A DNA stretch of 64,000 nucleotides from NCBI RefSeq assembly GCF_042453785.1, contig NC_091673.1, positions 5,420,501-5,484,500 of the forward strand, given 5' to 3'. A model generated the notes under the pieces. It ran no database searches. It was not told the DNA's origin and saw nothing but the letters and a program-made list of their open reading frames with translations. Positions within the stretch are counted from its first letter, which is position 1, and each line of letters starts with the position of its first letter. A program made the translations under genes and the position numbers. Positions 1 to 64,000 of the stretch are shown here, piece after piece. The DNA is from Malus domestica (taxonomy: Eukaryota; Streptophyta; Magnoliopsida; Rosales; Rosaceae).

Positions 1-13
1 AGTATAAAAGATA

Positions 14-211
14 AGGAGGCAGATTCTCTGCCCTTCCATTTCTCGTGCCCTCTGCTTATGTGGTCACGGTTAAGCTACGTTAATATTTTATATTACTATT
101 CATTTTTGTCTTATTATATCTATAAAAAATAATATAAAATGTTGACGTGACTTAACCGTGACTGCACAAAACAAGAGGGCACGAGAAGTGGGAGGACATA
201 TGATCTGCCTC
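14..211. mobile_element. MULE-like MITE, family A copy 1
   Basis: A foldback element of about 198 bp whose two halves are imperfect inverted repeats. It is flanked by a perfect 9-bp duplication TAAAAGATA (5-13 and 212-220), the target-site length used by Mutator-like transposons. Its core motif TGGTCACGGTTAAG and the complementary CTTAACCGTGAC recur in the elements at 10542-10757 and 47922-48138. It is too short to encode anything, so it is non-autonomous. Confidence 0.85.
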
Positions 212-220
212 TAAAAGATA

Positions 221-1108
221 AACCCTATTTCTGTACTTTTTAATAAACTCTAGAATTATTTTTGCCAAAGGCAACTTACTAGAAGGGGAGTGAAATGTTA
301 AAATGTCAAAATAACTTTGAATGCAAATCATGTGCAAATTTATTTTGGATGGAAAACTTAACAAAGCTAGAATCAGATGACAAAATAATAATTTTGAAAA
401 GTGGGTATTACAAATTGTTGAAAATTAGATCATACGACAAATTAAAAAGAGTGCATAAAGAATTATTCATTTTTATAAACAAATTATGCGATGATGCGTG
501 TTGAAATTTATTTTCTCTCTTATTTTAATTAGTTTTATTTACATATATTTTAGGTTGTGCAATAGATAAGAAATCTTGCATATATTAAGCAAAATTGTGT
601 CATAATTGAATTAATCAAGCAATAATAAAAAGGAAAATTAATGAAAATTAATGAAAATGATTTGAAAATTTTGAGTTTTAACAATAAGGATAAAATAAAT
701 GGTAAAATAAATAATACCAAGATTGACCTTTTAATGTAAAAATGTGATTTTTCGTTAAAATAAATAGTATCAGAAATTTTTTGGTTAAAGTTTCCATAAT
801 AAAATGACAATCATTTTGAAGGGAGAGACCTCGTCACGTTAATGCAAGAATTCAAAAAACCGGAAGAATTAATTAATTATGAACTGGCTATTATTTATAA
901 AAAGAAAGTTAATCATCATAAAAATAGAAAAAATATCACCCAACAGGGCCTCTGGGCCACCAACCGCTTTCGAGATTTTTTGTCTTCTCTCTTGGTCTCC
1001 ACCTCACTTCACGTGACCCTCAGATTCAAGGTCTCCTTTTTATCATTCGTGACTCCTGAAACTTCACTCTTTACACTCGCCTCCTCACACCCGTTCCCAT
1101 CCACATCC
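221..1108. other. AT-rich upstream region of the LRK10L-type gene
   Basis: No convincing gene is seen. About 630-800 is a decayed reverse-orientation relative of the TTAACG MITE found whole at 40073-40214: it shares the motifs gagttttaacaataaggata and tttttcgttaaaat. The last 250 bases are rich in C and T and are the likely promoter and 5' leader of the downstream kinase gene. An upstream ATG at 842 is in frame with that gene, but the residues it adds look like leader sequence. Confidence 0.6.
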
Positions 1109-3019
1109 ATGCCTCCACCACACTCCGTCGCACTCTCAGCCATGATCCTCCTAACACTCTACTCAGCTGCCACCGCCGCCCGCTCATGTTTCCCAAAACC
1201 ATCGTCCTCCTCCACATTTTCATGTCCACCATTCACTTCGCCGCCGCCGTTCCCCTTTTCTTCTTCACCAGGCTGCGGCCACCCTTCTTTCCAAATCCAA
1301 TGCTCTGCCCCCCACTCCACCATCTCCATCAATAACCTCTCTTTCTCTCTCATCAGCTACGATGCCAACGCCTCCTCACTCCTTCTCTCTCCCCACAGCA
1401 CCAACTTAACTGCCACAAACTGCTCATCCTCTCACTATTCTTCCATCCCCAGCCGATCCATCAACATCTCCGCCTCCCCATTTCGAATATCCGACGCCTC
1501 CTGCTCCCGCCTCTCAGTTCTCAAGCCTTGCTCCCCGCCGAATCTTCCCAACTGCAGCCATTGCCCTTGGGAATGCAAGCTCATCAAAGACCCACTCAAG
1601 CTTCTCCACGACTGCGGATCTCCGCACCCCCCTGTCACCCACCAGGGCTGCCACGCAGACGTTTTGAGCTTTCTCGACTATTTCCTCAAAATTGGGATCG
1701 AGCTGGAGTGGGACGAAGCTCAAGACTCTTACTTTTCCAGCTGCAGAGCTTGCAAGTCCAACAATGGCTTCTGCGGCTTTAACTCATCCGACCCAAAAAA
1801 GCAATTCCTCTGTTTTCACGCCGAACCTCACCTTACGCCGCCGTGGATCAGCAAAGACAACCCGAACCGAATCGCCATCTTGTCCTCTGTGTTCACATTA
1901 ACTTGCTTCCTACTCGTCGTCTCTGTTATCATAGCCGTCTTCAGGTCCAAAAGATTAAGCTCCGCCGCAACAGAGGAAGACCCAACAACTCTGTTCCTCC
2001 ACCGCCACCGCTCCGCCAACCTCCTTCCGCCAGTTTTCACATACGAAGAGCTCGAATCCTCAACAAACCACTTCGACCCGAAACGCAAAATCGGGGACGG
2101 TGGGTTCGGGTCTGTCTATCTGGGTCAGCTCTACGATGGCAGAGTCGTCGCCGTAAAATACCTCCACAAACCCCTCCGCGGCGCCGCCGCATCCGGGAAA
2201 GCCTTCTCCAACAAATGCTTCTGCAACGAAATCCTAATCCTCTCCTCCATTGACCACCCAAATTTAGTCAAACTCCACGGCTACTGCAGCGACCCGAGAG
2301 GCCTCCTTCTCGTCTACGACTACGTTCCCAACGGCACCCTCGCCGACCACCTCCACGGCCCCAAAAGCCTCCATCGGAAAGGGTCGATGACGTGGCAGGT
2401 GAGGGTCGACATTGCTCTGCAAACGGCCATGGTTATGGAGTACCTGCACTTCTCGGTGGTGCCGCCGGTGGTCCATAGGGACATAACGTCGTCGAATATC
2501 TTCATCGAGAAAGATATGCGGGTTAAAGTCGGGGACTTTGGGCTTTCCAGGCTCTTGGTATTCCCCGAAACGACGTCGTCCAGCTCCGGGTACGTTTGGA
2601 CCGGTCCGCAGGGGACGCCCGGTTACTTGGACCCGGATTACCACCGGTCGTTCAGGTTGACCGACAAGAGTGACGTGTACAGTTTCGGTGTCGTTTTACT
2701 GGAGCTGATTTCGGGGATGAAAGCGGTGGACCAGCGGAGGGACAAGAGGGAGCTGGCGCTGGCGGATTTGGTGGTGTCGAAAATCCAGATGGGCCTGCTC
2801 CACCAGGTGGTGGACCCGGTTCTGGTCGTCGACGGTGACGTATCCGACGGCGTAGATGCGGCGGCTGAGCTGGCGTTCAGGTGCGTGGCGGCGGATAAGG
2901 ACGACAGGCCGGACGCCAAGGAAGTGGTGGAGGAGCTGAAGCGGATCAGAAGCCACACTCGTGGGGTGTCCCGGGTGTCGAGTTCGAATGTGATTGGCGA
3001 TGACGTGACAAAGGGATGA
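1109..3019 (+). CDS. LRK10L-type receptor-like protein kinase
   Basis: A plasma-membrane receptor kinase that probably senses wall or apoplastic ligands and signals by Ser/Thr phosphorylation. The 636-residue product has a signal peptide, a cysteine-rich GUB_WAK-type ectodomain (about residues 25-240), one membrane span (about 255-277) and a full kinase domain. The kinase shows the glycine loop GDGGFG (329-334), K350, the HRD motif with catalytic D458, and DFG with D476. The sequence HRDITSSNIF and the GTPGYLDPDYH activation segment are like Arabidopsis At1g25390 (LRK10L-1.5), recalled from memory. The start was placed at 1109 because a signal peptide follows; an in-frame ATG at 842 would add 89 basic, atypical residues. 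The gene has no intron. GC content is much higher than in the flanks. Confidence 0.9.
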   Translation: MPPPHSVALSAMILLTLYSAATAARSCFPKPSSSSTFSCPPFTSPPPFPFSSSPGCGHPSFQIQCSAPHSTISINNLSFSLISYDANASSLLLSPHSTNLTATNCSSSHYSSIPSRSINISASPFRISDASCSRLSVLKPCSPPNLPNCSHCPWECKLIKDPLKLLHDCGSPHPPVTHQGCHADVLSFLDYFLKIGIELEWDEAQDSYFSSCRACKSNNGFCGFNSSDPKKQFLCFHAEPHLTPPWISKDNPNRIAILSSVFTLTCFLLVVSVIIAVFRSKRLSSAATEEDPTTLFLHRHRSANLLPPVFTYEELESSTNHFDPKRKIGDGGFGSVYLGQLYDGRVVAVKYLHKPLRGAAASGKAFSNKCFCNEILILSSIDHPNLVKLHGYCSDPRGLLLVYDYVPNGTLADHLHGPKSLHRKGSMTWQVRVDIALQTAMVMEYLHFSVVPPVVHRDITSSNIFIEKDMRVKVGDFGLSRLLVFPETTSSSSGYVWTGPQGTPGYLDPDYHRSFRLTDKSDVYSFGVVLLELISGMKAVDQRRDKRELALADLVVSKIQMGLLHQVVDPVLVVDGDVSDGVDAAAELAFRCVAADKDDRPDAKEVVEELKRIRSHTRGVSRVSSSNVIGDDVTKG

Positions 3020-3432
3020 TCTGATTGGACAGAGGGTGGGGCCTGGTGTGCATGTGCGGGGTTTGAGTTGGACTGATAAGTGAAAGAGTGAGGGAGGGGG
3101 GAAGTCAGAGATGGTGGTTGAACGAACGTGAATAGATTTGTGTTTGGATAACTTTGGATCTCCCCTGCGCTTTTCCCCTGCTTCTGGTTTTTACTCTCTC
3201 TCTCTCTCTCATCTCCCTCCAAATCAAATTTTGGCGGTTTGTTCTATCTGCTAATTTATCAGTTCCAATTCGATCGTTGATCATGTCCTTCATTGCTTCG
3301 GTGTGCGTCATATATCGAAGCATCGTAAATAAATGTTGTTTCTAAATTTTCAATTTTGGTGGAAATAGTTGCTCGGTTAATTTGTGTGGAGAATATTAGC
3401 TATCTCGGTTGTAGTTGTAGATACCCCTAAAG

Positions 3433-3702
3433 TTAAGGGTACAAGAGAGGCGGTCCTGTTAAGGTTAGGTAATGCCATGCCACCTTTAAAACGTGTGGGC
3501 TTGTGAGCGTTGAAGTCGTACTCAAATACATCGGAGCCTGTCCCTGTGAGAGTGTGTAACCATCAAGCTGCTTAGGCTGTTCTACACATGTTTCTCCGTT
3601 TTCCCAGTTGTAAACACAGAATTGCAAAGAGAAAGAAACGTCAACTAGCTGTTTCCAAGGTAGGAAATTAGGTTGTTCATTTATTTGAAACCAAATGTAC
3701 AT
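3433..3702 (-). other. Isolated 89-codon open frame, origin unknown
   Basis: An open frame of 89 codons with varied, non-repetitive composition, including the stretch QLDGYTLSQGQAPMYLS. It has no obvious partner exons. It could be an exon relic or chance; I do not recognise the family. Confidence 0.2.
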
Positions 3703-3790
3703 ATTTGTTCATGTTATACACGAGTATCCCGTGTAGATGGAACATTCCAAGTATAATGTAATGTGTAACGATAATACATATAGTACAGAG

Positions 3791-3992
3791 GAACCAGGAT
3801 CCTCTCCTGAGCAGTTCCTACGGATCCCGCAATCTTGTCCGTTCATTTTACATCGTGCGATTAGTTTTCATTAGGTACTATTTATATTTGAATTTTAAAA
3901 TTTAAATTTCAAATAATTTCTGATCGCACGATATACGATAAAGACATGATTGCGGGATCTCTAAGTAACTGCTCAGGAAAGGATCCTGGTTC
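3791..3992. mobile_element. MULE-like MITE, family B copy 1
   Basis: 202 bp. The terminal inverted repeats begin GAACCAGGATCC and end with the complement. A perfect 9-bp target duplication AGTACAGAG lies at 3782-3790 and 3993-4001. The inner sequence (cgtgcgattagttttcatta and its partner gatcgcacgatatacgataaa) is related to the elements at 4271 and near 29870. Confidence 0.9.
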
Positions 3993-4270
3993 AGTACAGA
4001 GGACACATACAACACCTGGTTTCCTCACTACAAGGTCATGAAGATGCAAGCGTTTGGCTTGGCTTGGCTTTTAGCACAGAGGACACATACAACACCTGGT
4101 TTCCACATATTATTTGTATTAATAATTCTTGTCCAAAAAAATTTGTATTGATAATTCACATATTATTTAGTAAATAACCAAGTTTTTCTTGCTCAAAAGA
4201 CCACTGACAGTGAATTATCAATTATGTGCATTATTAATACAAATAATATTGACTCTAAGGTCGATATGTT

Positions 4271-4474
4271 GAATGAGGATTCTCTTCGTGAGAATTTCGG
4301 AGATCCTTCAATCATATTTGTTTATTATATATCATGCAGTCAGAAATTATTGTAAATTTTTTATTTAAAATTAAATATAAATAGTACTTGACGAAAACTA
4401 ACCGAACGATGTACAATAAACAAATGTAATTGAAGAATCTTCGAGATCCTCACAAAAATGATCCGGCCTCATTC
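4271..4474. mobile_element. MULE-like MITE, family B copy 2
   Basis: 204-bp foldback element starting GAATGAGGATTCTC and ending CCTCATTC. The 9-bp flanks CGATATGTT and CGATATGTA differ at one base. It shares the internal blocks aaaactaaccg and atgtacaataaa with other family members in this window. Confidence 0.85.
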
Positions 4475-5304
4475 CGATATGTAATACATAAGCAACCAGG
4501 TGTCGACGAGTTTATTATTTTCATCAAGAAAAATGAAAGTAAAATATCCTATCCATGAGCACCAGGTGTCATTTCAGTTTATAGTTTTCTTTGTAGGTTA
4601 AATATCACAGCCGCTACACTATGTTAAGTTTAAGTAACAACGAGCGTCATGTAAAATCATTTTGTGAATAACAATTAATTATGCCGAGAATAATTGAGGG
4701 CATAGTTAACTTGGCAATCAAGTTAATGAAATCTTTAAGACTCTCTCGGTGCCTTAAAGAAAATAAACATATTGGAGTCCTAATTACATGCAATCAATTA
4801 TGGACCTTTATTAAGTAAATTCAAAGAATAAAAGTCATGATGGGACTCTAATTGATTAGATATGATTTGGGTTGATATCATTTCTGATAATAGGGAGGAA
4901 TTGGTTGCCCTAGCTATATAACCAAGGAGCGGTCCTTGCTTCTATACCAACTGAAACTCACAAAAACTACTAGCCTATTTTGATAGTAGAGTTCATTGAG
5001 AGGTACTGGAAGTAGAAGACTACTTCTACTTTGTTGCAAGGATCAATGGCTTCATCTTCATAACCATGTCTTTCGTATTCTACATATAAGTTTAATATAA
5101 TTAGTCGATCTCTATTTTATATTGATTTGATTTATTCGTGATCCTAAAGCCTTGTTGTGATTTCAGAATATATCTTACACATCATACTTTAAAACATGTT
5201 AGTTTATAAGTATCACTAGTTTATAAGTATCACAATCATAAATTCAATATATTAAACTCGTGAGTATTGGCTCATTGTAGGTGTGTGGTTCGTATATAAA
5301 TTTA

Positions 5305-5452
5305 GGGGTGTGATATCCATACACCCCATTTTACTTCTCACACATCTTTTTAATTTTCGACCGTCGGATCGGATAAATTAAAGAAGATTAACGGATAGAA
5401 ATAATCAAGGGGTGTGTGAGAAGTAAAATAAGATATGTGAATAGCACACCCC
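5305..5452. mobile_element. 148-bp MITE, family C copy 1
   Basis: Terminal inverted repeats GGGGTGTGATATCC and its counterpart ending CACACCCC. The flanks ATAAATTTA and ATAAACTTA are a 9-bp duplication with one mismatch. It has exactly the same length as, and close sequence to, the element at 63297-63444. Confidence 0.88.
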
Positions 5453-5779
5453 ATAAACTTAATATATTAGTATCACATTCACTTTTATCAACTTAATGTG
5501 AAAGGCCGTAGTAGTCTCGAACTGAAGAAAATGCTATCTCGTTATTGACAACTTGGAAGAAGATGATTATAAGCTAGAGTCTTAGCATTGGAGAAAGAAA
5601 ATTAGACTACAAGAATACACCATTTTTTGGGGAGAAATTCTATGGTTCGGAGTCTAGACCACCAAATCCCTACGACCTAGACTTAGAAAACCTCCATTGT
5701 GAGTACTCACAGACATAAAAATAGGCCAGGCTATAAGTTTTGTCAAACTATCGTGAACATGTCTCGCTATGACCTCTTA

Positions 5780-5931
5780 GTACTGATTTGGTACTGAGGT
5801 GCTTTTATAAAAAGTGGACGTAAAAAAATGCTGAGCTCAAAAAGATGTTTGGTAAACACTTAAAAACAGATTATTCTCACAGCATAACAGAAATAGTTTT
5901 TTTTCAAATCACAACAATACCAAACCAGCCC
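5780..5931. mobile_element. Tourist-like MITE, internally deleted copy
   Basis: 152 bp. The ends GTACTGATTTGGTACT and ACCAAACCAGCCC match the longer copies at 23038-23246 and 42090-42303, with about 60 bp missing inside. The flanking trinucleotides are TTA and TAA, a PIF/Harbinger-type target. It ends only 13 bp from the stop codon of the neighbouring GST gene, so it probably lies within that gene's 3' UTR. Confidence 0.8.
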
Positions 5932-5944
5932 TAAAGTTTCTCGC

Positions 5945-6845
5945 CTAATTAGACGGAGGAGGAGCGGCTGCAGCCCTTGCTTTGGCAGCAAGAATCTTAG
6001 CAATCTCAACAAGCTTGTCAGTTTCAGGCATAACATCCTTCACAGCAGCATGAGCACAAAACTTGTCAGCCCATTTTACCAGCCCCGGCGTTTTCGTCTG
6101 GTCAAGCAGTTTGATTCCATGCAGCTTCTCGTTTACTCTGAGCCACCCCAAGAAGCACCCGAACGCAATGTCCAAGTATCCGATCTCATCTCCACCGAAA
6201 AATACGTTGCCTTTGCTGGATTTCTCAAAAGCTTCCTCCAGCAGCGCCAGCCCTTCTGTCACTTGCTCGATTGCTGCCTTCTTTGCCTCCTCTCCTTGTG
6301 CAAGACCAATGCCTTTCATGGATGGGTACCACTACAACCATTTCAATTGAATGAGACATAAGTTAGTAACATGGATTAATTGTACCAAAAGCTTAAGCTA
6401 GCAACAAAGAAAGACGTTTTGCTTGGGCTTTGAATAAATACTTGTTATGCTTCTAATAAAAGCGTTTCTATTAGTAAGTTGGACGTTTATGAGAAGTGTT
6501 TTACGCATGACCATAATAAATCATTACCTTCTCGCTGATATAGGCAGCCCAAAATCGTGCAGTAGCGCGATCGTAGGGGTCAGAAGGGAGGATAGACGGA
6601 CCAGATGCCCAAACTTCGTCAATGTACTCAACAATGATGAGAGATTCACAAACTGGTTTGTCACCATGAATGAGAACTGGGACTTTCTTGTGGACTGGAT
6701 TGGACTGAAGAAGAAGCTCGCTTTTAGATCCGAATGTCTCCTGAAGAAACTCGTAGTCGACGGATTTGAGGTTAAGGGCAATGCGAGCCCTCATCACGAA
6801 CGGACTCGGCGCCATTCCCAGAACTTTGACGTCGCTCTCGCCCAT
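5945..6845 (-). CDS. Tau-class glutathione S-transferase 1
   Basis: Cytosolic enzyme that conjugates glutathione to electrophiles in detoxification and stress responses. Exon 1 is 6528-6845, the intron 6332-6527 (GT-AG), and exon 2 5945-6331, giving about 234 residues. The N-terminal thioredoxin-like domain carries the Ser-containing active-site motif PSPFVMR, the cis-Pro segment KKVPVL and the glutathione-binding ES pair in KPVCESLI. The C-terminal helical domain begins WYPSMKG and holds the [16 protein letters not shown] core. The single-intron position is typical of tau GSTs. Resemblance is to Arabidopsis GSTU17/18, from memory. It is the outlying member of a three-gene cluster; its sequence is clearly more diverged than the other two are from each other, so it arose by an older duplication. 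Confidence 0.92.
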
Positions 6846-7908
6846 AATTAATCCTCGACTAATTAGCTTAACACTCAACAAGTGATCTAATTCAAACACT
6901 GATGAGTTCTACAGGGTTTAGTGTATGTGCGTGTTGGGTGCATCCAAACCAGGAAACACAAGGATTAAGTAGGAAGAAGAAAATGTTTGGTATCAATGAG
7001 CCTACTGGCATTAGTTTGGTGCATTTGGTGGGTGGACGCATGTTTCAACTTTGAAGGGTAGGCAACATTCTAAGTTTTTTTTAATTAAAAAAAAAAGTCA
7101 TTGAGTCAAAATCAAAAGAATGACTTACTTGTACCTAGTATACTATTGTGGCATTCTCGGCTTAATATTACGACGGATCTCTTTCATCAAGGGTATCAGA
7201 TTAAGTGATCTGTGTCTTTTAAATTTCATCAAATGGTTCATTTGTTTTGATCTCTTAAAAGCTGTAATAATTTTTGGTAGCCTGTTTTGATTCCTTAAAA
7301 GCTGTAATAATTTTTTGCCGTTGGATGAAATTTGAAAGGTTCAGATCACTTGATCTGATGGCTTTCTTCTCTAATAATACGATTCCAAAATCATTAAATT
7401 AGGGTTTTGAGATTTTCCAGACCTGTGCCAAAATAAAAATTGCAAACCTTGACTTTTTTTAGTGAAGTTTTTCGATTCATTCCAAGAAATGAACCGTAGG
7501 ATTGAAATGTTTTGAGCCCCTGTGCACAAGATGGAAGTAGCACAAGTGAATCACACAACGATAAATAGTTGACAACTAGCTATACAATTGTTTCTTTCAA
7601 CTATATGACAACTATCTATACAATTGTTCTTTTCAACTATACCGTTGCCCATATTATAATCAGGATGAATATATATAAAAGACATCTATTGAACTAATAG
7701 ATGCACGTAAATGATTTATTTCACCATCAAATAAACATAAAAACCAGACACAAAATAAAACAAAGTCCATGAGTTTACCAAACTACAGCATCGTCTAATA
7801 CATCCGACTTAATAATTTACCAAACTACAGGATTGTCTAATACATCCGACTTAATTTCTTAATCACTAGTTTGAACAACAAGATCCATTGATTTGTTTCA
7901 CTAATTAA
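6846..7908. other. Spacer between GST genes 1 and 2
   Basis: Promoter of GST 1 at its left end and 3' flank of GST 2 at its right end. It contains the MITE at 7174-7372 and a local 46-bp tandem duplication (ttaccaaactacag...) at about 7776-7850. No other gene is seen. Confidence 0.55.
7174..7372. mobile_element. MULE-like MITE with internal duplication
   Basis: About 199 bp with inverted repeats around cagattaagtgatct and agatcacttgatctg. The flanks AATATTACGA and AATAATACGA look like a 9-10 bp target duplication. Inside, a segment of about 40 bp (cttaaaagctgtaataattt) is duplicated in tandem. Confidence 0.7.
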
Positions 7909-10070
<2,162 letters not shown>

Positions 10071-10541
10071 CTAAAGCTCTCGAAATGCAAATGCAAAATC
10101 TGTGTTTTGGGGTTCCTGTTATTTATGAATGTGCATGAAAGGTGAAAGCAGAAGGAGGATTTATGAAGAGGTTTGGAAAGTGAATGTATTTGGTGTGAAC
10201 GTAATGACAATAGGTGTGGCAGTGGGGAAAGGTTTGAAACGTAGGAAAAAAATTTAATGTCCTGTGTGCAAAATTTATTGTCCTGTGTTCCAAGTCCATA
10301 ATTCGTAATGACAATAGGTGTTGGTGTGAACGTAATGACAATAGGTGTGGCACTGTGTGGATGGAAAGAGACTTGCATAGTTGCATGTACTTTTCAAGAT
10401 GACGGTGAGGTGTTCTGAGTCAATAATACGATGCAAATGTGAGAATATTAGAACACATAACACTATATTATTTATTAGTGTTGTTACTGAGTATGGATAG
10501 TTGAGAGAAACTTACATAAGTTGACAATGAATTGAGCCTAT

Positions 10542-10757
10542 GGACCTGACTTTTCAGCCCTCTCAGTTTCTATACACTTTTATCCCCTTCTATTTTGTAC
10601 GATGATGGTTAAGTCACGTTAACATTTTATATTAATTTTTTTATAAGAATAATGAGGTACAAAATAATAGTGATATAAAATGTTGACGTGATTTAACTGC
10701 GACTACACAAATAGGAAGGGATGAGAGTGTATGTGAGAGGGCAGAGAAGCCAGGTCC
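10542..10757. mobile_element. MULE-like MITE, family A copy 2
   Basis: 216 bp with ends GGACCTGACTT and AAGCCAGGTCC. It is flanked by a perfect TTGAGCCTAT duplication (10532-10541 and 10758-10767). The duplicated copy B has the uninterrupted site TTGAACCTAT at 17037-17046, so this element inserted after the tandem duplication (or copy B lost it precisely). Confidence 0.92.
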
Positions 10758-11160
10758 TTGAGCCTATTACTTGCTGTCACGTACTTTAACTTACCCGCTT
10801 GACATGTCATGATCTGTTTGCGATACCGTCTTTGAATGGGTGTTTAGGTTCAGCGTTTTCAACTTGAACCTACTTTTGGTTCGTCTTGTGTGTTCGGACT
10901 TCAGATAGGGAATACGATGTTGTTGGTGTGTCGTGTGGCGGAGATTGGAGCACGTAAGAGGAAATTTGAAGTGTGTAGGCTTTGGAACTGCGTGGCTTAC
11001 TCGGCATTCAGTCATTTCTGCTGCGAGTGGACTTTCTTGTTCGTACATGTGAACAAATTTGAAGTCTGTAGGCTTTGGAGACAGGAGGACCGAGCTGAGA
11101 GCTGTGAAGGTGAGTGACAGTTGTATACGAAGATGCTACTTCTGGAAAAGTAAAGCAGAA

Positions 11161-11208
11161 GCACCAGTGGTCAAGTGGTAGAATAGTACCCGCCACGGTG
11201 ACCCGGGC
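11161..11208 (+). pseudogene. tRNA-Gly(GCC)-like fragment
   Basis: GCACCAGTGGTCAAGTGGTA is the 5' half of a plant tRNA-Gly, followed by the anticodon stem with CGCCACGG and then GACCCGGGC. It resembles the usual tRNA-Gly(GCC), but the T arm and 3' acceptor strand are missing and the variable region is shortened. It is therefore a truncated tRNA pseudogene or the head of a SINE-like insertion. It lies in the part of copy A that copy B lacks. Confidence 0.7.
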
Positions 11209-11235
11209 TAGTTATTGAATAAACTGAGTTGTATA

Positions 11236-11395
11236 GAACTTTAACGAAAAATGAAAGTCTCTCGTACTGTTCATTTTAACGAAAAATCATATTTTTACAT
11301 TAAAAATTCAATTATAGTACTATTTACTTTACCTTTTATTTTATCCTTATCGTTAAAACTCAAAGTTTTTAAGCTATTTTTCTTAGTTTTCCTTA
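11236..11395 (+). mobile_element. TTAACG MITE, degenerate copy
   Basis: Contains ttaacgaaaaatgaaag, tgttcattttaacg and cttatcgttaaaactcaaag, matching the intact element at 40073-40214 block by block. Termini are blurred and no clear target duplication is seen. Confidence 0.7.
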
Positions 11396-11753
11396 GTTAT
11401 TACTCCTTGCGTAATATTTCAGAATTCAGACGCATATAGAAAATGGAATTCGAAATTCCAGCATCTCTTCAAAGTTTCTTCTTTTGGACTGACAATGGAA
11501 GCATACAAGTAACAGAAATCTTTGCAAAAACAGTCACGTTACAAGTCTATCGGGGTTCAAAGCAATGGCATGGCTCGTTGATACCAGAAACTCCTTCGGG
11601 GGCAGCCCGACATTTGCAAATTCTTCCGACTTCCGAGTCTTTCATTCTCACTCGGTCTCTTGGGTCTTAAGTTGGCCCTTGAAGCGGTTGTATTTACGAT
11701 TTGCCCATGGTAACGCCGTATCAGCCTTACCTTTTGCTTTGCTCATTTTCCGG

Positions 11754-11950
11754 AATGCGAGCACTTTTGCATCGTCTCTGCTTTTACACCCTCCGACTCT
11801 ACCAAGACTGCTGAAATGCAAGCACTTTTGCATCTTCTCTGCTTTTACACCCTCCGCTTTTACACCCTCCGACTCTACCAAGACTGCTGAAATGCAAGCA
11901 CTTTTGCATCTTCTCTGCTTTTACACCCTCCGACTCTACCAAGACTGCTG
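11754..11950 (+). repeat. 61-bp minisatellite, three units (copy A)
   Basis: Tandem units of about 61 bp beginning aaatgcaagcacttttgcat and ending ccaagactgctg. The middle unit carries an extra 16-bp internal duplication. The homologous array in copy B is at 17305-17487. Confidence 0.85.
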
Positions 11951-12532
11951 CACCCAGTCAAAGTAGTTAACATCAGAAGAATGCTGACATAACACTTCTA
12001 AGCTGCATCTAACGGTTTCATGCCAAATCATGAAAGAAGAAAAATTCACACATACCAGGAGGGGTGTGTTTAGACAACATTTGGGCCGTGATGAAATCCA
12101 ACAGATGAACTTTTGAGTGAAATAGCCATCTTGAGATTGCTTGGATTTGTTTACGGGACATCTTATTCCTTAGGGCCCGGCTTCGTCTATCTTGGATTTC
12201 ATATCAAATGTTCGATAGCCAGGTACATACGTAGGTCCCTGGGTAACAAAGAGTTGTAGCTCACAACGTGCACAGATAGATTCATCTTGTAAAAGGTAAA
12301 TGTCTAGAAATGATGCCATTAAGAACTTACTAACATTTCAACATTATCATTTCAAAAAGGCTGTGCAATATCCTTGGATCATACTAATGAGAAAATTCTT
12401 TTGTACGAAGTAAGGGATCTGGAGATGATCCATTTCCAATTTACCAAACTACAACATTGTCTAATACATCCGACTTAATTTCTTAATCACTAGTTTAAAC
12501 AACAAGATCCATTGATATGTTTCACTAATTAA

Positions 12533-15500
12533 TCACTTGGAAGCACCTGCAGCTCTCAATCTGGCCTTAAGAATCTTAGTAACCTCAGCCAACTTGTCAG
12601 TCTCCGGCATAACATCCTTCACAGCAGGATCTGCACTGAACTTCTCAGCCCATTTGGCCAGCCCTGGGATCTTTGCTTCGTCCAGAAGTTTGACCCCATT
12701 CATTTTCTCTGTCACTCTGAGCCACCCCAAGAAGCACCCGAATGCAATGTCCAGGTACCCAATTTTGTCCCCACTGAAGAAGTCCTTGCCTTTGCTGGTC
12801 TTTTGAAAGGCTTCCTCCATTTGAGCCAGCCCTTCTGCAACTTGCTCGACTGCTGCCTTCTTTGCCTCGTCTCCTTCAGCGGCAGCAACGCCTCTCAGCG
12901 ATGGAAGCCACTGCACCCATTTGAATTCATTACTTAATTAGAATAAGAGTGCGTTTGTTGCACCAGACTATTTCAGACTGGATTAGCTTCAGGAACTAAG
13001 CTGAACTAGGGTTGGGTTCGGTTTAAATCGGTTCGGTTTTTTGCCAAAACCGAAACCAAACCGAAATTTCGGTTCGGTTCGGTTCATTTTTTTTTCGGTT
13101 CGGTTTTTTTTCGGTTCGGTTTTTTTCAAAAAATGAAAAACATTGAAATTTTAAATTTTAACATATCCAACACAATCATAACATAAGCATTTTAACTAGA
13201 ATCAAAGACAATGAAAATAAACATTTAAAGTTGAACTAAAATCATCAATCAAGTCTTCCAAAGTCCAAACTAACAACCTCACAACACAAAAATCGTACAA
13301 ATGACATAGAAAAGTTAAATTGTATGATGTTGTTCAAAGATCAGGGTTGTTTGCTTGTAACTGCATGTTGACAACTTGATTAGTAAAAGTAATGCGTGGG
13401 TGGATTTATTTAGTGTGTGTTAGATTCTTTTCCATCACAAATTACCCAAGTAATCTACCCGAAAGAAATGTTTATGGATTCTGTTACATGTTATATGAGA
13501 GTAGATTTGGAAAAGAAAGCTGGGACAGAAGTAGACAATGCTATGGAGATAGATGTAGGTACTTCAGAAAGAGGTCTGGTTCCGGAACCTTATATGGGGG
13601 ATAAATAATAGGTTAGGGTTTAGAGTTTTTATAGGCCTTTTTTTAATATTTTGAGCTTAAAGTTTGGCAACACATTGGGTTTAGAAAATAATACCGAAAA
13701 CAAATAATTAAATAAGAAAATTAATTTAATTAATTCGGTTTGGTTCGGTTTCTAGATCACTAAAACCGAACCAAACCAAAAGAATTCGGTTTGGTTCGGT
13801 TCGATTTTCTGTTTTTTGAACCCACCCTAAGCTGAACTAGCTTAGATTAGATTAAGCTAGACTAATTTAGTGAAGTGTTTGGTGCAAGGTCGGGCTAAAA
13901 AGCTGGACAATAACAAATATATTTTTAATTCATATTTTATTAATATTTTATATTATTTAATACATATTTAGTAATATTTTATTACTACCACTATCTTTTT
14001 TTTTCCAGAAACCGTCCATCCCCATTCCTAATTCTTTTCCACTAATCTCCCCATTTCTTTCCAAGTTTGCTCCGTCCCTTTCCCTATGTTTCTTCCTCTT
14101 TCTTCTTCGCCCCTCTCTCTCTCTTCATCTCCATCTTTTTCTTCCTATTTCTCTCTGCTCATCTCCCTCTTTTCTTCCTAATTTTTCTGGGACCTAATTG
14201 GCAAATTAAAACCCATTCAAAGTCTGGGTCATTTGGGTATTCATGGGTCTGCTTCTCCAGCGTCAATAGCAAAGGTCTGCGATCAGGGAGTCTGGACTAG
14301 GTGGAGTGTGAGCAGAGTTGCTGAGCGTTTCAGACGCACAACGATTTTGTATTTTTTTTTCGCTTTTTTGTTCTAAATTTTGGATTTGGATCTAGTTTTG
14401 AAAATGAAAATATTGCATAAATTTTTGCCTTTTGTTTCCAATTTTGTGGGATATGGGTTTGAAAATGGTGGATGATAGGGGCGAAGCAGAGCAGAGTTTG
14501 TATATATGACCTGGGTTCCACATCTTGCGAGTAACAAGTTGATGGGAGGGCGAAGCGAGGAGGAACGAAGCAGGAGGAGTTGGGCTTAGCAGTCATGCCG
14601 ATTTCGAGGGGTCTCGCTAAGACCCCCTAGCGAACTACTTAGTCCCGTTTAGTCGGGGTGAGTGTCATTAAAACTTGTCTTCATTTGTATCAAACACTGG
14701 ACTAGACTCCCACTTAGTCCAGTCCAGTCTAATAAATGCTAGTGAGTGCAAACAAACACACCATAAATGTGCAACTACGTGTACAGTGCTTTTCGACAAA
14801 AATTTGCACGTCTCATGTTGTATATCTCATTGGTTTTTCTATTTCCCTAATCACACACACGATGTAATGAGAAATAAAGAAAAAGTGGTATAAAAATTAA
14901 TTCATAGGACTCTCTCTCTCTTTGTTTCATTTTAACTAAACTATTACCACTCAATACCATTTCTACGTCATTTAGTACTATGGTGTAGTGGTGTTCCTCT
15001 TCACTTGTAACTTATAAGTGAGAGGTCTTAGGTTCGATTCTCGCTAAAGACGAGTTTGAACTATATTATTGCTAGCACATTGTGAGACTAAGCTCACCCC
15101 CTCCCCCTTGGTGTAGATATTATAGTTTGTTAAAAAAAAAAAAAAACCATTTCTACAAAAAAAAAAATATTCAACAATATCTACAAAAGTGAACATATTT
15201 TAGGGCTTGTTTGGAAAATTCTTTTGTACGAAGAAGTATGCATATATGCTTTTGTGTTTCTAAAAGGAGTAATTAGAAACCCCACATTTTTTTCCAACTT
15301 AATTAATTATTTTTACAAAATTTGATTAAGAAGCTTTGATCAATTGCCAACGCAACAATTTTCTATTTATTTAATATACTAGCATTTGCCTGCATACTTT
15401 ATTTATATGAATAAGGAGGGAGGGAGGGAGAGAGAGAGAGAACATGGGAGGAATGGGAGGTTTTTGTTTTTGGTTTTTATTTTTTTTTAAATTTTAAATT

Positions 15501-16656
15501 AGAGATATTTTAACATCATCTGTAGTGAGGTTTCAATAAAAACAGTAAAATTTGGACATCTGAAATTACATTATTGCCCATCTTTTTTTTTGTGTAATAG
15601 AAAACTGAGTTGTCTTTTCACCCATTTTTAGTTGACAAAGAGGGTTTCGTTAATTAATAGAGATACATGTGTATATATATCTACTTAAACTAGCTAACAA
15701 CTAATTTCCTACAATCTATGAATTTTAAATTCGTATTTAAACTTACGGTACATTTGAAAATAAACAAACCAACTTTTAGTACATTTAGAATTTAAAAGTA
15801 CAAAAATGTACTAGAAATTCAAATGTTACATAAAATCAAATGTACCAATATTATAGATAATCAAACGCACCTATAATTTGACCCAAAAAAAAAACACACC
15901 TACAATTTGACCAAAAAAAAGGCGCACCTACAATTTGACCAAAAAAAAAGCGCACCTACAATTTGACCAAAAAAATCACACCTATTATAAAATTATAGAA
16001 AATAAATGTTCAATCAAATTCTTAAAATAAACAAATGTTTAATCAACGAAATTGAAAAACAATGCACTTATATCAAAATGCCCCTTTCTAAAAACACTAT
16101 TAATCATTCTATAAGTAATTCGAAACAGATGTTATTTGAGTCATATTAAAGAGAAAGACGATCAACAAATCCCTTTAAACATATTTTATTAAGTAATGGA
16201 AAAACAATAGAAAAAAAAAACAAAGAGCAACATAATCCCTCACATTTAACTGGTTAATCCAAACAAAATTTAATAAATGAACGAAATTAGCCTGCAAAAA
16301 TTAAAAATTAAGGAGACGAACAAAAACCATGCACTTACCTTCTCATCGACGTAGGCAGCCCAAAATCTTGCAGTAGCGCGATCCAACGGGTCAGAAGGGA
16401 GAATCGACGGGCCTGAGGCCCAAACCTCATCGATGTACTCCACAATGATGAGAGACTCACAGACGGACTTATCACAATGAATGAGAACTGGGATTTTCTT
16501 GTGGACTGGATTGGACTGGAGAAGAAGCTGGCTTTTGGCTTCGAACGTCTCCTCAAGAAGCTCATACTCCACTGACTTGATATTGAGCGCGATCCAAGCC
16601 CTCATCGCGTATGGGCTCGGCCACGCTCCCAAAACCTTCACGTCGCTCTTCGCCAT
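12533..16656 (-). CDS. Tau-class glutathione S-transferase 3
   Basis: Tandem duplicate of GST 2. Exon 1 is 16339-16656, the intron 12911-16338 (3.4 kb, swollen by transposons), and exon 2 12533-12910; 231 residues. Exon 2 is almost identical to that of GST 2. Exon 1 has about seven substitutions, several in normally conserved places: MRAW instead of [13 protein letters not shown] instead of HGDKPVCES next to the glutathione site, and changes in FEAKSQ. The catalytic WPSPY segment and cis-Pro are kept and the frame is open. The gene may be functional with altered substrate handling, or under relaxed constraint. Confidence 0.88.
12946..14763. mobile_element. PIF/Harbinger-like non-autonomous element
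   Basis: Ends GAGTGCGTTTGTTGCACC and GTGCAAACAAACACACCA form an imperfect inverted repeat, flanked by TAA (12943-12945 and 14764-14766). The sister GST intron has the undisturbed site gaaTAAatg at 8323-8325. No transposase frame is seen. A hAT-like element is nested at 13007-13829. The remaining unit of about 1 kb includes mirrored ttagactagattaagc-type blocks. Confidence 0.85.
13007..13829. mobile_element. hAT-like non-autonomous element nested in Harbinger element
   Basis: 823 bp. The termini TAGGGTTGGGTTC and GAACCCACCCTA are inverted repeats. A perfect 8-bp target duplication AGCTGAAC lies at 12999-13006 and 13830-13837, the hAT hallmark. Subterminal regions are packed with GGTTCGGTTT motifs in opposite orientation at the two ends. 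A frame of about 60 codons at 13417-13608 has no recognisable function. Confidence 0.92.
14966..15146 (+). mobile_element. tRNA-derived SINE (copy in GST 3 intron)
   Basis: A better-preserved partner of the SINE at 8536. It has an A-box-like GGTGTAGTGGTGTTCC, a B box GGTTCGATTCTCGC near 15031 and a poly-A tail, and is flanked by CCATTTCTA repeats. Confidence 0.85.
15373..15665. mobile_element. Copy-B-specific insertion in GST 3 intron
   Basis: A segment of about 290 bp beginning near tactagcatttgcctgcata, with a GA-rich tract and the block gaaattacattattgccca. It is missing from the otherwise collinear intron of GST 2. Similar blocks recur at 63160-63240 and 63900-63960, so it belongs to a dispersed family. 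The class is uncertain. Confidence 0.6.
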
Positions 16657-18005
16657 GATCAATGATTCAGATTCTCTATCGAACTCGGAAAGCTCTCAAA
16701 ATGCAAATGCAAAATCTGTGTTTTGGGGTTCCTGTTATTTATGAATGTGCATGAAAGGTGAAAGCAGAAGGAGGATTTATGAAGAGGTTTCGAAAGTGAA
16801 TGTGTTTGGTGTTTACGTAATGACAAAAGGTGTTGGTGTGAACGTAATGACAATAGGTGTGGCACTGTGTGGGTGGAAAGAGACTTGGATGGACTTTTCA
16901 AGACGATGATAGAGGTGTTCCGAGTCAATAATACGATGTAATGTGAGAACGTTAAAACACATAACACTGGATTATTTATTAGCGATGTTATCGAGTATGG
17001 ATAGCTGGGAGAAACTTAACATAAGTTGACAATGAATTGAACCTATTACTTGCTGTCAGTGTCACGTACTTTAACTTAACCGCCTGACATGTCGTGATCT
17101 GTTTGCGATGCCGTCTTTGAAGGGGTGTTCAGGTTCAGTGTTTTCAACTTGAACCTACTTTTGGTTTGTCTTGTTTGTTCAGACAGGGAATAGGACGTTG
17201 TTGGTTTGTCTTGTTTGTTAAGTTGGCCCTTGAAGCGGTTGTATTTGCGATTTGCCCCTGGTAATGCCGTATCAGCTTAACCTTTTTCTTTGCTCATTTT
17301 CCGGAATGCAAGCACTTTTGCATCTTCTCTGCTTTTACACCCTCCGACTCTACCAAGACTGCTGAAATGCAAGCACTTTTGCATCTTCTCTGCTTTTATA
17401 CCCTCCGACTCTACCAAGACTGCTGAAATGCAAGCACTTTTGCATCTTCTCTGCTTTTACACCCTCCGACTCTACCAAGACTGCTGCACCCAGTCAAAGT
17501 AGTTAAGATCAGAAGAATGCTGACATAACACTTCTAAGCTGCATCCAACGGTTTCATGCCAAATCATGAAAGAAGAAAAATTCACACATACCAGGAGGGG
17601 TGTGTTTACACAACATTTGGGCAGTGATGAAAGCCAACGGAAGAACTTTTGAGTGAAATAGCCATCTTGAGATTGCTTGGATCTGTTTACGGGACATCTT
17701 ATTCCTTAGGGCCCGGCTTCGTCTATCTTTGATTTCATATCAAATGTTCGATAGCCAGGTACATACGTAGGTCCCTGGTTAACAAAGAGTTGTAGCTCAC
17801 AACGTGCACAGATGGATTCATCTTGTAAAAGGAAAATGTCTAGAAATGATGCCATTATGAACTTACTAACATTTCAACATTATCATTTCAGAAAGGCTGT
17901 GCAATATCCTTGGATCATACTAATGAGAAAAATTACCGTGATGATAATATCCCAGATGCGAGTCCGCAGGAACTAAAACTGATAATTTCTCTCCAGGAGA
18001 GCAGT
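16657..18005. other. Promoter of GST 3 and 3' flank of PPR gene
   Basis: Collinear with 10044-12395 but lacking the family A MITE and the block of about 0.7 kb with the tRNA relic. The minisatellite at 17305-17487 lies here. From about 17926 the sequence is unique. Confidence 0.6.
17305..17487 (+). repeat. 61-bp minisatellite, three units (copy B)
   Basis: Three units of the same repeat as at 11754-11950, all of regular length, without the 16-bp internal expansion seen in copy A. Confidence 0.85.
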
Positions 18006-20255
18006 TCAGCTAGTTTCTTCATTCTTGGGCTTGCCAACAAGACAATTCTCTATAATTTCGTCGCAAAGATCAAGAGTAATGTCCATGTTCCCTTCTCCAT
18101 AGTTCATATCGACAAAAATGTTGTATGTTTCTCTATCTGCAACCACACCATGTCTCCTCATTTCTTCAAATAGTTCCCTTGCCTCTGCAAATTTCCTTCT
18201 CTTGAAAAAACCCTTAATAAGTGCACCGTAACAACTTGCCGTGGGAATAAATCCCTTTCCTGCCATTTCTTTATGCAAAAACCATGCCTCTTTCATATTC
18301 CTTACCTTAGAATGCCCTTTTATCAAAATGTTATAGGTGTTGCTATCAGGAATCACCCCACCAGCACACATGCTCCTATATATTTCCGCCGTAGTACGCA
18401 TATTATTTCTAATGCAGTACTGCTTCATGAGAGAATTGTAGGTTGCCGCATTAGGCACTATACCCTTCTCCAACATCCACTTAAGTAGCCTCTCAGCGTC
18501 TTCCACCATTCCTGACATACCAAATCCATTCATAAGCACATTGAATGTAACAACTGTAGGTTGAAGCCCTCTATCGAGCATCTCAAGCAGGACCTTCTGA
18601 GCCTTAGCCATATCCCTCATCTTACAATATGCATCCATCAGAGTGGTATAAGTAATAGCGTCAGGACAGGGCCCTGCACCCTCCATTTGTTCCACCAATT
18701 TTTCTGCCTCCGCTATGTTTCCCGACTTACAAAGGCTGTTAACAATTGAGTTGTAAGTGCAGACATTAAGTTGAAGGCCCTTCTTGCACACCTCATGAAG
18801 AAGTTCATTTGCTACATCTACCTCCCCTCTTTTACAAAGGCCATCAGCCAATGCCGTATAAGTGACAACATTTGGGGTAAGTCCCATATTAACCATCTGG
18901 TTGTGAAGAGAAAACGCCTCTTTCATCTCGCCTGTTTTGCAATAACCATCAATAAGTGCTGTATAAGTAACTTCATCTGGTTCTAATCCTCTGCTAACCA
19001 TTTCATGGAAGAGCTTATCTGCTTCTGTCATCTTCCCTATTTGACAAAATCCATGAATAATAGCAGTATATGTAATATAATCAGGGATTATTTTCCTATC
19101 CCGCATTTCGTCAAATAGCCTATATGCAGCAGGAACATTACCCAACTTACAGAATCCATCAATTAGAGTAGTGTAGACGACATTATCAGGAAGTACTCCC
19201 AGAACCATCATCTCCCTCAGTAACCCTTCTGCTTCAGATAGTTTACCCGTTTTACACAGAAAGAGTATTATGCTGTTATACGTATAGGAATTTTGCTTCA
19301 ATCCTTTTATTTTCATTTCCTCTATGAGCTTCAAAACCTTCTGCAGTTCTCCAACATAACAATATCTGCTGATTAAAGTACTATAACTTACAACATCAGG
19401 TACACAACCCCTCAACTCCATTTGCAGGAGTAAATGGTGGGCCTCTTTTATTTTCCCTAATCGACAAAGACAATGAATGATAATATTGTATGATGTGGTG
19501 TTCCAATGAATACCCACTTCAGGGTATTCATTGAAGAATTTTATTGCCATCTCAATCCCATCAAAGGTGCTTGATAGCCGAGTAAGAAATAAATTACAGG
19601 AATCAACAGAGATAACCAACCCATAGCTCAACAATTTATCAAAAAGCTTTCTTGCTTCATTGAGCATCTCAGTTTCAACAAGGACCCGGAAGAAAACATC
19701 AAACACATGGGGATCTGAACCCCAATCCTTGTAAGTGTATATCAACCGAGCAGAAAAGTGAGCAAATGAAAGACCAACATCTAACTTGGGTTTTGCCCAA
19801 AAATTATGAATGAGCTCATGCGCTGTTTCAAGATCCTTTGATGCTGCAGCAATTTGTACAACGACACAACGGGCTTCTAATGATGGGTCCCTTCGTAAGC
19901 ATGCCCAGTCAAAGAAATCCAGAACTAGTTTATAGTCATTCTTAATATTCATGAGAACCCAAATAAGATGGTCAGACCTGAAATTAGATTCGTAAGGCTT
20001 CAGAATACTGCGAAAAGGCTCAGAGCAGCGAAGCTTAATTGTGGTGGAGATGAGATGTACAAGTTCGGCATCTTTGATGGTAGGTTTCTTGGGGGAATAG
20101 TCAGGAAAAGGCCTTGTATGTGTTGATCCCAAGGAAATTCCATGACTTAAACATCTCCTAAAAACGAATAGAGAAGAATTTAAACCAAGATTTAAGCAGG
20201 GCCGATGATAGGAGATCTGAAAACAATAGACTGACAAGATGGCGCGCCTCTTCAT
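18006..20255 (-). CDS. P-class pentatricopeptide repeat protein
   Basis: Organelle RNA-binding protein. The 749-residue intronless frame starts with a basic, Ser/Arg-rich presequence (MKRRAILSVYCFQ...) that suggests mitochondrial import. About 14 consecutive 35-residue PPR motifs follow from roughly residue 165 to 720, with typical signatures such as NVVTYTALADGLCK and PDYITYTAIIHGFC. There is no E, DYW or SMR tail, so it is a pure P-class protein of the kind that stabilises, processes or helps translate organelle transcripts. It resembles Arabidopsis At1g05670-type PPR proteins, from memory. An in-frame TGA just upstream fixes the start. Its 3' end abuts the tandem GST duplication. Confidence 0.92.
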   Translation of the reverse strand: MKRRAILSVYCFQISYHRPCLNLGLNSSLFVFRRCLSHGISLGSTHTRPFPDYSPKKPTIKDAELVHLISTTIKLRCSEPFRSILKPYESNFRSDHLIWVLMNIKNDYKLVLDFFDWACLRRDPSLEARCVVVQIAAASKDLETAHELIHNFWAKPKLDVGLSFAHFSARLIYTYKDWGSDPHVFDVFFRVLVETEMLNEARKLFDKLLSYGLVISVDSCNLFLTRLSSTFDGIEMAIKFFNEYPEVGIHWNTTSYNIIIHCLCRLGKIKEAHHLLLQMELRGCVPDVVSYSTLISRYCYVGELQKVLKLIEEMKIKGLKQNSYTYNSIILFLCKTGKLSEAEGLLREMMVLGVLPDNVVYTTLIDGFCKLGNVPAAYRLFDEMRDRKIIPDYITYTAIIHGFCQIGKMTEADKLFHEMVSRGLEPDEVTYTALIDGYCKTGEMKEAFSLHNQMVNMGLTPNVVTYTALADGLCKRGEVDVANELLHEVCKKGLQLNVCTYNSIVNSLCKSGNIAEAEKLVEQMEGAGPCPDAITYTTLMDAYCKMRDMAKAQKVLLEMLDRGLQPTVVTFNVLMNGFGMSGMVEDAERLLKWMLEKGIVPNAATYNSLMKQYCIRNNMRTTAEIYRSMCAGGVIPDSNTYNILIKGHSKVRNMKEAWFLHKEMAGKGFIPTASCYGALIKGFFKRRKFAEARELFEEMRRHGVVADRETYNIFVDMNYGEGNMDITLDLCDEIIENCLVGKPKNEETS

Positions 20256-20960
20256 GTCTATCAGAGGAACCCATCAAGAAAAAATTTGGGGACCCTTTTC
20301 TATTAATGCAGCAGCTTTCCTCCATTTAGAAGAACCAAAGCAACGAGGTTGCTTCATCACATCACCTGTAAAGTAACCATTAAACACAAACACTCAACGT
20401 ATAAAAACTTTGTAAAATATACTGCCTATACACCAAAGCATACATTTCATAATCAACTTTCTTCCAATCCTCTATATATACTGCTGAAATATGAATATAC
20501 AGCGGTACGAAAGTAGAACACTTGCATGGCAAACGCTTGCAATTTTGTATTTGAACAATGAACAAATTCTGTTTGCAAAACCAATAAAACCATTCAAGTT
20601 GCTACTATTTACATTGATTCTGAAACCAATAAAACGTTCAAAAATTAATCACACTCGCACCCACAATCTGTCACTAACTAAAACAAATTAAAGGTGGTTC
20701 ACGCATTCTATCAAACACTTGGTGAGCAATCAATAAAAAGTACTTAAAACCGAAAAGTAAAATGCAACAAGGTGACAAAGAGTGACAAGCTTTCGAAGCT
20801 GGGAAACATGAGAGGTGTTACCTTAAAGGTGATTGACTCCGAGAAGCTCGAAAGCTTCGAACTTCCAAAAACTTGTTTCAGGAGGATGGCTGTTGCCGGT
20901 GGGTATCTCGAGTTTCATTCGGCCTCCACTCTCCTCCTCCGGTAGAACAGCACAGGTGTT
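20256..20960 (-). other. Putative 5' leader of the PPR gene, possibly spliced
   Basis: Reading antisense, a GC-richer block (about 20819-20955) ends CACCTTTAAG|GTAACA, a good donor. A good acceptor TTTACAG lies at about 20366-20372. Together they suggest a 5' UTR intron of about 450 bp. Short upstream frames start at ATGAAACTCGAG in the first block and ATGAAGCAACCTCG in the second; both terminate before the PPR start. Confidence 0.45.
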
Positions 20961-23037
20961 TTAGTGAGAGAGACAATGTTGGATAAAGATATTTTATTGG
21001 GCCTATATGTTTGGGTTAACTAAATGGCACCAATGAAGCTGGTAATTACCAAAAGACTTGAGCCGGGCCCAAAGTTTAGAAATCCTTTACATAAGAGTTG
21101 AGGGCTGTCATTTGAAAATTTGAGATGCCTTCTAAAGTTATCATTCAACTGCTTGACGAATTATTTCTATGGGTGCTGAGTAGGGTATCTGCTAGCCTTA
21201 TTCCCTTGAACTATGTGTTGCTATAGGCATTTTTTGATAAGCTCACTCGGCATATGTTGGTATCTGTCGACATGCTTACTTGAAAGTTATTGGCATATGT
21301 CGATGGGCGTGCAATATAACTTTGCAAATGATTTTAGGCCTACCAAGGCTTGATGAAATGCCAATTTGCTCTAATTGTATACGGGAGGTCTCGAGTTTGG
21401 CTAACTTGAATGGCAAGTTTGATACCTAAATATTGTGGCAAAGTCATTGAATTAACTTTGATTCTGGCCCTTTTACTCTTAGGGTAGAATATCACCGTAC
21501 CAAAAATAAAAACACGTAGACAAATAACATCGTATGATAAACTCATAAGATCGTTGCTATAACGTTCTAATTGCATGTAAGTTATCTCCACGATGAGTTC
21601 ACCATCTCACATGGAAGGTCCCACATGTTAGATGCCTTCAGTTTTATCTAGCAAACAAAGGTCTGGCTATGTCTCAAGCCAAAGCGTTGGAAAGAATTGT
21701 TCTTCACCGTCTAAGTTGACTTCAGTTATAATCAGGTCCTTTAATATTCTCAAATATTTATTTAAAAATCAAGTTTGTGCTGGATCTGATAATAGTCAGT
21801 AACAAAATGATAAATAAATATGGGAAAAAATTTTGGCACCAAAAAAAAAAAAAAAACTCCTTAATTGAAGCAATGCTTGGTGGAATATGCACATGAATTG
21901 TTGAGGGGGATTATAATTAATGAATGATTACAAGTTTAATGTGAAATTTCTTTTTAATTAGTTACAACACCTTAACAATTTTGTTTATTTATTTATTTCT
22001 AAGTGATATTTTATACTAATTTATATTTTTTTAAAAGAAAAGAAAAATATGAATCCAAAATACAGTGAGTTGCGGTAGAAAGTTGTATCCATTAGGGTAA
22101 CTCACCACTCGTCCTTAACAATTTGAATTTGGATATCCTACCATCAGAACTATGCCCCAGTTACATATATTATTGGAAATTAATTAAGATTAAAATTCGC
22201 TACCAACAAATAATGTCGATGATGATGATTAAATAATTGGAAAGTTCAATAAATGAAGGAGAGATCATCATTACTTCATTTTCAATCCCCATTTTTTCAT
22301 TCCAGAACATATGCTTTTGATCTCTTTTCCTGATTTGGGACTGAAAGTGGTGGTGGTAGGAATATATACTCATTGCTCCAATCAAAAAGCCGAGTTTGTG
22401 AATGGAAATTCAAAAAATATATAGAAAGCTGGGGCTTCGCTTGTTTTGAGGACGAAAGGGTATGGTAGGTGGGTAGCCGTATTGGGATCTCAAACACACA
22501 AAAATCCATATTCTGTTTCGGAATGCTTTCGAAAGAGTTAAAAGTGATTTCAGGTGCTTAATGCGGTGTTTGACATAAAAACAAAAAATATTTTTGAATT
22601 TTAAAAACTGTTTTTGGTGTTTTTAATAAAGTGCTTTCAGCATAAGTGATTCATACAGAGAAGCAAGTGGATAGTTATTAACTTATAAGCAAGTCGACCA
22701 AGGAAATGCACGTGGACTGTTTAGATCAAATGGTTATTAGCTTATTACTTCATGTCTTGATTAATTAAAACTTATTGTTCGAGATCTCTTGTGGAGTCTC
22801 TTAAAATAATGGACGTGACATGATCTCTAGACTCTAGATACGAATTATATATATTTTTATGTACGTGGTATCAGATGCATGCATGGATAAATAGTGAAAA
22901 ATGTGCAACCCCTTCAGCAGGCAAAAAGATATAAACTTGTATTCTTATATATAACCAAAAGGATGATTCGAGGAGTGTAAAACTTGCTTGGTAATATATG
23001 TTGGGAATTGAAACTAAACAAAATCCCAAGAGATTTA

Positions 23038-23246
23038 GTACTTGTTTGGTACTAAGGTGCTTTTATAAAAAGTGTATAAAAAAAAAGCTGTGCTCAAAAA
23101 GATATTTGGTAAACACTTAAAAACAGCTTATTTTCACAGTTTTGGGTGAAAAAAAACTGAAAACGTGAAGTAGCAAAAATGAACTTATTTTTACAGCACA
23201 GCAGAAACAGTTTTTTTTTCAAAACACATCAATACCAAATCAGCCC
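23038..23246. mobile_element. Tourist-like MITE, copy 2
   Basis: 209 bp, starting GTACTTGTTTGGTACT and ending ATACCAAATCAGCCC, flanked on both sides by TTA (23035-23037 and 23247-23249). It is full-length compared with 5780-5931. Confidence 0.88.
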
Positions 23247-23260
23247 TTATAAAAAAACAG

Positions 23261-23350
23261 ATAATCAATTCAATGCTAGGCAGGGGGAACAAAATCAGTT
23301 CAATGCTAGGCAGAGGGAACAAAATCAGTTCAATGCTAGGCAGAGGGAAC
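23261..23350 (+). repeat. 30-bp tandem repeat, three units
   Basis: Three back-to-back 30-bp units ending CAATGCTAGGCAGAGGGAAC. The last two are identical and the first has a few changes. The array starts about a dozen bases after the MITE end. Confidence 0.9.
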
Positions 23351-23829
23351 AAAGGCATCTGCTAATAGGGAAAAGAGAATCATAGAAGATCAAAAGCTAG
23401 CCAATATTCTAGTTTAAGTGGTTATGAGCATTTATTTTTGTATTTGAGGTATTAAGTTCGATTATGTACTTCCTCTACTTCGCTGGAATAAAGAAAACAA
23501 AACAAAAACAAAACAAATAAGCTACTGCCAGCCAAAAATCGAAAGCGTTGATAACATCTCAAACTACATGCTCCTTACTCTCAGCAAAATATTAATATTT
23601 GTATCATCACATCTGATCGTCTAGCATACTATTTTGTTGAATATATCTTACGCTAATTAGATGTCAGTTAAGATGATACAAGTAGTTTTATTTATCGAAA
23701 AACCCCCGCCCCAAAAGTGTAAACTCTCTAAGCTTTCTTCTTCCACTTCATAATATATATACACACACCAAGGCCTCACTTCACACACTTCACACCTTAT
23801 CATTTTCTCCCCTCCAAACTCACAACAAT

Positions 23830-24901
23830 ATGAAGTTTAGCTCTCCTTCAACACCAACTCTCTCCATCATCTTCCTCTCCACCTTCCTCCTCCAACTCAC
23901 CTTCATCTCCTCCCAAATCTGCCAAAGATCCTGTGGCAAACTCCCCCTCAGGTTCCCATTCGGCAGCGACCCCGGCTGCGGCGACCTGCGCTTCAACCCC
24001 CACGTGTCATGCAGCCAGGGAAGCCCCATCTTCACAACCCACACCGGATCCTACCCCATCACCAACATAGACTACACAAACAAAGTTATGTACATCTCAG
24101 ACCTCTCCATGTCAACATGTTCATGCAACCAACAATCCAAAGGTTTTTCCCTAGACTGGGACGCACCCTTCAGTTTCCAAGACGACAACGTTTTTGCCCT
24201 ACTCGACTGCTCGCTTTCCAACTCTCCAGTCTTCCAGCAAAACTCCCTATACAGAGACCAAAAAAACAACTCTAAAGTGTCCCTATGTGACAACCAAGGT
24301 GCCCCGATTTGCAGCTTCTTGTACTCGTGCCAGGCGATCAGCACGATCAACCTCCCGATATCCACGTGTTGCGTTTACACGCCGGTGGATCTCGGGCCGG
24401 CTTTCGAGATGGATTTGGAGAAGCTGCAGTGCAGTTCTTACTCAGGGTTTTACAGCTTCAACGAACATGAGTCTGACCCAAATGGTTGGAACTACGGGAT
24501 TGCCCTCAAATACAAGTTCAGTCTGAACAACGAGTATCCGGACTCGTGTGTTAATTGTGAGAGGAGTAATGGGGTTTGTGGGTATTATGGTAATTACAAC
24601 TCGTTTATATGTAATTGTCCGAATGGGATCAACACTACCAATGATTGCTTCTTTGGAGCTTCTTATAACTATGGTTCAAGGCTTCGATCGTCGCAGATTG
24701 GTACGTATTCAATCTCTCCCTTTCCCTTTATGTGGTTTTGTGTTTCATTTTTTTATTCAAACTCGGAGGAAAGAACGGGAAGTCCACTACCGTAGTCAAC
24801 TTAGCTACGTTAAGTCTATGTTTAATTTTTTTATTTATCTTTATTTTGCAGGGACTTGGTTAATCTATTGCTTGGCTTGGCTATTGCCTTTGATATTGTA
24901 G
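23830..24901 (+). CDS. Kinase-less GUB_WAK secreted protein
   Basis: Extracellular cysteine-rich protein, probably wall-associated. Exon 1 is 23830-24700, the intron 24701-24851 (GT-AG), and exon 2 24852-24901, giving 306 residues. It has a signal peptide (about 1-28), a GUB_WAK galacturonan-binding-type domain (CQRSCGKLPLRFPFG...GCGDLRF), a long middle region and a WAK-assoc-type cysteine cluster (SCVNCERSNGVCGY...CNCPNG). The tiny second exon encodes only a hydrophobic tail (WLIYCLAWLLPLIL), which fits a membrane tail or GPI-anchor signal. No kinase follows. The first domain is of the same type as the ectodomain of the receptor kinase at 1109. Binding to pectin is inferred from the family name, not shown here. 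Confidence 0.85.
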
Positions 24902-25541
24902 CTTGTGAAATTTCATAGATGAATTTTAGAGTTCTAATCAAATGCAAGTTGAGGTTTGACCTTTCTATGAATCATATGAAGTATGTTGAGATTCAACTTT
25001 TTTTGTTATAAAATGTTGAGGTTTCTCGTAGTGTTCGTAGCAGTACTGGGTTAAGTCAGTTAGTTTAGGCAGTGTGCCACTAGGCCTGTCCTCTTGCCCC
25101 GATATCATACAAAAAATAAAATAAAGAACTCAAAAACCCAAAGGAATTGGCATATAGAGAAAGAAGGGTAGGGAATTTGGTTCCTCCTTTTTGTAGCACC
25201 ATCACCACTAAGAAAGAATAAACTTTCATTACAGAGGCTCTTTCTGTAGCAACACTTTACAGATAAGCTCCAGAATGCAATCCACTGTTCCATCACCATA
25301 TCTGGTTAGCCAGATTCTAAAGAACAGAACAGTAACTTTCTCCATCTAGCTTCTTTACAATTGTAAAGACGGTAAATGAGGGACCGAGAAAGTAAAACAG
25401 GTGCGAAAATTTGGACAGAGTTAACCCCCACCGGATATTTACAGCGGGATACTGTGACTGCAAAACTTGTTTCTCTGTATTCTTCTTTTCACATTCTCTA
25501 CACTGTAAGCAAAAAAATGTTTGATCAATGCATATTCCTGG
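24902..25541. other. Spacer between convergent genes
   Basis: 3' flanks of the GUB_WAK gene (+) and the galactosyltransferase gene (-). No further gene, repeat or RNA signal recognised. Confidence 0.6.
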
Positions 25542-28500
25542 TCATCGCATATTGCAGCACTGGGGTTTCCCTTGTTGTTGCAATTTGTCCCACATGCATA
25601 TCATTTGTCTCGGAGATTGGTAATGCGCGGTGTAATAGTCGTTGATGCACCCAAACTGGCAGAACTTCCCGCTATGCACATACTCCACTGGTTTGGATTT
25701 GTTGAACTGCTCTACCCACATTCCCATGCTCACATCTTCCATCTTGAACAACTGCACAACACATATGAATTTAACGATATGGAGACCTGCACGCGCACTA
25801 ACAAGGAAAAAACAGTATTTTCATCACATACTCGCAACTTGTGCTTTTCAAACTCGGATACGACGGACTTTGCTATGTCAGAGGAGATTATGTATCCTGG
25901 ACCATTTGCATAGGGTGGATAATCTTCTTCTGGCCATTCCTGGAGCTCAGCAAGGAAGAAAATGAAGGATGAGAGATTGTTCATGACACAACCCATATAT
26001 CAATTCTATATGAATGTGAGCTAAAAAGTGACAACGTTAAATGACATATTGACTGTCAGAAGCTAAATAGCAAATACTATCTAATTCTAATCACCAGTCA
26101 CAGTCGCATACGTCATCATATGCAATGAGGCAAATGACAATGAGGTAGAATAAGAAAACCAAACGATATATTCACGATAAAAGCTAGAGTTTGGTACGAA
26201 TACTAAGGCTGTCAAATTTCTAAATAGTGGTTCCTCTATCTCCTTTTTTAAGTAAAAATTTGTTCATCTCTTGATTGCTACAAAGTACAAACACATGATC
26301 TCTAAACACCTTGAAGGAAAAAATATTACTCTAATCCAAAGCATCAACACTCAACTAAGAGGCGTCACAAACAGAATTTACCAGAAAACATGAGGCAAAA
26401 GATCAAAGCTAAGCATTAGAAGAAAAACTAGTAAAAATCACAAGTTGTATGCATTGCCCTTAAAATCAGATAAGAGAATGTTAATCCCAAGCAATACATT
26501 TAAAGGACGTATACAACTTGAGAAGATCAGAATTACTCAATGATTTAGAGAAGACCAGAAAGGACTTATAGACAGTAGAAGATGTATATAAATCTCAAGT
26601 TTGTGTACATTGTCTTTTAGAATCATTGGGGAAGGGCAGAATAATGCATACCTCATACGTCACTGCCCATTTACCATGGCGAAGAGGCTTGTGGTGGTAG
26701 TTCATATTTCCAATATAGAAGCTTCTATATCCACGAACTTTCCGTGCTTCCTTGAGCACAGCATCCACCCTGATAAATGTGTCATCATCGCACTTCATGA
26801 TATACCTTGCAGGCACCGTGCGAACCTGTAAACAACCACAAACGTCGATGTTAAGTATTATCCACAAGTAAAAAATAAGTATAAGACAATTGAAGTCTTG
26901 TTATGAAGCTTACCCCATATTCGCAGATTGCAACAGTCTTCAATACTACCAGATCATAGTTATCCATATAAGGAACTATAACAATGTCCCCAAAATAATC
27001 TACTTCTTTCATTAGCTCCATATTCACTTCCTTTCTTCCGTGCTGTCAAAATATAATTCCGAATACTGTAAATATTTGACATAGAATAGAAATAATGCAC
27101 GATTGGTTTATCAAAGCACAAAACACAAATTCTACATTCCTTACCAATGCTACAAAAAAACGAGCCACAACACGCGAAGATTTGATTAATTTATGCTGCA
27201 TCCAAGACTTTCTCACAGCCATACGCTCTGCAAAATGGTTCCCAGCAGAAAGAATGCCAATGAACAACTCTACATGCCCATAGGGAAGAAACGGAGCTTT
27301 CCACTTAGTAACCATTTCAAGGTGCATCTGGGGTGAAAAACTAGGATGTGATGTGGGTAAGGAGGCTGCAAGCACAGAGTGCACATCAATGTCTCCATTT
27401 ACAGAGAGTCCGGTAGCATCCTCAAGAACAAATCCCTGTCACCCACAAATAAAATTTTATGATATTCCGCATTCCTTACAGTGTAGGCCAATATCACAAC
27501 ACAAGGGTACTCACCGTGCGATAAGGGAAAGCAGTGATATGCCTCCCATCGACATTGATATGGAAACCTTCCAAACCAGCACTTACGGTAAGAACAAACA
27601 GCTTTCCCTCTGCAAAAGGGTATGGCCAGTCTATGGTCACCTTCTTCGTTCGTCCAATCAGCCTGTTCAACCACCATGTGGCCTTTGATTCTTCCGTCTT
27701 ATTGTCATCATCACGAATCCACTTCTCACATTTCACCTGTCCATCAACTTCACAAAACAAAAGAAACAGACTGTGGCATCAGAACATTGATTAATCGAAT
27801 CACAACCGCTTTATTTAGATTAGTTAGACACATCTAATATAACATACTATTTACCTACCAAACTAGCATTTAGTTAAATGCAGCACAAAGACCCCTATTT
27901 CTCAATTCATTAAGCAACGCAATTAGAACACAATGAAGCCACCTACCAGTATCTTCATCAGCCAGGGACCCCCACCCCTCGCAGCGGAGCGCCGAGCCCC
28001 ATTGCATCCGGTAACAAGTGTTCTGCTCGATCACCGGCTTCCCACTCCAATCCCCCTTCAACCTCGGATTGAAATGCAGTATCCTCGGCGGGTCCTCCCC
28101 CTCCACATTCTTCAAACCCTGCAACTCCATCATAAACTGCGAGACCATCACCGCCTCGTCTCCCTCCTTCAGCACCGCAATCTTCGGATCGTACTCCGAG
28201 TGGGCCCACCTCGGCGTGCCCACCACCGTTATGTGAGACCCCAGAGTCATCCCACAGGGGAGAACCATGACCCGTTTCCGGGACTCGAATTCCGACCCGG
28301 ACAGCAAAAACGAGTACGGGCACGGCTCAGAGCGGTTCTCGGGCTTGGTCTTCAGTTCAGACTCGAGCTTTCTGGCCTCGAGCTCCGCCCAGAGCTTCTT
28401 CCCAGCTGCCCAAGCGCTCTTGGCGGTTCTATGAAGCTCGGAGACTTGGTCCTTACTGACATTGCCGCCGAACAGAGTGTCCTCGAACACCAAGCCGGAA

Positions 28501-28823
28501 ACTTTCTTGACCCCCCGCATTTGCAGCTGGGGGGTCCGGTACGGCGAGCCGCCGGCGACCCGAAACGCGTCCTCCGCCGGCCTACTCGGGACGTCCCTCT
28601 CGCCCATTTCCTCCTCGCTCTCGAGCCAAAACGTTCTGGGAAATGCGTCCTCCAGCGTCTCGAACAGCCCGTCGTCCAAACCCGAAGACTCAAACCCGGA
28701 TTTCAAAACGTGGGGGATTTCGAAGCTGATCAGGAGCAGGTAGACGATCACTCCCCCAATAAAAACCTGAATCATTCTGAGTCGACTCGGCGGCAGCAAC
28801 GAGTCGAACTTGCCTCGCTTCAT
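25542..28823 (-). CDS. Hydroxyproline O-galactosyltransferase (GALT4/5/6-like)
   Basis: Golgi type II membrane enzyme that adds the first galactose to hydroxyproline of arabinogalactan proteins. Seven exons: 27947-28823, 27515-27747, 27435-27145, 27042-26914, 26825-26652, 25939-25832 and 25751-25542. All junctions are GT-AG and in frame, giving 673 residues, the usual length for Arabidopsis GALT4-6. It has a short cytosolic tail, a membrane anchor (about residues 17-33), a stem, a galectin-like lectin domain (about 180-390) and a GT31 galactosyltransferase domain with the metal-binding triad KCDDDTF (D523-D525). The protein ends [12 protein letters not shown]. All expected parts are intact. 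Which GALT paralogue it is was not resolved. Confidence 0.92.
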
Positions 28824-29447
28824 CTGGGTACTTTATTCCCGCAATGCCCCTCAAAATTTCTGCTTGTTTCGGACAATGGGCATAGAACGATCACTGAATC
28901 AGTGGGTTTGCTCTGCTGCCCCTGCTTCCTGCAAACCCTAGATTCGAAGAAATTGGGGAAAATCAAGGGTTAATTCGCACTCACAGTGACAGAGTGAAAG
29001 CTTGAATTTATTTTCGTAAATATGCAGATGTAGATTTTTAAATAATATTTTTCAGAGAGAGAGCTTGAATTTTTCAGACATTTGTCTTTGGCAAATTTGA
29101 CGCCTTTCAATTTCCATGCCGTAAAGGGAAACTAAATTTTATTTGCTTTCACACGCTCCACGAGTGTAACGGCGCCGTTTTGCGCAACTAGCTTCCAAAA
29201 TAAGTCCGAGGTGGCGTCGGCACGTGGTTAGAGTATTTTTTTTGGTAATTAATTTATTATTTATCATAATTTTTTAACTGAATATATTTATTACTCAAAT
29301 TTTGTAATGAAGAAAGAATACGAGGTGGTTCATGCTCCCACATATTCTTCAACTCTTGGTCAACTTTTCATTCTATTTTTGAGATTTGTTCCTATTGTAT
29401 AGTAAAAAAATATATTAAAAGGGATAATATAAAATAAAAAAGTACGT

Positions 29448-29619
29448 TGTCACTTAGTACTAAGGTTTAAGAGTATTCATATTCATTTGTGAGTTAGATG
29501 TTTTAGGTTCATCCTCGTTAAAGGTAAATTTGAATCATATTATTACTAGTCTATTATAAGGCTTAATCAACTTCCTCTTCATTTTAATATAGACAATATT
29601 ATTTATTAAAAAAAAAAAA
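29448..29619 (+). mobile_element. tRNA-derived SINE, degenerate
   Basis: Same family as 8536 and 14966: it starts TGTCACTTAGTACTAAGG, has a B-box-like ggttcatcctcg and ends in poly-A. It is more diverged than the pair in the GST introns. Confidence 0.75.
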
Positions 29620-29865
29620 CTACACGTTGAAATTGTAGGCCGTTTTCTAATTTTAGAAGTAGAAGTTTTATTCTTTCTTTTATTCATAACAAAGATTTTT
29701 GTCTAAATCCCTTATAAAAATGATTTAGCAAATATAATTTCATAAGAATTTTGTAAAGTAACTTGATTATGTAGTTTTTGAAAGGGAGAATGTCTAAAAT
29801 ATTGATACAAAATGTTTCTTCTCGTTCAAAAGTAACTTGACTAATTGAAGGGGTGTGACTTGTGA

Positions 29866-30065
29866 GGAGTCTGAATCCTCTTTGTGAGAATTTCAGAAAT
29901 TCGTGAATTATATCCGTTTATCATATATCGTACGATTACAAATTATTTTAAATATTTTTATTTAAAAATAAACATAAATGATACTTAATAAAAACTAACC
30001 GCTTGATATACAATAAATGAACATAAACAATACTTGATATCGTATATCCTGTTGGACTTGTGAGA
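29866..30065. mobile_element. MULE-like MITE, family B, decayed
   Basis: Shares tgagaatttc, ccgtttatcatatatcgtacg and aaaactaaccg blocks in the same order as 4271-4474. The ends are not sharp and no target duplication is visible. Confidence 0.55.
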
Positions 30066-31440
30066 CCGTTGAGGACGTGATTGCACCGGGTGGGGGCCGC
30101 TGCTCACCCGTGGGATTTGAAGTTGAACAAAGATGTACAACAGTAACACAGTTTGGTTGGTCCGCTAGTGGTGCGCCTCATTCCTCAGTGCGCTCCACTT
30201 GCACCAACTTGTTTTTGTGCCACTTGTCTCCTAATTTAGTTCCAAATAAAATTAAGATAGTATTAAAAATATATATATCGAGAATTCAATTGAAATTTTG
30301 AAGGATTACAAATAAGTTTTATATTTTTCATAGATTCTGTAAATTTAAGCGTATTTCCTTCCACATATCTTAGTATTTATAGGCATGTTGGTCAATGGAA
30401 TGGAAAACTTGCATTTCAGTGTTAGAACATGTTGAGAAATAAAAGCAGAGAGGATACTATTTTTTCCATTTCAATGTCTAGTTATTGAAGTGAGCCAAAA
30501 CGTTTTTATTTTCCAACGATCCATTTGCATAATTTACTTAAGAATAGTATCTTGATTTTAGCAAGATAAGGTTTTTTAGTTAAAATCATAGCTGAGATTG
30601 ACATAAATTCTCACTTGATCCTAGAGATTTAAAAATTGTTAGAATTGGTCCATGAGTTTGTCCACCGTCAATCATTTTGGCTCTTCTACAAATACTTTTT
30701 TGTTAAATAAGGAGAAAATGACAATATACCCTTAATTTTTGTCAAATTATATTGGTGTATTGTTTATTAAATTGAGGATATTTTTATCATTTTGGTCCTT
30801 ATTCAACATAGATTTTTCACGAAATACAAAAATGATTCACAGTGGACAAACTTAACGACGACTTATATTGATTTTAAATCTCAATGATCAAAATGAAGAA
30901 TTATGCAAATCTCATATACCAATTTTAACTAAAATGTCCCAAGATAATCCAATAAAAAATGCATTATACGAGTAGTGTATAAGTTAAAACATTCCTCTCG
31001 TGCATTCAAGGTCTCGAATTTGATTCATGATAAATGATGGGCCGATATCGTTTTCGTGAATGCGACATCTTGGCATGTCTTTGTCCTTCTAGGTATCATA
31101 TTCCATGGGGGCTAAATTTTTTTATTACACTTGATTAATTAAGCAATAAGATAGCCTAATCACATTCACATGCATTAATTAACCAAATTATTACAGCTTG
31201 AATTATGCTATTATTTGCTGTAAAGTTTGAACTTTCCAATTATTTTCTTTTCGCCCATGAGTGTGAAAGCTTTCCAAAACAAACAAGAAAATAAACAGAA
31301 AATAACAAAAAAAAAAAAAAAGATGAGAAAGGACAAATCCCCGTGAGACCGACAATTTATGTCATCAGAGTCCACTAATTTGCTTATGGGGCCAAGTCAG
31401 CTTCTTTTTTTTTTTTTTTTTTTTTTTTTTTGCAAAAAAA

Positions 31441-31590
31441 GAGTGATGTTTTCCACACATTTTTTTATCAATCCTTTTCACATTCATTTCAATTTCAGTC
31501 GTCGGATTAAATAAATTGAAAATTATCAAATAATATAAATTAATAAAGTACGTGGGAAAAGTAACAATGATTGTGTGGATAGTATCACCC
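31441..31590. mobile_element. Family C MITE relative, decayed
   Basis: Inverted ends gtgatgttttccacacat and gtgtggatagtatcac, spaced about 150 bp apart as in 5305-5452 and 63297-63444. The inner block gtcggattaaataaattga is also shared. Confidence 0.6.
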
Positions 31591-33380
31591 TAAATTAAAG
31601 ATAAGAGTAAGAGCTAAAAGAATAGATAAATTTTTTTAGTGTACTAGGAAAACGGTCCGGTACATCAAGTGTTATAATATAAGTGGTTGAAAATATTTTT
31701 TTTAAGTATCAATTACTTGTATTATAACATTTGGTGTACCATACCATATTCCTTGCACATTGAAAATCTCTCTTAAGAATGACAATGAGTCAAAGCGGTA
31801 ATGGTATGTCATTAATTAAAATTTGACTCAAAAATAGAAAATATGATTGTAAATGCTCTAAAGAACCAATTCGATCGAACCAACTAATCGAATGACAATG
31901 GCTGAATTTTATGATAGTTTGTGCTAAACTGCTCAGAAATAAACTTATGTATGACGCAAGTTATATGACATTTTTTCGTGCACTTCGGCTAACAAGGTTG
32001 ATAAGATGCCAAGAAAGATAAAATAAGAATCAAGCTTATTAGGCCCAAACTGCTCAAACCAAACTGTCAAATATTGGTCCGGCTTTGGTCTTGGGGAATA
32101 CAAGTCCAATAAGGACCATGCAAATCCTTCACAATATTTTTTTTCTTTTTGGTATAACCGTTATACTATCATATGATATTACAATTCACTTATATTGCAA
32201 TGCGTTTTTATGAGTCGGCTGTACAACTTGCACTCTATTACAATTTACAGGATATGATCTTATCCGGATCTCACCCGCCCAACTGAATTCCTCTCCCAAT
32301 TCCAGGTAATTCCCTTGCTACTTCTCTCATTTTTCGGTTTCAATCCAATGCCCCATGCGGACTTCAGTTAATCTGTGAGTTTTTTCGAAAATAGCACAAT
32401 TTCAAAACTACGAGTTGTAGTACGTTGTTACGACGTTGCCAACTTCGATGACACCCACGCTTTTGCCGATAACCAGCTCCGAGTGAGTCATGATGCCGAC
32501 CGGACTTTGAAGAAGAAGGATCCGGATGGATGCCATCGGAGAGGATCCTATTCCACAATTTACAACATACCAACAACACTAGTTTCAAATACTCATAAGA
32601 ATTCACAGGTGACAGGTCCATCAACCACCACTTGCACTTTGTCAACCAAAAACTTTTCAGCATCATGCACGTAATTAATTAAGTTGAATTTGTTCCCTTG
32701 GCTTAAAATTCATGTCAATGATGAATCGATGAGAGTCACAATCGAGTAAATTATTTTTTTGGATTTAAGTCACGTGTACTACATGTTGAATGTTGAGTAG
32801 CCAAAAATTAATTAAATTGATTATGTACGTTAGCAGTTATCTGGTAAGAAAGTCGCACTTCGCTTTTAAACCAGTATACGTAGTAATATGTCTGCAACTA
32901 CACAAAGACAAAGAAGTTGGCGGTGGAAACAAATAAAGACAGCAGCGAATTGCCGCGCACAACCAAGTTCCCTCTTATCAACGCCACCTTTTTCTCATTG
33001 TTCTAATAAATTAATTAAATCATAATCCAAATTTGTCCCTTTTAATACGAGAGATTTTTCAGTGTGCTCAGAATATGAACACATACGTTATATATGTCAT
33101 TACGTAAGTTGAGGAACACTTTGAAAAAAAAAATACTCATTTCTATGTGCTTTTTAAAATTACTGAAAGTGCTTTAAAAAAAATGTTTATGGGTTTCATA
33201 AGCACTTAAAGTACTTCATACAAAAAATACTAGTTATGTGCTTCTGGTCAGAAATACTTCAAGTGCTTTTGCAAAATTTACTTACATTTTTACTAAAGAT
33301 TGGTTTAAAAAACATTGTCATATGGTTCTAAACGTGTCTTATTTCACTCTACTTATATAATAACATATGACATACAACAC

Positions 33381-33389
33381 TCTTGTTCT
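33381..33389 (+). promoter_or_regulatory. MYCS/CTTC-like motif upstream of GPAT
   Basis: TCTTGTTCT matches nine positions of the mycorrhiza-associated MYCS element (TTTCTTGTTCT, recalled from literature). It lies 265 bp before the start codon and about 80 bp before the TATA box. Function is inferred. Confidence 0.5.
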
Positions 33390-33460
33390 GATGACATTGC
33401 AAAATCTGTCTTTTAATGCACACCCTGGCATTAAAGTTTATAAACTTTTGCGCTTCTCTC

Positions 33461-33468
33461 TATATATA
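33461..33468 (+). promoter_or_regulatory. TATA box of the GPAT gene
   Basis: TATATATA within ctctctatatatagcatg, 185 bp before the ATG. This predicts a transcription start near 33490 and a 5' UTR of about 150 bases. Confidence 0.6.
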
Positions 33469-33593
33469 GCATGTACAACTTTTATTTCAAAAAACAAAAT
33501 CAGCTAAAGAGTACTCTAAAGTTTAAACCCTAGTTTTTGAAATCATAGTTCGAACCATCTTTCATATTTTGTATCGACAAAGTTTTTGAGTTC

Positions 33594-33601
33594 GAATATC
33601 C
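33594..33601 (+). promoter_or_regulatory. P1BS-type PHR-binding motif
   Basis: GAATATCC fits the GNATATNC consensus bound by PHR phosphate-starvation factors. It lies 45 bp before the ATG, probably within the transcribed leader, which is an unusual place for it. Confidence 0.4.
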
Positions 33602-33645
33602 GCTATCTCTAACTTACTTTATAACAACAAAAAAGTTGTTACAGT

Positions 33646-35366
33646 ATGACTATGGCGAAGTTCCCGACGGTTGATCAGTGCACATCGGATGGACGGGATA
33701 AGCACACGGTGGTCGCCGACATGGACGGGACTTTGCTTAGAGGCCGAAGCTCCTTCCCTTACTTTGCTCTTATTGCCTTTGAGGTTGGTGGGATTCTGAG
33801 GCTCCTATTCTTGCTTTTAGTTACACCACTAGCCGGACTCCTCTACTACTTTGTCTCGGAATCAGCCGGAATCCAAGTTCTCATCTTTGCAACGTTTGCC
33901 GGCGTTAGGGTTTCGGAGATCGAGTCCGTGGCCAGAGCCGTGCTGCCTAAGTTTTACTCGAGCGATTTGCACCCCGAGTCTTGGCGCGTTCTCTCTGCAT
34001 GCGAAAAGAGATGTATTCTTACTGCAAATCCGAGGATCATGGTGGAGCCTTTCTTGAAGGATTTTCTTGGATTCGACACGGTTTTGGGGACGGAAGTGGC
34101 GACTTATAAGGGTAAGGCTACTGGGTTTGTTTCCCCACCTGGTGTGCTTGTGGGAAAGAAGAAGGCAGATGCTCTTAAGAAGGCTTTTGGAGATGTCCAG
34201 CCAGAGATTGGGCTTGGTGATAGGCACACTGACATTCCTTTCATGAAATTATGCAAGGTTCGACAATTTTCATGCTAACTTTTCGTTTTAATTAATACTA
34301 TTTTGTTTTAATATTAACTCTCAATCATATATATATATATATATATGCAAATTCACTAATATATTCTAAAATATTTCATGCAATAAGACATTTATACAAT
34401 TATTCTATTTTTTATTTTATTAGTGTCATCTAACTAAATTTAATTAAAACATGTAAATGTGAAAAATTGTTGCAGGAGGGTTACATGGTGCCAGCAATAC
34501 AAGAAGTGGAAGCAGTAACAAATGACAAGCTACCAAAGCCCATAATCTTCCACGACGGCCGTCTTGTCCAAAAGCCAACACCTCTCGTGGCGCTCCTCAC
34601 CCTCCTCTGGCTCCCCATCGGCTTCTTCCTCGCCTGCCTCCGTATCTCAGCCGGGGCACTCCTCCCCATGTCGCTCGTCTACTATGCCTTCTGGGCCCTC
34701 GGCGTCCGCATCACAGTCAAGGGCACCCCACCTCCCGCCCCCAAGAAACTCACCGGCGTCCTCTTCATCTGCTCCCACCGCACCCTCCTCGATCCCATCT
34801 TCCTCTCCACCGCCCTCGGCCGCCCCATTCCCGCCGTCACCTACTCCGTCTCCCGCCTCTCCGAGTTCATCTCCCCAATCAAGACCGTCCGCCTCAACCG
34901 CGACCGGGCCCTCGACGCCGCCATGATCAAGAAGCTTCTAGAAGAGGGTGACCTGGCAATCTGTCCGGAAGGCACCACGTGTCGGGAACCCTTCCTCCTG
35001 AGATTCTCCGCACTTTTCGCGGAGCTGACGGACGAGCTGGTCCCGGTGGCGATGGTCAACAAAATGAGCATGTTCCACGGGACCACCGCACGTGGGTGGA
35101 AAGGGATGGACCCGTTCTACTTCTTCATGAACCCGAGCCCGGCGTACGAGGTGACCTTTTTGAATAAGCTGCCGGCGGAGATGACGTGTGGGGCCGGGAA
35201 GTCGAGCCATGAGGTGGCGAATTATATTCAGAGGGTTATAGCGGCCAGCCTTTCGTATGAATACACCGGGTTCACCAGGAAGGATAAGTACCGGGCTCTT
35301 GCCGGAAATGATGGGACCGTGACTGAGAAGCCGTTGCTCCAACCCAGTAAAGTCATGGGCTGCTAG
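33646..35366 (+). CDS. Glycerol-3-phosphate sn-2 acyltransferase/phosphatase, RAM2-like
   Basis: ER enzyme that moves an acyl group to sn-2 of glycerol-3-phosphate and removes the phosphate, giving 2-monoacylglycerol. Exons 33646-34257 and 34476-35366 (GT-AG) encode 500 residues. The N-terminal HAD-like domain keeps D25xD27GT and GLGDRHTD, so the phosphatase should be active. The acyltransferase half has CSHRTLLDP (H305, D310), [11 protein letters not shown] (P368-G370) and VPVAM. From memory, the segments [34 protein letters not shown] and the C-terminal half fit Medicago RAM2 better than Arabidopsis GPAT4, 5, 6 or 8. RAM2 makes 16:0 monoacylglycerol for mycorrhizal fungi. A second ATG at 33652 (MAKFPT) is an alternative start. 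Confidence 0.88.
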
Positions 35367-36185
35367 CTTTATATTTTGGGAATTATTTTTCTAAAGTTTT
35401 TAGAACTTTGATTTACTAGCTTATATTTGGGGAAAAAGCTTATTTAAGTATACTTTTTCTAGCCTGGTTAAATGTTTATATAGAAATAAATGGCATGGGA
35501 AAGTAGAATGTTTATCAAGAATAAATTATGTATTTGTATTTCCCTATTCTTTGTTTAGAATAATATCAATTAATGAAATATTTCTTACTTGAAAAAAAAA
35601 AAACACCTACAAAATGCTTCCCAAAAGAACATTTATCAAAATCACGTTGAAATTCCCCCACCGTCGATATCTTTTGAATAAGAAAAAAAAAGCGCTAAAA
35701 TTTCATATTAAATCCAAGTACTTTTTAATTTTTCTGTTAAACGCTCTTAGCAACGCTTACAATTAGTCATTTTGACACTTTCAAACATATACAATCTCGA
35801 CATTAGAGGTGTTGTTATTAGTACTAAAAAAAATCCTTGTACAAATATCATTTTATACGTCAATAACACCATCCTTTTAAAAATGAAAAAACTAAAACAT
35901 TTAAGTGAAGATCAAACGGCTATGATAGATTCAATTTATAGGCCAACAGATGGTCATGATAGATCTAAAACAAACAAAGCGAGTCCTCCTACGTGTTTGT
36001 AAAATGGTTGCAAAGCATGAGCATATCGTTTCCCCGCCTTTGTCTCCCTCATTTTCCTCTTCCTCCTCCCACTTCAATCTCTCCCTCTCTCTCTCACTCT
36101 GCGATCAAAATCATGAAATCATCGCATTGATTTTGTTTCCAGCTTAATTAAGCGTCGTAGAAGAATTAATTAATCGTAATTAACA
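35367..36185. other. Spacer between GPAT and EXO84A
   Basis: 3' flank of the GPAT gene, AT-rich, with no gene or clear repeat. A pyrimidine-rich tract with CTCTCTCTCTC (about 36030-36105) is the likely core promoter or 5' leader of the EXO84A gene. Confidence 0.55.
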
Positions 36186-39100
36186 ATGGACTCGACGACG
36201 ATTTCACATCTTTCACACGGATCGATTTCGTCGAGCATTGGAGACTCGTGGGAGCTTGAAGGCAATCTTCCGCTCAAAGATCGCCTCAAGGCCTTTAAAA
36301 CCAACCAGTTCGACCCCAACGTCTACGTCACCACCAAATGTCATACCATGAGTGAGAAGGTCCCAATCTCTCTCTCTCCCTCTCTTGATTTTCATATTTT
36401 TCATGAAAATAATGCATGGGAATCTTCACAAATTAGGAAAAACAAAATGGGATTTTCGTAATTATGCAATTAATCGTGTTCACTAATAGTTTTAGTGATG
36501 CATGGTGAAGAATTTAGAGCTAGTTCTCAGTAATTTATTTTCGAAACTATTTGCCTAGTGAGATAGACTTACATGAAATGGGTTCATCGGTACCATGACA
36601 TTCGGAACTATTTGTATATATGGAGTGTATTAGTGGTTTGGGACACTGTGGTAGCGGTGAACACGTTCCACCTAAGTCCAAATCCTGCAGCACAACAAAC
36701 AAGGTCTTACAGTTTATAGGTTGGTGATGATGACAGGAAATAAAGCACCTCCACTCTTACCTTGTTGACCTGAAGAAGGCGTCTGCAGAGGAAATGCGTA
36801 AAAGTGTTTACGCTAATTATCCGGCATTTATCCGGTGAGTGAGCACAATTTTCTTTGAATGTAATGGCGATGATTTTTTAATAAACGTGAATTAGGCCAG
36901 TTGCTTAATCATGAAGGTATTTCCGACTTCTTGCAATTGGGTTTCAATTTCCTCACCCCTTATATTGGAACTTTAGAATTTTCATAACATATTACACCAT
37001 GAAAGTGTTTGTATTGGTTCATTTGCAGTACATCGAGGGAAATCACTGAACTTGAGGGACAACTCCTTTCCATGAGAAATCTCCTCTCTAGTCAGGCAAC
37101 TTTAGTTCACGGTTTATCTGATGGAACTCGAGTTGATTCATTGTCCACTGGCAACGAAGATTTAAATGACGAGGACATATTAGTAGAAAGTAAGGAACTT
37201 TCTGAGATTGAGAACTGGTCAGGAGAATTCGAGGACACCCTCGAGGTTCTATTGGCCGAAAGAAGAGTGGATGAAGCGTTAACTGCCTTGGACGAAGGTG
37301 AACGCATAGTGCAACAAGCTAAGGACAGGAATAAATTAACCTCAGCTGCATTCTTGTCACTGCAGACTACCATCACTGAACAGAGGCAAAAATTGATGGA
37401 TCAGCTGGCAGAGACAATGAGTCAACCTTCCACGCGTATCGTTGAGCTTCGCCCAGCTGTTCTAGCTCTCAAAAAGCTCGGGGATGGTCCCCGTTCACAC
37501 ACGTTGCTGCTCAATGCTCACCATCAAAAGTTGAAGTCTAATATGCAAGGTCTTAGCTTATCTAGCACTTCATATGGCGGAGCATATATCGCTGCGCTTT
37601 CTCAACTGGTCTTCTCAAGCATTGCGCAAGCGGCAAGTGACTCCCTGGCAGTTTTCAGTGAGGAGCCCGCTTATACATCTGAACTTGTCACTTGGGCAGT
37701 CAAACAGACCGAGGCTTTTGCTCAGCTCCTAAAAAGGCATGTTCTGGCTTCATCAGCAGCTGCCGGGAGTCTAAGAGTTGCCGCAGAGTGTGTTCATATA
37801 TGCTTGGGACACTGTTCGCTATTAGAAGATCGCGGGTTGTGCCTCTCTCCTGTCTTATTGAAACATTTCAGGCCAGTCCTTGAGCAGGCATTGTACTCCA
37901 ACTTGAAAAGAATTGAACAGAGCAGTGCTGCATTAGCTGCTGCTGATGATTGGATGCTTCTTTATCCACCGGTAGGCTCACGCCTTATGGGTTCGACTTC
38001 ATCTCTTACTACTATGAGCCAAAACCAGCCAAAGCTTTCAAGCAGTGCTCACAGATTCAATTCAATGGTTCAGGTGATCATTGATCTCACTTTTACTTTA
38101 GTACTTCTTCTGAGATTTCCAACTTAATTCAATTTGTCACTATCACGGCGTTAGGAAAACGAGATGGCAATGGCATAATTTTGACTATGCAGATAGCTTC
38201 TGAACTACTAATTTGTGCTAATAATATCTAATGGATTTAGGAACTTCTCGAGGATATGGTGCCGCTTGAGACCCTGCAGTTGGATGGTCCGGCATTAGAA
38301 GGCATTTTACAAGCGTTTAACTCGTATGTAACTATATTGATGAATGCAGTGCCTGGTTCAGCGGAGACTGAAGAGAACTTGGAAGGATCAAGACATAAAC
38401 TTGTTAGGATGGCGGAGACAGAAGCTCAACAGCTAGCTTTGCTAGCAAACGCATCATTGCTAGCAGACGAGCTGCTACCACGAGCTGCTATGAAGCTTTT
38501 GCCCCTACAGCAGGGTCAGCAGGCTAATAGACCAATGGAAACCCCTAAAAGATCTTCGGACAGGGGAAATCGTGTCCCGGAACCTAGCAGGGAATGGAAG
38601 AGGAGGCTTCAACGCTCGGTCGAGCAGTTGAGAGACAGCTTCTGCAGACTACATGCCCTTGATCTCATCTTCACTGAAGATGGGGACACGCGCCTTAACG
38701 CGCAAATGTACACCAGCATGGACGGAAACCTAGACCCCGAATGGTTCCCATCTCCGATACTTCAGGAACTTTTCACAAAATTGACAACCTTGGCGAACCT
38801 TGCAACGGATATTTTTGTAGGGAGGGAAAGGTTTGCGACTATCCTGCTAATGAGACTGACTGAGACTGTGATCTTGTGGCTTTCAGATGATCAGAACTTC
38901 TGGGCAGAAATTGAAGGGCCAAATCCATTAGGCCCTCTCGGCCTTCAACAGGTATAAACATACATGAGAACAAAAGTAGCTTAATTGACTAAGAGCGTTC
39001 ATCCCCGCACCTAAGTCCAAAGTTTGATTCCCCCTTCCCCCAATATCGCTTGTGAACAATTCTTTATTTAATTTGTATGCAGTTCTATTTGGATATGGAG

Positions 39101-39613
39101 TTTGTGTTGCTTTTCACATCGCAAGGCCGGTACCTTTCTCGGAATCTGCATCAAGTTATAAAGAACATCATTGCTCGAGCCATCGATGCAGTGACTGCTA
39201 CCGGAATAGATCCATACAGGTATGTATAAGAGAAAGATTGTAAACAAACTGGCTATCTATATAATTACATCGTCTGATGAGAAAAGTTGAACATAATCTT
39301 ATTTGCGACGAGAATGATAGGCACATAGTTGTAAACAATAGGTGACACCTCGGAATCTCTTTAAGGACTCGGAATCAAATGGCACCATTGTAAATTAGCA
39401 TTGGTCAGTGTAACCCTAACGATAAAACTATTTCTTTTGGGCAGTGTTTTGCCGGAGGACGACTGGTTTGCCGAAGTAGCTCAAATAGCAATAAAGATGC
39501 TGACAGGGAAGGCCAACTTCTCGAATGTGGAACAAGACGTTACGAGCCCCAATCAATCTGCAAGATCTTCTCATGGAAGTGAGACCGGTTTTTCTCAGCA
39601 CTACAGAGAGTAA
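36186..39613 (+). CDS. EXO84A: Exocyst complex subunit EXO84A
   Basis: Subunit of the octameric exocyst that tethers secretory vesicles to the plasma membrane. Six exons: 36186-36359, 36737-36834, 37029-38073, 38241-38951, 39083-39219 and 39445-39613. All are GT-AG and in frame, giving 777 residues (family about 750-770). The N-terminal Vps51/coiled-coil region includes SAEEMRKSVYANYPAFIRTS. The central Exo84-C helical bundle carries YGGAYIAALSQLVFSSIAQAASDS and LASSAAAGSLR. The last exons hold FYLDMEF..SQGRYLSRNLHQV and LPEDDWFAEVAQIAIKML. The opening SSIGDSWELEGNL and this tail favour EXO84A over EXO84B, from memory. EXO84C is clearly different. Nothing appears broken. Confidence 0.93.
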
Positions 39614-41376
39614 TTATATTCATTTAGATTCTACATTAACAACAATAAAACAAATTTTTTTTTATTGTTTTATGGATGGTCATTTTTCCAATTAATACAT
39701 CTTATGATGTTTACCGATTTGAAGGCGTTGGAGAATAAGAAACCTACAATGGGAATATGAAAAAAGATATACAGTTAAGATGTGAGAGATTTCACTTCTA
39801 ATATCACCAAAGTTTTTTGTGATAAAACTCATCAACACTTATTAATAAGTTTACCAGAAGTTAGTTTTCTCATAAACGATTCTGACCCTTCCAAACGAGC
39901 TTTAGGTGTGGAAAAGAACTTAGATGGATAAAGTAGCAGAAAAAATTAAATAGGTTGCCAGATTAGAGCACATCTTTCATGCTGGATATGATTAGTAAAG
40001 TTACGTGAGACTTGAAAGCAACGGAATATTATTCCATCGCTCGAAAGGCTGATCCACAGAGCTATTATAATTGGGAGTTTTAACGAAAAGCCGCGGTATT
40101 GTTCACTTTAACGAAAAACTCTAAAAAGTCAAACCTAGTAATATTCACTTTACCCTTTATTTTGTCCTTATCGTTAAAACTTAAAGTTTTCAAACTTTTT
40201 TTCATTAGTTTTCCTATAATTATAAGATGTAAGAAGTAAAGAAAAAAGCCTACTTCGATCATGTTCATCTTCCTTTCGTACGTTCATGATATTGCTTTCG
40301 CTTGGCTCTTAAAGGCTCAACTAAATGAACTCTAATGGATTTAGCTTGCTCCAAGTGAATTATGGGAGAGTAATCAACTATACACGTAGTTTGGACGGCG
40401 GGATGTACTTAATTAGAATTTTGAGAGATTTTATTTCTTTTAATGAACTTATGGGTATTCAATTAGGATTTTAAGTGATTCTCTGAAATTCAACATATAT
40501 TCAATTAGATTTTTTGCTACCTAACGAGGTTTTGTTATTTTTTAATCATTTTATTAGTATTTTATTATTATTAATTCAGATATATTCCCCCATTAAAACC
40601 TTTTCCACCAAACTCATTGCAAAAGTCAACTCCCAGAGAGTTCCCCATGAACCTGCATCTCTCCACTCTCCCTAAAAACCTCACTGACTTCACCAAAAAA
40701 ATATGATTTTTTTGTCCATCAATATACGTCCAAAACCGAAGGCACAAACCAACTACGAAGCCAACACTCTGCCGCTGCTGCAACATCGAATTAGACACAG
40801 TCAAACTCATCAAATCTGCAACCTCTAGTTCGAAGCCATACCTGCAATCTCGAAGCTCGAATCGAATAAAGCCTGAATTGCTTGCTGTTGCACCACGAAT
40901 CTGAATCTCTCAAACCCAGTTCGCATTCTGATGAAGTCCCAGTTGAAGGCGCATGCTTGGATCTAATCTCACAAACCCAGTTGGAGTTGCGGAGGCGCAT
41001 GCTTGGAGACGACGAGGCGTTGGAGACGGGAGGGCAATATTGGCAAATTAAAAAATTCATTACTAAAATTATTGTAGCTCCGTCATTTTCACAATAAGCT
41101 GCTTTTTGCAGCTTTCGATTTTTAGCTTTTTTTCATCTAAAACTTTGAAATAAAGCTGGTTTGGATTGTTTACCAACCACCAAAAACCCTTCCAACTTTT
41201 TTTGATTGATGCCCACTTTTGAAAAAATCACCTCAGTACCATGCACTACCATGCAGATGATTACCATGCACTACCATGCACTAGTCAGACGGTGCATATA
41301 AATATTAAGCCCTAACATACAAGCTGAACACGCATTCTCCTAAAATCCCAAATCAATTAAGCAAACAGAAATACTG
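39614..41376. other. Spacer between EXO84A and the LRR relic
   Basis: Holds the TTAACG MITE at 40073-40214, a GC-richer patch at 40800-41050 with repeated ctcacaaacccagtt-type phrases but no credible frame, and four short taccatgcac repeats at 41239-41283 just before the LRR gene. A TATA-like tataaatatt lies near 41297. Confidence 0.5.
40073..40214. mobile_element. TTAACG MITE, intact copy
   Basis: 142 bp starting GGGAGTTTTAACGAAAAG and ending CATTAGTTTTCC, flanked by a TATAATT duplication (40066-40072 and 40215-40221). It is the best-preserved of three related sequences in the window (also about 630-800 and 11236-11395). Confidence 0.85.
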
Positions 41377-42989
41377 ATGAAGTTTCTTTGGGTTGTACTA
41401 CTCATCACCCTTTCTGCACTTGGAGAGGGAAACACAACCCCCAACCAAGCATGCAACCCAACGACCTCAAAGGCCTAAGCAATTTCAAGGCTGGGATTCC
41501 CATCGACACCTCCGGCCGCCTAGCGATGTGGGGGTTGGCGGCGGTTGCTGCGAGTGGCAAGGCATTACTTGTGAAAACAGGACCGGCAGAGTGATTGGAA
41601 TCAGCCTTCCAGCCTGGATCACAAAAGATGATGAACCTTTCCTCGCCCGTATGGTAGGCACTCTCTATCCTTCAATAAATCTCATTTCATTCCTTGAAGT
41701 CCTGAATCTTGGTGAGAACTCTGACCTCACCGGAAACATCCCAGAACTCATCCTTCCGAAACTCCAAAGGCTTTACCTCTATTCAAACAGTTTCTATGGA
41801 CCTATGCCTGATTCAATTGCAAGCTTGACACGTTTAGTAAGTTTGGATTTTCATAACAACTCTCTGAGTGGTCACATACCACAGGGAATTGGTCAATTGC
41901 AAGTCTTGCAAGACCTTGATTTTTCAAACAATTTTTTGTCTGGTAAACTTCCCTCTTCCATGGCTAATCTGTCTGCCATTAGAAATCTAGGGTTGGACTC
42001 TAATTTTCTTGAGGGGCCAATTACATTTCTGTCGATCTCTCCGAAAATGTCTCATCTCAGGCTTATAAGGCTGCAGGATACTAGTCTTAGTAATGGTTTT
42101 GATACTGAGGTTGCTTTTATAAAAAGTGGATATAAAAAAAAGTTGAGTTCAAAAAGGTATCTGGTAAACATTTAAAAACAGCTTATTTTCATAGTTTTGA
42201 GTGAAAAAAAAATTGAAAACGTGAAGCAGCAAAAATGAGTTTATTCTCACAGCTCAGCAGAATCAGTTTTTTTTCAAAGCACAACAACACCAAACCAGCC
42301 CTTACTGGAAAAATTCCAAAATTCATTGGCCAACTCCTACTGCTTGCACACCTCTCCTCGCTCGGAATATGATTGAAGGACCACTCCCTTCTGAGATGTC
42401 TTCTCTTAAACATCTCGAAACACTCGATGTTTCTTTCAACCCATTGAGGCTATCTGCCGTCCCAAAATGGCTCCCAGAGTTGCCGTCACTTCTTCGGAAT
42501 TTCTTGGCGGGGTGCGAAATCCAGGGAGAAATTCCAGAGCTCTTTCCAAGTGCAATACAAGAATTGGACTTATCAGCCAACAATCTCACCGGAAGCATTC
42601 CTACACGCTTTGGAGATGAAAACTTTCAAATGCTCTTCTCATTGAACCTATACAAGAACACACTCGTTTCAAACATCCCCCAGTCAATTGGAAATTTGAA
42701 AAGGTTGATATGGCTTGACCTTCACGCCAACAAATTATCTTCCAACTTACCAGAGGCGTTGGGAAATCTGACCAAGCTGACCAAGCTCGAGCTGCAGCAA
42801 AACCAGTTTTCCGGAAAAATTCCAAACAAGTTTATGAAGCTGAAGGATTTGTGGAAATTTGATGTATCGGACAATCTTCTGGAGGGGAAAATCCCGGAAG
42901 GCAAACCATTCAGTGACTTCCCGAAAAGCTCCTACTCCGGAAACAAAGGCTTATGTGGAAAGCCTCTCCCTCCCTGTAAGAACACTTGA
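41377..42989 (+). pseudogene. Secreted LRR protein gene, broken by frameshifts and a MITE
   Basis: Encodes a signal peptide (MKFLWVVLLITLSALGEG), an LRRNT_2-type cap (ACNPT / DLKGLSNFKAG, CCEWQGITC), about ten plant-type LRRs (LTGNIPEL, LSGHIPQGIG, LTGSIPTRFG, FSGKIPNKFM) and a C-terminal cap ending GLCGKPLPPCKNT. There is no membrane span or kinase, so it resembles DRT100/PGIP-like secreted LRR proteins. The frame shifts twice near the N-terminus (in ACNPT/DLKG at about 41460, and in a G run at about 41530). A 214-bp Tourist-like MITE at 42090-42303 then interrupts it. The repeats on either side of the MITE are otherwise open and well conserved, so loss was recent. A sequencing error in the G run could explain one shift. 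Confidence 0.85.
42090..42303. mobile_element. Tourist-like MITE inside the LRR gene
   Basis: Full-length copy of the family at 23038-23246, flanked by TTA (42087-42089 and 42304-42306). With one TTA, the insertion adds 217 bp, which shifts the host frame. Joining the flanks at a single TTA gives in-frame SLTGKIPKFIGQL, a normal LRR. Confidence 0.92.
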
Positions 42990-43227
42990 AGCCCTCCTAT
43001 CTACGTAGCTAAATAACTTTTCTTTCGTACATGCTCAGGTTTATGGTCCGTTAAATATTAAGCATCTGCATTTAAGTAGTTAGAAAACTGAAGGATGGTT
43101 GTTGCCTCAGTTCACTGGAGATTCTGAGTCTATAAAACTACACAAAATATGACACAATTTCTTCTTGAATTTGAACTGTATTAATGGTTAAATACGAGAT
43201 TTACATTGTCCCATCATTTACAGGGTG

Positions 43228-46200
43228 TCAAGGGGGATCTTGGATCAACCCTAGTTGGTGGTAGTTCATGTAGTCAATTCCGTTTAATCGTATACAACAT
43301 AAGATCTGCTCCGGCAACTCTTCGGGTTTGTTTCCCTATTTCAAAATGCAAATATAAGATATAGATGAACAACTCCAAAAGGGCAGCAAAAGAAAAAAGA
43401 ATTAAGGGATTGATAATAGAAGTTTAACTTGCTGCAGGGAAAATTACCTGAATCGTGAGCCCGACGTCCAAAATGCAGTGCTTTAGTCTATCTAGGAACG
43501 CTTCAAACCCTTTCCTAGAGATATAACTAAATCTGTGCATATCCAAATCAATCTCGAGGTAGTTTTCTCCCTGAAATCCATTACGGTTAGCAAGAAAACA
43601 AACCTTAAGAAACCATAAAACCGAAGGCGAATTGGAAAACTGAGGTAAAAAAATTAAAGTAACCCAAACACGCTCACCGTGTAAAATTCATGTTGAGGAC
43701 GTGAAAGAACCGGCTTTTCATTGTAAGCCTGCATAAGCTTCCGCTCTGGTGCACTCAAGTGAAGATCTTCCACATTAGCAACACGTCCCAAAATCTTCAA
43801 CCTTTCTCGAAAGGGTGCAATTGAGTCCACAGGAAAACCTTTGACCTTTTCTACTTCATCGTCAATTAACCTCTGCATGAAAATAGGCATGGGCATGAAT
43901 TAAAAAAAATTATACGCATTGTGCTGGGATGACTTGCCCAGCATCATCTCTGATGGAAACGATGTTTACTGAGAAAAAAGGTTCAGTATGAAATGGGAGT
44001 ACAACGAAAACTACAAAAGGCTCCATCTTACTCTGATATTTTCTTGAAAATTAGGTGGAAGTTCTTTAGCGTGCATATCGTTAACCTTAAAGTACAAAAC
44101 AAAATTCATTCCTTCTCCATCCGTCTCACCCTGAAAAATTGCAGCAGGATACAAGGGTACCTGTAGAATCAATGAAAAGGACATTATTAAACATCAGAAT
44201 AAGTTTTACACATATCTAGAAAGCAAAACCAACTGAATCTCCTTAACTAGCCAGAAGGTATCTAAACTAACTACTCATCTTGAACTCAATTGGAGGTAAA
44301 CAAGCAAGGTGCATTGTGTGGCCAACGACCTTCGTTAAAGTTGGAACCTAGCCTGAAAATTCTTGTCACAGGTGGCAGGGTACAAGTCCTCAACCGTTAC
44401 AGCTTATTAGTTATTATTCAACTTATATTCTGAATCCGAGCTGGATAGTCTAAATCCGCACAAGGAGTTCAGTTGTCGTAGGTGCTTAAAAATTATATTA
44501 CCTGACAAATTTAAAGATGGACAACTATGCATACAGAAAGCAATAAAAAAGGAGAGAGGCGGGGAGAGAAGGAGAGAGAGATCAAACTTACCTGTACATT
44601 TACAACAAGAACAGTGGGAAGATCTCCAGAAGAATTAACAACAGGCAGTTCCACAAAGCGAGCTATATGATCTATTTTTCGCTGAGATAAAAATACGTCA
44701 AGACCAAATGGATAATATGCAGCATAGCTGGGAGCATGTTCCTTCTTTCTGTCCCTGCAATAAAGAAGATCAAATTCAAAGGTCAATTGGAAAAGTAGCT
44801 TGGCAACAAAGATCTACACAGGTAAATCTCAAATTTTGAATATGGTGAATCTTATATGTTAATGGATGCCAATGACGATCAATACTTTACTAGTGATTAT
44901 TTTAATATAAAAAAGTGTAAATGTAGCCCTATATGAATGTACATATGTACATGTACAAGTTCTTAAACTAAATGAACACTTTACTCCGCGAATCTTACCT
45001 AAAGTAATTCGGCCCCCGAACTTTGAAAGAATTTGGCTCAATATGTGACCAGGAATCAAACATTTTCTTATCTATAGGGCAAAAGGGAACTTGAGAACCT
45101 GCTATTGGTCTTTGCAGAAGCATCTTTGAGGAAACTGGAAATATGCATAAAAAACAAAAGGTTAAAGGAATTACAATTGGATATGTTTACACTAGACTAA
45201 AGAGTCGGAATGCTTACAATGTATGAACGCTAAGAACTACCATCAAACAATATAACATTTACTTAACGAACAATCTACGACCAATTTAGGGAATAACCAA
45301 AAGAGATACTACTCAACAAAGTATGATGAGAATAACGAAAATTTACTACAAGATTATATGGTTGCTGTAGAGGACAGTAAATCTTAAAGGAATAAGCGGC
45401 GCGAGGACAGGTTTCATGAATAACAAGGCTGCGGCTAAAGACTAAAGAAAATGCACACTCAAAATAATAATGATGGCAAAGAAATGAATCCCATGCGTGT
45501 TCACCATTTGCATGTCATATTAGCTCATCAAAAGATAGTTCTAGTTCTTACATAAACTTGCATTGGGATGTCCTTCTTTCCATTTAAAGGGAAGTTTTAT
45601 GGCAGATTTTTTCCTTGCACTTGGTGGGCTAGAACTCAGTGACCTTCTCTTTTCAACAGGGGGAACGGTTGAAGCAAGAAAAGGCAGACAGGTGCTTGGA
45701 AGAATCCCACAATTGTCCAATATTCCTTCCTCCTTGGGAGAAGATTCATCGACAGAGGTGGAGATTTCATCGAGGAACACAGGTTGATTTGCTTCAGTTG
45801 TCGAATGTCCATCAACGTCATTAGCATTCGTGATATGATTATTGCTCTTTTGAGAAACCACACTGACAGGGTTGTTTGCAGAATCCCCTGGTTTATGTAT
45901 CTGATCAGTAGAGGAGGCATGCAGGTCATTAACATTATACTGTTCACAATTGGCATCTCTTACTGACGAATTGCTTGATACTGATACGCGTTCAAATCCA
46001 TTCAGAGATAACACCTCTGCAAATAAAGATATTTTAGTAATTCAAACCTAAAGACATCAAATTAAGAAAAAAATTGAAAAACAATACAATATGACTGAAA
46101 TTAGACATCAGTAAAAGTAAAACTTTACCATCCTGAACACTATGGAAATCTTCATCGCATTCTTCGAACTCAAATATTGCAACCGGATCAAACCATGCGT

Positions 46201-46989
46201 CTTCACTACTTTCTGCGGATGCCATCATATTTTTAACGATAATCAGAAACTATGGACATAGAGGAAATTACAGTACAATGCAATTTGAGAATTACAATGT
46301 TTAGAAAAAACAAAAATGCCACCAAAACCCTGACTAGTTTATCACTAAAAAACAAAGACAACACAATTTTCAGCAGCAACAAATGCACAAGCAATTGCTT
46401 CTTGCTGCATATCAAGCATCAACCAGCTCCGAGACAGATTTTCGGAGACGGATTCACATAAAGACTCTACGTTTTCCAGAAAATCATAGCTTAAATTAAA
46501 AAATTGGTGGTTCTCAAAGAAAATTATAGCTAGTTCTGCGGTCAATTGCTCTATCTCAATTATGATGTTCTTAATTAGTATCTTAATTACTCACATTATT
46601 TTAATTATCAAGAAAATTACTCTCAAGAAAGCGCAAATTTTCCCATAAATACAATTCAGCCAAACAAGAAAATCCCAGAACTAAATTCCAGAAAATAACT
46701 CAGTTCCAAACAAAAAGCTCCAAAATTTCATCATTTTACAGCTTCTAATAACAGAGCATTCTAGAGAGAGATGAAAAAATGGACCTTGGAAAGTGGGGTT
46801 GTTGAAGGTGGAGCGATCAGGCGGGGCAGACCGATCAAACTTTTCCGGCGATCCCTCCGACAACCGACCGGCCCGACCCGGAGACTGTTTAGCCTGCCCG
46901 TCTCTCCTCCTCTTCCGGATCCTCTTCCGCTTCGACGAGCTCAGTCTCCCTCCGACGCACCCCTCCGGCTTCGACACGCACGCCCCCAT
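43228..46989 (-). CDS. EDR2-like DUF1336 protein
   Basis: Plant-specific protein with an EDR2-type C-terminal domain; related EDR2 proteins restrain cell death and act at membranes. Nine exons: 46785-46989, 46129-46212, 45552-46016, 44999-45134, 44592-44754, 44032-44160, 43678-43872, 43448-43570 and 43228-43335, giving 535 residues. All junctions are GT-AG and in frame. It begins [14 protein letters not shown], a strong N-myristoylation context (G2, with C4 as a palmitoylation candidate), followed by a basic stretch. A low-complexity Ser-rich middle precedes the DUF1336 domain (about 290-525) with [20 protein letters not shown] and [21 protein letters not shown]. The protein continues a few residues past the usual NYHQLG end. 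No START or PH domain is present, unlike EDR2 itself. Confidence 0.9.
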
Positions 46990-48471
46990 AATCCCCCTCC
47001 CTCCCCCTCTCTCTCCTGCTCAGAGGTCAACAAAACAAGCGTCGCCAATTCACCATAACATAATTATAGAGAGAGAGAGAGAGAGAAAGTGAGCTGGAAG
47101 GAGCTATCGTTCGTTTGTTGGTAGTTGGAAGCAAAAGGTTGAGGCGGAAGCTTTAATGGCGGGCAGAGTCAAATAAAAGGAAGGACAAAGGTGGGAGGGA
47201 GGCAGCGAGCGACGGCAGTTTGAGGCAGCGTAAAGGCATCTCTAAGTTTATAGCGGCCACAGGTGGGTGGTGGGGGCGGGACCCGCGACCAAAATGATTT
47301 GACACGTGGCGCTATGCGGTTTTACCTGAGCCGGGAACGTGCGGGTATTCACTGTCTCTGTAGGATCTCTGTGTGTGTTTCAAGACGCTGCCGTTCAGAT
47401 TACGTTGTCCCGTAATTTCACGGTGTAGTGTAGTCTACCTTTTTGTTGGAAAGTATTTGGAACGTCATGCCGTTAAACTCACGTAAATAACAAGTTTGAT
47501 TTATTTGCAACTGAATTAATGTGGAAATCAGTTTAAGTATCGCTTCCTCATATCGTTGTATTAAAAGAGGCACGTTACAATAATTTGATTAGGTCTCTCT
47601 CCAACCACGTCTCATATACAAGTATAAGGCTATTTATTTTGATCCCATCTGACTTTACGTGGCCCTCCAATCATGTGACTCAATAGTGCATCCCACGTAT
47701 GATGACGTCTTGTAATTTATACGTAAACATAAATATCTAACTATAAAAATAAATGATTTTTAATCGGCAAGGATTGAAGCAGTATTCTTTGTTCCATTTG
47801 CATTTTTTTTTTCTTTCCACTCTAATAATGAGTCCGACGAAACGTCGTAGTCTCATAGATAATATAAAGTTGTGCTACAGTTCCTCGACAATTACAATAA
47901 GGTCGGCTGGCCTATATCTATGAGACTTAGATTGTCTGCCCTTGTCTTTTTCATCACTTTTTATTCTACGTGGTCACGGTTAAGTCACGTTAACATTTTA
48001 TATTGATTTTTTTTATAGAAATAATAAGACAAAAAGTAATAGGAATATAAAATGTTGACGTGGCTTAACCGTGACCACATAAATAGAAGGGGATGGGAAG
48101 GGCATGGAGGGAATGAAGAGGGCAGACAATCCAAGTCCATATCTACCAGCATCATTTGTCATTTTAATCATAAATAATAATATTATTAGAAAAAAATTAA
48201 AAAATAATAATTTGTTATTTTAATTATAAATAATATTATTATTATCTCTTAATAACATAGGAAAATAGAAAGAAAAATAGATAAAAGAGAAACAAACAAG
48301 AAGGGAAACCCATTTTAATATTTTAACTTTTCCTTTTTTTTGTCCACTCATTCTTCACCGATCAAAATTGATTTTTTTTCCTCCTCTAGATACTCGATAA
48401 ATAAAATATAAATTAAAATAAAATCCATGCTTTTATCGTTTTATCTTACGTTTGCAAGTGTATAATATTAT
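46990..48471. other. Spacer between EDR2-like gene and LTR element
   Basis: Promoter region of the EDR2-like gene, including a GA/CT microsatellite (47069-47086). It then runs through AT-rich DNA with the family A MITE at 47922-48138. No gene seen. Confidence 0.6.
47922..48138. mobile_element. MULE-like MITE, family A copy 3
   Basis: About 217 bp with inverted ends around agacttagattgtctgccc and gggcagacaatccaagtcc. The core TGGTCACGGTTAAGTCACG matches 14-211 and 10542-10757. The flanks atatctat and atatctac suggest an imperfect target duplication. Confidence 0.8.
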
Positions 48472-49100
48472 TGTGGATGCAAATTTTCTCCTCTTCGATC
48501 TTGGACGATTTTGCACCTACAAAACAACTAGCACCTTAGGTTAAGGTCAAGAGCCTCACGCGCCCACGATGAATGGGGGGGGCTTTGGCCGAAGAACCTC
48601 CGATGCCAAAGTTAGAATTTTAGAGAGAAATAGTGTTTGGAGTATTTGTGATTTTTTGTGAGAGAGTTGGAATGAATTTTTGGTGAGAATATGTGTTTAT
48701 TTATAGAGTTAGGGTTTGCCCTATTTGAATAATAGTAGCCAGCCATAGGGTTTTTGTGGGGGTTAATTTCATGTTTAATTTGCCAATTTATTGGCTAATT
48801 AAATATGAAAATAATAAATGGGTGGTTATAAAAATGAATGATTATTTTAATAAGGAAAATGGGAAAGATGAGGATGTTATGGAATGTTTGAAATAAATGG
48901 CTAATTGAATAAGGAAAAAATGAGGTAAAAACATATATGAAATAGGTTTTGAATTGTTACCCATTTTGGGTACTCCTGACTTGGTTGATGGATGATTCTC
49001 CACTGCTCGCGTGTAGGAGACCCGGTATGCCTCCAGGGTATTTTTGTCCTATTTTGTCCAAAAATCCACGTGTCGCCTAGTGAATATTTTTGGCTCCACA
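48472..49100 (-). repeat. 3' LTR of the gypsy-type element
   Basis: 629 bp, nearly identical to 55140-55771. Begins TGTGGATGC and ends GGCTCCACA on the + strand. Confidence 0.93.
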
Positions 49101-52100
49101 AATGCCCCCACACCTGTTGGGCTGCTCGTAGGAAAGGGCAGCAGGTGTAGAGATCTTCTTGCTTTAGGAAACGTAGGACTGCTTCTTATTTTGATGTTGA
49201 TTCTCTCTTTAATTGGAAATTAGGCCCTTCTAGGAAAGGGAAATAAACTTCTCTCAAAGCCTATTTAAGTCCACCTTAAGTGGGTTATTAAATCAACTTT
49301 GGAGAGCAATTTATTCTACCCCACAAGAGAGAGAAAGTTAGAGGATATTTGTTCCCCCTCCTCTATCAATCTTCTACATCTTGCCCGTGCAAAGGACCGT
49401 CTTTCGTTGATTTCTTCATCTTCTCCGTGCTGCACCGATGTAAGAAAAATTTAATTTTTCTTGCCTTCTTCTTGGATTAGTGCTATTGCGGGGCAGCCGT
49501 CGGGGTGGTGCAGTACGTCGGCTGGCAGGGGTCAGGAGTTGGCTCGGCATGGGCCGAGGAGATGTCGTGGCAGGGACTACTGCTTGGGCAGACTTGGCTT
49601 GGCTTGAGCCAAGGGCAGCTTGTGCGGCTGGGGTCGCGGATTGTGGCGCTGGGGCGCAGTGCTAGGCGAGCCGCATGGCTAATGTCCTTTGGGCTCTTGG
49701 ACTTGACTCGGGCCAGGCTGGCGATTGAGAGAAATGAGGAGATTGCGGGTCTCATGGACTGCTGGAATGTTGGGCATGCATGCCTTCTGCCTGCTGGAAT
49801 GCTGGGTTGAGCTCCCCTGCTGAGTCGTTGGCTGCTTAGTCTTCTTTGCTGAAAGAAAGGTGGGCTGCTCCAGAAAGATGAGGTAAAGAGGATCAAGGCG
49901 GATGCATTGGCTCGTTTGATCGCTGTCGTGGAGCTTACTATGAATGAAGATGGAAAGAAAAGATCTTCCCCGCCTGCTCATGAGATGCCTAGTTAAAAAA
50001 AAACTGAAGACTTCTTCTGCTGCTCATGAGGGTCCGCTTGCTACCGAAAGGTATGTGATTGACATGACTTCTTCTAATGGGAAGAAAAATAAGGCTGCTA
50101 GATCTAAGCATGTGGCGTCTTCCATGTTGAGAATGGCTAGTACAATTTTGGATAAGATTGCTCAGCGTAAAGGTTTTATCATGCCCCCAGTGCCGAAGTC
50201 TGTACCAGGACGTTCTTTGGGAGCCAAGTCCGGTTCACCTTTGTAGAGACTTGCTATTATGAAGAGTGGTAAGGTGGACTCTTCGGAAGACTTGCTTGCT
50301 TTTACTTTTAAGGCTTCCATTGGTGAAGTAGTTGGAGAAGTTAGTGCCCAAACTGGGGCAGCCAAGGGTGAAGCGTCGGATGATGCCGCTGATAAAAGCG
50401 TTACGGCTGTTGAAAGTGTGGCGACCGAGTAGTCGTGGGATGTCCAAGCTGCTGTAGTGTAGTATTTTAGGTAGCCTTTAGGATTTTCTTTGTTTTTCCT
50501 TGTAGCTTTTGTTTTGCTTGAACTCCTTCGGCCTTTGCTAGTTGTTTATAAACATGTTTTCCTTCGTTTTTCTTCATTTTCACTTCTTTTGTTCATGCCC
50601 TAACCTTTAGACTTGATAGACCAGTGGTAGGCATGCTACTTTTTTATAAGCAGACAAACTTGCGTAGCCTATGCAGCCGTAGGTGTTGGTGTAGAACTTT
50701 GCAAAGTTGTTAGCCATAGGGTTGGCAGCCGGATGCCTTACTTACAGAAGCAGACAAGTCCGCGTAACCACTAGGCTGTTAACCTTGACTTTCTTCAATT
50801 CCGTAGGTTGCGTAGCAAGTATCACAACACTTTAGGACTTGGTGTAGGTTGTTCCGCGCTTGGCAGAGGTGAAGCTTATCGACTACGTAGCATGTCGGCA
50901 GTGGATAAAACTTCGTATATGCGCGCTAGCTTGTTTAACCTTTCACAAGAATGTGCGGTTGTATAAGTCTAGTGCGGCTTCACTGCTCGAAGGGCAAGCC
51001 GTAGGCAGTCTTCCGGAATCCGTAGGCTACCTTAGTGCACTCGGTAGCAGCTTTAGGATTCCAGGGCAGCCGTCCATCGGATGTACTGCGTAATGTGCCC
51101 TCTCCGTCTCTAGGGCCCGGTTCCCCACGGATTAGGCCAAGAGACCCAAAATCCTTCAGTTAGCTAAGCCTTGAAAAAGACCATTGCGGCTACTTCTAGG
51201 AATCCCGGCGCAAGCCATCGTGCATCTAGTTATACTAGGGCAGCCAGGCTCATCCACGTCTGGATATTCGGAGTGTAAAGTTTATCCTCCCGTCTTGGAG
51301 AGCTGACCCATATGGGTGTCGGAGAATTGGTTTACCCTCTCGCACTGGAGAGCATGGTTGGTCCCTCGGGGGGCGCAATTCCTGCGATAAGTCCCTAAGA
51401 AGGGTGCAGTCTTCTTTTGAAGTGCAGGAGTGATTAGTTGTTGTAAGCATGCAGCCAAGCCAAGTTGTGATTACTTCTAAATTCCTCATTGAAAAACGAG
51501 TGAAACGAACGAGAACTTTAGCTGTAAGGTAGGAACTGCATAACAACTGGATAGTCCTCAGCTTGTGAAGTGGTGCCCGTCGAACTTATTGAGTCTTCGG
51601 GTTTTGATGTAGCGGGAGGTCACACATGGTACTTCTTCAGATTGTAGGCCATCCATTTCTTTTCAATCTTTTTGCCGCTTCATGGTGGTGAGGGTGTAAT
51701 TACTCTTGCCCCCTACTCTGTTGATCTTGTACGGACCTTCCCAGATGGGATCCATCTTTTTGGAGCCTTCTCTGCCGGCAGTGATGAAGGCTTTTCTGCG
51801 TCGTCGACATGCAAATGCCAGAAGTCTCCATCGGGTGGAGTAGGCGCAGCTAGAGTGTGCTCGGCTACTTCTGAGGCATCGTTGGGCCGCTCTATTACGT
51901 CACCTAGGCTCAGCGTGAAGACGCAGTAGGGAGCTGTGGAGATGTGGCCATGTCATACGCAACAGGAGATGCTCAATTGCCGGTATTGGGCCACTCTAGA
52001 GTTGAATCATTGAGCAAGGGTCGGCTAAGGCCGTGTGATGCGCAGCAAGAAATGGTACTCAACTGCCCGTACATGTTGCTCCTATGTAGAATCTTTTAGG

Positions 52101-52450
52101 GTGACGAGGACAAAACTTGCTTTCGAGTGTGTCCTTCCAGTGTTGCGTTAGTCAGAAAACTTTACATCCGCCAGGGTCTACGCCTTTATCGTCGCGCGTC
52201 TGGATTGGGCAGAATAGTACGTCATTAGGATGATTGCATGCGTTTGAAAGTAAAACTTGTGCTTCTGGGTTGCAACAACTATCGCCAAAGTTAGCTTTTG
52301 AATTTTTAATAACATCGAGGAGAGCTTTTGAACTGTAGAATACAGGTAACTGTGGAATACAGGTAGTCGGGCCCCCATCTCTTCTCGCATGATGGTAGAG
52401 CTTATTGCTACTTTAGATACCGTCAAACATGTGAATAAGTCCTCTGCTGC
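49101..52450. other. Post-gag internal region of the LTR element
   Basis: Mostly non-coding in the element's own direction. Several stretches are open on the opposite strand (+), for example about 49880-50430, with Lys/Ser/Ala-rich composition. Tat-lineage gypsy elements are known to carry an extra, often antisense, frame in this position, which may be what remains here. The identity is not certain and it looks broken. Confidence 0.45.
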
Positions 52451-53944
52451 TTCTAGGGAGGTGATGTCGGGTACTTCTTCAAGTCATTGAATGTGCATTG
52501 GCGAGCCTCATCCCAAAGTGCATACTTCTCTGCCAAAGCAAAAGAGTCTGCCAGAGTTAGATCTTCTTTCATGATCAATTTTCCGAATAGCGGGTGGTCT
52601 GCTGGAAGTCCTTTTTGGAAGGCTGCTCTAGCTATCGAGTCGTTGCATCCGACTATTTTTGCCTTCTTTACTTTGAACCTCCTCACATAGTCGCGAAATG
52701 ACTCATTTGGGTTCTTCTTGACGTTGAACAAATGATCAGATTTCTTTTTTATCGAGCGATAGGATGAATATTCTTTGGTGAAAACCAAAGAAAGTTCGTA
52801 GAAATTCCGGATGGATTGTGGCGGCAGGGTGTAGAACCAATCTTGCGCCTCGCCTTGTAGAGTGGTGGTGAATATCTTGCACATAAGCTCATCGTTGTTT
52901 CGATAAAGGATCATTGCGCTTCGGTAGCGCTTTAAGTGTCTCTCCGGGTCTTCATCCCCTTTGAAAGATGTGAAATGTGGCATGCTGAACTCTCGTGGAG
53001 GCTCTGCCTGCTCGATCTCGTCCGTGAAGGGTGACCTGCTTATGTTGGTCATGTTCCATCGTAGTGCCTCGTCGGTGACCTCGTTGCATTGGAAATCATG
53101 CAATCGCTTGGTCAAGAGTCTCTCTACTTCTTCCTGAATTTGCCTTTGTTGGGGTAGCAGAGCTCTCGGCTGCCCCCAGCCATGACTTGCTGGTCTAGAC
53201 TGCTCTTCCATGTGTTTGGCTCATCTACGCCGCAGATGCAGTGCATGTGGTGCGTTCCTAGCAGGCGACCGAGTTCTTCGCATGCTGCTGGTTGAACTTG
53301 AGCTGGATTGAGTGACTGCCTCTCTCCGTCTGTCGTGCTGCCTACTCTGATGTGAGGTGGATGATGCTCCTTGTGGGCTTAGCCGCGAATGAACACTTTG
53401 TCCGGAAGGTTGCTCATGTTGACTATCGGAGTGTGACCCTAACCGTGAATGTATGCTCATCCGTGGGCCTAGTCGAGAGTACACGCTCCTCCGCGCGCTA
53501 AGACGGGAGTATACGCTATCTCGGGGGCCCAATCGGGAATGTACACTGCCTGAACGTTCGGCTCGTGGCTGGTCGAATGGCTGCTTGCCGGGACGCTGTT
53601 GGAAAGGTTCGTCTGCCCTTGTCCTACTTCGGGATACCTCGTCCGGGGCACGTTGGATCCCGATACGTTGCAAAAGTTGATTCACCAAAGTTGTCTATTG
53701 TGCAAGGGCGCTCGTCAACTCTATGACTTGTCGAGACAAGTGTTGTTCGCCATTTGGATTGGAAGAGCTTGGAAAGAATGCGCCTCCTTGGGCAGTGGAA
53801 ATGTGGTAGACTCCGGGCGCGAGATTTGAATTGGGAAATGTCAAATCCGCGAAAAAATATGGTGAGAATGCCCCCGGCTCGATGGTAGGTCCGGATGGTT
53901 GAGATAGTCTTGGGTCGACTTGGGCTGCTTGGAAAGCCACTGGA

Positions 53945-54445
53945 GCATGATGGGCCGTGAGAGTGGGCTGCTCGTCGGGAGCAGGCTGGGTCACGAGAGC
54001 AGGCTGCTCGGCAGGAGCAGGTTGGGCCGTGAGAGTGGGCTGCTCGACGGAAGCAGGCTGAACCACGGGAGTGAGCTGCTCGTCGGGAGCAGGCTGGGTC
54101 ACGAGAGCAGGCTGCTTGGCAGGAGCAGGCTGGGCCACAAGAGTGGGCTGCTCGACGGAAGCAGGTTGGACCACGGGAGTGGGTTGCTCGTCGGGAGCAG
54201 GCTGGGTCACGAGAGCAAGCTGCTTGGCAGGAGCAGGCTGGGCCACGGGTGTGGGCTGCTTGGCAGGAGCAGGCTGGGCCACGGGAGTGGGCTGCTTGAC
54301 GAAAGCAGGCTGGGCCACGGGAGTGGGCTGCTCGTCGGGAGCAGGTTGGGTCACGAGAGCAGGCTGCTTGGCAGGAGCAGGTTGGGCCGTGAGAGTGGGT
54401 TGCTTGACGGGAGCAGGCTGGATCACGGGAGCAGGCTGCTCAATG
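53945..54445 (-). repeat. Pro/Gln-rich coding minisatellite within the LTR element
   Basis: Tandem units of about 30-36 bp encode variants of QPAPxKQPxLVTQPAPDEQPT on the minus strand. Unit order is variable, which suggests recent expansion. Confidence 0.8.
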
Positions 54446-54508
54446 CGCGGTGCATGTGAATGCGAGGCTTGGGCTTGGGTCCACGTAAACTTGGATGGCA
54501 CGGCTCGG

Positions 54509-54895
54509 GCCGTGGTGAAGGCTCCATGGACCTCGCCACGATTGGCTACCGAAGTAGCCACCGCGGTGGTTCCCATGGTGGCCGTGGTGAAGGCACCATG
54601 GACCTCGCCGTGGGTGGCTACCGAGGTAGCCACCGCGGTGGTTCCCATGGTGGAAACTCGTGGTGGTGATGCCGCTCCCCTTATTGTCGCATTTTGCCTC
54701 ACGGATCTCCGGGCCGTGGTGAAGGCTCCATGGACCTCGCCACGAGTGGCTACCGAAGTAGCCACCGCGGTGGTTCCCATAGTGGCCGTGGTGAAGGCAC
54801 CATGGACCTCGCCGCGGGTGGCTACCGAGGTAGCCACCACGGTGGTTCCCATGGTGAAAGCTCGTGATGATGATGCCGCTCCCCTTATTGTCGCA
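54509..54895 (-). repeat. Higher-order tandem repeat within the LTR element
   Basis: Four units of about 70-75 bp containing ccatggacctcgcc, arranged as two larger copies of about 200 bp. On the minus strand they encode repeated ATSVATRGEVHGAFTTA phrases. Confidence 0.8.
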
Positions 54896-55139
54896 TTTAG
54901 CCTCACGGATCTCCGCAATCCCATTTCTTGAACATTAGAATTTTCACTTGTGGAATTTTCTAAATTTCTAGCCATTATATTTTGCTTATACGTTTTATCA
55001 AAGAACCTTTGCAAGTAAAAAATTCTAATAATAAGAACGTATGAAAAATATTCAAATGGACTAGAAAATAAAGAAAAAACCTTTTTGTGCGAGAGTCTTC
55101 TACGAGTATGGATTTCAACTCTCAATGAAAGCACCAATT

Positions 55140-55771
55140 TGTGGATGCAAATTTTCTCCTCTTCGATCTTGGACGATTTTGCACCTACAAAACAACTAGC
55201 ACCTTAGGTTAAGGCCAAGAGCCTCACGCGCCCACGATGAATGGGGGGGGCTTTGGCCGAAGAACCTCCGATGCCAAAGTTAGAATTTTAGAGAGAAATA
55301 GTGTTTGGAGTATTTGTGATTTTTTGTGAGAGAGTTGGAATGAATTTTTGGTGAGAATATGTGTTTATTTATAGAGTTAGGGTTTGCCCTATTTGAATAA
55401 TAGTAGCCAGCCATAGGGTTTTTGTGGGGGTTAATTTCATGTTTAATTTGCCAATTTATTGGCTAATTAAATATGAAAATAATAAATGGGTGGTTGTTAT
55501 AAAAATGAATGATTATTTTAATAAGGAAAATGGGAAAGATGAGGATGTTATGGAATGTTTGAAATAAATGGCTAATTGAATAAGGAAAAAATGAGGTAAA
55601 AACATATATGAAATAGGTTTTGAATTGTTACCCATTTTGGGTACTCCTGACTTGGTTGATGGATGATTCTCCACTGCTCGCGTGTAGGAGACCCGGTATG
55701 CCTCCAGGGTATTTTTGTCCTATTTTGTCCAAAAATCCACGTGTCGCCTAGTGAATATTTTTGGCTCCACA
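55140..55771 (-). repeat. 5' LTR of the gypsy-type element
   Basis: 632 bp partner of 48472-49100. It is 5' with respect to the minus-strand element because the primer-binding-type sequence adjoins its inner edge at 55139. Confidence 0.93.
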
Positions 55772-55776
55772 ATTAT

Positions 55777-55922
55777 GACGGCGTTATCCACACACTACAT
55801 TTGAACTTTTACATATCTTTCATAATTTTTTACTTTCGAATCAAATAAATTGGAGAAAATCAAAGGATAAAATTTAACAAGAGATTGTGTAAAAAGTAAA
55901 AGAATGTGTGGATAACACAACC
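55777..55922. mobile_element. Family C MITE next to the LTR element
   Basis: 146 bp with inverted ends gttatccacaca and tgtgtggataac. Its 9-bp target duplication TAATATTAT is found at 55923-55931 on the right and, across the LTR element, at 48463-48471 on the left. The LTR element therefore landed exactly at this MITE's left edge. Confidence 0.88.
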
Positions 55923-56282
55923 TAATATTATGATCACTTATACAATTTGGTTCTTTATATTTGTGCCCATGCAGAACAAAAATGTAATTTGTACGGTGAA
56001 GAAAAATTATTGTAATATTTTAGTTTTATTGTACCAAGACATTAATTTTAAATTTTAATGGTACTAAAACATTATTTTAAAATTTATTGTACCAAACCAT
56101 TAATTCTTTATTTATTATTCAAGGTCAAATTGTTCAATTATAAATTTTTAGTTGAATAAACTTTTGTATCATAAATAATATTAACAACGGCATTAAGATT
56201 GTTTATCTTCTTTTATTCGAAAGGTTTTCGTTATAACTTTTTTGTTTTATAGAAAAAAAAATTGAATAATTGCAAGTAACCT

Positions 56283-56370
56283 TTTACCACAGTGGTAGAA
56301 AGAAGCCGAGCTCTTGCATGGCAGCGTAAATTCAAATCTCATCAGTAGCTAATATAACCCGTGTCACTCA
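56283..56370 (+). mobile_element. Degenerate tRNA-related SINE head
   Basis: The phrase accacagtggtagaaagaag followed by aaattcaaatctcatc resembles pol III A and B boxes at tRNA-like spacing. No tail or target duplication is clear. Confidence 0.4.
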
Positions 56371-57253
56371 TTTTAAATGTATTATATGCACTGATAAATA
56401 TCTAAATTACTAGTCATATAATACACATTTCACTTTCGAGTTTGGTGCTAAATTAAATAAATAAATAAATAACATGTGCATTGAAAAATATCTAAATTAC
56501 CGTGTCATTTTTCGTTAAAACTCCCTTATATTTTTAAATAAAATAAATAAAAAACATGTGCATTGAAAAATAAAAAATAAAAACAAGATACAAATATAAA
56601 AGGACATGTAATGCTAAGGAAATTAAATTTGTAGAGAAAGTTTTGGAAATTAAGAGACATAGAAGTTGATAATTGGTTTATTACTTAAACGTTGATAAAC
56701 ATGCTTATTTCCATTGATTACACATCATTTAATTTATAAATTTAATCTCTCTAGCATTATTCATAAAATGACATACTAGATGTAAGACTAGTCTACTGCC
56801 ATATATTGTGGCAGGGGCCCACGTGGCAGCTGTGAAGAGAATTTTAAACCAATAAGCAAATAATCAAATTACAAAGGTAGACTCGAAACACTAAAATTAG
56901 TAAACTCCATGAGGAACGTTCGTGCATGTCCCGGATAGCAACAGCTTTAAGAACTTAAGGGTTTATTCGGAATTATATTTAAAATAACTGAAAATGTTTT
57001 TTGTGAAAGCGATTTTAGAGTCAATTTTTAGTAAAAATTCAAGTGAATATTATAAAATCACTTGAAGTGCTTCTTGCAAAAAACACTTGAACTGCTTTTA
57101 AAACCGAAAAACATTTTCACTAAAAATACATTCAATCATTTTAAAAACACTTCCAAAAGAGTCATAATAATATTGTATCATCAATTTTTCTAGAAGATGA
57201 ACAACAAGAAGATATTTGACACAGGATATATGGGACCTTTGCCTTTGGTGGTG

Positions 57254-57281
57254 GGGATTGGGATTGGGATTGGGATTGGGA
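57254..57281 (+). repeat. GGATTG microsatellite
   Basis: Five uninterrupted hexamer-like units within tggggattgggattgggatt. It is not the plant telomere repeat (TTTAGGG). Confidence 0.85.
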
Positions 57282-59478
57282 ATGCAGTGCACGTCCTTCA
57301 AAGGCTTTGCTTGCCACAATTATTTCATCAATCAATTCCCACACCTTTGAAAATTGAATTTAGCTTTTGTTTCATGGAATGACAGAGCCAGAATTCAATT
57401 AATTCCCACACCATTTAAATTCTATTATGCAAACACAGTAAAATATATCACACATGTCATAAATTTTGAATTCTCTATCACTTCGTATTTTTTATAATGT
57501 TTTATATTATTAACATAAGAATAAATATTAAATCGTGATGTGACAAATAGTTCATAAAAAATTAAGATAGTCAGAGTAGCATCCATTTCCATTGAAAAAA
57601 ATATTGGAGTACGCCCGTTACTCCAAAAGATTTAGGTGGGTCTATCTGCCCCATCGACGCGAAGCTGGATAAAGCCCGAACCTTTTGTTTGTTTCCAGCT
57701 ACTTTATCCTTGGGATCAACATTTTTCAGTCTTATATGGATTTGAAATTTATGGAAGCACCGAAATTGAAAATTAATATTTGGACATACAATTTACGTAA
57801 CTCCTACCAACCTCAACAAAAAAAAATTATTAACTAATTTACGAGTTATAATAAATGTTGAACAATATTTTTATGTTTTAAGCTATATAATGGATAAAAG
57901 TGTTACCTCAAATTTGAACCATCAATTTTTAATATAGATAAATTTTGAAGCACTTCTGGTAAAAATATTTTTTAATTAAAATTAAAAATATTTTTTGGAA
58001 ATAGACTTAGAAATGCTTCATGAAGAAAAACACGGTAAGTGATTCTCCAAAAATGCTTTTGCAACCTAAAAATAGAATCAAGTTATTTTAACGTAGTTAG
58101 AACGGATTATTCTATTGTTGTTAGAAAATCACTTAGTCTTTTTAAAAGCAATTTCAAACAAGAATCGATCTCAATCTCTTACCACTTTGACACATGATTT
58201 ATGCATGGCTATGTAATGTATCCAAATCTCCACAACCAAAGTAAAAGAGAAGAGAAAAAATCCCTACGACCAAAGAGATAAGAAAACAAGTGAAAGTTCG
58301 AAGGGAATGGCCGTATCACATTCATATGGCCAAACCAAAGTTGACCAACGTTAATTGTCATCTGGGAGGTAGTTAAAGGAGTTGACTCACGTGCCGTCCA
58401 GGTAAATCTGCACGCCAACTTATGTTGCATCTAGGTTTTACTTTCTGTACGTCTTATTACAAACACCGATCCAACAATCTTCACACTTCGTACATCACCC
58501 ATGAACCCATCATTTCACCAACATATGATTTACTAATATCCTCGAGGGGACGACGAGAGAAACCTGATTGCAATTTTAACATAGCAATATTTAAATTTAT
58601 TACGTATAATTATGTATTTTAATTTGTACACATAACATCATGCAATTAATTTGTAATATCATCGCTCTAACATCTTAGTTACATGTAAGTCCTCTTTAAA
58701 AACGAGTTATTTGCTCTACTACATGAATTTCTGGTATCTTCGATATCATCACCCTGACGTCTTAGACCATCTTTAAAAGAGATGTCAAATTTTGAACATA
58801 AAATTTAAATTTTGATAGCTTATGTGGCACTTTGAAATCTTTTAAAGTTTTGTTCTCCAATCGATATGTCAAATTAAATTATTATTTTATTATTTTATAA
58901 AATAAATTATTAAACTAATTAAAATTTAATAAAGAACATTTAAAGTTTAATCAATAATTTGTTCACCTTCCTTGATTGAAAAGAAGAAAAATGTAGAATA
59001 ATTACATCGGTCAACTCAACATTAATTATAATAAATGATTAAACTAATTAAAATTAATAAAATACATTTAATAATTAATAAAATAAAATAAACATTTGAA
59101 GCTGCTGTCAAATTTGACAGCAACCTCTTTTGCTGCCAATCCATGTCATCGCCACATAGAATTTGACACTTTGGTTGAAGAATATTAGTATGGTCTTTTT
59201 TTACTGTTATAGCTGATGTGTACATTTTGGCATCTCCTTTGGAGATGCTCTTAGTCGCTTGATTTTCTCACAATTTGTAAGGTTGGGTATCCCTAATGAA
59301 TTTTGTAACAATGGTCATCAAATTCAACTTAACATTGTTGTCTCCAAGTTCTTCTCAAACATTGTTGTCTCCAAGGAAAACCAGGCAACTGGAGTTTAAA
59401 ATATATAACTTCCTAGGCTTGGATTTTATAACAGTATCACTGAGCTCATAGATTAGGATTTGAATTTGAAACTAATAA

Positions 59479-59556
59479 AATAACGTACCCAGTGCACAAG
59501 GCTCCCGCTTTACGTAGGGTCTGGGAGAGGTGAATGTCGGCTAGCCTTACCCCCAT
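59479..59556 (+). mobile_element. Short SINE-type fragment (Au-like) with 20-bp target duplication
   Basis: The segment gtgcacaaggctcccgcttt to gtcggctagccttaccccca is a plant dispersed repeat I associate with Au-type SINEs. It is flanked by a perfect 20-bp direct repeat (59459-59478 and 59557-59576), as expected for target-primed insertion. It is only 78 bp long, so it was truncated on or after arrival. Confidence 0.65.
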
Positions 59557-60030
59557 TTTGAATTTGAAACTAATAATAATATAAAAAATATAAAAAAAAA
59601 TGGAAACAAAAAAAAAAACCAAAGAAGAAATAGTTGAAGCACTTGACATTGCATGGTCAGCCCAAAAATTAATCAAGGTGGGCTGAAGCCACCATGGCCC
59701 AACCTGTTCTACATCTACAACATGAACATTTTAAGAAGAAAATGCATCGACGTTAGGAGAAAAATTTGAGGAGTGCCCGACACGAGTTCAGGGCCTACCT
59801 AAGTTTCTCTCCCAAGACAGTTATATAAATTTACCTATTTGCTGAAGAAGCTGTGTGGTGGGAGGATCAGTGTGAGCAGAACAATATACAGCATGCTCCA
59901 ATTGCAACGCCCAAATCTTGATAATCCTTGAGATTTTAAGATTATGCATTAGTCTCTTGCATCCTCCTACTTGTATGCTTGTAAACTTTAATCAAATGGT
60001 TAAAATTATTAGGTGGGAGTATAGACGAAC

Positions 60031-62888
60031 CTAATTCAGAGCGTGTGAGGCTTCATCTTGGGTTGTTGAGCACTCTGAATCTATATGCATTGATATTGTG
60101 CAATTATCCTGACCATTACATTACACAAGAAAGAAATCGATCAATCTGTTTAAGCTGATTGCTAATGCATTAGAAGAATTAGACAAGATTACTAATCATC
60201 ACAAGTATTCACTGAGAAAACAGTTTGTAGGCCAACTCCGTACCTTTCTATCACTTACTGAGATACTTAGAACAGTAGCTTCCAATTGAGGTTTTGAGGA
60301 AGCCGACTGTGGGGAACAACAGTTAAACTGCCAGTGCAATGTTAAACAAGATTATTCAATGCAGAATGACCAATCGATGAGTTTTTCAATTTACAACCAG
60401 TAAAATTCACTTGCCTCTGACACGCATGAGTCCAAGTTATTGTTCTCTTGTAAGTTGTTCCCAGCTGACTTGCACTTTTGAGATAGATGTGAAGCTGCAA
60501 GTTTTTGAAATGTCCATATAAGTAGAGTACATGTATACATCAACTCTCAACTTTCTTTCTCTTAGAAAGAATAAGTGAAGTAAAGCAGCCCTCGGAAGCA
60601 AAATTGTTTGCATCGAACATGGTATTTGAAGTGAGACAATATCTTCACTCGCAGTGAGTGTATCATTTTCTTTTTTGATAAGCAAGTGTATCATTTTCTG
60701 ATACATGAGGTTCCAGAAGCAGAAAGGTTTTCAGGACAAACCTGTATTTCCTCCATCGCCAGACCCGTAAGCCTTTTCTTGAGATTTTCCTGTATATTTC
60801 TGGACTGCATCTTCAATCCTGGAAAGTTAATAACAATGTTAAGTTAAAATTAATGAAAAACCACCCATTGTGCACTACTGCGTAGATGGTAAGAGTATGA
60901 GCACTACCTATTATCTTCCTTCGTCAAAATCATATTGCATCCTCCTTGGTGTTCCAGAATTGAGGAAAATACCCCTTTGTCCTGAAAAATAAATTGACGA
61001 CAGTTCCCACAAGGAAGCAATGAGTGTCTTCACTAGAAGATCAATCAGAAGATGTTGGGGAAAGTTCTACATGCATCACAAGAGGCAAAACCATAAAACT
61101 TAAGAAATCACACCATATATCCATATGCGTTATATGTTAAATTGTTAATTGACCAATTGGAAATGTGGCGTTCAATAAAACTTTGAATGTGAATTCATCA
61201 AGTGAAAGCATGGCAGGTTAAACCTAAACTGAAACTTTTAAAGCCAAAATGAAACTTTTTCTACCTCTTCATTCATACTTTTAACAGTGTCCTGAATCCT
61301 CCTTAAGATAATCCCCAAACTTCCAACTTCAAAATGCAATGCCTGATCATGGAGTTCATCAAGTAAGTTTAGAAGTCAATAGCATAACTCGGTAAGGTCT
61401 AAACAAAAACAAAAACAATATGAAATTTAGACCTGTTTTTCTGAAATCAAATTCTGTATGACCGCATCCTTTGCTGATATAACTTTTTGAAGGTAAGGGT
61501 GGTTAAGAAGACCTTGATGAGAAAAATTTTGGCTAAAACAGTAGACTAGTTTTACGAATCAATCGAACAAATGAATCTCTGATGCATGGATATATCTTCT
61601 ATTTGTGTCTGGCTTCTATTACAAATTTTTGCTGCCTCCATCTGAGCTTCTAGTTCTGAGATGGCTTTATCCTTTCTCCGAGTCTCGTCTTCATAATTTT
61701 TTAGTTTGTTTTCCAGGTCACTGATCTTTTCTGCATAAATTAGTACATGGTCAATAAATTATTAGTGGTTTCAAATTTAACCTTTCCTTCAACAATTTAA
61801 TAACGTAATTTACAACATCGAAGAATTGATATATAATGATAACTTGGAGTTACCAATAAATACTTTCTCGAATGTGGAAACAGTATCCAATTTGCTCTTT
61901 AAGCCTGCCACTGTGAACAAAGCAGTGAGTTAGGAGGAATCTGATGCTGCAACTTCAAATGGAATATAAGCATACAGTAACAATTTAAAATGTTGCTTGC
62001 CTACTTCCTCTTTCTCACTAACAACGCGTTGCACATTATCCACAACTTTCTTTACCAAAATTGCCTCCTTTTCTATTGAATCGAATAGCAAAAGATGAGA
62101 TTTTATCTTCTCAGATAGGAAAGCAAGCTTTCTGTCCCCGCATTGAATCGAGCGTTTCATTTCACAAGTGGATTCCTAAACATGAACATGACACCAGTGA
62201 GTCATATTTCGGTTAAATATGTTCGATACAAAATTCATCACGGGATCAAAAAACACTGACAACATTGCATGGTAATCTCTCTCGATGTCAAATTTCCAAC
62301 GAACCTGATAAGCGTTGACGAAATTTTCCCTGGACTGGAGTAGGTTATGAATCGTTCCCTTCAACTCCCTTTGCCTGTTCTCGAGCATAGAATTGTCACT
62401 CTGAAGGTAACTCACCTGCAAGAACAAGATTCGAAAAACAAAAAATTGGCTGTGATCTCTAACAAGCATTTCAACAAACACCTTCACCGCAAACAAAAAC
62501 AATTACATAATCCCACAAACCTCTCTTTCGAGTTTCTGTCGCAGCTCATTGGAGGAAGCCAATTCCGCCAGCAATTCCTGCAACTTCCGGCCGCATTCTT
62601 CCTCGGTTTGCTTTTGTTTCTGTATCCAAACACTCCGTCAATACGAACAAGTAAACTCAATTGGAATCGGAGAGTAGTGATTGATTTTAAAAGGAAACCT
62701 GAATAAGAAGACGGAGCTGTTCGGCGGCGGAGCGTTCCCTTTCCTGAAAATGTGAATTCACAAAGGACGGTGAGGGAAAGGGAGATAATGGAGGTGGCGG
62801 CGATGAGAAATCTTACTCGGAGTTGTCGGACTTCGGAGATAAGAGTTTGAAGTTGGAGCTTGAATTTGGAGAATTTCAGCAACTCCAT
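60031..62888 (-). CDS. Coiled-coil protein of unknown function, 14 exons
   Basis: Fourteen exons: 62817-62888, 62699-62743, 62521-62619, 62305-62415, 62001-62175, 61854-61910, 61594-61730, 61433-61492, 61265-61342, 60908-60981, 60742-60818, 60415-60494, 60259-60306 and 60031-60108. They join in frame to 396 residues. The first 300 or so residues are heptad-rich coiled coil (LRQKLEREVSYLQSDNSMLE, VSEKEEVVAGLKSKLDTVST, KISDLENKLKNYEDETRRKD, then LHFEVGSLGIILRRIQDTV). The tail is Ser/Asn/Gln-rich and ends EASHALN. Eleven of 13 introns are GT-AG-like, two have GC donors (after 62001 and 60415), and the intron 61493-61593 reads AT-AC with U12-type signals. An E2F-like site lies about 80 bp upstream. 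I do not recognise the family. Confidence 0.8.
61493..61593 (-). other. Putative U12-type AT-AC intron
   Basis: On the minus strand the intron begins ATATCC, as U12 donors do. It contains CTTCTTAAC, close to the branch consensus TTCCTTAAC, with the branch A 11 nt from the exon. It ends TTAC. Using these borders keeps the frame (QIED|LQKV). No GT donor occurs between the conserved coding sequence and the next in-frame stop. Confidence 0.75.
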
Positions 62889-62968
62889 TTCCGTCTAGTG
62901 TAAAATAATAAAATTGTTTGGATGGCCGCCGGAAAAACGGCCTTCACCGCTTTTAATTCGCATTTGAT

Positions 62969-62977
62969 TTTCCCGCC
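62969..62977 (+). promoter_or_regulatory. E2F-type site upstream of the coiled-coil gene
   Basis: TTTCCCGCC fits the E2F consensus TTTSSCGC and lies 81 bp before the start codon. A weaker TTTCGCGT (minus strand) lies near 63036. These suggest S-phase or cell-cycle expression. Confidence 0.5.
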
Positions 62978-63296
62978 ACTGAAATTTCGCCTTTTTTTTT
63001 TTTTTTTACTGTTTTTCCGTTTTACCTCTCATTTGACGCGAAATTTAACTTTTAAAAATCATCTAACTGGTAAAAATAATCCAAGTTTTAATTACCTTAT
63101 TGAAACATTGGTTAAAGTGTAAACTCTGTCTCTCTCTCTCTCTCTTTTCTTTTATATTAAACTAGCATAGGGCCACACACAAAATGTGTGTCACAATTTT
63201 GCATTTTTGTTTTTGAAATTAAAGGAGAAAGGGAGAGAGACTTGGGATGGGAAGAGAGAGGAGAGAGCTTTACTTTTGGTGAGTAAATTGTAGTAA

Positions 63297-63444
63297 GGGG
63301 TGTGCTATCCACTCACCCTATTTTACTTCTTACACACCTCTTGATAATTTTTGTCCGTTGATCTTCTTCAATTCATTCAATCTGACGGTCAAAAATTAAA
63401 AAAGTATGTGAGAAGTAAAATGGGGTGTGTGGATATCACACCTC
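63297..63444. mobile_element. 148-bp MITE, family C copy 2
   Basis: Ends GGGGTGTGCTATCC and GGATATCACACCTC, with a perfect 9-bp duplication TTGTAGTAA (63288-63296 and 63445-63453). It is the same length as 5305-5452 and closely similar in sequence. Confidence 0.92.
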
Positions 63445-63445
63445 T

Positions 63446-63850
63446 TGTAGTAATTGTTCATCAACTTTAATCAAATTGGAGCAATGGTTCATCAACTAAA
63501 ATATACTATCGTTGGTCCCTCAACTCATCAAAACATGTAGCTGTGGACATTTTCGTCAACTCCGTCAAAATTCTGTCAAAATTAGTTATGTTGGAAGGAC
63601 CACTGCTACAATTGTGTTAAAGTTGAGGAACCATTGATACAATTTTTCTTATTTGATTTTTCATATTTGCCTCTTAATTTAGCCTCACGCGCATAGCACG
63701 TGACTCATTTTGACGGAAGTTCTAATGGAGTTGACAAAAATGATCATAGTTGCACGTTTTGATGAGTTGAGGGATCAATAGTAATAGATTTTTAATTGAT
63801 GGATCATTGCTTCAATTGGGTTAAAGTTGAGATATCATTGTTACAATTTA
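63446..63850. mobile_element. Large inverted-repeat element
   Basis: About 400 bp. The two halves mirror each other (tcaactttaatcaaattgga versus caattgggttaaagttgaga; ggtccctcaactcatcaaaa versus ttttgatgagttgagggatc). It overlaps or abuts the right target repeat of the MITE at 63297. The exact ends are not clear. Confidence 0.65.
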
Positions 63851-64000
63851 TTCTTTTATTTTTTTAATTAAAGATGTATTAGAATCACATGTAGGTGAGG
63901 TATTAAAAAAAAAAGCAAAATTTTGATTGTGTGAAATTACATTATTGCCCACATTTCTTATATATGTTCAGCTTTACTTAGAGGGTTAGAATGATAATTT

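Follow-up and report, generated by a model that had tools for sequence, protein, structure and literature searches.

A probable RAM2-type acyltransferase gene on apple chromosome 13 and its three intact relatives in the RAM2 clade

Does an intact acyltransferase gene on chromosome 13 (C13) of apple, Malus domestica, encode RAM2, the enzyme which supplies lipid to arbuscular mycorrhizal (AM) fungi, or one of the cutin- or suberin-type GPATs which resemble it in domains, and if the former, is it the copy that does the mycorrhizal work? The window analysed here is the whole stretch C13:5420501-5484500 (64,000 nucleotides) in a genome assembly of 651 Mb and 19 contigs, and the gene lies on its plus strand. 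Passages of Keymer et al. 2017 (PMC5559270) describe RAM2 as an AM-specific GPAT6 paralogue of arbuscule-containing cells, most similar to GPAT6, specific to AM-competent plants and lost from non-hosts, and predict that it yields 2-monoacylglycerol in the manner of Arabidopsis GPAT6, which acylates glycerol-3-phosphate (G3P) at sn-2, prefers 16:0 and dephosphorylates the product. Phosphatase motifs I and III are essential according to a section of PMC13401186, and a passage of PMC12365809 has the lipid exported via STR/STR2.

The locus is a single intact two-exon gene (33646-35366), encoding 500 residues without an internal stop once spliced:

33646-34257, plus strand: exon 1, 204 codons, the HAD-like phosphatase half with DMDGT and motif III, GDRHTD
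34258-34475, plus strand: intron, 218 bp, GT-AG, phase 0, after the CK codon
34476-35366, plus strand: exon 2, 296 codons plus stop, the acyltransferase half with the HRTLLD and CPEGTT blocks

Recomputing the exons, splice and translation returned exactly the coordinates and the 500-residue length given in a preliminary description of this DNA, which had also called the product a complete GPAT with intact DxDGT and acyltransferase motifs. The motif positions agree with this (DMDGT at residues 25-29, GDRHTDIPF at 191-199, HRTLLD at 305-310 and CPEGTT at 367-372), phosphatase motifs I and III and the acyltransferase blocks all being intact, as do the Pfam matches to PF23270 HAD_RAM2_N (272.5 bits, cut-off 27), PF12710 HAD (93.9 bits, cut-off 27) and PF01553 Acyltransferase (28.7 bits, cut-off 23). 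The motifs needed for RAM2 chemistry are present, and in its HAD plus acyltransferase architecture with intact phosphatase motifs the protein is like RAM2 of Medicago truncatula and Lotus japonicus. We take PF23270 to cover the GPAT1-8 types and not RAM2 alone, so its name is no label for this gene. In PMC12982185 'RAM2-like' serves merely as a domain name. Two hydrophobic regions (hydropathy window maxima 2.3 and 2.5) would be compatible with an ER membrane enzyme; a search of solved structures with the window protein returned 0 matches at E 0.001.

A genome search with the window protein gave at least 36 matches, 29 of which make up 15 full-length GPAT1-8-type genes that we modelled, and seven short partial matches on C1, C4, C15 and C16, five of them with an in-frame stop, were left out of the gene models. 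Short GPAT-like fragments with in-frame stops lie at C1:16937397-16937606, C1:16.90-17.09 Mb and C15:9.67 Mb, and those on C1 and C15 are probably remnants of decayed GPAT genes. The names GPAT6, GPAT4/8, GPAT5/7 and GPAT1 are our working assignments, made through provisional copies of four of the eight Arabidopsis GPAT1-8 sequences, and the GPAT2/3 label is given solely from tree position beside GPAT1. The genes compared with the window gene are:

Chromosome 16, two exons: RAM2-clade homeologue, 95% identical
C17:3102626-3104143, minus strand: intronless RAM2-clade gene, 515 residues, intact, 80% identical
C9:2677779-2679293, minus strand: intronless RAM2-clade gene, 515 residues, intact, 78% identical
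C12 and C4: GPAT6 pair, 58% identical
C7, three exons: single GPAT4/8 gene, 54.5% identical
C1 and C7: GPAT5/7 pair, 53% identical
C9 and C17: GPAT1 pair, 52-54% identical
Four genes labelled GPAT2/3: 43-45% identical

Each of the four provisional Arabidopsis sequences is nearest a different apple group (GPAT6 at 80-81%, GPAT4 at 79%, GPAT5 at 72-73% and GPAT1 at 63-66%), and none exceeds 56.3% identity to the RAM2-clade genes. The intron after the CK codon occurs in 13 of the 15 modelled genes and is missing from the chromosome 9 and 17 RAM2-clade pair. DxDGT together with GD..(T/S)D is common to seven genes of the 15 (four RAM2-clade, two GPAT6, one GPAT4/8), phosphatase motifs I and III being degenerate in the other eight, and this combination therefore marks an active phosphatase type, not RAM2 by itself.

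The placement of the gene comes from the tree (IQ-TREE, LG+C20, the 15 modelled apple proteins). The window gene, its chromosome-16 homeologue and the intronless 9/17 pair form one clade at 100/100, apart from the GPAT4/6/8, GPAT5/7, GPAT1 and GPAT2/3 groups, and within it the 13/16 and 9/17 pairs are two lineages, each 99-100% supported. GPAT6 and GPAT4/8 group at 100/99 with the RAM2-clade genes outside, the lone GPAT4/8 protein sitting on a long branch, and the GPAT5/7 pair groups at 100/100. Adding the four provisional Arabidopsis GPATs left the picture unchanged: none of them fell in the RAM2 clade, and a long-branch warning arose between GPAT5/7 and GPAT1. The passages of Fawke et al. 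2019 (PMC6767537) on their tree of N. benthamiana, tomato, Medicago and Arabidopsis describe a GPAT clade which unites MtRAM2 with six N. benthamiana genes and is separate from every Arabidopsis GPAT; judged from the four provisional sequences and that description, Arabidopsis likewise has no protein in the clade of the window gene. By elimination, and with group labels from provisional sequences, there is a strong but indirect argument that the four-gene apple clade would be the published MtRAM2 clade. The RAM2-like label of the preliminary description therefore holds up, the clade being separate from the other GPAT1-8 groups and fitting a published clade absent in Arabidopsis. The likeness is drawn through the description of that clade, not a legume sequence, main-text passages searched for RAM2 primer sequences or peptides as references having yielded none. 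Apple also differs in that its clade comprises four genes, divided between two old lineages.

The reading we favour, and consider probable, is that the window gene encodes a RAM2-type enzyme which would supply lipid to the fungus. Three other intact genes of the RAM2 clade accompany it in the genome: its homeologue on chromosome 16 and the older-split intronless 9/17 pair. It builds on the observed gene structure, intact motifs, clade membership among the GPAT1-8 types of this genome and low dN/dS, and takes the chemistry, the arbuscule role and the AM induction from the literature. The product would be an ER glycerol-3-phosphate sn-2 acyltransferase that carries a phosphatase of its own at the N terminus, predicted from published work to place a 16:0 acyl group onto G3P and to remove the phosphate, leaving 2-monoacylglycerol which STR/STR2 would export to the fungus in arbuscule-containing cortical cells. 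A main-text passage of PMC12365809 reports that MdRAM2 and MdRAM2-1 rise in apple roots after AM inoculation, as do MdKASI, MdKASI-1, MdKASIII, MdSTR2 and MdWRI3; the main-text passages hold no apple gene identifiers for the two RAM2 genes, which are given in its Supplemental Data 4. Given this reported induction, a mycorrhizal lipid-supply role is plausible. That the window copy itself feeds the fungus would be a further step from clade membership, since with four such genes in the genome the role is not pinned to this locus.

The four copies differ in age and setting. The window gene is no chance frame, because its 95% identical homeologue on chromosome 16 differs from it by dN 0.024 and dS 0.212 (dN/dS 0.11); the chromosome 9 and 17 copies differ by dN 0.046 and dS 0.35 (dN/dS 0.13), and the low nonsynonymous distance within both pairs points to purifying selection. 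Between the lineages, identity is 78-80% and synonymous changes are saturated, which suggests that the pairs parted long before the homeologues did. As 13 of the 15 family members keep the intron, it was likely lost, or a retrocopy arose, before the chromosome 9 and 17 copies separated. The window also holds other open frames around the acyltransferase gene:

803-3013: wall-associated-kinase-type receptor kinase frame
5948-16695, minus strand: run of open frames resembling a tandem tau-class glutathione S-transferase array (both of the two frames tested have GST_N and GST_C Pfam matches)
23686-24792: separate galacturonan-binding WAK-like frame, 87% identical to its C16 counterpart
37003-38124: frame of the Exo84 exocyst type, downstream of the acyltransferase; C9:12.26 Mb and C17:13.21 Mb hold relatives (65-66%)
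38241-38954: next frame after the Exo84-type one, no Pfam match

C13 and C16 are collinear here: upstream of both acyltransferase copies lie, in the same order and orientation, a galectin-domain gene and the WAK-like one (87%). The galectin-domain gene on C16 is partial, 89% identical over its second half and with an in-frame stop. Counterparts of two of the three neighbours tested, the WAK-like and galectin-domain genes, lie at C16:5.59-5.60 Mb, and the Exo84 neighbour has no C16 match. A block duplication joining this region to the 9/17 pair found no support: none of the three genes checked, a small number (Exo84, the galectin-domain protein and the WAK-like protein), matched near C9:2.68 Mb or C17:3.10 Mb.

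Promoter motifs, among them the MYCS element and AW-boxes as WRI/CBX1 sites, offer at best weak support for RAM2-type regulation. The features upstream of the window gene are:

33135-33320, strand not given: interspersed repeat in the promoter, about 185 bp long and containing imperfect inverted repeats
33381-33388, plus strand: MYCS-like TCTTGTTC at -265, which lacks one base of the MYCS core as published, TTCTTGTT
33594-33601, strand not given: P1BS-like GAATATCC at -52, not in the chromosome-16 copy

The MYCS-like site was rejected as proof of symbiotic regulation, as about 2% of 400-bp stretches would contain TCTTGTTC by chance, the chromosome-16 copy lacks it, and GPAT5/7 promoters match better, with full TTCTTGTT cores close to the start codon. 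GAATATCC fits what we take to be the P1BS pattern, GNATATNC. AW-boxes match three times in the 2-kb promoter of the window copy, where 1.1 matches would be expected (P 0.11, within chance), and the chromosome-16 promoter has one and no MYCS-like core; the 9/17 copies have 0 and 2. Summed over 2 kb, six AW-boxes occur in the four RAM2-clade promoters (3.5 expected) versus two in the 11 others (6.8 expected), a contrast equalled in 34 of 1365 relabellings, which is weak support because the comparison was post hoc and drawn among related copies. The 185-bp repeat, 77-82% identical to at least 39 further genomic sites (of 1215 candidates, 40 were scored), sits in a promoter stretch without a clear counterpart in the chromosome-16 homeologue. 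We suggest, tentatively and with the odds rather against it, that apple RAM2 may comprise two lineages older than the apple whole-genome duplication, an intron-bearing 13/16 lineage and an intronless, possibly retrocopied 9/17 lineage, between which the lipid-supply role was divided or diversified, the 13/16 promoters being further parted by the repeat-containing extra sequence.

The existence of two old, well-supported and intact lineages inside one clade also leaves room for a different assignment, in which the intronless 9/17 pair does the mycorrhizal work and the 13/16 pair is a RAM2-clade paralogue with another role, for instance in the cutin or suberin of roots or seeds. WRI sites give no convincing preference for 13/16 (AW-boxes 3 and 1 against 0 and 2), and the MYCS-like TCTTGTTC occurs in one of its two copies. 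However, all four genes keep the motifs and the lineages are 78-80% identical, and the two apple RAM2 genes reported as induced would accommodate either pair or one gene from each. A passage of PMC5559270 moreover places the Lotus ram2-1 change at base 1663, beyond the roughly 1.55 kb of an intronless coding sequence; if counted from the start codon, this is a weak hint that LjRAM2 has an intron, like the window gene. On balance we regard this assignment as improbable, though worth keeping in view.

Far less probable is that the window gene is a cutin-type GPAT4/6/8 epidermal enzyme misnamed RAM2. It is like GPAT6, GPAT4 and GPAT8 in domains, in an identical set of phosphatase and acyltransferase motifs and in the conserved intron; it is 58% identical to the apple GPAT6 pair, RAM2 has itself been described as nearest GPAT6, and GPAT4/6/8 is the nearest group to the RAM2 clade in the best tree, at 79/81. 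Against this, identity to these genes is only 54-59%, the GPAT4/8 gene has an extra intron, and apple GPAT6 and GPAT4/8 genes are present separately in their own group (100/99). Forcing the 13/16 pair into GPAT4/6/8 with the 9/17 pair outside costs 39.7 log units and is rejected (p-AU 1e-4), as is joining it to GPAT6 alone (p-AU 1e-132). A suberin-type GPAT5/7 identity we can practically dismiss: although the window gene encodes a protein that resembles this type and shares the domain order and conserved intron of GPAT5/7, and a tree with the whole four-gene clade as GPAT5/7 sister passes the AU test (p-AU 0.188), the apple GPAT5/7 genes are separate, 53% identical and degenerate in the phosphatase motifs, having lost DxDGT and motif III, which are intact in the window gene, and the 13/16 pair placed with GPAT5/7 without 9/17 is rejected (p-AU 9e-4). 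Grouping inside GPAT4/6/8 or GPAT5/7 had been named at the outset as an outcome that would overturn the RAM2-like label; the gene falls outside both, and the tree leaves the label standing, the 13/16 pair taken without 9/17 being rejected from each.

A RAM2-type enzyme in one of four clade genes thus remains the preferred reading, and one further claim, that an intact copy marks its bearer as a mycorrhizal host, was overstated. In the sections of PMC13401186 (2026) on its tree, RAM2 is kept in all compared lineages including ectomycorrhizal ones and lost in ericoid mycorrhiza, and it is broadly kept in orchids, fully mycoheterotrophic ones excepted; another section of the same paper calls it uniquely conserved in AM plants. 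Since in that tree ectomycorrhizal and many orchid lineages keep it as well, an intact RAM2 is not a clean host marker, and in apple the inference is unnecessary, since passages of PMC12365809 and PMC9641280 already document it as an AM host by inoculation.

The window gene is a genuine but ordinary RAM2-type family member, the induction of RAM2 in apple roots having already been published. As AM fungi cannot make the RAM2 lipid themselves, RAM2 copies bear on the carbon which a tree crop gives to its fungi. The locus fixes the position of one apple RAM2-clade gene exactly, and 'the apple RAM2' needs to be resolved into four loci ahead of expression or editing work.
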